Of a stretch of 45,185 nt of DNA, positions 1 to 45,185 are shown piece by piece. Made by a program: the position numbers and the translations under genes. Numbering within the stretch: position 1 is the stretch's first letter; each line of letters begins with the position of its first letter. This DNA is from Shewanella violacea DSS12 (lineage in GTDB: Bacteria > Pseudomonadota > Gammaproteobacteria > Enterobacterales > Shewanellaceae): positions 3,125,314 to 3,170,498 of the forward strand of contig NC_014012.1 in the NCBI RefSeq assembly GCF_000091325.1, read 5' to 3'. The notes under the pieces were generated by a model. It saw nothing but the letters and a program-made list of their open reading frames with translations. It did no database searches and was not told the DNA's origin.

Positions 1-898
1 CCGCCATTACCAGAGTCGAGACGATATTGAAGCAAGCCACGGCTATAACCAGGGCAAGCACTAGATACATAACCAGCCTGACTAACTGGATATCTTGATA
101 CAGGTTACCTTGGGTCCGTGTCCAATCACTGATGTAGAGATATTGATCTTGGCTATAGCCAAGTTCCCGGATCAATCTTGGCGCGTCAAATACCTGTTCG
201 ACCTTGATTCTGACACCCGATACTCCCTGTCCCATACCTAAGATAGAAGCCGCATACTTCATTGGGATATAAGCTGTGGTAAGATCTAATTCCCCACCGA
301 GTTCAAACACCCCCGCCACCACAAAGCGATGACTCTTAGCCGAGCCAATCCTTTTGCTATCTTGGCTCTGATGCGAGACATCCGGCATATAAAGGCTCAA
401 GGAGTCCCCGACACTCAAACCCAGATTATCTGCCAGTCCCTTGCCGAGTACGATATTATTTTCATCGCCCCGGCCTAACTTCAACCAAGTCTCTTCAGAC
501 ATAAAGTCTGCAATAACTGAGACCTTCTGTTCTTGCTCAGTATCTATACCTAAGACATTCAAGCCTTGAAAGCCACCGGGTTTCTGCACTAGGCCCTGAA
601 GTTGAATGAAAGGGGCTGAGGCCAATATACCCGGTATTTTATCGGCATCATTGGCAATTTTCTGCCAATGAGCAATGGGCTCATTTACGCCAGTAAGTTC
701 GCCATGGGCCACCACGCCGAGTAATCGATTTTCCAGCTCTCGCTCGAAACCATTCATCGCCGACAACACCACGATTAGCACGGCGACACCTAAGGCTATC
801 CCAGCGGTAGATGCGAAAGAGATGAAACTAATAAAGCTATTAGATTGACGCGCGAGATAGAAGCGCCACCCAACCCAAAGGGATAATAAACGATTCAT
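1..898 (-). CDS. lolE: LolE, lipoprotein-releasing ABC transporter permease (3' end cut by window)
   Basis: The frame opens with ATG at 898 and runs off the window edge, giving the first 299 of roughly 410 residues. LolE is one of the two membrane subunits of LolCDE, which extracts outer-membrane lipoproteins from the inner membrane and passes them to LolA. A first membrane segment lies at about residues 20-45, with FISFAS and LGVAVLIVVLSAMNG as in the family, followed by the large periplasmic domain containing VVAGVFELGGELD. The second membrane segment begins near the edge with FNIVSTLVM. An AAGAGAG element lies 5 nt before the ATG. It is the last gene of lolC-lolD-lolE, and naming follows that order. 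It absent from long-frame listings only because it is incomplete. Confidence 0.93.
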   Translation of the reverse strand, partial: MNRLLSLWVGWRFYLARQSNSFISFISFASTAGIALGVAVLIVVLSAMNGFERELENRLLGVVAHGELTGVNEPIAHWQKIANDADKIPGILASAPFIQLQGLVQKPGGFQGLNVLGIDTEQEQKVSVIADFMSEETWLKLGRGDENNIVLGKGLADNLGLSVGDSLSLYMPDVSHQSQDSKRIGSAKSHRFVVAGVFELGGELDLTTAYIPMKYAASILGMGQGVSGVRIKVEQVFDAPRLIRELGYSQDQYLYISDWTRTQGNLYQDIQLVRLVMYLVLALVIAVACFNIVSTLVMA

Positions 899-981
899 GA
901 AGGCTCTCTTATAACAAGATCAGATTGGCCAGCAAGATGACAGAATCCCCGCCCAACACAAAATAACAATAAACGACTCAT
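895..981 (-). pseudogene. 28-codon remnant duplicate of the lolE 5' end between lolD and lolE
   Basis: A frame of 28 codons starts with ATG at 981, overlapping the lolD stop in an ATGA, and ends with TGA at 897-895, overlapping the lolE start in another ATGA. Its product starts MSRLLLFCVGRGFCHLAGQS, against MNRLLSLWVGWRFYLARQS for LolE. Over the first 39 nt I count 30 identities with the lolE start, and both ATGs follow a similar G(G/C)CTTC. This is a decayed copy of the lolE 5' end. Because both ends overlap neighbouring frames, ribosomes could be coupled through it from lolD to lolE. Whether the peptide has any role cannot be told. Confidence 0.75.
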
Positions 982-1688
982 GAAGCCTCACTAGTGAGAT
1001 TTTCAATGTCTAAAGGTCGTAAGTAACCATCTTTCATGTGTAACTGTCTGTCCATTCTGGCGGCTAGCTTACTGTCATGGGTCACCACGACAAATGCCGT
1101 GCCGTACTGAGTCGCCAACTCCTGGATCAGTTCGTAAACGGCCTCACCGCTGGCGGCATCTAGATTACCCGTAGGCTCATCGGCTAATACAAGTTTTGGC
1201 TTATTAATAAGCGCCCTGGCAATTGCAGTGCGCTGTCGTTCGCCGCCAGACATCTCCGCAGGTATGTGATCGAGTCTATGTCCTAATCCCACTCTTTCCA
1301 GCAGCACCTTGGCATCTTGGTGCGCTTGCTCTCGTTTGACGCCATGGATCAATGCCGGCATAGCCACATTTTCTAGAGCTGTAAATTCTGGTAACAGGTG
1401 GTGAAACTGATAAATGAAACCTAGGTCTTGATTACGTATATCCGATTGACGCCGGCTCGATAAGGCATAGAGATCTTCACCTAACATAGTCACACTACCG
1501 CTCGTAGGGCGATCTAAGGTACCCATAATATGCAGCAATGTACTCTTACCCGACCCAGATGTACCTACTATGGCCAGCTGCTCGCCTTTATATACCTGTA
1601 GATCCACGTCATTAAGCACTTGTGTATCGACGCTGCCCTCTTGGTAGCGCTTAGTCACACCTTTTACTTCCAGTAATAACTCTTGCAT
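978..1688 (-). CDS. lolD: LolD, ATPase subunit of the lipoprotein-releasing complex
   Basis: LolD is the cytoplasmic ABC ATPase that powers lipoprotein release by LolCDE. Walker A GTSGSGKST, the signature MSGGERQR, Walker B LVLADEPTGNLD and the switch histidine in VVVTHD are all visible. It is 236 residues, normal for LolD. A TTG three codons earlier (1697) is possible, but the AAAGAG element abuts it directly. The same element lies about 9 nt before ATG at 1688, so I take that start. It is 79 bp downstream of lolC and is followed by the small lolE remnant and lolE. Confidence 0.96.
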   Translation of the reverse strand: MQELLLEVKGVTKRYQEGSVDTQVLNDVDLQVYKGEQLAIVGTSGSGKSTLLHIMGTLDRPTSGSVTMLGEDLYALSSRRQSDIRNQDLGFIYQFHHLLPEFTALENVAMPALIHGVKREQAHQDAKVLLERVGLGHRLDHIPAEMSGGERQRTAIARALINKPKLVLADEPTGNLDAASGEAVYELIQELATQYGTAFVVVTHDSKLAARMDRQLHMKDGYLRPLDIENLTSEAS

Positions 1689-1767
1689 CTTGTTCAACTC
1701 TTTAATTCATTCAAGCCACGTCATTGACTACGCGGCATCTAAGGTGTGTTAACTTAAACACCCGTGT

Positions 1768-3000
1768 TTACTCATGCCTAAGTGCATTGGCTGGCTGCAC
1801 CCCAGCGGCTCTCATCGCCGGGTAAACCGTAGCAAAAAATGAGATGAGCAAGGTGCCTAAGACAATCAGACTCATCTGGCTCCATTCCAGTTGTACTGGC
1901 AGTGACTGGCCCGCACCAAGAACCGAGATGCCAAACGTATTGAGTATGATGTTGAGGTTCAATGTGATTGCTATGCCAACGAGCAGACCGCAGACGAGTC
2001 CTATGATGGCATTGAGGGAGCCTTGGATCATAAATATCCCCATCACATCGGATGTCATCAGACCCTGAGTCTTGAGCACAGCAACATCGGCAGTTTTATC
2101 GACCACCATCATCACCAGTGCCGATACGATATTAAATGCAGCTACTGCAATGATGAGACTGAGCATAAGAGACATCATATTCTTCTCCATCTTCACCGCG
2201 CCGAAAAGATGACCATAAGAGTCACGCCAATCAGAGGTGGTGACCTCTAGACCGTCTTTACTAAACTCGGCTATCACATCAGAACTCAAATTGGCGGCGT
2301 TAAAGGGATCATCAAGATAAAATCTCAGATTTTTTACTTGGCCAGGCTTTTGCCGCATCAGTCTCTGAGCATCTTCATAATGAATATAAGCCAGATTAGC
2401 ATCGACTTGGGAACCCATTTCAAATACACCGGCAACCACAAATTTTCTCTGACTCGGTACCGGACCTAAGGGAGAATAAATCACACCTTCGCCGCTCAAT
2501 AGTCTGACCTTATCGCCGGGTGAAACCCCCAGACGCCTCGCAAGTAGTGAGCCTAAAACGATGCGATATTTACCCGCTTCGAGCTGTTCGAAGCTACCGT
2601 TAAAGCTGTGCTCCATGCTGGCTAAAAGATTATGTTCAAAATCCGGATAGATGCCATAGACCCCAATCGCACTTATATTGCTGCTGGACTGGATCATGGC
2701 CTGATTGGAGATGCTAGGAGTGACGCCAATAACACCTGGGAGCTTAGTGAGTTCGGCAATCTTACTCTGCCACTGTTCTATTGGCGCTTGGGAATGCACA
2801 GTCAACTGAGGCACAGCGCCCAATATCCGTTGTTTTAACTGACCTTCTAGTCCATTCATTACAGAGCTGACTATGATCAGCGCCGCCACGCCGAGTAAGA
2901 TGCCAGAAACAGCAAAAAAAGTGATGAAAGAGGCGAAGCCATTGGCTTTTCTCGCACGCCAATAACGAAAACCTATATGTGAAGATAACGCAAGATTCAT
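1768..3000 (-). CDS. lolC: LolC, lipoprotein-releasing ABC transporter permease
   Basis: This is the first membrane subunit of LolCDE, 410 residues. The N-terminal membrane helix is at about residues 20-48, with FASFITFFAVSG and LGVAALIIVSSVMNGLE. A periplasmic MacB-like domain follows (about 50-270), then three C-terminal helices (FNIVSALVMMVVDKTADVAVLKTQG, then two more) in the FtsX fold. ATG at 3000 has an AGGA element 5 nt upstream. LolC and LolE are paralogues, and I assign LolC from its position as first gene and from its mix of Pro and Gln in the LolA-binding loop region. It is divergent from the PilZ-like gene across 97 bp. Confidence 0.93.
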   Translation of the reverse strand: MNLALSSHIGFRYWRARKANGFASFITFFAVSGILLGVAALIIVSSVMNGLEGQLKQRILGAVPQLTVHSQAPIEQWQSKIAELTKLPGVIGVTPSISNQAMIQSSSNISAIGVYGIYPDFEHNLLASMEHSFNGSFEQLEAGKYRIVLGSLLARRLGVSPGDKVRLLSGEGVIYSPLGPVPSQRKFVVAGVFEMGSQVDANLAYIHYEDAQRLMRQKPGQVKNLRFYLDDPFNAANLSSDVIAEFSKDGLEVTTSDWRDSYGHLFGAVKMEKNMMSLMLSLIIAVAAFNIVSALVMMVVDKTADVAVLKTQGLMTSDVMGIFMIQGSLNAIIGLVCGLLVGIAITLNLNIILNTFGISVLGAGQSLPVQLEWSQMSLIVLGTLLISFFATVYPAMRAAGVQPANALRHE

Positions 3001-3097
3001 AGTGTCCTACAGGCCCAATAATTAATCAGCCTTGCTAAATCATTAAGATGCGCACGATAATAGGGGTAATAGCTATATAAAAACAAGAGGAAATCCC
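3001..3097. promoter_or_regulatory. Divergent promoter region of lolCDE and the PilZ-mfd-csiV run
   Basis: This 97-bp AT-rich gap lies between two divergently transcribed units, so it must hold the promoters of both unless either is read from further away. The TATATAAA stretch near 3073-3081 is the clearest AT-rich element, but it lies only a few bases before the ribosome site of the plus-strand gene. I cannot assign -35 and -10 boxes with confidence. Confidence 0.4.
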
Positions 3098-3691
3098 TTG
3101 TTCACAGACACAAGTCCCTATTTTAGTGTGAAGCATGACTTTACTGCCTATCTTTCTCCTTGGCCCAAAGATCAGGCTCTGCCCACCGAACACGAATTAA
3201 GAGCAATGTTACCTACTGGCTTACTGCTCATTAACGAAGTCAAAACCTTGGAATCTGACTGTTTATTACAACTAAGACACTTAGACGACGATGCCAAAAG
3301 TGTGGTGGATTACCTTAAACTCCAATCCCGTAAGATAGATTTGGTTCTCCAATATGTGTTAGAGAGTGAGCAGCGCGAAGGAGAACAATATCAAGGCATG
3401 TATTTTGGTGGCAGTGGCATTCGGGTCATTAATGATAGCCAGCTTGTTGAAAATGATCAGTATAAAATAACTCTGCACATCCGAGATGAATTAGTCGCCC
3501 TGTTATGCTTCGTCAAAGTAACAGCCTCACAGCCGTTACATACCGATGATAATCAAGTTAGCGACCAATACATCAGCAGTCTTGAATTCACTCAAATACT
3601 GGAGACAGATGTGGAACAATTGGTCAAAGCCAGCCTAAGTGTGCAACAAAAGCAGCTTAAATTGCGTAAACAGGCGAAAACCAAGGCATAA
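3098..3691 (+). CDS. PilZ-like domain protein upstream of mfd
   Basis: The 197-residue protein has no signal peptide or membrane helix. It sits between lolC and mfd, where Vibrio and Shewanella carry a PilZ-family gene. The PilZ hallmark (D/N)xSxxG appears as a variant, GGSGIRV at about residues 110-116, with the typical alternation of short beta strands around it. I cannot see a clear RxxxR motif before it, so c-di-GMP binding is doubtful. The start is TTG at 3098 with an AAGAGG element at 3085-3090. The C terminus is lysine-rich. The fold assignment rests on context and one motif. Confidence 0.65.
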   Translation: MFTDTSPYFSVKHDFTAYLSPWPKDQALPTEHELRAMLPTGLLLINEVKTLESDCLLQLRHLDDDAKSVVDYLKLQSRKIDLVLQYVLESEQREGEQYQGMYFGGSGIRVINDSQLVENDQYKITLHIRDELVALLCFVKVTASQPLHTDDNQVSDQYISSLEFTQILETDVEQLVKASLSVQQKQLKLRKQAKTKA

Positions 3692-3706
3692 GTTTTCTCT
3701 AGCACA

Positions 3707-3723
3707 AGAGGCTTTAAGCCTCT
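3707..3723. terminator. Small hairpin after the PilZ-like gene
   Basis: AGAGGC and GCCTCT flank a 5-nt loop 15 bp after the stop codon. No run of T follows, so it may be a weak terminator or only an RNA 3' hairpin before mfd. Confidence 0.4.
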
Positions 3724-3766
3724 ACAATATCAGGCATCTTTGACGCTACTCTTTTGTCACATCTGA

Positions 3767-6700
3767 ATGAAATCTTTCTCTATATTGACTCCACCGGCAG
3801 TCAAAAGTGCATCAAAAGCGCAAACACTATACACATTAGGTGGTGTCTCTCAAGCCATCACCTTAGCGAGCCTGGTTCAAAACCATGCTGGTATCACAGT
3901 TGCAGTGACTCACGACACACCCACAGCCCTGTTACTGGAATCTGAACTGGATTATCTACTGAAAGATAGCGATTTTCCTGTATGGCTTTTCCCGGATAGA
4001 GAGACCTTACCCTATGACAGTTTCTCTCCCCACCAAGATCTGGTATCCCAAAGATTAGAAACCTTATCTCGGCTGCCTCATGCCAAGCAGGGATTAGTGA
4101 TTGTTCCCTTGAGCACCTTGATGGTGCGTTTACCGCCTAAGTCATTCTTAGCCGGCAATGTGCTGATGCTGAAAAAAGGCGACAATTATTGTCTTCAGGA
4201 TGTCAAACAACAACTGATAAACACTGGCTATCACTTGGTCGAGCAAGTCTATGAACATGGTGAGTTCGCCGTCAGAGGCTCGATAATTGATCTATTCCCC
4301 ATGGGCTCGGAGCAGCCCTTCCGTATCGAGTTATTTGATGATGAAGTCGAGTCCATCAGACACTTCGATCCGGAGAGCCAGAGATCCAGCGGCGAAATTG
4401 ATTCCATACGTTTACTGCCGGCGAAAGAGTTCCCCACCGATGACCAGGCAATCGAAGGCTTTAGACAGAGATACCGTCGACGCTTCGAGCGCTTAGTTAA
4501 AGAGCCAGAATCTGTCTATCAGATGGTCAGTCGAAAAATATTTCCTGCAGGGATCGAAAGCTATCTGCCACTCTTTTTTGACGAGACGGCCAGCCTGTTC
4601 GATTATCTGCCAGAAAATGCTCAGCTGGTTAATATTGGCGATCTAGAGGCCGCATCTAAGGCACATTTAGCCGAAGTTGAACTGAGATATGAAGATAGAC
4701 GGGTCGATCCTTTACGCCCGCTACTGGCCCCTAAAGAGCTCTACCTACTCACAGATCAGATTTTCTCTCATTTTAAGGCCCTACCAAGAAGTCTGCTTAA
4801 GGTCGGCAATGACCCCGACAAGGGTCATCAGGCTAAGCTAGAAAAGCTGCCAGAATTAACTGCCAACCACAAACTCAAGCAGCCCCTGCTCCAGCTTCAG
4901 GAATATGCGACCAAAGAGACCAGCATACTCTTCAGCGCCGAATCTGAGGGACGTCGAGAAGCCTTACTCGAACTGCTCAGCAAGATAAACATCAAGCCGA
5001 AGCGATTCGACAGCTTAGAGGAATTTACCTCCTCGAAGGCTAAGCTTGGACTCATAGTCTCCCCTCTCTCTAACGGCTGTATCATAGAGAAGAGCCGGGG
5101 TGGGAAGTTTAGCCTTATTTGTGAAACCGAGCTTTTCGGTCATCGAATCTCCCAGAAACGTCGTCGGGACAAACAGAAACAGATAAGTAGCGATGCCTTA
5201 GTCAAAAACTTAGCTGAGCTGAAAGTCGGCCAACCCATAGTCCACTTAGATCATGGAGTCGCAAAATATCAAGGACTAGAAACGTTAGATACTGGGGGTC
5301 TTATCGCCGAGTACCTAAAGTTAGAGTATGCCGGCGGTGACAAGCTTTATGTACCTGTGTCTGCACTTCACCTCATCAGCCGTTATAGTGTGGGGCCAGA
5401 TGAAGAAGCAAACTTAAACAAACTCGGCAATGAAACATGGGCCAAGGCTAAGAAGAAAGCGGTAGAGAAGATCCGTGATGTAGCCGCCGAACTGCTCGAT
5501 GTCTATGCACGCAGGCAATCAAGGCCTGGTTCGGCCTGTAAGATCGATGAGCAAGAATATGCTCAGTTTGCCAATAGTTTCCCCTTCGAAGAAACGGTGG
5601 ATCAAGAGACTTCAATCAATGCTGTTTTGACCGATATGTGTTCGCCCATCGCCATGGATAGACTTGTGTGTGGTGATGTAGGTTTTGGTAAGACTGAGGT
5701 GGCAATGAGAGCCGCCTTCGTCGCAGTCAACGATGGTAAGCAAGTCGCCATCTTAGTGCCGACCACCTTGCTGGCACAGCAACACTTCGAGAACTTCAAA
5801 GACAGATTTGCCGATTGGCCGGTTAAAATTGAGGTGATTTCTCGCTTCAAGACGGCTAAAGAACAGAAGCTGATCATGGATGAGCTAAGTAAAGGTAAAG
5901 TCGATATCATCATAGGCACCCATAAGTTACTGCATTCCGAGGGTGATTTTGAAAACCTAGGCTTATTGGTCATAGATGAAGAGCATAGATTTGGTGTTAG
6001 GCAGAAAGAACAAATTAAGGCTCTGCGGGCTCACGTAGATATCCTGACGTTAACCGCGACGCCTATACCCAGAACCTTAAATATGGCTATGTCGGGCATG
6101 CGAGATCTATCGATTATTGCTACCCCACCGGCGAAGAGACTCGCGGTAAAGACCTTTATCAGAGAATACGACACCACCACCATACGAGAAGCCTTACTGC
6201 GTGAAATTCTCCGTGGCGGACAAGTTTACTTTCTCCACAATAAAGTGGAGACCATAGAGAAACGCGCCAAGGAAATCAGTGAGCTGCTACCAGAGGCTAG
6301 AGTCGTCACGGCTCACGGTCAGATGCGGGAACGCGATTTGGAAAGAGTCATGTCTGACTTTTATCATCAAAAGTTCAATGTTCTCGTCTGTACTACCATT
6401 ATCGAGACAGGTATCGATGTGCCCTCGGCTAACACCATAGTCATAGAGAGAGCCGATAACTTTGGCTTAGCTCAACTACATCAGCTTAGAGGACGAGTCG
6501 GTCGCTCCCATCACCAGGCTTATGCCTATATGATGACGCCGCATCCTAAAAGTATTACCTCAGATGCACGCAAACGGTTAGAAGCCATCGGCGCCTTAGA
6601 AGACTTAGGTGCTGGCTTTATGCTAGCAACCCAAGATCTTGAAATCCGCGGCGCTGGCGAACTGTTAGGCGATGAACAATCGGGCCATATATCCAAAATA

Positions 6701-7240
6701 GGTTTCACCCTGTATATGGAGATGCTGGAAGATGCGGTTAAGTCGCTTAAAGAGGGTAAAGAGCCCTCTCTGAGTCAGATGCTTAGACGTCAATGTGAGA
6801 TAGAACTGCGAATTCCGGCCCTGCTTCCCGATGATTTCGTCCATGACGTCAATATTCGCTTGTCACTGTATAAACGGATTGCCAACTGTGATTCAGAAAA
6901 TGCCCTCGATGAGCTTAAAGTCGAACTCATTGACCGCTTTGGTATGCTACCCGATGCCACTAAGAATCTGATGGAGCTAACCCTGTACAAACATCAGGCT
7001 ACTAGCCTAGGCATTAAGAAACTTGAGGTGCACGCTAAGGGCGGCAGCCTGGAATTTAACGACGATCATTGCGTCGATCCGGGATTTATTATCGGTTTAC
7101 TTCAAAGTCAGCCACAAAACTATCGAATGGATGGCCCGAGTAAGTTAAAATTCCTAATTCCAGCCGAGTCACATAAAGACAGACTGGCACTGGTTAACTT
7201 GCTATTAGGGCAATTATCACAACATCGTCTTGGAGAATAA
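3767..7240 (+). CDS. mfd: Mfd, transcription-repair coupling factor
   Basis: Mfd removes RNA polymerase stalled at DNA lesions and recruits UvrA. The 1157-residue length is typical. The N-terminal UvrB-homology region (about 1-350, with LFPDRETLPYDSFSPHQD) is followed by the RNA-polymerase interaction domain, marked by GQPIVHLDHGVAKYQGLE at about 488-505. The RecG-like translocase has Walker A GDVGFGKTEV at 636-645, DEEH at 737-740, TATPIPRTLNMAMSGMRDLS and the QLRGRVGRS motif VI. The C-terminal TRCF domain ends at 1157. No strong ribosome site precedes ATG at 3767, but the N terminus aligns with the family from there. csiV begins 1 nt after its stop. Confidence 0.97.
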   Translation: MKSFSILTPPAVKSASKAQTLYTLGGVSQAITLASLVQNHAGITVAVTHDTPTALLLESELDYLLKDSDFPVWLFPDRETLPYDSFSPHQDLVSQRLETLSRLPHAKQGLVIVPLSTLMVRLPPKSFLAGNVLMLKKGDNYCLQDVKQQLINTGYHLVEQVYEHGEFAVRGSIIDLFPMGSEQPFRIELFDDEVESIRHFDPESQRSSGEIDSIRLLPAKEFPTDDQAIEGFRQRYRRRFERLVKEPESVYQMVSRKIFPAGIESYLPLFFDETASLFDYLPENAQLVNIGDLEAASKAHLAEVELRYEDRRVDPLRPLLAPKELYLLTDQIFSHFKALPRSLLKVGNDPDKGHQAKLEKLPELTANHKLKQPLLQLQEYATKETSILFSAESEGRREALLELLSKINIKPKRFDSLEEFTSSKAKLGLIVSPLSNGCIIEKSRGGKFSLICETELFGHRISQKRRRDKQKQISSDALVKNLAELKVGQPIVHLDHGVAKYQGLETLDTGGLIAEYLKLEYAGGDKLYVPVSALHLISRYSVGPDEEANLNKLGNETWAKAKKKAVEKIRDVAAELLDVYARRQSRPGSACKIDEQEYAQFANSFPFEETVDQETSINAVLTDMCSPIAMDRLVCGDVGFGKTEVAMRAAFVAVNDGKQVAILVPTTLLAQQHFENFKDRFADWPVKIEVISRFKTAKEQKLIMDELSKGKVDIIIGTHKLLHSEGDFENLGLLVIDEEHRFGVRQKEQIKALRAHVDILTLTATPIPRTLNMAMSGMRDLSIIATPPAKRLAVKTFIREYDTTTIREALLREILRGGQVYFLHNKVETIEKRAKEISELLPEARVVTAHGQMRERDLERVMSDFYHQKFNVLVCTTIIETGIDVPSANTIVIERADNFGLAQLHQLRGRVGRSHHQAYAYMMTPHPKSITSDARKRLEAIGALEDLGAGFMLATQDLEIRGAGELLGDEQSGHISKIGFTLYMEMLEDAVKSLKEGKEPSLSQMLRRQCEIELRIPALLPDDFVHDVNIRLSLYKRIANCDSENALDELKVELIDRFGMLPDATKNLMELTLYKHQATSLGIKKLEVHAKGGSLEFNDDHCVDPGFIIGLLQSQPQNYRMDGPSKLKFLIPAESHKDRLALVNLLLGQLSQHRLGE

Positions 7241-7241
7241 T

Positions 7242-8102
7242 GTGTTAAGACAAACTTTTTTAATCATTGTAGGCCTACTCTCTCTATCTCAGCAGGCCTA
7301 TGCCCAGAATGAGCGTTGGTTTGAAGTTGAGGTCTACCTCTTCGAGAGAAGTGGACAGTCTCAAGAGCAAGCACCTACGCATGCTTCTTTTCAAAATCCA
7401 AAACACATGGTCGATCTTATCTCGCCATTGTTCAGCTCCCATATTACCGATACATGCTCTGCACTTGATAGGGCCACAAATCCCGACGAATGTAGCCAAC
7501 AAAGCAGTTCATATCCATCGCAGATCCCATGGAGTATTGCAGCCCCATCACCAAAATATGCTGTACCTGGTGGCTCTCCCGTACTGCTAGCCAGTAATCA
7601 AAATCATTTCAAAGACATCATCAGTAAACTGTCGAGGCAAAGAGGCAATAAGAGTCTTCTGCACATGACTTGGCAACAGGCGATGCAACCCAGACACAGA
7701 GCCACACCCATTCGACTCTTCTCTGGCAAAGACTATTCTTCGCGTTTTGCGCTCAACGGCCAAACGAGTGGATCAGATGCTGATCAGGTTAATTTTCAGC
7801 AAGGAAATACTGGAGTCGTAGAACATGGGCCGGTATGGAAACTCGATGGCACAATCAACATCTACCTGGATCACTTCCTCTATGTTGAAACAGCATTGAC
7901 CTTAAGAGAGGAAGGCACTAAGACTTCAAGCGTGATGAACCATGATACTGGATATAATTCAGGGGTCGTTAGCCAGTCTTCCCCCTTCCTGTATTCCTTC
8001 ATTATGCAGCAAAACAAACGCGTAAGAAGTGATGAAATTCATTACTTCGATCATCCCAGAATGGGCATGATTCTACAGATAAGAAAGATGCAGCAACCAT
8101 AG
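7242..8102 (+). CDS. csiV: CsiV-like (DUF2803) periplasmic peptidoglycan-binding protein
   Basis: A Sec signal peptide occupies residues 1-20 (hydrophobic LIIVGLLSL, cleavage after AYA), followed by the family-typical WFEVEVYLFER. CsiV in Vibrio cholerae binds peptidoglycan and supports PBP1A-dependent wall synthesis together with LpoA. The gene lies 1 nt after mfd and is probably translated from the same message. GTG at 7242 is preferred because GGAG at 7232-7235 sits 6 nt before it; the TTG at 7230 would precede that site. This gives 286 residues. The recognition rests on the N-terminal pattern and the position after mfd, and the middle of the protein has no motif I can name. Confidence 0.72.
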   Translation: MLRQTFLIIVGLLSLSQQAYAQNERWFEVEVYLFERSGQSQEQAPTHASFQNPKHMVDLISPLFSSHITDTCSALDRATNPDECSQQSSSYPSQIPWSIAAPSPKYAVPGGSPVLLASNQNHFKDIISKLSRQRGNKSLLHMTWQQAMQPRHRATPIRLFSGKDYSSRFALNGQTSGSDADQVNFQQGNTGVVEHGPVWKLDGTINIYLDHFLYVETALTLREEGTKTSSVMNHDTGYNSGVVSQSSPFLYSFIMQQNKRVRSDEIHYFDHPRMGMILQIRKMQQP

Positions 8103-8170
8103 ACAGAGCGAATACCAACACATCAGAATAATAGCAATTGGTATCATATTCTGAAAAGTGCAAACATAAA

Positions 8171-8209
8171 AAAGACCCTGAGCCTTTCGGCTTAGGGTCT
8201 TTTTTATGA
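8171..8209. terminator. Bidirectional terminator after csiV
   Basis: AAGACCCTGAGCC and GGCTTAGGGTCTT form a 13-bp stem (one G-T pair) around the loop TTTC, with A and T runs on either side. It ends csiV and would also stop transcripts entering from the acyP side. Confidence 0.92.
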
Positions 8210-8216
8210 TCGGATT

Positions 8217-8634
8217 AGGATTGAACTATCGAGAAGTCTAAATAGATCTCATTGGCTTCGTCTTCTTCAACAAAACTTGAGAGACATTAGATTAAAGAGA
8301 ATCGACTTTACGCCAATCGATTCCTTCATTATGCATAGACAGACGTTAATCGCCAGATCTAGGATTGAACTATCGAGAAGTCTAAATAGATCTCATTAGC
8401 TTCGTCTTCTTCAACAAAAACTTGAGAGACATTAGATTAAAGAGAATCGACTTTACGCCAATCGATGCCTTCATTATGCATAGACAGACGTTAATCGCCA
8501 GATCTAGGATTGAACTATCGAGAAGTCTAAATAGATCTCATTGGCTTCGTCTTCTTCAACAAAAATTTGGGAGACATTGGATTAAAGAGAACCGACTTTA
8601 CACCAATCGATGCCTTCATTATGCAGCTAGATCT
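8217..8634 (-). repeat. Three decayed tandem copies of the acyP 3' end
   Basis: Units start at 8217, 8361 and 8506, about 144-145 bp apart; the third is shortened. Each begins AGGATTGAACTATCGAG, exactly as at 8724 at the end of the real acyP, and matches acyP for about 105 bp up to CCAATCGAT. Each then carries about 38 bp not from acyP, ending GCCAGATCT (AGATCT in copy 3). Read on the minus strand they spell a recognisable end, with EEDEANEIYLDFSIVQS and a stop. All three share an in-frame TAA where acyP has CTCAATGC, so none can encode the domain. Copies 1 and 2 resemble each other most. Confidence 0.93.
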
Positions 8635-8670
8635 GGCCTATAGGTATTACTTCAGACAAGTTCAAACACA

Positions 8671-8714
8671 AAAGACCCTAAGTGCGAATTTCTAAGTGCT
8701 AAGAGTCTTTTTAT
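8671..8714. terminator. Decayed copy of the csiV/acyP terminator, at the acyP 3' end
   Basis: CAAACACAAAAGACCCTA...GAGTCTTTTTATGATC repeats the flanks of the terminator at 8171-8209, and the same ATGATC(G/T)GATT leads into AGGATTGAAC in both places. The stem is now imperfect. The terminator was therefore duplicated together with the acyP end, about 507 bp apart. It may still terminate acyP weakly. Confidence 0.6.
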
Positions 8715-8721
8715 GATCTGA

Positions 8722-8997
8722 TTAGGATTGAACTATCGAGAAGTCTAAATAGATCTCATTAGCTTCGTCTTCTTCAACAAAAACTTGAGAGACATTGCAT
8801 TGAGGAGAACCGACTTGGCACCAATCGATCAGATTATCTACCGCGGGAAAGGCTCCCTGAGCTAAAATGGTGACACTACCATCATCGTCATTTGAAACAT
8901 AACCAGTTAAGCCTAAGGCTTTGGCTTTTGATAAGGTATAACGCCTATAACAGACGCCTTGCACCTTTCCTTGAACGCTTATCTTGACTCTTTTCAT
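8722..8997 (-). CDS. acyP: Acylphosphatase
   Basis: Acylphosphatases hydrolyse carboxyl-phosphate bonds of small acyl phosphates in the cytoplasm. The 91-residue product has the family motif VQGVCYRRY with the phosphate-binding Arg18, and GYVSNDDDGSV with catalytic Asn36. ATG at 8997 has GAGG 8 nt upstream. A frame extending upstream to 9063 lacks family similarity and I reject it. The gene is convergent with csiV, and the gap between them is filled with decayed copies of its own 3' end. The intact gene shows no damage. Confidence 0.96.
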   Translation of the reverse strand: MKRVKISVQGKVQGVCYRRYTLSKAKALGLTGYVSNDDDGSVTILAQGAFPAVDNLIDWCQVGSPQCNVSQVFVEEDEANEIYLDFSIVQS

Positions 8998-9358
8998 ACT
9001 GAAATCCTCAAGTTCCCTCTTTGAAGATAACGTAAACCTGTCGACTAGGCAAAATACAGGCAAAAAAAACAGCTAACTAAAATTGGCTAGCTGCATCGGG
9101 CGACATACGCAAATTGGTGATTCTGAAACAAACTAACAATGCAAATGTATCAATTTGTATCAGTTGTTATCATATCTGACACTTTACACTGACGAAGATA
9201 ACATTTAAACAAAAACTAGATTTTTCATCTGGTTTTTACGCTGCATGTGATCAAGATCACCTGTAGCAAGCCTTAAATCAGTATCTTATACTAATGTACC
9301 AGTTAGTCATTTCTCAGATTTAAGTAAGTTACTTTAGCTTATGGCTGAATGACGGCCA
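8998..9358. other. Upstream region of acyP, no gene seen
   Basis: About 360 bp without a credible coding frame. It contains a weak CAGCTA/TAGCTG hairpin at 9071-9094, runs of ATCA repeats near 9145-9175, a CRP-type site at 9246-9261 and the TATACT/AGTATA element near 9287. The acyP promoter should lie here. I see no tRNA or riboswitch structure. Confidence 0.5.
9246..9261. promoter_or_regulatory. CRP-like site TGTGA-N6-TCACC
   Basis: TGTGATCAAGATCACC matches the CRP consensus TGTGA-N6-TCACA at nine of ten half-site positions. It lies 249 bp upstream of acyP and downstream of the ycfP terminator, so acyP, or an unseen transcript in this gap, is the only obvious target. The distance makes the link uncertain. 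Confidence 0.4.
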
Positions 9359-9363
9359 CAAAA

Positions 9364-9383
9364 AAGCCGCTCGAAAGCGGCTA
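9364..9383 (-). terminator. Terminator of nagZ-ycfP
   Basis: AGCCGCT and AGCGGCT pair around a 4-nt loop. On the minus strand the stem is followed by TTTTT, 18 bp after the ycfP stop. Confidence 0.92.
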
Positions 9384-9400
9384 ATAACATTGTTACCAAG

Positions 9401-9952
9401 CTAGATAACAAACGAACCCTGCTTAAATAAAGATATTTCAGATAGATGGCTCGCTAACGCTGGAAATTTATGGGGCTGATCTTCATCCCAAATCACTGGG
9501 TAATATTGACTCAGTGCCTCATGAACCTGAGTATTACTATTCTCATCATCTAACCGAGATAGAATAACCAGCGATTTACCCGCATTTTTAGACCTGAAGC
9601 GTGCAACACATTTATTGGCAATATCGGCATATTCTTCGGGCCTGTCAATCTTGCCTGTCATGTTGATCTCGGGTGACAGGTTAGGATTAATTAACACAGC
9701 TTTCAGACCATTTAAATATCCGATGCGCTCGGCCCAAAATGCGCCTAAGCCCACTCCAAAAATTAAAGGAGCGGGATCATCTGACTGTCGGAGTTGGCGA
9801 CTCACTTCGTTTAGCAACTGCTGCATATCGTGCTTAGGATGCTGAGTGCTATAACTCACCAGACGCACATCCTTGTCGATAAATTGCAATTGACGCATCT
9901 TTTCATGATTACCCGGACTCGTCGAATCGAAGCCATGTAAATATAAGATCAT
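9401..9952 (-). CDS. ycfP: YcfP/YqiA-type alpha/beta-hydrolase-fold protein (UPF0227)
   Basis: The 183-residue protein matches the E. coli YcfP pattern from its first residues ([54 protein letters not shown]). The nucleophile elbow reads GVGLG at 66-70 instead of GxSxG. The catalytic serine is thus absent, as in E. coli YcfP, so an esterase activity should not be assumed. Its cellular role is not settled. It lies 96 bp after nagZ on the same strand, the pairing found in E. coli. Confidence 0.93.
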
Positions 9953-10048
9953 CTTACTACCTGTAATAATGCCGAATATTCACCTTAGCCAACTTAATCA
10001 TTCAATGAGTTGAGCTATATCAAATTTTCAGACGAAAGAGATTAACTT

Positions 10049-11059
10049 TTACTGACTGAATGTGTCAGCCAAAGTTTTAGCCTTTTTCCAGCGCTCTTCT
10101 TGCTGTAATGCTTGGGCTACTATACTGGCATCAGGTTTTAATAACTTAGCCGTTCTATATGGCTCTTCGCTAGGCCAATCAAGTTCATTGAGTACTTCTG
10201 CGGCGCCGGCAGCATCGTTACACACTAAGATCATGTTGCAACCTGCATCTAGTGCCGCTTTCGCTCTCTGCTTATAGCCTCCAACAACACCGGCACCTTT
10301 CATGCCGAGATCATCAGAAAATATGACCCCTTGAAAATCCAGCTCACCTCGCAACACTTGCTTAAGCCAATAAGAAGAGAAACCTGCAGGGTTAGGATCG
10401 ACCTTAGGATAGATAACATGAGCTGGCATCACGCCTTGAAGCTTCTGCTGCTCGATAAGGGTCTTAAAAGGAACCATATCCAAATCACGTATTTCGGCCT
10501 CACTGCGCTCATCTACCGCTTGAGCCAAATGTGAATCCGTCTCTACACTGCCATGACCAGGAAAATGTTTACCCACAGCAGCCATGCCAGCTTGATTCAT
10601 TCCAGAAATAAAACTCTCGGCTAAACTAATCACGGTTTCTGGCTCAGAGCCAAATGCCCTCTTTCCTATCACTCTGCTAATTCTGTCCAGATCCAGCACA
10701 GGAGCGAAACTGAGATCGATATCGCACGCCAATAGCTCAATGGCCATGAGGAAACCTAATTCAACGGACCAAGCTTGTGCCTTTTGTATATCGCCGCCGG
10801 CATGAGGCAATATATCCCCCATTGCAGGAATAAGAGTGAAACCTTCTCGAAAGCGCTGCACTCGTCCGCCTTCCTGATCTACGGCTATGATAAGATCGGA
10901 TCTCACCTCTCTTACTGATTTTATTAACGAGATCAATTGCTCTCTGCTATCAAAATTTCGCGTAAACAGAATCAAGCCGCCAACCATAGGATGCTTGAGC
11001 TGTTCAAGCTCAGCTTGGCTAGCTTGGATCGATAAAAGGTCTAACATTAAATAGCTCAC
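10049..11059 (-). CDS. nagZ: NagZ, beta-N-acetylhexosaminidase of cell-wall recycling
   Basis: NagZ is a cytoplasmic glycoside hydrolase of family 3 that removes N-acetylglucosamine from anhydro-muropeptides. The 336-residue protein has AVDQEGGRVQR, the loop KHFPGHG at 164-170 with the acid/base histidine, and FSDDLGM with the nucleophile Asp249. The start is GTG at 11059 with GAGGAG 5 nt upstream. There is no signal peptide, as expected. Its products feed the same recycling route that induces AmpC in bacteria that carry it, but no ampC or ampR is in this window. Confidence 0.96.
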   Translation of the reverse strand: MSYLMLDLLSIQASQAELEQLKHPMVGGLILFTRNFDSREQLISLIKSVREVRSDLIIAVDQEGGRVQRFREGFTLIPAMGDILPHAGGDIQKAQAWSVELGFLMAIELLACDIDLSFAPVLDLDRISRVIGKRAFGSEPETVISLAESFISGMNQAGMAAVGKHFPGHGSVETDSHLAQAVDERSEAEIRDLDMVPFKTLIEQQKLQGVMPAHVIYPKVDPNPAGFSSYWLKQVLRGELDFQGVIFSDDLGMKGAGVVGGYKQRAKAALDAGCNMILVCNDAAGAAEVLNELDWPSEEPYRTAKLLKPDASIVAQALQQEERWKKAKTLADTFSQ

Positions 11060-11415
11060 GCTTACTCCTCAAGATACCTAATCACAATAATTTCTTATCT
11101 TTACCCATAAGAAATAGTTCAAATAAATACAGTATAATCTGCTTAGCCGACTGCTTGTAACACTGAATCATTGCCTTAGCTAAGCTAATCTGAAACTTTC
11201 TATTAAAAAAACTCATGATAAGTCATTTAGCAAAGTATGTGATAATTTCAGATCATAGATTTAAACAAGTAGAATTGATTTAAACAAGCAAAGACTAGAA
11301 TAACATATCAGGACTTTTATCCATCTAAACTTGATGAGTTAAATGGATCTTAGACTAATATTAATAGTAGAAAGTATTGTAAATACAACAATAATAACAA
11401 ACAGGGTATATAAGC
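11060..11415. promoter_or_regulatory. Divergent promoter region of nagZ and sdaA
   Basis: This AT-rich 356-bp gap separates divergent genes. A 12-bp direct repeat ATTTAAACAAG(T/C) occurs near 11260 and 11278, and a palindromic-looking AGTTAAATGGATCTTAGAC precedes sdaA. I could not place a convincing -35/-10 pair or a named operator, and I see no coding frame. Confidence 0.4.
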
Positions 11416-12792
11416 ATGATAAGTGTATTTGATATGTTCAAAATCGGCATTGGACCGTCAAGCTCACATACAGTGGGTCCAATGAAAGCGGGTAACATCT
11501 TTATCAATGATCTCGATAGAGAAGGCCTGCTCGAACGTACAGATGAACTGCGATCAGAATTATTTGGCTCCCTGGGACAAACGGGTAAAGGCCACGGCAC
11601 AGGTAAAGCCGTTATTTTAGGCTTAATGGGCGAAGCACCAGACACTGTCGATACCGATACCATAGATGCAGTTTTAAAAGATGTGAGTCAAAACCAGCAA
11701 CTGCTGATGGCAAATGGCAAACACGTTATTTTCAGTCGTGAATCCGGCGTTATCTACCATAGACGTAAAAGTTTGCCAGCCCACGCGAACGCTATGACCT
11801 TGTATGCCTATTCTGCTGGTGAATGTATTTATGAGAGGACGTACTACTCAGTGGGTGGCGGTTTCATCTTAGATCAAGATGAAATTAAAGCCCAAGACGC
11901 ATCTCCAGCCCTACCAATCGAATCAGCTCCTTTTGATTTTGATAGCGCGGCTCAATTGCTCGAATATTGTAATAGCAATGGTTTGAGTATTTCTGCCTTG
12001 ATGATGGAAAATGAACTGAGTATCGCCAATGAAGCTGATATCAGAAAGCAGCTGTGGAATATCTGGCAGACGATGACAGATTGTGTCGAACGTGGCTACC
12101 ATAAAGAAGGATTACTGCCTGGTGGACTTAAACTCAGACGCCGAGCTCCGGCCATGTATCGCAGACTAAAAGCAGAAGGCAAAAACAGTGTCGATCCACT
12201 CGCCGCATTAGATTGGGTCGATCTATTTGCCCTATCTGTTAATGAACAAAATGCGGCAGGTGATAGAGTCGTCACAGCCCCTACCAATGGCGCCGCTGGT
12301 ATTATTCCAGCAGTCTTATGCTACTACAACATGTTTGTTCAAGAAGTCGATAACGACATCTGTTGTCGCTACCTGTTAACCGCAGCAGCTATAGGCATTC
12401 TCTATAAGAAAAATGCGTCTATCTCAGGTGCCGAAGTCGGCTGCCAGGGTGAAGTTGGTGTAGCCTGCTCCATGGCAGCCGCCGCTTTAACCGAGATAAT
12501 GGGCGGTACAGTCGAACATGTAGAAAACGCGGCTGAGATAGGTATGGAGCATAACCTAGGATTGACTTGCGATCCTGTTGGCGGCTTAGTACAGGTCCCT
12601 TGTATCGAACGAAATGCCATGGGTGCGGTGAAAGCGATTAACGCATCTCGTATGGCACTTCGTGGTGACGGTAATCACAAGGTATCACTTGATAAAGTGA
12701 TCAAGACCATGATGGATACAGGTAAAGATATGCGCAGTAAATATAAGGAAACAGCAAAGGGGGGCCTAGCTGTTAATATTGTTGAATGCTAA
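11416..12792 (+). CDS. sdaA: L-serine ammonia-lyase, single-chain iron-sulfur type
   Basis: This enzyme deaminates L-serine to pyruvate using a [4Fe-4S] cluster. At 458 residues it is the one-chain form, with the beta domain at the N terminus ([20 protein letters not shown]) and the catalytic alpha domain after about residue 190. Cluster-type cysteines lie in [20 protein letters not shown] and [16 protein letters not shown]. It is monocistronic: divergent from nagZ and closed by a strong terminator shared with cysB. sdaA and sdaB encode near-identical enzymes, and the choice of symbol is conventional. Confidence 0.95.
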
Positions 12793-12838
12793 TAAAATGT
12801 TGAATGACGCTATATTAAAATGAACGTCATGATCATCA

Positions 12839-12876
12839 GACATAAAAAAACTCGCTTATGCGAGTTTTTTTATGTC
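12839..12876. terminator. Bidirectional terminator between sdaA and cysB
   Basis: A perfect 17-bp inverted repeat (arms 12839-12855 and 12860-12876, core ACTCGC/GCGAGT, loop TTAT) has seven A on one side and seven T on the other, so it serves both converging genes. Confidence 0.96.
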
Positions 12877-12907
12877 TTTTATCCAGTAAGAAATATTCAG
12901 ATAAGTG

Positions 12908-13885
<978 letters not shown>

Positions 13886-14109
13886 TTATCCTTCAATTCG
13901 ACTTCTATTTAATGCTTTTTAATCGGGCTGGAATGGGAGATTAAGTATAAGAAATAGTTATAGTACAACGTGAAAATTAAATCAATATGGAATATAACAT
14001 AGAGTTCACACCATTCACACGACATTAGTGCAAAGGTGGACTAAGATAACTATGCTAGAGTGTTGATTTATAGTAGCATTAATGTAATTGCATATTTAAC
14101 GGTAGACCT

Positions 14110-14883
14110 ATGATATTTACTTTGGTTCTGATCAGTATTGGCGCACTCTTATTACTCGTAATCGGAATTAATGTCATACAGCAGCAAAAAGAACGTGCAG
14201 AGGCAGAACGCCGAACTGAACTGGCTAGGCAGAGAGCCATTATTGATGAAACCGAAGAAGTACTTTCGCACACAGGTATGTTCCCCTGCTCCTCGCAGTT
14301 AGTGCAGGTGTTATACAAACGTGTCGAAGATGCTCTTGGATTAGCCGTTAACTATGCCGCCAATCAAGCTGGTGATTACCAAAGAAGACAAGCCGACATA
14401 GGTGCTCAAGTTAAGAATTTAGCAGCGAGTCCTAAGCAAGCACCTTCGATAGAAAGCTTCCGTCTGCCCGATAATGATAAGCAAATATTGACTCTGGTAC
14501 AGGTACTGAAGAAGCTCAAAGCCATACTTCGTGCAGAGCATAATAAGGGTAAAGTTGATCCTGGTATTTTTGCCGAAGAAGAAGGTCGAATCGATAGCCT
14601 ACAGCTCAGAATTAATGTTGATTCCATGTTATCCCGAGCAAGAGCCGCCTGCTTTATGAAACAATATGGCTCCTCAAAACAGATGGTGACCAAGGCCCTC
14701 TCGACCTTACACGCCATCAAGGCTCAAACACCTAATGACCCTTTTATCGCCAAAAAGGTCGATGAAGCAAAAGCCATGTTAGACGAGATTATGGGAGAAC
14801 AAAAGCTGGCATCTCCTGTGGTCAAGCAAGTGAAAGAAGAGGAAGATATCGACGTACTATTCCAGCCAAAGAAGAAGTGGTAA
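14110..14883 (+). CDS. Membrane-anchored coiled-coil protein of unknown function
   Basis: I do not recognise this 257-residue protein as a named family. A single hydrophobic segment at about residues 3-22 (LVLISIGALLLLVIGINVI) is followed at once by a charged helix rich in Gln, Glu and Arg (about 24-48) likely to form a coiled coil. The rest is mostly helical and hydrophilic, with one segment, SRARAACFMKQYGSSKQMVTKA, resembling a TPR-like helix pair. The C terminus ends in VLFQPKKKW. The orientation is probably N-in or N-anchored with a cytoplasmic body. It lies between cysB (divergent) and topA (convergent) and has its own terminator. Confidence 0.8.
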   Translation: MIFTLVLISIGALLLLVIGINVIQQQKERAEAERRTELARQRAIIDETEEVLSHTGMFPCSSQLVQVLYKRVEDALGLAVNYAANQAGDYQRRQADIGAQVKNLAASPKQAPSIESFRLPDNDKQILTLVQVLKKLKAILRAEHNKGKVDPGIFAEEEGRIDSLQLRINVDSMLSRARAACFMKQYGSSKQMVTKALSTLHAIKAQTPNDPFIAKKVDEAKAMLDEIMGEQKLASPVVKQVKEEEDIDVLFQPKKKW

Positions 14884-14921
14884 TAGCACAAGAGTCCTCG
14901 CTAAAATTCACCAAACACCCC

Positions 14922-14956
14922 AAAAAGGCTCTTACATAATATGTGAGAGCCTTTTG
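14922..14956 (+). terminator. Terminator after the coiled-coil protein gene
   Basis: AAAAGGCTCTTACATA pairs with TATGTGAGAGCCTTTT (one G-T pair) and is followed by GTTTT, 39 bp after the stop. Confidence 0.9.
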
Positions 14957-15320
14957 TTTTAAGCTGATAAACACCTTTACTCCCCCTCAAGTCTTCGAGC
15001 ATTCAAGGCCATAATGTTCCCTCGGTAACGCCTCTATGGGTTACTCTCAATAATTGCTCTGCATTATTCTAATAATGCCAGTCCCCATCCGTGAGCTCGT
15101 ACCTCCTGATTCCATTCATTCGTACATTTATTGGCATTTCCTCCTTCTGACCCATATGGATATGGCAAATGTCTTTGAAGCGTTGGGAACGCTAGACCTT
15201 AGAGATCACCCTCAAGCATTCAAGCTGGATCATGAAATGAGTTCTGGATGACAGAAAACAGTGACAACTCATAGATTATAACTGGAACTTCTAACCTCTA
15301 GTTTCGTAAACTGCAGACAA
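14957..15320. other. Gap between convergent genes, no supported feature
   Basis: About 360 bp between two terminators. A 65-codon frame at 15054-15251 has no ribosome site and no recognisable composition, so I do not call it. CCTCAAG followed by CATTCAAG or similar occurs twice (near 14988 and 15210). The stretch could be decayed sequence, but its origin cannot be identified. Confidence 0.4.
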
Positions 15321-15322
15321 TA

Positions 15323-15347
15323 AAAAGCCCCGATAAATCGAGGCTTT
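15323..15347 (-). terminator. Terminator of topA
   Basis: On the minus strand AAGCCTCGAT pairs with ATCGGGGCTT (one T-G pair) and is followed by TTTATT, 26 bp after the topA stop. Confidence 0.9.
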
Positions 15348-15372
15348 CTGTTAAAGGTTAACTCTGTCGGCG

Positions 15373-18096
15373 TTAATCTTCAGTCTTTTCGGCTTTCTTT
15401 GGCTTAGCTTTAGCTTTTGGCTTTGCTTTAGCCTTAGTAGTCGTTGCCGCTTTTGCTTTTGGCTTAGCTTTCTTCTTCGCCTCTGTCACCCACTTACCGT
15501 CGATGAATTTCGAAGTCCAGCCCGTTGCCTTACCATCAACATCGGTAGCAACGTATTGCTCCTTTGTCTTACGGCTAAAGCGAACCGATGCCTTATTACC
15601 ATCATCGTCTTTAACTGGAGCGTCTGCTAGATAGGCATATTTAGGCCATAATAGCTCACGATACTTAACCAACTCTTCCACTAATGGCGCACGAGTTTCA
15701 CGTGATTTAGGGAAAGTACTGGCTGCCATAAATATACCGGCAGCACCATCTCTAAGCACGAAGTAACCATCAGACTTAGTACACTTAACATCAGGTAGAT
15801 GAATCGGGTCCTCCTTTGGAGGCGCAGCTTCACCACTCTTTAGCAACTTACGGGTATTCTTACATTCGCTGTTAGTACAGCCAAAGTATTTACCGAAGCG
15901 GCCATTCTTAAGCTCCATGTCATTGCTACAGCGGTCACACTCAATAATCGGGCCTTCATAACCCTTAATCTTAAATTGACCGAGTTCAACTTCATGACCA
16001 ACACATATGGGGTTATTACCACAAACATGTAGCTTACGAGTCTCATCAATAAGGTAGCTGTCCATGGCAGTACCACAGATGTCACAACGATGCTTAGCAC
16101 GCAATGCATCCGTTTCAACATCTTCACTGTTCTCACTCACGGCTTCTTCACCTGGAGTAAGATTCATGGTGGTTTTACAGCGTTCCTTAGGCGGTAAGGC
16201 ATAGCCGGAACAACCTAGGAACACACCTGTAGTACCCGTGCGGATCCCCATAGGACGTTCACAAGTCGGACACTTGATGTTGTCAGTTGGCACCATCTCG
16301 TTCGGGCGCATTCCGCCCTCTTCCGGTGGCAGCTCTGCCTGTTCTATCTGCTTGGTAAGATCTTTATAGAAACCATCAAGCACTTTCTTCCACTTGAGTT
16401 CGCCCTTGGCTACATCATCGAGTGTCTGTTCCATGCCCGCAGTAAAGTCATAGCTCATTAGCTCCTTGAAGCTGCCGACCAGACTTTCACTGACAATCTC
16501 ACCCATCTTTTCTGCGTAGAAGCGACGGTTTTCGACGCGCACATAACCACGGTCCTGAATCGTCGAAATAATCGTTGCATAGGTTGATGGACGACCGATA
16601 CCACGCTTTTCTAGCTCTTTAACCAGAGAAGCTTCACCGTATCTGGCTGGCGGCTTGGTAAAGTGCTGCTTTGGATCCAGCTCTTTAAGATCTAGCTTAT
16701 CGCCTTGTTCAATATGAGGCAGAGTACTCTCTTCCTCATTTTTCTTCTTGATAGCAGTTTGAACTCGAGTCCAACCGTCAAAACGTAATGTGCGACCAGT
16801 CGCTTTGAGCTCGTATTCACCGGACTTAACCGTTAAACGAGTCGCATCGTATTTTGCAGGTGTCATCTGACAGGAGACAAATTGACGCCAAATCAGCTCA
16901 TACAAGCGCTGTGCGTCTCTCTCCATGTCACTCATCAAAGCGGCATGCACTTTGACATCTGATGGACGAATGGCTTCGTGAGCTTCTTGAGCTCCGTCTT
17001 TGCTACCGTAGCGGATAGGTTCATCCGGCAGATACTTATCGCCAAATTCTTTCGCTATCATCTCGCGCACGTTATCTAAGGCTTCCTGACTCAAGTTAGT
17101 CGAGTCAGTACGCATATAGGTAATATGACCAGCTTCGTAGAGTCGTTGAGCCATCATCATGGTCTTCTTGACGCCAAAGCCTAAACGGGTACTCGCCGCT
17201 TGTTGCAAGGTAGATGTGATATAAGGTGCCGAAGGCTTGCTCTGAGTCGCTCTGTCGTCACGAGCGGCAACCACAAAGCTTGACTGAGATAGAGCTGAAA
17301 CAGCTTCTAAGGTTTGCTGCTCATTGACAGGATTAAATGCCTTGCCCTGAAACTTAACCACCTGCATTTTAAGCAGATCATTCGCCTGGGTATTCAATTG
17401 CGCATGAATATCCCAAAACTCTTCGGGAACGAAAGCCTTAATCTCGCCTTCTCTCTCAACAACTAAACGCGTTGCCACAGACTGAACTCGACCTGCGGAT
17501 AATCCACGGGCGACTTTCTTCCATAACAAAGGCGATACCATAAACCCAACGACGCGATCGAGGAATCGACGAGCCTGCTGGGCATTTACCATATTGGTAT
17601 CTAAATGCGCGGGTTTGCTGAATGCCTCTTGAATAGCGGTCTTAGTGATCTCGTTGAAGACGACGCGTTGATAGCGTGATTCGTCTCCACCTATGATCTC
17701 CTGCAAGTGCCATGCAATGGCCTCTCCCTCTCTATCCAAATCGGTTGCGAGATAGATTTTGTCGGCTTTTTCGGCTAGAGCCTGTAGCTCTTTAACCACT
17801 TTTTCTTTGCCTGGGAGTATCTGATATTTGGCTTTCCAGCCGTTATCAGGGTCCACTCCCATACGAGCAACAAGCGCTTGTTTCGCTTTTTTGCTCTTAT
17901 AAATGGCTTTCTCTTCAGGAGCCATTTTCCTAACTTCAGCTGGCGTTTTAGTCGCCACTTTAGAGTCAGGACTGGATGATGTTGGTAAGTCTCTTACGTG
18001 ACCTACGCTCGATTTAACAATGTAATCTTTGCCGAGATATTTATTAATAGTCTTGGCTTTGGCCGGTGATTCGACAATAACTAGCGATTTACCCAT
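15373..18096 (-). CDS. topA: DNA topoisomerase I
   Basis: TopA relaxes negative supercoils. The TOPRIM domain is at about 1-150 ([33 protein letters not shown]). The catalytic tyrosine is Tyr327 in [14 protein letters not shown]. Zinc-ribbon modules follow from about residue 585, including [16 protein letters not shown] and CDRCSNDM. The protein ends in a lysine/alanine-rich tail of about 35 residues. I choose ATG at 18096 (907 residues) because it matches the E. coli start MGKALVIVES. The in-frame ATG at 18144 overlaps a promoter-like element. No strong ribosome site precedes either. Confidence 0.96.
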
Positions 18097-18146
18097 AGAA
18101 TGATCTGCGCCAAAAAGTCTCAAAATGCTGTAATTTGGCTCCATAT

Positions 18147-18173
18147 ATAGAGGGTTGTCTCGATTTTTTCAAG
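18147..18173 (-). promoter_or_regulatory. topA: Sigma-32-like promoter of topA
   Basis: On the minus strand CTTGAAA is followed after 12 nt by CCCTCTAT, to be compared with the heat-shock consensus CTTGAAA-N13/14-CCCCATNT. The -35 is perfect; the -10 has three changes and the spacer is one short. E. coli topA is known to have a sigma-32 promoter. Initiation near 18140 would remove the upstream ATG and leave about 40 nt of leader before ATG at 18096. Confidence 0.45.
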
Positions 18174-18532
18174 TTAATCCCTCTTTTATTTGTACTGGTG
18201 AGCCATTTTTAACCATTTTGGAACTATTTCTAAAATAAGTGTGAAAAAAATAAATGCTTAATTAAAAACTAATATTCCATTATTAGTCATCTAGCAAGGA
18301 ATTCATGTGCATTTCGATGCAAATATCACAAATTTAGCCAATTTCGCCTTACTTGTGAACAATTGAGGCTTAAGTATACTGACCTCATTTCGGCTTTACA
18401 TCACATCTTAGCTTTAACTTTAGTGGATCTGGAGTAACTGGCAACACATGAAGTTCAATTCGTGAGTTGAGTGAAGCAAAAAAAATCAAACAAGTTAATA
18501 ATAAAAGGTATTAAGCCTGATAAGGAAAACTA
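18174..18532. other. Divergent gap upstream of topA and astB
   Basis: About 360 bp, AT-rich and non-coding. It holds an ARG-box-like palindrome at 18308-18321. A plausible ribosome site for astB (AAGGA) lies at 18522-18526. I see no other structured element. Confidence 0.4.
18308..18321. promoter_or_regulatory. Candidate ArgR (ARG box) half-palindrome upstream of astB
   Basis: TGCAT-TTCG-ATGCA is a perfect palindrome in its arms and uses ARG-box half sites (TGMAT/ATKCA), although the centre is not all A/T. An ATTCA half site precedes it at 18301-18305. ArgR controlling the arginine succinyltransferase pathway is plausible. A second properly spaced box is missing, so this is a weak call. Confidence 0.3.
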
Positions 18533-19870
18533 ATGAAGCATTTTGAAGCTAATTTCGATGGTTTGGTTGGACCGACCCACAACTATGCCGGGCTCTCCTT
18601 CGGTAACGTTGCATCACTGAGCAACGCGGCAGCCGTTTCAAACCCAAGAGCTGCAGCCAAGCAAGGCCTACAAAAAGCCAAGGCACTCGCCGATATGGGT
18701 ATGGTTCAAGGTATGTTAGCCCCTCAAGAGCGCCCAGACCTTCATACACTGCGTAGAATTGGTTTTACAGGCACTGACGCCGAAGTGTTAAACAAAGCTG
18801 CTAAACAGGCTCCTGCTTTGTTACGTGCCTGTTGTAGTGCATCAAGCATGTGGACTGCGAATGCGGCTACTGTCTCACCCAGTGCCGATTGTCGTGATGG
18901 GAAGCTGCATTTCACACCGGCAAATCTGGTGGACAAGCTACACCGCAGCATAGAACCTATCACTACTGGTAATATCCTGGCGGCGACATTCAATGACGAA
19001 AAACATTTTAGCCATCATCAACATCTGCCTGAACACGCCAGTTTTGGCGATGAAGGCGCGGCTAATCACACTCGTCTCTGTAGAGAATACGGCGAAACGG
19101 GTGTGGAGTTATTTGTCTATGGCCAGGAAGCGACCAACCCTTCGGCACCTAAGCCGAAAAAATACCCGGCAAGACAGACATTAGAAGCCTCTCAAGCCAT
19201 CGCTCGCTTGCATCAACTCGATGATGACAACACGGTTTATATCTCACAGAACCCGGATGTGATCGACCAAGGCGTGTTTCATAATGATGTGATTGCCGTC
19301 GGTAATCAGAATGTGCTCTTCTATCACGAGCAGGCATTTTTGAATACGCAGAACAAGTTAAGCGAGATAAAGCAGAAGTTTGGTGACTCACCACTGCACT
19401 TCATTGAAGTACCCACAAATAAAGTCGGTATTCAAGATGCGGTGAAGAGTTATCTGTTTAACACTCAGATCATCACCTTGCCTTCGGGTGAAATGGCCAT
19501 TATCGCGCCGACAAACTGTCAGGAAAATGAAGCAGTACACGCTTATCTGCAAGAAGTTGTCACCCTTGGTACCCCAATCAAGCAAGTGCATTACTTCGAT
19601 GTGAAGCAGAGCATGCAAAATGGTGGTGGTCCAGCTTGTCTGAGACTCCGTGTCGCCATGAATGACACCGAAGTGGCAGCTGTTAATCAGCATACCTTGA
19701 TGAATGATGTGTTATTCAGTGAGCTTAATAACTGGGTAGACAAGCACTACCGCGATCGACTCAGCGTCGAAGACCTGGCCGATCCCCAAGTGCTAATTGA
19801 ATCACGTACTGCACTGGATGAGCTGACTCAGTTGATGCAGCTTGGTAGTGTGTATCAGTTCCAGAAGTAA
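18533..19870 (+). CDS. astB: AstB, N-succinylarginine dihydrolase
   Basis: AstB carries out the second step of the arginine succinyltransferase pathway, converting N2-succinylarginine to succinylornithine, ammonia and CO2. The 445-residue protein has the amidinotransferase-fold catalytic residues Glu174 (GDEGAANH), His250 ([12 protein letters not shown]) and Cys369 ([11 protein letters not shown]). ATG at 18533 has AAGGA about 7 nt upstream. The other ast genes are not adjacent, so the pathway is split in this genome. A perfect terminator follows at once. Confidence 0.97.
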
Positions 19871-19891
19871 TCTTTGTAAATCTCAAAATTT

Positions 19892-19915
19892 AAAAAGCCC
19901 CGAAAGGGGCTTTTT
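19892..19915. terminator. Bidirectional terminator between astB and the Ig-like lipoprotein gene
   Basis: AAAAAGCCCC and GGGGCTTTTT form a perfect 10-bp stem around GAAA. It lies 22 bp after astB and 6 bp after the convergent gene's stop. Confidence 0.96.
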
Positions 19916-19920
19916 ATTGT

Positions 19921-22383
19921 CTACATATTGACAGTGATATTCGCAACTGTGGTTATTGTTCCCCCCATTCCCGTCGTATTCCCCGGAGTCTCAACACTAA
20001 TGGTCATAACTCCATCTTCAGGAGTATCTGGTCCCTTAATGGCAATCACTGGACATCTGGCCCCATTACTATTATCTAATGGCCAAATAATAGGAGTCGT
20101 AGAGACGACACTGCCGACAGAGGTAACCGCTAAAATTTGGCTACCTGACGGCATAGGCTGATTGTGTAAGTCAGATATACAAAGCTCCACATAGCCTATG
20201 CTTTTTGCAAGTAGATCTAAAACATTAGCACTTGAATCTGCAGCGCCATCTGCATCAGTAATTATTGGCTGAGAAGCAATGGCTGTACTACCAGACATAA
20301 CGAGTACCAAACTTCTTCTCACATAGGTACTGGTACTTAAGCCCATTTCAGATGCACAAGCCACATGGGGAGCATCGACTGAACAAAGTACGCCGTTATA
20401 CACTCCGTCTTCTAGATCAAATACTCCTCCACCATCGAAATCGATAAGCTCTTCTAAAGCGCCACCACCAACCCCAGCACCCTGGGCAGGATTAAATAAG
20501 CCATCTTCATTAAAATCTTCGAAAGGCTCAGCGAGATCAAAAGGTAAGCCAGCAGTATTTAGCCCGTTAAAAGCAACAACTTCACTGGCATCGAATCGAC
20601 CGTTACCATTGGTATCGGCAAATGACTCTTCACCATTGGCTGTCGCAGTCACGGTGACACGTCCACCTATTGGCTGACCAAGATAATAATTTTCTCTCAC
20701 ATCATAATACTGAAAATTCTGTGGGTCACCCGCCGGAACCGCTAAAGCAGCGACTTCAGCACCAATTGGGCGTGGGCTCTTACTCTGCCAAATTACGCTA
20801 CAGCCACCATCGACTGTGACACAAGAATCCTGAATATCACCACCTTCGGTTCTGAACGTCACTGAGGTGCCATTTGGCACACGGTTGTTAAACGCATCGG
20901 ATAATCGTGCGGTTATCTTGACTTCAGTTCCCTCTAAATTCCATCCTTCAGGATTAAGGTTTGAAGCAGAGAGAGAAAAACTGTCTTGGTCTGGAATACC
21001 TGTGGTGACAACAAGCTCAGTAGATTGACTGGATATAACAGGGTCAGATCCATTGATTGTACCCGTTACACGAATAACCGTAGCCACAGTACCTGAACGT
21101 ATAACAGTTTGTACTAAACCTTGATCATTGGTTGTAGCAGTTAAGGGATCGAAAGTAATTCCACCGACACTTGTGTTTAGCTTGAAATCAACCAGTTGAT
21201 TGCTCACAGGCAATGCATTGGTATCTAAAACTTTAAATACCACAGTAGAAGACTCTGGCAAGCCAGTTCCTAAGAGACCAATTTTTGAAGGAGCCACTGA
21301 CTCGAATACAATGCTACCAATACTGGCTGGTAAGATATTAATACTGGTGCTTGCAGATAAACTCAAACCGCCGGCATTAGCAGTCACGTTAATTTGATCG
21401 TCACCACTACAACCTTGTGCCAGGTAAGTACTCGATGCCAGCCCGTTAACCGCGGTAACAGGATTACTTAAGATAGCTTGAGGAGTCGGAAAAGATGCAC
21501 ACGTTGAAGTGAAATTAACTTCAACGGGTTGAGTAAATGGATTTCCATCGCCATCTTGAAGCTTCACCGAAATCGTCGCCGTACCACCTGCAGACAACTG
21601 AGTCGTTGATATTGACGCAATGCCTACAGCAAATGGATCGCCACTGCCCATAAATACATTAGTTGCACCAACGACGACAATAGCCTCGCCTTCTTCACCT
21701 GTTTCAAGGGAAGCTACGACCTTACCAGCACCTAAATCAGTTCCAGCATAGATATCGACAATAGCAACACCATCGACTGTGACAGCCGCATCAACGGGAA
21801 TTTCACCTTTTATCGATGTGAATGTCACAATCACAGGTTTACTCGTGCCCGATACCGTAGCAACTAACTTGCCAGGCTTTGTTGTCGAGATTGTGTCGGT
21901 AGCATTTCCGGCAACATCAGTCAGAGTTAATACCACTAAGGCTCCGCCACCAGCTTCACCACCGTCTCCGGCCATATTAAAGCCTATGGAGACTGGACCA
22001 CTGACCGTATTGGCAACGCTAGCTTCTACATTACCAGCACCTTGTACATTTGATGTTGCCAGCTCTATGGTTGCAACGCCATCAGAATTGGTGAGAGCTG
22101 TGCCTGTTCCAGGGGTAAATGAGCCAAGAGTTGGATCGGAAAGCGTAAAAGTCACCAATACCCCCGACATCAAGCCTGTTGCTGAACTCGTGACCGTTGC
22201 GGATACTGACGCTGGTGTCAGCGCGCTTATGTTTGCATTGGAAATTGACAATGAAATTAAAACAGTTTCTTCACCCGGTGCTGGATCGGGATCTAGTGGG
22301 TCCGCAATATCTCCTCCTCCACTACAGGCGACCATGAAAAACGACCATAAAAATACGATAAAAGACTTGTAAACTGACTTCAT
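19921..22383 (-). CDS. Large lipoprotein with tandem bacterial Ig-like (Big_1) domains
   Basis: ATG at 22383 has AGGGAG 6 nt upstream and begins a lipoprotein signal with lipobox MVAC (Cys near residue 20), followed by GGGD and a Pro/Asp linker. The aspartates after the Cys do not include position +2, so outer-membrane sorting is expected. About five Ig-like modules of 80-110 residues follow (LSISNANISA, GIASISTTQLSAGG, FSLSASNLNPEG and others), with invasin-type T(N)xxGxA endings. Three EF-hand-like loops lie at about 590-601 (DTNGNGRFDASE), 623-631 (DFNEDGLFN) and 648-659 (DFDGGGVFDLED), suggesting calcium binding. A probable cell-surface protein of 820 residues. No enzymatic domain is seen. 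Confidence 0.85.
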   Translation of the reverse strand: MKSVYKSFIVFLWSFFMVACSGGGDIADPLDPDPAPGEETVLISLSISNANISALTPASVSATVTSSATGLMSGVLVTFTLSDPTLGSFTPGTGTALTNSDGVATIELATSNVQGAGNVEASVANTVSGPVSIGFNMAGDGGEAGGGALVVLTLTDVAGNATDTISTTKPGKLVATVSGTSKPVIVTFTSIKGEIPVDAAVTVDGVAIVDIYAGTDLGAGKVVASLETGEEGEAIVVVGATNVFMGSGDPFAVGIASISTTQLSAGGTATISVKLQDGDGNPFTQPVEVNFTSTCASFPTPQAILSNPVTAVNGLASSTYLAQGCSGDDQINVTANAGGLSLSASTSINILPASIGSIVFESVAPSKIGLLGTGLPESSTVVFKVLDTNALPVSNQLVDFKLNTSVGGITFDPLTATTNDQGLVQTVIRSGTVATVIRVTGTINGSDPVISSQSTELVVTTGIPDQDSFSLSASNLNPEGWNLEGTEVKITARLSDAFNNRVPNGTSVTFRTEGGDIQDSCVTVDGGCSVIWQSKSPRPIGAEVAALAVPAGDPQNFQYYDVRENYYLGQPIGGRVTVTATANGEESFADTNGNGRFDASEVVAFNGLNTAGLPFDLAEPFEDFNEDGLFNPAQGAGVGGGALEELIDFDGGGVFDLEDGVYNGVLCSVDAPHVACASEMGLSTSTYVRRSLVLVMSGSTAIASQPIITDADGAADSSANVLDLLAKSIGYVELCISDLHNQPMPSGSQILAVTSVGSVVSTTPIIWPLDNSNGARCPVIAIKGPDTPEDGVMTISVETPGNTTGMGGTITTVANITVNM

Positions 22384-22600
22384 GTCAGACTCCCTGTTAC
22401 TCAATATGTAATTTTAAGCGAGGCGCTCATTACTTATAGGACAAGATTACATAATTTTCCTGTTACTTATCCATAACTTTATTGATTTATTCCACCAAAG
22501 TCACAAAAAAGTTTAACTCTTATATCGTTTCATCAATCTTCGTTTCTTGTTAGGCTTACCACCGCAAATTGAAAAGCATAATAATTATACAGGAAGCACT

Positions 22601-23923
22601 ATGGCTGTAACTCAAGCAAAAAAACTCGGACTCACGAGTAAAATTCTTATTGGTATGGGTGGAGGTATTCTATTTGGATTACTGCTCAGAAACCTTTTCC
22701 CCGAAAGCACATTTATAGACGAATACATCACCCAAGGTTTCTTACATGTCATTGGCACCATATTCGTCTCAGGATTGAAAATGTTAGTGGTGCCTTTGGT
22801 ATTTATTTCATTGGTATGTGGTACATGTTCACTGAGTGATCCATCCAAGCTAGGCAGACTCGGTGGTAAGACCATCGCCTTCTATCTATTCACTACGGCC
22901 ATAGCCCTGTCTATGGCTATCTTAATTGCCATAATGATCCATCCGGGTAACGCATCACTGGTCAGTGAAGGCCTTAGCTTCAATGCAAAAGAAGCCCCTA
23001 GCCTTGCAGAAGTGATCATCAACATAGTGCCTACAAACCCACTTCAGGCAATGAGTGAAGGCAACATGCTTCAAATCATCCTATTTGCGGTGATATTTGG
23101 TTTTGCTATCTCTCATATTGGTGAACGAGGAAAACGCGTTGCAGCCCTGTTTAACGACCTTAATGAAGTGATAATGAGGGTAGTTACCCTTATCATGCAA
23201 CTTGCGCCATATGGTGTGTTTGCCTTGATGGCAAAACTGGCACTCACTTTGGGTCTCGAAACCTTCGGCAGTGTATTGAAATACTTCTTTGTCGTCTTAG
23301 GTGTCTTGTTACTTCACGGATTCCTTGTTTACCCAAGCTTGCTTAAAGTGTTCTCAGGCTTAAACCCCTTTACCTTCATCCGCAAGATGCGTGATGTTCA
23401 GCTATTTGCTTTCAGTACGGCAAGTTCAAACGCAACCTTGCCAGTGACCATAGAAACAGCCGAACATAGACTCGGTGTCGACAATAAAATCGCTTCATTT
23501 ACCTTGCCTCTTGGTGCCACCATTAACATGGACGGTACCGCCATCATGCAAGGTGTTGCTACGGTATTTATCGCTCAGGTTTATGGTGTCGACTTAACCA
23601 TCACAGACTATGCCATGGTCGTTGTAACTGCGACGCTTGCATCTATCGGTACCGCAGGCGTACCTGGTGTCGGTCTTATTATGTTAGCCATGGTACTTAA
23701 TCAGGTGGGTCTTCCTGTCGAAGGCATCTCGCTGATCATAGGTGTCGATAGACTACTCGACATGGTCCGCACCGCAGTCAATGTCACCGGCGACACAGTT
23801 GCCACTGTGGTTATCGCTAAGTCTGAGGGGGGCCTCAATGAAGAGATCTTTAACGATACCCAAGCAGGAAAGACTGCCGGTAGTTTCAGAGAGCAAGTAA
23901 AAGGGCCTGAAATCCAGTCCTAG
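22601..23923 (+). CDS. Dicarboxylate/amino-acid:cation symporter (DAACS family)
   Basis: The 440-residue protein has the glutamate-transporter fold: hairpin 1 with STASSNATLPVTIE, transmembrane 7 NMDGTAIMQG, hairpin 2 with GTAGVPGVG and transmembrane 8 DRLLDMVRTAVNVTGD. In Glt-Ph the arginine of DxxRT binds the acidic side chain. Its presence here points to glutamate, aspartate or C4-dicarboxylates rather than neutral amino acids, with Na+ or H+ coupling not decided. ATG at 22601 has AGGAAG 5 nt before; an upstream in-frame start at 22547 lacks one. It is divergent from the Ig-like lipoprotein gene. Confidence 0.93.
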   Translation: MAVTQAKKLGLTSKILIGMGGGILFGLLLRNLFPESTFIDEYITQGFLHVIGTIFVSGLKMLVVPLVFISLVCGTCSLSDPSKLGRLGGKTIAFYLFTTAIALSMAILIAIMIHPGNASLVSEGLSFNAKEAPSLAEVIINIVPTNPLQAMSEGNMLQIILFAVIFGFAISHIGERGKRVAALFNDLNEVIMRVVTLIMQLAPYGVFALMAKLALTLGLETFGSVLKYFFVVLGVLLLHGFLVYPSLLKVFSGLNPFTFIRKMRDVQLFAFSTASSNATLPVTIETAEHRLGVDNKIASFTLPLGATINMDGTAIMQGVATVFIAQVYGVDLTITDYAMVVVTATLASIGTAGVPGVGLIMLAMVLNQVGLPVEGISLIIGVDRLLDMVRTAVNVTGDTVATVVIAKSEGGLNEEIFNDTQAGKTAGSFREQVKGPEIQS

Positions 23924-23937
23924 CACATGTCATATTC

Positions 23938-23959
23938 AGGGTGCCCTACAGGGCACCCT
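23938..23959. terminator. GC-rich hairpin after the symporter
   Basis: AGGGTGCCC and GGGCACCCT pair around TACA, 14 bp after the stop. No T run follows, so it is an incomplete terminator. Confidence 0.55.
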
Positions 23960-23972
23960 AGACATCACAACC

Positions 23973-24246
23973 CAGGCTTTAATCCGTGACCTACACGGAA
24001 GTAAGAAATGCCCTAATGATGCCGGGAGTATCCTCGGCACATGGCGCTCTTTAAGAAAAGTACATAAGTGTTCCAGACACAAGGCAGGTTTTAAACCGTG
24101 ACCTACAAGGAAGTAGGAAATGCCGTAATGATGCCGGGAGCATCGTCGGCACATGGCGCTCTTTAAGAATAGATTGCTTAAGTGTTCCAAACACAACGCA
24201 GGTTTTAAACCGTCCATGGAAACCTGCATAATTGTTCCAGACACAA
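23973..24246. repeat. Tandem repeat of 112-114 bp, 2.4 copies
   Basis: Copies start at 23973, 24085 and 24199 with CAGG(C/T)TTTAA(A/T)CCGT. The first two are near-complete (112 and 114 bp, few differences); the third lacks the middle and forms a short inverted repeat GCAGGTTT/AAACCTGC. Each full unit contains TGATGCCGGGAG...CGGCACATGGCGCTCTTTAAGAA with a GCCG/CGGC hairpin and ends AAGTGTTCCA(G/A)ACACAA. On the minus strand they give a repetitive frame (GLKPALCLEHL) that I regard as non-coding. It looks like a dispersed repeat family rather than a gene-end copy. Confidence 0.9.
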
Positions 24247-24272
24247 AAAGGCGTCCAATTGGACGCCTTTTT
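24245..24272. terminator. Bidirectional terminator between the symporter repeats and gsk
   Basis: AAAAAGGCGTCC and GGACGCCTTTTT form a perfect 12-bp stem around AATT. It lies 39 bp after the gsk stop and also closes the plus-strand unit. Confidence 0.95.
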
Positions 24273-24311
24273 TATGTTTGCTTGTTAACAGGTTTATTCG
24301 TTATAAGAGAG

Positions 24312-25616
24312 TTATCTCTCCCAGTATACCTCTTCTAGGCTGTCTTCACGTTCAGGCAAGCCACGTGACAGACGCGGACTGTGCTGTGCTAATACCTCAT
24401 AGGCAACACGGTTAGCATACTTACAGATCTGTGAGAATGAGGAGTAACATAGGCCATCACGCTTATGTTTACTAGATCCTGGCACATTGGCCTTATGGAA
24501 GGTGTTCGACGCAAGATCATGCAAGAGTGCAGACAGTGCACCGTCACCAGCACCATTGGTGTTACGAATTTTCTCTGGGCCGCCCATATAGGGTGAGATG
24601 TGGGCGTAGACCTTAATCGGCTCATCACAGGCCGATTTAAGCTTAGGGCGTGAGAATTCATAGCGATTAAACTCAGGGATAGAGCCTGGTAACAGGGTAT
24701 TGCTGGTCACACGCTTTTCAGCATCTTCGGTATAGCCTGCCGTATAGAGGCCGATAGGGCCAGCAGTGGTCAATACCATATCACACAGCTCAAGGGCTGC
24801 TTCACTGGCCAGCAGCGGATCTTTAAAACCGGTAAGGGCTTCACCTTCATCTTCATTCATTGCCAGAATAGTCACATTCTCTAAGATAAAAGCTCTCCAC
24901 CAGCTAGGATCTTCTTCGATCAAGAAACGAGTACCTAAGGTCAGCACCACAGGAACTCCGACCTCTTTGGCATATTCAATCGCCGTTAAAGCCGCTTGGG
25001 TCATCTGGTCATCACCACTGGCTCTCATCAAGTAAGCCGTCAAAACCAGTGCCGATGCTCCTTGTACAAGATCTTTATCTATGTACTCAGGGGTTAATTT
25101 ATCCATCGAGCCCTTGCTGATGGCAAAAGTACGCTCACCACACTCAGATATCAGAGTGAAACAGCGGCCTATAGCACCATCAACGGGTTGTAGATAATTT
25201 AAATCGACCTTAGATGAAGTGTTACACAGATAACGATAGGCATAGCTGCCTACCTCAATATTATTACTCATCACACCAAATAACACAGATCTGTCATCGG
25301 CGAGAATAGAATAGTTGTGTACCGTATTACCTATGGTGCCACCGGCGAATTCATCACTGATTAAATTGTGTTGCTTCAACTCAGAATACAAAGCATGGGC
25401 ATTAGCGTCATCAATCAGAGTAGAAGAGCCTTTAGGAAGTTTATATCGCTCGAGAAGTTCATCGGCGACTTTAGCCTCTATGTCCACCAAGGTCTGATCG
25501 ATCCCGGTAATATAAGTGGGGAATCTAAGCGGTTGCTGAGTGAGCTGAGCCAATAACGGGTCACGGTTTTGGACGGGGAAATAGTGCTTGGACTTTCGTT
25601 GACCTGGAAACTTCAT
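24312..25616 (-). CDS. gsk: Gsk, inosine-guanosine kinase
   Basis: Gsk phosphorylates inosine and guanosine to IMP and GMP in purine salvage. The 434-residue length is that of E. coli Gsk, and the N terminus MKFPGQRKSKHYFPV is diagnostic. The PfkB-family ATP/substrate motif NTNGAGDGALSALL carries the catalytic base Asp358, and GGTIGNTVHNYS is the substrate-side glycine motif. It follows hemH on the same strand, but a terminator lies between them, so it probably has its own promoter in 25617-25690. Confidence 0.96.
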   Translation of the reverse strand: MKFPGQRKSKHYFPVQNRDPLLAQLTQQPLRFPTYITGIDQTLVDIEAKVADELLERYKLPKGSSTLIDDANAHALYSELKQHNLISDEFAGGTIGNTVHNYSILADDRSVLFGVMSNNIEVGSYAYRYLCNTSSKVDLNYLQPVDGAIGRCFTLISECGERTFAISKGSMDKLTPEYIDKDLVQGASALVLTAYLMRASGDDQMTQAALTAIEYAKEVGVPVVLTLGTRFLIEEDPSWWRAFILENVTILAMNEDEGEALTGFKDPLLASEAALELCDMVLTTAGPIGLYTAGYTEDAEKRVTSNTLLPGSIPEFNRYEFSRPKLKSACDEPIKVYAHISPYMGGPEKIRNTNGAGDGALSALLHDLASNTFHKANVPGSSKHKRDGLCYSSFSQICKYANRVAYEVLAQHSPRLSRGLPEREDSLEEVYWER

Positions 25617-25696
25617 TGTGTGCTCTCAACCTTTGGCAACATACTGGAGACCGATTAAAATAAATCGACCATAACGGAAATATAGTTCAAAAAAAC

Positions 25697-25717
25697 TGGC
25701 TCTATCAATCAGAGCCA
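25697..25717 (-). terminator. Terminator of hemH
   Basis: On the minus strand TGGCTCT and AGAGCCA pair around GATTGAT and are followed by GTTTTTTTG, about 120 bp after the hemH stop. Confidence 0.88.
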
Positions 25718-25838
25718 ATATAAACGGCGGCAGATCCTACCACACGCAGTGATATACGCCAGTATCCGCTAGAGTATTTCCCCTTTTTAGGGATAGATTT
25801 TGAGAGTCTGATGCTGTTTGCTCAGTTCTAACACAAAG

Positions 25839-26840
25839 TTAGCACCAACCTTGGCTCTGCTGCTTCACTAATGTCACTAACAGCGCCATATGTGCAGGAT
25901 TAGTATTAAGGCAAGGAATGCACTCATATCTCTCTCCCCCAGCGTTAATGAACGTCTCTTTACCGCCGATAGAAAGCTCTTCTAGTGTTTCTAGACAATC
26001 TGCCGCAAAAGCTGGGCTGATAATATCCACCGATTTAACCCCTTGAGCCGGCAAAGAAATCAATGTCTTGTCGGTCTGCGGTGTGAGCCACTCCTCTTTA
26101 CCAAATATCGACTGGTAACAAAGCTGCCATTGGTCCTGGTTTAAACCCAGTTCTTTGGCCAAAAGCTCAGAGGTTTTCTCGCAATGCTGCTGATAAGGAT
26201 CGCCCTCAGTCACATATCTAACCGGGATCCCATGAAATGACATCAAGAGTCTGTCGGCTTGTCCATGCTGCTCCCAATGGGATTTAACCGAACTGGCCAA
26301 GGCCGAAATATAGCCAGGGTGCTGATAATATTCTTTGTTCATACGGGTTTCAGGGACTTCTCTCCATCCCTTAAATTCAGTGGCTATGGCATCTGACACT
26401 GCCGCCACGGTTGAGCAAGAATATTGAGGGTATAGAGGCAGAATGATAATTCTTTTGGCCCCTTGTGACTTGAGTTTATCCAGCCCCGAAGTCAGTGAAG
26501 GCGTGCCATAAGTCATACCCAGTTCCACTGGTATGCTCTGGCCGAACTCTTGCGCTAACATGCTGGTGAGTTGCTCTCTTTGACGCTGGCTCACCACCAT
26601 CAAGGGCGAGCCTTCATCCCACCATATGGACTGGTAGAGTTTTGCCACCTTAGACGGGCGAAAGTTAAGTATAACGCCGTTGAGAATAGGCTTCCAAATA
26701 AGGGGGTTAAGGTCGACGACTCTGGGGTCGCTCAAGAACTGCTTTAGAAATGAACGTACATCTTTTGTCGTTGGTGTATCGGGTGTCCCTAAGTTAACCA
26801 GAAGCACACCGAATGCTGGGGTAGTTTTGCTCAAAATCAC
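25839..26840 (-). CDS. hemH: Ferrochelatase
   Basis: HemH inserts iron into protoporphyrin IX, the last step of haem synthesis. The 333-residue protein has LLVNLGTPDTP, the metal-site histidine His203 in MSFHGIP, and SPAFAADCLETLEEL with the catalytic glutamate. The start is uncertain: GTG at 26840 lies right after an AAGAGAG element, whereas TTG at 26834 would be better spaced; homology does not separate them. Its place between adk and gsk is the conserved gammaproteobacterial order. Shewanella species often have a second hemH elsewhere. Confidence 0.95.
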   Translation of the reverse strand: MILSKTTPAFGVLLVNLGTPDTPTTKDVRSFLKQFLSDPRVVDLNPLIWKPILNGVILNFRPSKVAKLYQSIWWDEGSPLMVVSQRQREQLTSMLAQEFGQSIPVELGMTYGTPSLTSGLDKLKSQGAKRIIILPLYPQYSCSTVAAVSDAIATEFKGWREVPETRMNKEYYQHPGYISALASSVKSHWEQHGQADRLLMSFHGIPVRYVTEGDPYQQHCEKTSELLAKELGLNQDQWQLCYQSIFGKEEWLTPQTDKTLISLPAQGVKSVDIISPAFAADCLETLEELSIGGKETFINAGGERYECIPCLNTNPAHMALLVTLVKQQSQGWC

Positions 26841-27006
26841 TCTCTTATAATGTCGATACGCTCTAGGGTCAGTTGACCTTTTATGGTTATTTTTACAGCC
26901 AGTTGTTGAGCTTTACTCTTTTTAATCAGCGAGTAAGGCTAAGATTTTGTAGTCTAGTTATTCTAGATAAACAAGCCCTAGGCTAACATTCAAAATCATA
27001 TAAAAA

Positions 27007-27026
27007 AAGCCCACCTAAGTGAGCTT
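27007..27026 (-). terminator. Terminator of adk
   Basis: On the minus strand AAGCTCAC and GTGGGCTT pair around TTAG (one T-G pair), followed by a run of T, 48 bp after the adk stop. Confidence 0.9.
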
Positions 27027-27073
27027 CTTAAAATATGAGAACTGGCTCATACACTGACAAGGATCAGATACTT

Positions 27074-28018
<945 letters not shown>

Positions 28019-28864
28019 TCAATATAATAAACTGTACAACTTACGGCGATATTGATTCGCCAGTTGATTTCCTTGGCCTAATGCGGTCAAGATTTCCAGA
28101 AACAGCTTTTTAGCATCGCCATTCTCAATCGAAATATCTTTAGATAGAGGAGCAAATAGAAGTGCTAAGGCTTCCTCATCTCTTTTCGCCTGATGCAGCG
28201 CCTTAACCAGGTCTAATAATATTGAGATATTATCTGGTTCAATATCACAAGCTTGCTGTAATTGACGAATTTCCGGGGTATCGGCCGCATCGAGGGCCAG
28301 TGCCAATTTTGCTTTCAGAGTTTGATAGTAGCTATCCTGATCCGCAAGGCCGACACTGTCTAGCAACTCACCCGCTAAGGTTAAATCACCCGCCATCAGC
28401 TCTGCATCGGCATACACTAAGGCAATTTCAGCATTGGGTGATTCACTGTAAGCATCCCTTAACAAGTGAAGCGCCGCTTTAAAATCTTCATCCACCAGAA
28501 GTGCCTTAGCTTGATTTAGCTTAAGCTGCCACTGCGCCGGAAGATGCTTATCTAACATCTCGGTGATTTGCCTCTCATCCTGCAAACCCGCAAAACCATC
28601 TATAGGTTTGCCTTCACTGAGCACTAAAGTCGTGGGGACATTTTGAATTTGAAAATAGTTGGCTATCTCCATCTCGCTGTCACAATCGATTTTGGCTAAT
28701 ACAAAACGGCCAGCTTGTTTCTGAGCCATGGAGATCAATGTCTGACTTAAAGTGATACTTTCCGGACTTTGATTAGACCAGAAACACAGCACAACAACTT
28801 GCTCTGCCGATGCATCGACGACTTGCTGAATATTCTCTTTCGTTAGATCTAGAACAGTTTCCAT
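28019..28864 (-). CDS. ybbN: YbbN/CnoX-type thioredoxin-fold co-chaperone without active cysteines
   Basis: Residues 1-110 form a thioredoxin fold (VVVLCFWSNQSPES, NVPTTLVL with the cis-proline), and residues 115-281 are TPR-like helices, the architecture of YbbN/CnoX. In E. coli CnoX is a chaperedoxin that protects clients from chlorine-type oxidants and hands them to GroEL and DnaK. The active-site CxxC is replaced by Ser30-Asn-Gln-Ser33, so thiol oxidoreductase activity is excluded. AGGA precedes ATG by 5 nt. It sits directly behind htpG, among chaperone genes, but a terminator separates them. Confidence 0.9.
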   Translation of the reverse strand: METVLDLTKENIQQVVDASAEQVVVLCFWSNQSPESITLSQTLISMAQKQAGRFVLAKIDCDSEMEIANYFQIQNVPTTLVLSEGKPIDGFAGLQDERQITEMLDKHLPAQWQLKLNQAKALLVDEDFKAALHLLRDAYSESPNAEIALVYADAELMAGDLTLAGELLDSVGLADQDSYYQTLKAKLALALDAADTPEIRQLQQACDIEPDNISILLDLVKALHQAKRDEEALALLFAPLSKDISIENGDAKKLFLEILTALGQGNQLANQYRRKLYSLLY

Positions 28865-28958
28865 AACAATCCTGTTATCTTTTTATACGAGTACTCATCT
28901 GGTTTCCACAAGGCTTGAGCCTTCCATGAGACACCCGATAAATGCCGCAGATATAAAA

Positions 28959-29004
28959 AAGGCAGAACCCTAATACAAGTAAACGGTACTAGATGCTCTG
29001 CCTT
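28959..29004 (-). terminator. Terminator of htpG
   Basis: On the minus strand AAGGCAGA pairs with TCTGCCTT across a 30-nt interior that can itself fold weakly, and TTTTTT follows, 19 bp after the htpG stop. Confidence 0.75.
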
Positions 29005-29022
29005 CACAATTACAATGACTTA

Positions 29023-30939
29023 TTAGTTAAGTTTAGCCAACAGCATCTGGTTCATCAGCTTAATGAAGGCTGAAGGATCTACCAGGCTGCCTTTCTCAGA
29101 TAACTGAGCCTGTTGCAGCAGTAAGTCAGTCCACTGAGCAAATACTTCCTCGTCTTGCTCATCATTAAGGCGCGCAACCAGAGGATGCTCAGGGTTAATC
29201 TCAAAAGTAGGCTTACTTTCTGGTACAGCTTGTCCGGCAGCTTCCATCAATTTAATCATCTGACTCGACATCTCACCTTCACCCGCCACAACACAAGCTG
29301 GGGTATCGGTAAGACGGCTAGTCACTTTCACTGCTGAGACCTTGTCACCCAGTGAATCTTTAACACGCTTCACCAAGTCTTCTGATTCAGTTTCCAACTT
29401 CTCTTGAGCTTCTTTTTCAGCAGCATCTTCAAGATCGCCAAGCTCAAGATCACCGCGTGTGACCGAATGTAACTGCTTACCATCGAAATCAGTAAGGTGG
29501 TTGATCAACCACTCATCGATGCGCTCAGACATCAAGAGTACTTCGATTCCTTTTTTACGTAACAGCTCAAGATGCGGGCTATTGGCAGCAGCTTCATGGC
29601 TATCGGCTACTATGTAATAGATCTTACTTTGGCCTTCCTTCATACGGCCGATGTAATCCGCAAGAGAAACTGTCGGTACAGCATCTTCTGTATGCGTCGA
29701 TGCAAAGCGTAACAAGCCGGCAATGCGTTCCTTGTTGACCATATCTTCGGCCGGGCCTTCTTTAAGCACCTGACCAAATTCAGCCCAGAATGTCTGATAT
29801 TTCTCAGCATCATTCTTAGCCAACTTCTCCAACATGCCAAGTGCACGCTTAGTCACAGCGGTACGCAGTGCCGATGTCACCTTGTTGTCTTGTAAGATTT
29901 CACGAGACACGTTCAATGGCAGATCGTTTGAGTCTATGAGACCTTGTACAAAACGCAGGTAACTTGGCATAAACTGCTCGGCATCATCCATTACGAATAC
30001 GCGCTGAACGAATAACTTAAGACCATGCTTACGGTCACGGTTCCACATATCCCAAGGCGCTTTGGCTGGGATGTACAGCAAGCTAGTGTATTCCTGCTTA
30101 CCTTCGACTCGGTTATGGCTCCACAACAATGGATCGGTAAAGTCGTGAGAAATATGCTTATAAAACTCTTGATACTCCTCTTTAGAGATATCGCTCTTGT
30201 TACGAGTCCAAAGTGCTGTCGCCTTGTTCATAGGCTTCCATGAACCTTCTACAGCAGCCACGGCTTCTTGATCATCTGACGCCTCAATCGCTGGCGTGCC
30301 TTCTTCGAACATCTCCACAGGGACTGAGATATGATCTGAGTATTTAGTGATGATAGAGCGCAGACGATATTCATCGGCAAACTCTTGCTCGTCTTTGCGA
30401 AGGTGCAAGACAATTTCTGTTCCGCGAGTCTCTTTAGTGATATTTTCTACGGTAAAGTCACCTTCACCTGCAGACTCCCACAACACGCCTTCATCGGCAC
30501 TGTGTCCTGCAGCACGAGTACGCACAGTGACCTTGTCGGCAACGATAAATGAAGAATAGAAACCCACACCAAACTGACCGATTAGTTGTGAATCCTTAGT
30601 GTCATCACCAGATAAGTTCTTGAAAAATTCTGCAGTGCCCGACTTAGCGATAGTACCTAAATGCTCAATAACACTGTCGCGGGTCATGCCAATACCGTTA
30701 TCGCTGATAGTGATAGTGCCTTTTTCTTTATCAGCACTGATACGCACACTCAACTCACCATCGCCTTCATAGAGGGCATCGTTAGTCAGTGCTTCATAAC
30801 GTAATTTATCTGCAGCATCGGCAGCGTTGGAGACCAATTCACGCAAGAAAATCTCTTTATTTGAATATAAAGAGTGAATCATCATATTTAGTAGTTGCTT
30901 GACTTCAGTTTGAAAGCCATGAGTTTCTTGTTGTGACAT
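29023..30939 (-). CDS. htpG: HtpG, bacterial Hsp90
   Basis: HtpG is the cytoplasmic ATP-dependent Hsp90 chaperone. The 638-residue length is typical. The N-terminal GHKL ATPase has [14 protein letters not shown] (ATP-site Asn), DNGIGMT and GQFGVGFYS. The middle domain has [17 protein letters not shown] and NVSREILQ with the catalytic arginine. The C-terminal dimerisation domain ends in [10 protein letters not shown], without the eukaryotic MEEVD. Its promoter is a near-perfect sigma-32 site, and both upstream recR and downstream ybbN are separated by terminators, so htpG is its own heat-shock unit. Confidence 0.98.
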
Positions 30940-31021
30940 GGTTTATTCCTTTATTGTATTGCACAAAGCCTAATTCTTAATGAACTTAGCTTTTACGCAG
31001 CAAAGTGCTTTATGAAAATAG

Positions 31022-31049
31022 AGATGGGGTTGGAATTTTGCATTTCAAG
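31022..31049 (-). promoter_or_regulatory. htpG: Sigma-32 heat-shock promoter of htpG
   Basis: On the minus strand CTTGAAA at 31049-31043 is followed after 13 nt by CCCCATCT at 31029-31022. Both boxes and the spacing equal the E. coli heat-shock consensus CTTGAAA-N13-CCCCATNT. The -10 box ends 82 nt before the htpG start, leaving a leader of about 75 nt. Confidence 0.93.
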
Positions 31050-31087
31050 GGGAGAAGAGATAACTGAGGTTAAAATGACTAAAAAAA

Positions 31088-31141
31088 AATCCAGTATTGA
31101 CGAGGCAATGACTGGATTATTTATGCTCTGAAAATCAGAGC
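31088..31141 (-). terminator. Double-hairpin terminator of dnaX-ybaB-recR
   Basis: On the minus strand a GCTCTGA/TCAGAGC hairpin (31125-31141) is followed by AATCCAGT/ACTGGATT (31088-31118, 15-nt loop) and then a run of nine T. It ends 19 bp after the recR stop and isolates the htpG promoter. Confidence 0.88.
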
Positions 31142-31159
31142 AGAGGAATAGCTTGAAAC

Positions 31160-31759
31160 TTACAGCGGGAGACGTCCATTAAAAGAAAGCGCCAACGTGG
31201 TGCTATCGACATACTCAAGCTCACCGCCCACAGGCACCCCATGGGCAATACGGCTCACGATGACATCGTGAATCTTGGCCATGTCGGCGATAAAATGCGC
31301 CGTTGCATCCCCTTCAACCGTAGGATTAGTGGCTAAGATCAACTCTGACACCTCACCAGAAGCTAAATGCTCTTCTAGCAAAGCTAATCCAAGTTCATCT
31401 GGCCCAACACCATCCAATGGAGACAGGTGTCCAAGCAGTACAAAGTAACGCCCGGAGAAGTGTCCACCGGCCTCGATAGCAAGTACGTCAGCTGGGGTTT
31501 CAACCACACAAATCAACTGAGATTGTCCACGTTTGTGACTGGCACAAATGGGACAATGAACCTCTTCGGTGAAAGTGCGGCAGGATTGACAATGGCCCAC
31601 ATCACTCATAGCTTTTTCTAGTGCTTGTCCCAGGGATTGACCCGCTTTTCGATCCCGCTCAAGTAACTGAAATGCCATGCGCTGAGCGGATTTGGGGCCC
31701 ACTCCGGGTAAACATTTCAGTGCTTGGATCAACTCGTCGACGAGAGGACTAAATTTCAT
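31160..31759 (-). CDS. recR: RecR, recombination mediator
   Basis: RecR, with RecF and RecO, loads RecA at single-strand gaps. The 199-residue protein has the helix-hairpin-helix [15 protein letters not shown] at 15-29, the zinc site CxxC...CxxC ([16 protein letters not shown]) and the TOPRIM domain ([26 protein letters not shown]). It starts 17 bp after ybaB, completing the conserved dnaX-ybaB-recR operon. Confidence 0.98.
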
Positions 31760-31776
31760 TTGCTATAAATACTCAA

Positions 31777-32106
31777 CTAGAAAGGCATCTTCATACCAGG
31801 AGGTAGTTGCATGCCACCTGTCACTTCAGCCATTCTCTCTTTTTGGCTCTCTTCTACTCGACGCGCCGCATCGTTACAGGCTGCAGCGATAAGATCTTCT
31901 AACATCTCTTTATCGTCTTCTAACAGGCTAGGATCGATATCCACTTTACGTACACTGTGAGAACCTGTCATGGTAATTTTAACAAGACCTGCACCGGCTT
32001 CACCGGTCACTTCCATACGCGCGATCTCTTCTTGCGCTTTGGCCATTTTGTCTTGCATCTGCTGGGCCTGCTTCATCAGGTTACCCATACCGCCTTTTCC
32101 AAACAT
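31777..32106 (-). CDS. ybaB: YbaB/EbfC nucleoid-associated protein
   Basis: This small DNA-binding dimer has 109 residues, the family norm. The N-terminal [20 protein letters not shown] and the central [19 protein letters not shown] are typical. The C terminus is rich in Gly, Pro and Met (LPPGMKMPF). It is 84 bp after dnaX and 17 bp before recR and should be expressed with both. Confidence 0.97.
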
Positions 32107-32190
32107 ATCTATTTCTCTTCAATTAAGGGTCGAATAAAGTTGGCTCATCTTACTTAAATAATGTCGATAATCAATCAAAGCCGTATAAAC

Positions 32191-35022
32191 TTATGACTGA
32201 GCTAACGCCTTAAAGTTCGATTTATCGATGAGCTCTATGGTATTTCCTTTTAAACTCAATAACTCAGGTGAATAACTTAAGCTATCGTCTTCAAACTCTG
32301 CCCCCATTTGACTCATTAGCCATTGGACATTGCTATCTGTGAGTAAGCCTTGATGTGCCTGGGCTTGGATCTCCCGATGAAAACGCTGACGCACTTCCAG
32401 TGGTGTCTCCCTGTTGCCGTCAACTCCCACAGCAATATTGATCTTAGTCTCGGCGCCTAACGCTTTGGCTAAGGCTTCCTCTAACTGAACTATGGCTATA
32501 TCGGCGGACAAATGTTTCTGGTTAGGTTTTAATAACAGAGACAAGGGCTCAGTAAACTCATGACATATTGAGTTCACTGCTAATTGGCGCACCCTGCCAC
32601 CGACATCGATAGCAGACATCAAACGATACCACTTAAGGTCAGTTTCATGGCCTGTCACCTCGCCTTCACCTAAAGGGGGAAGCGGGTCAAATGACTGAGC
32701 TTGTATTCCGGTTTGTACTGACTCTCGTACTTGTACTGGTGCTCGAGATTCTATTTGTGCTTCGACTTGAGCCGACGGCACTGGATGAGTATCACGGCCT
32801 TGCTCATTGCCAGCTGAGGCGACATTCTCACTTGCCGCAACTTCGACAGGTTCCTCCCAGGGAGGCCTGTCTTCAATATCTGTTACCAAGTGTGGAGTCT
32901 GGGACTGTGCGACACTAGGCTGTACTTGAGGAGCCGATTCCTGCGAGCCCAAAGCACTTGGCTGTGGTCGACGTTCAGGTTTAGCTTCAGGTTCCGCTGC
33001 GGATATAGCCTGACCGTCTAAAGACGATGTTTCACTGGTATGCTCAGCTAAGGGTTTGCGTTTAGGAGGGGAAAACTCCTTACGCTGGGCTTCAGGCTTT
33101 TTTCCATCACTCTCCTCAGGCGTTTTGGCCAGGTCGGTGAGCAGTGAGTCTCGCGACGCTAAGACAGCATCTAAAATATCGTCTTGCAACTCAGCTTGAG
33201 AATCTGTCCCTTGGGCTGTTATTTCTGAGCTTACATCACCACCAGGCAGACTTTCAAAAGCCTGGTAATCCCCCTGCTCTGGTTCATCTTGTTGAAAACC
33301 ATATTGAGCATCGAAGGCTGCATCTTGAGCTAACTGCTCAGGGCTCAGCTGCTTCTGATCTAAATTAGACGAATTTGTACCAGACTGACTTATCTCTGAC
33401 GGGCTACTTGCTTCAAGCTGAGCTAACTTATCTGTGCCGCTATTGTCTATGGGGCTCGTCTCAGTTTGGCTAACAGACTCAAGCGGTTCAATGATAGTTT
33501 GGTGAGTCTTAGCTTGACTGACGATGCTTGCATTAGCCATGGGAGATGGCGTTATGATGTCAGGTGCCTCATCCGTCGACGCAGTACTTGGCTCTACAGT
33601 TTGATCAAGAACTTGCTCGGCAGAATCCAGAGCGCTCTGCTCCATCCCCAGGCTAGATGCCTGACTTAATATAAGGGTTTGCTCGCTATTAAGAGCAAGC
33701 AAATCATCGGTCTCATCATCTGGCTCTGCTTGAGGTGCTAGTTCGGCTCTAAGCTTAGGCTCAGGAACTGACACTTTTTGAACTGCAGCAGACTGGCTAG
33801 TAGAGTTCGACGGGTTATCATGACCAAGATGATTATTGTTAACTAGGGGCTGTTCTGACTCTGCCTGTCCAGCTTCTTTATCTACAAGTTCAGGCAAGGT
33901 AACGCTAGCTGGCTTATCTACCATCCAACGGGTCACAGGTGTTTCAGGCACAAAAGAAACGGCTCTAAGCAAGGCCATCTCTAAGCCAGATTTAGGATCC
34001 GGCGCATGGGGGAGATCTTTTCTCCCCGTCAACAACAGCTGATAATAGAGTTGTACTTGCTCTGGACTGAGCTGCTGTGCGAAGGCCTTAATCTGCTCAC
34101 TATAAATGGAAAGCTGAGCCGCAGCGGGAGCAAACTGACTCAAGGTTATCTGATGTAATAATTCCAGTAGGCTTCTAAGCACTTCCTGGGGATCGGCACC
34201 AAAGGATAAAACTTGGCCAATTACCCGCATCAAACTCTCGATATCCCCTTGGACTAAGGCATTGAGCAAGGTGATCACGTGTTGCTCGTCGATACTGCCA
34301 AGCATGGTCTGCACTTGAGTCAAGTGTACGCTTCCTGCACCGAAAGCTATGGCCTGGTCTGTAAGACTCAGAGCATCACGCATACTGCCATTGGCCGCTT
34401 TAGCCAACAGGGTCAGTGCTGGTTGCTCGAAGGTGAGTTGCTCTTGGGTAAGCACATAAGACAGTTGCGATGAAATTTCATCTTGAGTCAGGCTTTTTAA
34501 ATTAAATTGCAGACAACGAGACAGTACTGTCACGGGCAGACGCTGAGGATCTGTGGTCGCCAGCAGAAACTTTACATGCTCAGGTGGCTCTTCCAGAGTT
34601 TTTAGCAGGGCATTGAAACTGCTACGCGATAGCATATGCACCTCATCGATAAGGTACACCTTGTATCGGCCTCTACTGGGACGGTACTGCACATTATCGA
34701 GTAGCTCTCGAGTATCATCGACCTTAGTACGCGAAGCCGCATCGACTTCGATAAGATCGACAAAACGCCCTTCGGCAATTTCAACACAGCTGGAACATTG
34801 GCCACATGGAGAGGCCGTAATTCCCTGCTCACAGTTTAATCCCTTAGCGAATAGCCGAGCTAAACTGGTTTTACCCACACCTCGGGTGCCAGAAAACAGG
34901 TAAGCATGATGTAATCTTTGCTGAGTGAGCGCATTGGTTAATGCAAGTAAAACATGAGACTGACCAACCATTTGTTCAAATGTGGCAGGGCGCCATTTTC
35001 TGGCCAACACCTGATATGACAT
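32191..35022 (-). CDS. dnaX: DnaX tau subunit of DNA polymerase III
   Basis: DnaX is the clamp-loader ATPase, and tau links polymerases and DnaB. ATG at 35022 has GGGGAG about 5 nt upstream; the frame running on to 35088 is not needed. Walker A GTRGVGKTS is at 45-53 with Lys51, and the zinc cysteines are Cys64, 73, 76 and 79, matching E. coli numbering. SRC (sensor/arginine finger) is in VTVLSRCLQF. At 943 residues it is far longer than the 643 of E. coli because of an acidic, Gln/Ser/Glu-rich linker at about 380-800. The C-terminal polymerase-binding domain is intact. An internal frameshift signal can yield gamma. Confidence 0.97.
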   Translation of the reverse strand: MSYQVLARKWRPATFEQMVGQSHVLLALTNALTQQRLHHAYLFSGTRGVGKTSLARLFAKGLNCEQGITASPCGQCSSCVEIAEGRFVDLIEVDAASRTKVDDTRELLDNVQYRPSRGRYKVYLIDEVHMLSRSSFNALLKTLEEPPEHVKFLLATTDPQRLPVTVLSRCLQFNLKSLTQDEISSQLSYVLTQEQLTFEQPALTLLAKAANGSMRDALSLTDQAIAFGAGSVHLTQVQTMLGSIDEQHVITLLNALVQGDIESLMRVIGQVLSFGADPQEVLRSLLELLHQITLSQFAPAAAQLSIYSEQIKAFAQQLSPEQVQLYYQLLLTGRKDLPHAPDPKSGLEMALLRAVSFVPETPVTRWMVDKPASVTLPELVDKEAGQAESEQPLVNNNHLGHDNPSNSTSQSAAVQKVSVPEPKLRAELAPQAEPDDETDDLLALNSEQTLILSQASSLGMEQSALDSAEQVLDQTVEPSTASTDEAPDIITPSPMANASIVSQAKTHQTIIEPLESVSQTETSPIDNSGTDKLAQLEASSPSEISQSGTNSSNLDQKQLSPEQLAQDAAFDAQYGFQQDEPEQGDYQAFESLPGGDVSSEITAQGTDSQAELQDDILDAVLASRDSLLTDLAKTPEESDGKKPEAQRKEFSPPKRKPLAEHTSETSSLDGQAISAAEPEAKPERRPQPSALGSQESAPQVQPSVAQSQTPHLVTDIEDRPPWEEPVEVAASENVASAGNEQGRDTHPVPSAQVEAQIESRAPVQVRESVQTGIQAQSFDPLPPLGEGEVTGHETDLKWYRLMSAIDVGGRVRQLAVNSICHEFTEPLSLLLKPNQKHLSADIAIVQLEEALAKALGAETKINIAVGVDGNRETPLEVRQRFHREIQAQAHQGLLTDSNVQWLMSQMGAEFEDDSLSYSPELLSLKGNTIELIDKSNFKALAQS
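33092..35022 (-). CDS. dnaX: DnaX gamma subunit by -1 programmed frameshift
   Basis: The slippery heptamer A-AAA-AAG occupies minus-strand positions 33103-33097 in the correct frame (Lys641-Lys642). A -1 slip makes the next codons GCC then TGA at 33094-33092, giving a 643-residue gamma that ends one alanine after the slip, much as E. coli gamma ends after one glutamate. A Shine-Dalgarno-like GAGGAG lies about 8 nt before the heptamer. Downstream, GCGT-A-AGGAG and CTCCT-AA-ACGC can form a stem starting 11 nt after it. All three E. coli elements are thus present. Confidence 0.85.
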
Positions 35023-35124
35023 GGAACTCCCCAAAGTGTCATCTAGTAAATTCGGGAGCACGCTCCTCAATAATCTGCACCTTAACATGCCATGTTAAAA
35101 GGCGCTACTGAGGAGCATTTTTAC

Positions 35125-35400
35125 GCTGGATTATTCACCGTCAAAATCACTCAAAATAACAAGCTCATGAACAATTGTTTTGAGGTGTCTCTCTACCACA
35201 AAGAGCCGACACTGAGATAGCCAGAAACAAGATGATTAACTTGGCCGGCTACATCAGGAATAAATTGTACGCTGGATTATTCACCGTCAAACTTAATCAG
35301 TTTAAGAACTATGGATTCGAGACGTTTCTCTACCACTAAGAGCCGACCCAGAGATAACCAGCAACAAGATAGTTAACTTGGGTAACTAGTTATATTGTTA
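35125..35400 (-). repeat. Two decayed tandem copies of the apt 3' end
   Basis: TACGCTGGATTATTCACCGTCAAA occurs in part at 35122 and 35268 (146 bp apart), and each is followed by about 110-120 bp resembling the last 40 codons of apt. On the minus strand the nearer copy reads EKRLESIVLKLIKFDGE-stop and the farther one ERHLKTIVHELVILSDFDGE-stop, against [24 protein letters not shown] in apt. Each is broken upstream by frameshifts. The copies are more diverged from apt than from chance but clearly not recent. Period and position downstream of the gene parallel the acyP repeats. Confidence 0.88.
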
Positions 35401-35407
35401 TCTAGGC

Positions 35408-35962
35408 CTAGTCGCCTTCAAATTCACACAGTTTAACCAGTTTAAGATCCATGGCTTCGAGACGCTTCTCACCACCAAGATCCGGCAAAGAGATAACAAA
35501 GGCTGCATGGTTAACTTTACCACCTAGTTTACGGATCAACTTGACAGTGGCTTCAATCGTACCACCAGTAGCAAGCAAATCATCGACCACTAATACTTTG
35601 TCTTCAGCAGAAATCGCATCTGTATGCAATTCCAATACATCCTGACCATATTCAAGATCATAACTCTGAGAAATTGTCTCACGTGGTAATTTACCCGGCT
35701 TACGTACAGGTACAAAACCCACACCTAATGCCAAGGCTAAAGGTGCCCCGAACAGGAAACCACGAGCTTCTGTACCCACGATTTTAGTAAAGCCTTGATC
35801 TTTATACTCCTCAGTAAGAAGCTCAATCGTTGCTCGATAAGCCGCAGGCTCTTCAAGCAAACTCGTCACATCTCTGAAAAGGATCCCGGCTTTCGGGTAA
35901 TCAGGAATTGTTTTTATGCTCTGTTTTATCAATGCTAAGCTGTCTTTATTCATGATCATCAT
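35408..35962 (-). CDS. apt: Adenine phosphoribosyltransferase
   Basis: Apt makes AMP from adenine and PRPP. The 184-residue product has the PRPP-binding [13 protein letters not shown] and the family blocks [32 protein letters not shown] and [21 protein letters not shown]. Three in-frame ATGs open the gene (35962, 35959, 35953) and no Shine-Dalgarno element separates them; the true protein may be 1-3 residues shorter. It lies upstream of dnaX as in E. coli, but decayed copies of its own end fill the intervening 385 bp, with no clear terminator. Confidence 0.97.
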
Positions 35963-36249
35963 CTTTTGGTTTAGCCGACAATTCTCGCCAGCTTTAAAAA
36001 ATCCGGCTAAAGTTTATGTGTCTTTAAGCATACTTGCAACAATCTCCCATACTAATTAGGACAAGAATTGAGGCATTAGGTCATAATTTAACGATATAGC
36101 CTAAATAGGGGGACAATATTGAGTTTTCCGCATTTATGATTGAGCCAAGATTCGGCAATAACATCATCTCATCGCCGGTAAAGTGAATGTAAAAGTTAGC
36201 TAACGCTCTAATTCAATCTACTAACTCAATCTTTAGCTCAATCTTTAGC
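35963..36249. other. Gap between ybaN and apt, with 12-bp repeats at its ybaN end
   Basis: 287 bp without a credible gene. The apt promoter should be here. The end next to ybaN is a short tandem repeat listed separately. No terminator is evident after ybaN, so read-through into apt is possible. Confidence 0.4.
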
Positions 36250-36260
36250 TCAATCTTCCA
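36212..36260 (-). repeat. 12-bp tandem repeat spanning the ybaN stop codon
   Basis: On the minus strand the ybaN end GAAGAT-TGA is followed by GCTAAA-GATTGA twice, and then by a degenerate copy GTTAGTAGATTGA. The unit GATTGAGCTAAA contains the stop and is a multiple of three, so each copy carries an in-frame TGA. Confidence 0.92.
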
Positions 36261-36618
36261 GTTCAGGGATCTGCTTAAGAAATAAACCTAGGCCCAAGGC
36301 AAAACAGAGCAGCATTATTTTTACCCATATTAGCGGCACAACGGCTATGCTGACCGCAAAGCTGAGTCCACTGACAATATACGCCTTCTTCTTTAGCCCT
36401 TTACGTATGCCTCTGCTCTGCTCCCAATCATTCAAAGCCTCTGAGAACCAAGGGTGGGTCATCAGCCAATGATGTAGTCGATCACTGGAACGGGCAAAAC
36501 AGAAGGCAGCAAGTAAGATAAATGGCACTGTGGGTAATATAGGTAGCGGGATCCCCAGCAATCCAAGCGCCAAGCTGCACAAGCCACAAATCAAATAAAA
36601 ACCACGTTTAAAAGCCAT
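36250..36618 (-). CDS. ybaN: YbaN, DUF454 inner-membrane protein
   Basis: A small inner-membrane protein of 122 residues with family-typical GLLGIPLPILPTVPFILLAAFCFARSS at about 20-45 and three to four hydrophobic segments (7-26, 29-44, 80-97, 99-113). The function of DUF454 proteins is not established. It precedes apt on the same strand as in E. coli. The four C-terminal residues ELED run into a 12-bp tandem repeat that includes the stop. Confidence 0.93.
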   Translation of the reverse strand: MAFKRGFYLICGLCSLALGLLGIPLPILPTVPFILLAAFCFARSSDRLHHWLMTHPWFSEALNDWEQSRGIRKGLKKKAYIVSGLSFAVSIAVVPLIWVKIMLLCFALGLGLFLKQIPELED

Positions 36619-36665
36619 TATTATCCTTAACTCATTTTTTCAAAAATCAAAAAAAGTCCAAAAAA

Positions 36666-36685
36666 AACCACTCCAATGAGTGGTT
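36666..36685 (-). terminator. Terminator of the 39-residue membrane protein gene
   Basis: On the minus strand AACCACTC and GAGTGGTT pair around ATTG and run into TTTTTT, 55 bp after the small gene's stop and 48 bp before the ybaN start. Confidence 0.92.
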
Positions 36686-36739
36686 AGTCTACCCAAACCT
36701 ATGCTGGGTATCTAGACTTGAATGAGTCTAAAGAATATT

Positions 36740-36859
36740 TTAAATCAGCCCGGCAATTTTCAACCAAGATAAGGTCGCAGGTAAAGTTGGCAGCATCAGG
36801 ACTAAGATGAAACCTATGAAATAGATGATGTTAAATGGATCTTTAAACGGCTTACTCAT
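36740..36859 (-). CDS. Small single-pass membrane protein, 39 residues, unrecognised
   Basis: ATG at 36859 has GAGG 5 nt upstream, and the frame runs 39 codons to TAA at 36742-36740. The product begins MSKPFKDPFN, then a hydrophobic helix at about 11-27 (IIYFIGFILVLMLPTLP), and ends SWLKIAGLI. Positively charged N terminus and a single helix suggest an inner-membrane peptide. It has its own terminator, and a perfect FNR-type palindrome lies just upstream, so it looks like a real regulated gene. I do not recognise the family. Small subunits of respiratory complexes look like this, but nothing here assigns it to one. Confidence 0.75.
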   Translation of the reverse strand: MSKPFKDPFNIIYFIGFILVLMLPTLPATLSWLKIAGLI

Positions 36860-36891
36860 AACTTCCTCACTCAATCTTTTTAATGATTTTA

Positions 36892-36905
36892 TTGATCTAG
36901 ATCAA
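36892..36905. promoter_or_regulatory. Perfect FNR/EtrA-type site upstream of the small membrane protein gene
   Basis: TTGATCTAGATCAA equals the FNR consensus TTGAT-N4-ATCAA. Its centre is 39 bp before the start codon at 36859. The adjoining TAAAAT could be the -10 box. An activator centred at -41.5 would put the transcript start on the start codon, so repression, or activation with an unusual geometry, fits better. EtrA is the Shewanella FNR homologue. Confidence 0.8.
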
Positions 36906-37059
36906 TTTTTTGAAAGCATTATAAAGACTTGACCAGAATTTAGGAAGCGAGTATTTAACCTTTTATCAACTTAAACTCCTTTTGATGATTTATAAGCAGA
37001 AATCTATCGCTCCCATTCTATGGCTTTATCCAGCCCTTTAATGAAAAAGTCCAATCGAC

Positions 37060-37815
37060 TCATTCAACCCCATTAGCCAAGTATTGTTTCACGACCCCCT
37101 TAGCGGCAAGCTCGACTAACATCTGTTTACACCCTTGAGTTAACACTTCATCGTCCATCTGGGGGTAAGTTTGCTTTAGCCAAGTCACTAGATAATCGAA
37201 ATTGACAGATTCATACTGGCACAGGTAACCCAGCGCTTGTGCGGCTAAAGGGTTAAGCTGCAAGAAAATCACTTCATCTTGCTTATCGCGATATAAGCAA
37301 AAATTTAACGGACTCTCGGCGGGTCCATCGGGTCGGTAATCTTCACTCACTCTTTGAACATCAAATCTATATTGCAGCACCTTAGCCGTATCAGACAAAC
37401 ACAGTGCCACTTGCGTTATCGGCCCTTGCATACCTTGGTGTAGGGGATTATCTTTAGCGACTGCGACAACCAACTCCATATATTCATAATGAGCCAATTC
37501 GATAATAAATGCAGGGTCCCCCTCTGTTAACTGATATTCAGACTGGAGGAAACTAACAAATTCCTGAGCTATTTCGATAAAAATCGGTGTCTGACTATCA
37601 TGGGTCACAAAGAATTTTTGGATCAGCGCCAACCAAGCTTCTTCAGCATATAAGCTTTTCAACACGGGAAATGCACTAGAAACAAAGCCATTGATGTTAT
37701 TGAAAAACAGATCCCGGTATATCTTCATCCGCCGAGCTTCTGTGCCCTTAGGCAATGGCCGTGAAGGCTCCTTAATATAATCCATGAAGGATTGTTGAAT
37801 CCTAGTAAAATTCAT
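37060..37815 (-). CDS. hvfC: DUF2063 (BufC/HvfC-type) RiPP maturation partner
   Basis: The 251-residue protein has the DUF2063 N-terminal helical domain (PKGTEARRMKIYRDLFFNNINGFVSSAFP) and the acidic HYEYMELVV segment. These proteins act with DUF692 enzymes and are thought to deliver the precursor peptide to them. The start overlaps the hvfB stop. ATG at 37815 has AAGGAG 6 nt upstream; ATG at 37818, one codon earlier, is possible but too close. The overlap implies translational coupling. No DoxX-type BufD gene follows within 400 bp. Confidence 0.88.
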   Translation of the reverse strand: MNFTRIQQSFMDYIKEPSRPLPKGTEARRMKIYRDLFFNNINGFVSSAFPVLKSLYAEEAWLALIQKFFVTHDSQTPIFIEIAQEFVSFLQSEYQLTEGDPAFIIELAHYEYMELVVAVAKDNPLHQGMQGPITQVALCLSDTAKVLQYRFDVQRVSEDYRPDGPAESPLNFCLYRDKQDEVIFLQLNPLAAQALGYLCQYESVNFDYLVTWLKQTYPQMDDEVLTQGCKQMLVELAAKGVVKQYLANGVE

Positions 37816-38651
37816 CATGCACTCCTTGAACGTTGACACAAGCCTGTCTCTTGATAGCGATGAATTTTATCTATCTCCTTTAGCAGTACAGGAGTTTGAG
37901 GAATATTAAAATCCCTCTCTAACAAGGTAGGATGCACGCCATGTATTTGGTAACAGGTTTGAAGTAACTGCCATACCGATGACACAATATCTGCGCCATG
38001 GGTATCGACTATGATATCTTTTGCCTCTTCAAAATGGCCTGCGATATGGATATAAGCGACGCGCTCAGTCGGCATAGCCTTTAAAAAATCATCGGCATCG
38101 TATTGATGATTAATTGAATTAACATAGATGTTATTCACATCAAGAAGCATTTTACAATCAGCTTCACTAAGCACTGCAGTGACAAATTCGAGTTCACTCA
38201 TCTCGGCCCCCGGCGCCGTGTAAAAAGAAACATTCTCCAAGATAAGCGGCCTCTCTAGAATATCTTCTACCTGTTTAACACGCTTAACCACATGCTTAAC
38301 CGCCTCCTGAGTAAAAGGAATGGGCATAAGATCATACATATGTCCGCTACCCGAACAGTAGCTAAGATGTTCGGAGTAAACCTCGATATTATGCTCATCC
38401 ATAAAGGCTTTCACATTTTTAACCAAGTCGATATCTAAGGGTGCAGGCCCACCGATAGACAGAGATAAGCCATGACAGAAGAAAGGTTTACTCTCGGTTA
38501 GTTGCCTAAATTGTCGGCCATACTTTCCCCCTAAGGTCATCCAGTTCTCAGGCGCAACCTCGAAGAAATCGATAGCATCGGGAATAGCGTCGCAAAATTC
38601 ATCCAACATCTCACGCCTCAAACCTAATCCCACCTTGGCTCGCTCAATCAT
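37815..38651 (-). CDS. hvfB: DUF692 multinuclear iron RiPP maturase (BufB/HvfB type)
   Basis: DUF692 (MNIO) enzymes use two or three iron ions to rewrite cysteines of precursor peptides into oxazolone/thioamide or thiooxazole groups. The 278-residue protein has the family's metal-ligand blocks: FFEVAPENW, HGLSLSIGG, YSEHLSYCSG, LENVSFYT, LLDVNNIYVNS, IHIAGHFE, DTHGADI and LLERDFNIP. ATG at 38651 has GGAG 5 nt upstream; a TTG at 38663 precedes that site. It lies 137 bp behind the precursor and overlaps hvfC by a base or more, so the three form one operon. Confidence 0.92.
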   Translation of the reverse strand: MIERAKVGLGLRREMLDEFCDAIPDAIDFFEVAPENWMTLGGKYGRQFRQLTESKPFFCHGLSLSIGGPAPLDIDLVKNVKAFMDEHNIEVYSEHLSYCSGSGHMYDLMPIPFTQEAVKHVVKRVKQVEDILERPLILENVSFYTAPGAEMSELEFVTAVLSEADCKMLLDVNNIYVNSINHQYDADDFLKAMPTERVAYIHIAGHFEEAKDIIVDTHGADIVSSVWQLLQTCYQIHGVHPTLLERDFNIPQTPVLLKEIDKIHRYQETGLCQRSRSA

Positions 38652-38710
38652 ATTCACTCCCAAAAGCCTCTGCTAATTATAGAAAATGTCAGCGTTATAC
38701 TCGCATAAGA

Positions 38711-38744
38711 ACATTTAAGGCCAGTAAACACCGGCCTTAAATGT
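38711..38744 (-). terminator. Hairpin between the RiPP precursor and maturase genes (attenuator candidate)
   Basis: ACATTTAAGGCC and GGCCTTAAATGT form a perfect 12-bp stem around a 10-nt loop, 44 bp after the precursor stop and 59 bp before hvfB. On the minus strand only a mixed TTCTT follows, so termination should be partial, or the hairpin could protect the upstream message. Confidence 0.7.
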
Positions 38745-38788
38745 CTAATCACTATTGCAAAATCTGCTCCGCAATAGATAATAATGAT

Positions 38789-39289
38789 TTACATGTCACT
38801 GCCACACTTGCCCTCTTTGGCCTTCTTCATATCGCCGCCACACTTGCCTTCTGCAGCCTTCTTCATGTCGCCGCCACACTTGCCTTCTGCAGCCTTCTTC
38901 ATGTCGCCGCCACACTTGCCTTCTGCAACCTTCTTCATGTCGCCGCCACACTTACCTTCTGCAGCCTTCTTCATGTCGCCGCCACACTTGCCTTCTGCAG
39001 CCTTCTTCATGTCGCCGCCACACTTGCCTTCTGCAGCCTTCTTCATGTCACCGCCACATTTTCCTTCACCACACTTGCCCTCTTTCCCCTTCTTCATGTC
39101 GTCGCCACACTTACCTTCTTTGCCCTTCTTCATGTCGCCGCCACACTTACCTTCTCCATCCACTAGTTGGTAGCCAGCTTCCATCTGACTAAAACCAAAT
39201 GGGTTAGCTTGCGCCTCACCTGCAAATGCAGAGCCGATAACAACGGTACCTAGGGCGGCAGCAATAGCTGTCTTTTTAACTAAATTCAT
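38789..39289 (-). CDS. hvfA: RiPP precursor of the bufferin/HvfA type with eleven EGKCG motifs
   Basis: The 166-residue product begins with a Sec signal (residues 1-23 or 1-28, VKKTAIAAALGTVVIGSAFA), so it is exported. From residue 46 it is built of eleven EGKCG motifs, seven of them in exact 12-residue units EGKCGGDMKKxx. All eleven cysteines sit in these motifs. Proteins with EGKCG cores are modified by DUF692/DUF2063 pairs, which follow here, and bind copper in the periplasm. Family members I know usually carry fewer motifs. ATG at 39289 has AAGGA 7 nt upstream; an earlier in-frame start at 39331 is unsupported. Confidence 0.9.
   Translation of the reverse strand: MNLVKKTAIAAALGTVVIGSAFAGEAQANPFGFSQMEAGYQLVDGEGKCGGDMKKGKEGKCGDDMKKGKEGKCGEGKCGGDMKKAAEGKCGGDMKKAAEGKCGGDMKKAAEGKCGGDMKKVAEGKCGGDMKKAAEGKCGGDMKKAAEGKCGGDMKKAKEGKCGSDM
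38816..39067 (-). repeat. Seven 36-bp tandem repeats encoding EGKCGGDMKKxx
   Basis: Units of 36 bp (core GAAGGCAAGTGTGGCGGCGA, minus strand) are nearly identical at the DNA level, including synonymous positions, which points to recent unit expansion or gene conversion. Partial and variant units flank them (39068-39154 and 38792-38815). The only internal coding change is GCA to GTT at one Ala. Confidence 0.95.
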
Positions 39290-39316
39290 AATGCATTCCT
39301 TTAAAATCAATAAACT

Positions 39317-39322
39317 AGTATA
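39317..39322 (-). promoter_or_regulatory. Candidate -10 box of the RiPP operon
   Basis: TATACT on the minus strand lies 28 nt upstream of the precursor start and close enough to initiate just before the ribosome site. No good -35 hexamer is present at the right distance (GAGATG), as expected for an activated promoter. I see no clear CueR, CopR or ECF-sigma site. Confidence 0.3.
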
Positions 39323-39719
39323 GGTTACCAACCAAACTTCATCTCAGCTGGCTTGCATAAATAGACCTGACCTAACTAAAATCTATTTCAAAAAAATAAC
39401 AAAGATCACATTTACGCTCCATTAGTGAGTAAGCAATAAGTAAACCTAAGATAAATAATCCAATATATTCAGCGCATAAGCATATTGTTATCAATTTAAA
39501 GCTTAACAAGATAAACAAATTTTGAATCACTTCTCATCATAAGTTAAAATGCTGCCCGCGCTAGCTATAGGTGTGATGTTCGATGCACCTAAATCAAGCA
39601 AAGCAGATTTCACTGGGCTGCGTGCCAATAATCGATATTTTTATTACTTTAGCCATGCTAGGCGACAAATAGACTGACACTATGAATCCGACAAGAATGA
39701 CCCAGACAAGAACAAAACC
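39323..39719. other. Divergent gap between hvfA and dusC
   Basis: About 400 bp of AT-rich non-coding DNA. A TGTGA half site occurs near 39409 on the minus strand. A GCTAGC and nearby GTGTGATGTTCGATGCACC occur near 39560-39588. Promoters for both genes must be in it. I see no gene or RNA. Confidence 0.4.
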
Positions 39720-40652
39720 ATGCGTGTAATACTCGCACCAATGGAAGGCGTTGCCGACGCGCCTATGAGAGCACTGCTAACCGGCGTAGGTGGATACGAT
39801 CTGGTGATCAGTGAATTTATTCGAGTGGTTGATCAACTCCTGCCAGAAAAAGTCTTTTATCGTCTATGTGCAGAATTAGCTCATGGTAGTAAGACTAAAT
39901 CCGGAACTCCAGTGAGATTACAACTGCTGGGCCAACACCCTCAGTGGATGGCGGAGAATGCCCAGAGAGCCATCGAACTAGGTTCTCTAGGTGTCGATCT
40001 TAATTTTGGTTGTCCTGCCCCCATGGTCAATCGCAGCAATGGTGGAGCGGCAATGTTAAAAGAGCCTGAAACCATTTACCGCGTAGTCAAAGCGGTACGG
40101 GAGGCCGTTCCCGAGCAATTACCGGCGACAGCAAAGATACGCCTAGGTTGGGACGATAAGAGTCGCTGCGTTGAAATAGCTCAAGCGATTGAAGCAGCCG
40201 GTGCCACTGAGCTGACCGTGCACGCCAGAACGAAGGAAGAAGGTTACAGGCCTCCCGCTCACTGGGAGTATATTCAACAAATCAAGCAGGCTATCTCAAT
40301 ACCTGTGATCGCAAATGGAGAGGTCTGGAGCCGTGAAGATTATCTCAAATGCCAACAAGTCAGTCAGTGTGATGATGTAATGATAGGTCGCGGCGCATTA
40401 GCCGTACCGAATTTAGCCCATGTGATTAAAGGCTCCCAAGATAAGATGCCCTGGTCTGAAGTCTTATTGCTACTGTTACAATACTCAGACTATGAAATCG
40501 TCAGCGAGAAAGAGAAATATTATCCCGCACGAATAAAGCAGTGGCTTAAATTCATCGCCAAGCAATATTGTGAAGCCGATGACCTCTTTACCCAAGTAAG
40601 AGTATTAAAGAAAACGCCGGAAATTCTCTCTTTACTCAGATCTCTCGCCTAA
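39720..40652 (+). CDS. dusC: DusC, tRNA-dihydrouridine(16) synthase
   Basis: DusC reduces uridine 16 of tRNA with FMN and NADPH. The 310-residue protein matches E. coli DusC: N terminus MRVILAPMEGVADAPMR, ITEF-equivalent ISEFIRVVDQLLP, VRLQLLGQ, the catalytic cysteine in DLNFGCPAP, VKxRLGWDD and HARTKEEGY, IPVIANGEVW and MIGRGAL. No strong Shine-Dalgarno element precedes ATG at 39720, but homology starts there. It stands alone between the RiPP operon and the DksA-like gene. Confidence 0.96.
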   Translation: MRVILAPMEGVADAPMRALLTGVGGYDLVISEFIRVVDQLLPEKVFYRLCAELAHGSKTKSGTPVRLQLLGQHPQWMAENAQRAIELGSLGVDLNFGCPAPMVNRSNGGAAMLKEPETIYRVVKAVREAVPEQLPATAKIRLGWDDKSRCVEIAQAIEAAGATELTVHARTKEEGYRPPAHWEYIQQIKQAISIPVIANGEVWSREDYLKCQQVSQCDDVMIGRGALAVPNLAHVIKGSQDKMPWSEVLLLLLQYSDYEIVSEKEKYYPARIKQWLKFIAKQYCEADDLFTQVRVLKKTPEILSLLRSLA

Positions 40653-40671
40653 GTCTGAAATGTAAAAAACC

Positions 40672-40748
40672 CAGCAAGAATCACCTTTCTGGTCATACCT
40701 CTGAAGGAAAGTCGCTTAAACTTTCCTTATCCAAGTTAGATCTTGCTG
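40672..40748. other. Nested inverted repeats downstream of dusC
   Basis: CAGCAAGA (40672) pairs with TCTTGCTG (40741) around an inner AAGGAAAG-9 nt-CTTTCCTT hairpin at 40704-40728. The 77-bp block could be a folded 3' UTR, a small RNA or a decayed mobile repeat. There is no T run to make it a simple terminator. Confidence 0.45.
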
Positions 40749-40848
40749 AAGTAAGCACTAAATATGACCTAGAGTTGATCTTAGTCATAGTCAAAACACC
40801 CCACCCGTTTAGACTTAATATCCGAAATAACTTATCAGGCATATACTC

Positions 40849-41205
40849 GTGAGTAGACCCCATATCAGACATGAATTGTCACAGCTAGAATCCAATCTAA
40901 GGACTGAGATAGGTAAGCTTGCACAGAGTAAAAATATCAGCCTCGACACTCAAACGGGTTCACTTTGCGAACTGATAGCTATTTTGACCCAGGCAGGCTT
41001 ATGTGAACACCCATTATTTGGGCAAATAACACAAGTCGACGCCGCAGTCTGTCAGCTAGATATTGGCCTGTATGGTCTTTGCTCCGATTGTGAGAATGAG
41101 ATAGAAACCGAGCGCTTAGATATCAATCCCGTTGAACAGAGGTGCACCCAATGTGCCAAAAGTCATGAGCATGAGCACAGGCAAGAGTTAAGACTCAAAC
41201 ATTAG
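40849..41205 (+). CDS. DksA/TraR-family C4 zinc-finger protein
   Basis: The 118-residue protein has a helical N-terminal half and a C4 zinc finger CSDC-x17-CTQC near residues 83-107, preceded by GLYGLCSDC as in DksA/TraR relatives. Such proteins bind the secondary channel of RNA polymerase, but the coiled-coil tip DxxDxA of DksA is not evident, so it may not substitute for DksA. The start is GTG at 40849, with CAGG 9 nt upstream. It is the last plus-strand gene before a bidirectional terminator. Confidence 0.85.
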   Translation: MSRPHIRHELSQLESNLRTEIGKLAQSKNISLDTQTGSLCELIAILTQAGLCEHPLFGQITQVDAAVCQLDIGLYGLCSDCENEIETERLDINPVEQRCTQCAKSHEHEHRQELRLKH

Positions 41206-41284
41206 GCAAGTTTAAGCGAAAACTACCTAGCTTCATTTTTCTCTATGTTAGCCCAATCTACTCAGCTAAAAAACGCCCATAAAA

Positions 41285-41304
41285 AAGCCTGCATAAGCAG
41301 GCTT
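41285..41304. terminator. Bidirectional terminator between the DksA-like gene and sohB
   Basis: AAGCCTGC and GCAGGCTT pair around ATAA. Six A on the left give a T run for sohB (minus), and TTCTCTT follows on the plus strand. Confidence 0.92.
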
Positions 41305-41335
41305 CTCTTGTGTATCTCATCTCAAACGAAAGCGA

Positions 41336-42367
41336 CTAACTTAGACGCTGATTTTTCTCGGCGAGTTTATTGAATATAGCGTTAAATGAAAGTGACGCTC
41401 CATGGGCAATTTTATCAGCGAAATTTTTCTTCAACTGATAACGCACCTTGATCACGGTTCTCTCTTTCGCTAGCTTCATCACCACATCATCACTGGTGGA
41501 TATGCCATCGATAAGACCCAGTTCTATGGCCTGTTGACCATACCAATGTTCACCTGTAGCCACTTTATCAAGATCTAATTCGGGGCGATATTTAGCGATA
41601 AACTGTTTAAATAACACATGAGTTTCTTCGAGCTCAGTCTGAAACTTCGCACGTCCCTCGTCAGTATTTTCACCAAATAGGGTCAAGGTACGCTTAAAGT
41701 CCCCTGCTGTATGCTGCTCATAATCAATATCATGCTTCTTAAGCAATTTATGGAAGTTAGGTATTTGCGCCACTACCCCAATCGAGCCAACAATGGCAAA
41801 TGGAGCCGCGTATACCTTGTTCGCCACACAAGCCATCATATAGCCGCCACTGGCTGCCACTTTGTCGACACAAATAGTCAGATGAATATCGGCCTGACGC
41901 AGGCGGTCCAACTGACTCGATGCCAAACCATATCCATGCACCATACCGCCGCCACTCTCGACAGTTACGATCACTTCATCGCCCTTCTCTGCAATGGCCA
42001 AAATAGCACTTATCTCTTCACGCAAAGAAGCCACTTCGCTGGCATCTATACTGCCCTTAAAGTCGACCACAAACACTCTAGGATCTAATGTCTCTTCACC
42101 TTGCTCTTTCTCGGCTTTCTCTTTGGCCTTCTCGTCCGCTTTTAGCTGCTTCTCATAGGCTTTAAACTGCTTCTTACTCAGCAGTTCCTCTTTAAGATCA
42201 TGCTTAAGGTTCTTGAGATCTTCAGAGAGGTTGGTCAGCAATAGCTCTCCCTTCTCCCCTTTCTGCTTTATCGCAGAGGCAAGCACAAGGATAACAACAG
42301 CGATAATCGATAACACTATGGTTATTGCTTTGGCGAAAAACAGTCCATATTCGTACAAAAATTCCAA
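41336..42367 (-). CDS. sohB: SohB, signal-peptide-peptidase-like membrane serine protease
   Basis: SohB is an inner-membrane peptidase of the S49 family with periplasmic activity. A frame runs back to 42478, but the family N terminus (EFLYEYGLFFAKAIT; E. coli ELLSEYGLFLAKIVT) begins at TTG 42367, with GGAG 6 nt before it, giving 343 residues versus 349 in E. coli. A membrane helix is at about 11-33, then a charged coiled region (Lys/Glu-rich, to about 100). The protease core has FKGSIDASEV, SGGGMVHGYG, the nucleophile Ser173 in AASGGYMMA, and GDFKRTLTLFGENTDEGR. Confidence 0.95.
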   Translation of the reverse strand: MEFLYEYGLFFAKAITIVLSIIAVVILVLASAIKQKGEKGELLLTNLSEDLKNLKHDLKEELLSKKQFKAYEKQLKADEKAKEKAEKEQGEETLDPRVFVVDFKGSIDASEVASLREEISAILAIAEKGDEVIVTVESGGGMVHGYGLASSQLDRLRQADIHLTICVDKVAASGGYMMACVANKVYAAPFAIVGSIGVVAQIPNFHKLLKKHDIDYEQHTAGDFKRTLTLFGENTDEGRAKFQTELEETHVLFKQFIAKYRPELDLDKVATGEHWYGQQAIELGLIDGISTSDDVVMKLAKERTVIKVRYQLKKNFADKIAHGASLSFNAIFNKLAEKNQRLS

Positions 42368-42467
42368 AGTATGCTCCAGCTTATTTGATCTTAAATGCAA
42401 AATTGGGCTTATTCTATCAGTCATCGCCCCAATAACAAATGTGCTAATAAGGAAATAAGCCAATAAA

Positions 42468-42489
42468 AAACCCAGCAATTGCTGGGTTT
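42468..42489 (-). terminator. Terminator of the VolA-like lipase gene
   Basis: AAACCCAGC and GCTGGGTTT pair around AATT. The minus strand continues with TTTTTATTG, about 30 bp after the lipase stop. Confidence 0.9.
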
Positions 42490-42519
42490 AAAGGGTTAAG
42501 CGTTAAGCGTTAACGAATG

Positions 42520-45027
42520 TTAGCCAGCAGGAACCGCACATGGCTGAATCACATGTTTAAGATCTGTATCAATCATAATCGTCGCAGTGCCTTTACCAGC
42601 AGTTAGCGCAAACTTAGCAACTTCTTGCTGCATCTCAGCCGTTGCAGCGGTGCCGGAAGTACCAGTAAGCGAACTATGATGCCCTTCAACAAACCTAACA
42701 ACCCCTGAACCTGCCGTTGTCGTATCGATACACTCTAAACCCAATGCGGTGATAAGAGGCTCTGTACCGGCAGTTGGGAAGCCATCGACACTGTTTGGCA
42801 GTACCTGATCCGGTTTATTGTCCTCTGTGCCGTCACCCACTATCTCAATCACGTGTACCGGAAGCTCTGTTGCTTTCAGCATAGCCGCATGGTTTATCGG
42901 ATCGGCACTATCTACAGCAGTCTGAACCGCAAAGGCGAATGCAGGTAAGAAACCTTTATAGACAGCTTGAACAAGGGCTGCATATTCTGGTGTACCTGGT
43001 TCATAACCAGCAGTATTTGCTTCATCAACCAAAGGCTGGAAAGAATCAGATGCTATGATATTTTCGAACAACATGGGGCCAAAAGTCTCCGAACCGATAA
43101 AGGTTCCGGCAAAACCGCCCGTTGGCGCAACCAAAGATGATGCATTGAGTGCAAAGAAATTTGGCAATGCTGTTCCAGTCTCGGGATTAACTAAACCAGT
43201 GCTGGCATAGGTAGAGAAGTTAGTATTAACAATCCCACCAAGACTTATACCTTGTGAGCTGATCTTACCAATATCAAATATCTGAGGCTGCTCAAGCTGA
43301 GCCAGCTGCATAGATAGGCCAGTTAGAGCCAGACGAACACCAAGATGATCGACAACACTCTGACGGAAATTATCACGCACTGATAAAGTGCTAGCGATAT
43401 TGATAAAGGCTAATGGGTTACCATTCACAAAAGCATCAGGTTGTCCGATTGCAACGCCAAATTCTGGTGCAGACGCCGACACTTCATAGACACCATCGTC
43501 ATTAGCATCGAATGAACGCGCGCCATGTAAGGGATGATCGATTGCAAACGTTGCAATCCCCATAGCAGCATAGGTACTGGCGAAAGCCATCGCTGCCTCT
43601 TTACCACCACCCAGACCATGAAGCGCGATATTAGTCGGCCAACCTGCTGTCGGTGCCACAAAGGTTAAGCCTTTCTCTGCACTAAAAGCAGCGAGTTTAG
43701 CTGCGTCGGGCATGGTAATAAATACCGGAACTGTCTCGTGCTTTTTAATTTCAGGAATGGGGTTAAACTTAGTCAGATGTTTAGCCTTATCGGCCGCTGT
43801 ACCGTCATCGAGTAGCCAAGTTTTTCCGGCTAAAAGTGCAGGGGTAGCAATGCCATCAGCAGGAGCAATACCATAGGCCATTGCTTGCATGCCGTAATTT
43901 TCTTGGCTCATGGTGCCAGCTTGGAGCGCCAGTAGCACTGAAACAGGACTATCACCCAGGGCCTTCCAGCTGCCATTAATTGCTGGCATCATATTTTCAT
44001 CTAAACAAGCCGCTGAAGAACAATCACCAAAGATAGGCAAGATTAACTCAGCTTTATATACATTGGTTAAATCAGCAATCTTGAATATATCACCCGCTTC
44101 GGAAGGAATTCCTGCAGCGGTGGCAATTGTATAACCTAATGGCGTAGGCAGAACAGAGAAGCGCGGGGCATAAGGATTGCCAGGTGTAGGGTCTACCATT
44201 AATAATTTTAGTGTCTCATATACATCAGCAACAGATTGAGTGGTAAACAGTCCCGAATAACTAATCGTATCAAGATCCACACCATACTCAGCTGCTATGC
44301 CTTTCTCATAACTGTTCACTAAGGTTTGAAGAGATAATTGAGCTTCAGTTTCAAGTGGATGAGTTTCTATATCTAATCTTACGGAATTATAAGTCGATGA
44401 TGGAGCAATCCCCTGACCTGCTGAGTCTTGGATTAGATTGGTCGTTACATAGATATAAGACTGATTGGCCTTTAATGGCTTCAGAGGAACAATAACAATT
44501 TTATTACCAACAGCCTTAGAGACGAAATCAACACCAAATGTCAGCTCGGCACCAACTTTACAGGCAGAAGCTGATGCACTGGCTTTACAGTCGGGATCAG
44601 AAGATAACGGACCCCCAACTGTCGCCTCGAACATCCTCACCGCACCAGGCTGGAATACTGAAACCTCATCGAGTGATAACATTGTGCCATCATGATCAGA
44701 AGCGAGTTCAACATCTATGGAAATTGGCGCTGTGGTCGACCAACCATCAAGTGCACCAAGAGCCATTGAAGGATCTGTGTAATCGCTACCGCCTTTAAGA
44801 TCTTCACCTGGAATGTTGATCGTGCCATCTAAGGTACCCTGAAATAGAAGATCATTGGGTAAAGGTAGAGTACGTTTTGCAGGGTCTACATTACCTGGAT
44901 CGAATGCGATATGAGACTCAGGGATCAGAGGCTCAACCTTATCTTTTAACTCATCGACACTATCTTCACTACAGGCCGTGAGTCCTAGCGCAGATGCAAT
45001 CGCGACACCTAAAAAGAGTCTTTTCAT
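42520..45027 (-). CDS. VolA/Pla-1-type surface lipase lipoprotein
   Basis: The N terminus is a lipoprotein signal with lipobox LTAC at 16-19, followed by SEDS, which favours the outer membrane. The 835-residue body matches the VolA (lysophospholipase) pattern in marine gammaproteobacteria: early LPLPNDLLF and ASDHDGTM-type repeats, GLGGGKE, AIDHPLHGARSF and a nucleophile elbow QGISLGG with Ser595. VolA releases fatty acids from lysolecithin on the cell surface and works with FadL uptake. The assignment is from overall pattern and motif; substrate is inferred. It has its own terminator and an upstream region cut by the window edge. Confidence 0.82.
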   Translation of the reverse strand: MKRLFLGVAIASALGLTACSEDSVDELKDKVEPLIPESHIAFDPGNVDPAKRTLPLPNDLLFQGTLDGTINIPGEDLKGGSDYTDPSMALGALDGWSTTAPISIDVELASDHDGTMLSLDEVSVFQPGAVRMFEATVGGPLSSDPDCKASASASACKVGAELTFGVDFVSKAVGNKIVIVPLKPLKANQSYIYVTTNLIQDSAGQGIAPSSTYNSVRLDIETHPLETEAQLSLQTLVNSYEKGIAAEYGVDLDTISYSGLFTTQSVADVYETLKLLMVDPTPGNPYAPRFSVLPTPLGYTIATAAGIPSEAGDIFKIADLTNVYKAELILPIFGDCSSAACLDENMMPAINGSWKALGDSPVSVLLALQAGTMSQENYGMQAMAYGIAPADGIATPALLAGKTWLLDDGTAADKAKHLTKFNPIPEIKKHETVPVFITMPDAAKLAAFSAEKGLTFVAPTAGWPTNIALHGLGGGKEAAMAFASTYAAMGIATFAIDHPLHGARSFDANDDGVYEVSASAPEFGVAIGQPDAFVNGNPLAFINIASTLSVRDNFRQSVVDHLGVRLALTGLSMQLAQLEQPQIFDIGKISSQGISLGGIVNTNFSTYASTGLVNPETGTALPNFFALNASSLVAPTGGFAGTFIGSETFGPMLFENIIASDSFQPLVDEANTAGYEPGTPEYAALVQAVYKGFLPAFAFAVQTAVDSADPINHAAMLKATELPVHVIEIVGDGTEDNKPDQVLPNSVDGFPTAGTEPLITALGLECIDTTTAGSGVVRFVEGHHSSLTGTSGTAATAEMQQEVAKFALTAGKGTATIMIDTDLKHVIQPCAVPAG

Positions 45028-45185
45028 CTTTGTTCCCCAAATCTTGTTGTAATAATTTTGTTTTCCCCAAAAAATTTGGTCACAATAGGCAATACCATGT
45101 GGCCAAAGTAGGACTTTTACCAGTCCTTACCTGAGCTCAAGTTAACGTAAAAATATTGACTTAGCTACATTTTTGTCACATACCG
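45028..45185. promoter_or_regulatory. Upstream region of the VolA-like gene (partial)
   Basis: 158 bp to the window edge, AT-rich, with several TTTTGG/CCAAAA elements (GGTCAC near 45079). The promoter should be here. The neighbouring gene is outside the window. Confidence 0.35.

Follow-up and report, generated by a model that had tools for sequence, protein, structure and literature searches.

A probable HvfABC-type operon with mostly isolated EGKCG motifs in Shewanella violacea DSS12

The window, a 45,185-nucleotide stretch of the Shewanella violacea DSS12 genome, contains a three-gene operon that, judged from its sequence, is best filed as the HvfABC (oxazolin or EGKCG captophorin) type and not as a bufferin of the DUF2282 type. 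The identities and order of its genes, the number and spacing of the motifs in its precursor, its family, and its conservation across the genus are established here. The operon very probably directs the formation of 5-thiooxazoles on HvfA by HvfBC, export of the product by Sec, and buffering of copper in the periplasm; the modification, its site, the export, and the copper binding are predicted by analogy with characterized systems.

The three genes are located on the minus strand, running from 39289 to 37060, and encode the precursor, the DUF692 enzyme, and the DUF2063 protein, in this order, as seen from open reading frames and Pfam matches (Table 1). The sequence-only reading had described a precursor with eleven EGKCG motifs and eleven cysteines, followed by DUF692 and DUF2063 genes with overlapping ends, and this is what is found: hvfB and hvfC overlap by ATGA, and an AAGGAG just 5' of the overlap provides a ribosome site inside hvfB. 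The span proposed there, 36619 to 39289, holds for the three genes in 37060 to 39289, whereas the segment from 36619 to 37059 contains a microprotein ORF that is probably not part of the operon. For hvfA, an alternative TTG start, which would lengthen the ORF, is possible.

Table 1. Features of the hvf locus, in positions of the window
Feature	Positions	Strand	Details
hvfA-type precursor	38789..39289 (including stop)	-	166 aa from ATG; NF050137
hvfB, DUF692/MNIO maturase	37815..38651	-	278 aa; PF05114, 357 bits; NF003818
hvfC, DUF2063/RRE partner	37060..37818	-	252 aa; PF09836, 90.3 bits; NF050145
36-bp (12-residue) repeat array within hvfA	38792..39155	-	TRF
Hairpin between hvfA and hvfB	38711..38744	-	12-bp perfect arms, 10-nt loop
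Conserved block GTCAGGTCTATTTATGCAAGCCAGCT	39346..39371	-	begins 82 bases upstream of the hvfA start

Searches with the NCBIfam models place the HvfB and HvfC proteins well above the respective cut-offs (NF003818, 439.9 bits against 360; NF050145, 271.1 bits against 142), and the precursor contains the HvfA-family domain NF050137 in 6 stretches (77.4 bits; cut-off, 19.5). The MNIO of the window scores 268.6 bits with the BufB equivalog NF050167, below its cut-off of 310, and a Pfam scan at an E value of 0.01 found no DUF2282 domain (PF10048) in the precursor. The operon is assigned to the Hvf type because the HvfB and HvfC models are passed, BufB fails, and the precursor is without DUF2282. 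With the narrow equivalog NF050188, which covers Haemophilus-like HvfA, the precursor reaches 35.7 bits, below the cut-off of 95, and is thus a member of the HvfA family, not an HvfA equivalog.

The earlier label "bufferin type" is therefore apt in that an MNIO and a DUF2063 protein lie beside an EGKCG precursor, as in the published copper-binding thiooxazole group, but the family is that of Hvf. The published survey uses the label Buf_EGKCG/oxazolin, apart from the "bona fide bufferins" Buf1 and Buf2 (PMC12452194). As described there, Buf1 (DUF2282) systems share with the window the MNIO, the DUF2063 protein, and an exported Cys peptide, whereas the precursor family differs (PMC12452194). The enzyme superfamilies are the same, and so, as reported, is the thiooxazole chemistry (PMC13097082). 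Even so, it is very unlikely that the operon belongs to the Buf1 type, given the BufB score of 269 bits against the required 310, the missing DUF2282, and the passing of both Hvf models. Moreover, a separate cluster elsewhere in the same genome (L002) already combines a DUF2282 precursor with an MNIO, a DUF2063 protein, and a sigma factor of the ECF type. The MNIO of that cluster is closer to BufB (308.4 bits, just under the cut-off of 310) than to HvfB (246.5 bits), which argues that the cluster in the window is of the other kind.

HvfB matches four solved structures, the best of which is 3BWW (E value of 7.6e-74), with residues 5 to 274 aligned in two stretches. The two proteins share HG, S-(D/E)-H, EN, LDVNNIYVN, IHIAGH, VDTHG, and LLERDF. 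In HvfB of H. influenzae, residues N175, D242, and H244 are reported to be essential (PMC13419390); their likely counterparts, mapped by eye, are found in HvfB of the window. HvfC matches the solved structure 3DEE (E value of 2.2e-9). The cluster contains no DoxX-like hvfX gene, the two DoxX matches of the genome falling outside the window, and when the ORFs of the 126 Shewanella loci were clustered, none of the 40 largest clusters resembled DoxX by look. Most published clusters combine an HvfX/DoxX gene in various combinations, and the gene is not described as universal (PMC12452194). No Rfam family matches the window above its gathering score.

In the proposed mechanism, HvfA would be produced with a signal peptide that doubles as a leader and would be bound in the cytoplasm by a complex of HvfB, a diiron MNIO, with its RRE partner HvfC. 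This complex would oxidize the EGKCG cysteines to 5-thiooxazoles, with a loss of 4 Da each. Sec would then carry the modified chain into the periplasm, where copper could be bound and buffered by its many sulfur groups. Characterized HvfBC is reported to convert Cys residues of HvfA to 5-thiooxazoles using a mixed-valent diiron site and to prefer the form with the signal peptide, and its product binds copper (PMC13419390). Both 5-thiooxazoles and Cu binding are reported for fontiphorin, oxazolin, and gonophorin (PMC13097082, PMC13419390), with seven 5-thiooxazoles in fontiphorin (PMC13097082). As reported for Microbulbifer, the homologous proteins are undetected with added copper, and copper-induced expression is not seen; the genes give slight growth protection in E. 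coli, and the authors of that report hesitate over copper protection (PMC12538549). Against the copper-peptide model stand the cluster without DoxX, the missed NF050188 cut-off, the result with FonBC on a one-motif peptide (see below), the Microbulbifer data, and a precursor with no predicted fold.

The N terminus of the precursor, MNLVKKTAIAAALGTVVIGSAFAGEAQA, looks by eye like a Sec-type signal region, so that the secretion claimed earlier is supported to the extent of a signal-like start. At the other end, the protein terminates with KEGKCGSDM. The unmodified precursor has a computed average mass of 16,644 Da at full length and of 14,416 or 13,959 Da if the signal is cleaved at AFA or AQA. 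All 11 cysteines lie within the 11 EGKCG motifs and are spaced at 12, 12, 5, 12, 12, 12, 12, 12, 12, and 12 residues. Two of the motifs form a doublet (EGKCGEGKCG), and the other 9 are isolated, i.e., without another motif within 6 residues. The precursor thus has one 17-residue unit, and its other units have 12 residues and a single motif; in other words, the 17-residue doublet unit EGKCGEGKCGGDMKKAA is mostly shortened here to the 12-residue EGKCGGDMKKAA, with one motif fewer. Units 4 to 10 are the seven consecutive 12-residue units that had been called exact: five are exactly EGKCGGDMKKAA, and the other two differ from it by V in place of A and by a final K, respectively. In the DNA, TRF reports the repeat array of hvfA in two rows of period 36 (38792 to 39067 and 39069 to 39155), with a score of 468 for the 36-bp tandem array. 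None of 20,000 residue shuffles of the precursor contained more than two EGKCG motifs. AlphaFold2, run on the window precursor and 35 of 120 listed homologues, gave no confident fold (mean pLDDT, 45; pTM, 0.13), in contrast to the beta-helix published for a protein with 17-residue repeats (PMC12452194).

The claim that eleven motifs are an unusually large number did not survive a survey of the genus, which had been set beforehand as the refuting observation. HvfB scores above the cut-off in 126 of 129 Shewanella genomes, including that of the window; one locus per genome, that above the cut-off, was taken, leaving 125 loci for comparison. An EGKCG precursor is present at all 125, counting one read by eye (L101), with 2 to 14 motifs and a median of 10. 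At least 11 motifs are found in 46 of these 125 precursors and in 13 of the 17 loci nearest to the window in a tree of HvfB and HvfC. These counts depend on precursor starts picked by rule (with its 2 motifs, L101 falls below the rule of 3), and repeats may collapse in fragmented assemblies; the L115 locus is truncated where its contig ends, and L038 has two candidates and an implausible length of 329 aa. Apart from the genus survey, at least 11 motifs were counted in 3 of the best 120 of 3,852 precursor-homologue matches, in a search whose length limits bound what it could find, and the HvfA domain was found in 40 of 60 genomes of relatives. About 2,000 such precursors have been described, the longest with 58 Cys (PMC12452194). 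By both the genus survey and this published range, eleven motifs are ordinary; the number is normal for the family and not novel. As the operon is near-universal in Shewanella and its motif count typical, it adds little to the family. Among the 15 papers listed of 34 matching ones in the literature, none deals with this operon in Shewanella.

The same survey bears on whether the array is anything more than a low-complexity repeat that is no MNIO substrate and is kept only through DNA repeat expansion. Near-identity of the units in DNA would fit such an origin, as would the differences in count and spacing between relatives. However, EGKCG is conserved, with synonymous codon changes, where hvfB and hvfC are present. 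Of the 1,230 precursor cysteines located beyond residue 30 at the 125 loci, all are followed by Gly and all but one have Glu at position -3. The motif is constant over the genus, whereas linkers, synonymous codons, count, and spacing vary, which indicates that the array is more than a DNA artifact; repeat expansion as its sole cause is extremely unlikely.

Several known systems resemble that of the window. HvfABC/oxazolin of H. influenzae likewise has an MNIO and a DUF2063 protein above the Hvf cut-offs, a signal peptide, and repeated EGKCG; its 6 Cys lie in three AEGKCGEGKCG doublets and its cluster includes hvfX, in contrast to 11 Cys, one doublet, and no DoxX in the window (PMC13419390). 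The Buf_EGKCG/oxazolin type 1 also combines a signal peptide and many EGKCG motifs with an MNIO and a DUF2063 protein, but the unit published for it is 17 residues long and carries two motifs, compared to mostly 12 residues and one motif here (PMC12452194). Fontiphorin and gonophorin are captophorins with EGKCG precursors and MNIO-DUF2063 pairs as in the window; FonBC rejects a one-motif peptide (PMC13097082). MmrABC/bulbicupramide of Microbulbifer has an EGKCG precursor, an MNIO, and a DUF2063 protein and, like the window, is described with no protease gene nearby. Its precursors contain 5 to 8 Cys, with three two-Cys cassettes in the studied strain, whereas the 11 Cys of the window are mostly isolated (PMC12538549).

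This wide spacing of the repeats is mildly unusual. The share of isolated motifs in the window precursor (9 of 11) is the highest among the 125 loci scored; L101, scored separately, has both of its motifs isolated. At L053, none of the 12 motifs is isolated. At 17 of the 125 scored loci, half or more of the motifs are isolated, so that the window stands at the end of a gradient. Mostly isolated arrays occur also at loci distant in the tree (L033 to L035, L044, L134, and L140), a scatter suggesting that this state arose repeatedly or is labile. Across the genus, 26 of the 209 isolated motifs have a residue other than Lys before Cys, versus 1 of 1,021 paired ones, in sequences that are related and were counted regardless of kinship; isolated motifs thus appear to be under a somewhat different constraint. 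Precursors of the 18-locus clade of the window range from 2 to 14 motifs, of which 0 to 9 are isolated; the clade has 78 isolated motifs in total, each exactly EGKCG.

Modification is predicted by analogy for each cysteine and is uncertain for the nine isolated motifs outside the doublet. FonBC is reported to modify a two-motif peptide and not a one-motif peptide (PMC13097082), and so most sites in the window might stay thiols. Modification would then be confined to the EGKCGEGKCG doublet, possibly with some neighboring motifs, giving a metallothionein-like chain of free thiols with one or two thiooxazoles. The relaxed position before Cys in isolated motifs points the same way; FonBC itself tolerates Ala, Arg, and Thr there and accepts Phe or Glu poorly (PMC13097082). 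Such a restriction is nevertheless rather unlikely. The perfect retention of isolated EGKCG throughout the clade speaks against it, as does the presence of hvfB and hvfC at L101, a near relative with isolated motifs only, in a genome of about 180 contigs where a collapsed repeat is possible. In addition, the one-motif peptide offered to FonBC had no second motif, whereas here the next one is 12 residues away. Tentatively, the maturase of the clade may act on isolated EGKCG at a 12-residue pitch, producing evenly spaced single thiooxazoles instead of paired ones. A chain of single thiooxazoles would imply a different geometry of copper binding, with sites between units or between chains. The 18-locus clade, with its homologous enzymes, offers a natural substrate panel for the need for paired motifs and for copper stoichiometry as a function of spacing.

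The gene neighborhood is conserved as well. Clusters of hvfB and hvfC are present at 126 of 126 loci, with dusC divergent upstream at 121, DUF454 downstream at 122, and apt at 119. Between hvfA and hvfB, a perfect stem of at least 8 pairs is found at 81 of 125 loci versus 2 of 125 mononucleotide shuffles, with one shuffle per locus and a 170-base span that may run into hvfB. The hairpin in the window might be an attenuator or an RNA stabilizer, through which precursor would be produced in excess over enzyme. Upstream of hvfA, the block listed in Table 1 is conserved in 15 aligned loci of the clade, and its loose core, GGTC(T/A)...G(C/T)C, occurs at 107 of 124 loci (0 of 124 shuffled), in 105 of these 107 at 64 to 84 bases before the hvfA start. 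The block was considered as a regulon marker and set aside, as the genome has just one exact copy and one more with 3 mismatches; no regulator is inferred.

A 39-aa microprotein (36740 to 36859) was considered as a fourth member of the operon and rejected, as it goes with the apt-dnaX neighborhood. It follows hvfC at 120 of the 126 Shewanella loci. Outside the genus, 17 loci (L173 to L189, from 48 matches) were compared. Of these, 9 show DUF454, apt, or dnaX but lack any hvf gene within 1.5 kb, another 3 carry dusC, apt, and dnaX and likewise lack hvf, and 1 yielded no match. At the remaining 4, hvfB and hvfC lie just upstream, and the microprotein might be linked to hvf in some lineages.

The 39-aa microprotein encoded downstream of hvfC, for which Pfam and NCBIfam searches return no match, is found in 120 of the 126 Shewanella hvf loci and in 61 of 197 genomes sampled from the order, and it frequently adjoins apt/dnaX. 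Farther upstream, the hairpin between hvfA and hvfB is followed in some relatives by T-rich tails, which resemble a leaky terminator. The core of the block preceding hvfA is present in 107/124 Shewanella loci, compared with 0/124 after shuffling.

The same genome encodes a second MNIO cluster (locus L002), which combines a DUF2282 precursor and a BufB-like MNIO with a DUF2063 protein and an ECF-type sigma factor. In a near relative (locus L101), hvfB and hvfC are both present and the precursor contains just two EGKCG motifs, each isolated; as that assembly is fragmented, this might reflect repeat collapse.

Two tandem arrays lie elsewhere in the window; their repeat units measure 145 bp (2.8 copies, 96% matches) and 112 bp (2.2 copies, 88% matches).

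Features by position (window numbering, except L002, which has its own coordinates)
Feature	Position	Strand	Remarks
39-aa microprotein	36740-36859	-	One hydrophobic stretch, judged by eye: MSKPFKDPFNIIYFIGFILVLMLPTLPATLSWLKIAGLI
Terminator-like hairpin	36685-36666		After the microprotein
Conserved hairpin	38711-38744	-	Separates precursor and enzyme genes
Conserved block	39346-39371	-	Upstream of hvfA
Second MNIO cluster	L002 209-2594		Same genome
Tandem array, 145-bp unit	8216-8625		
Tandem array, 112-bp unit	23966-24213
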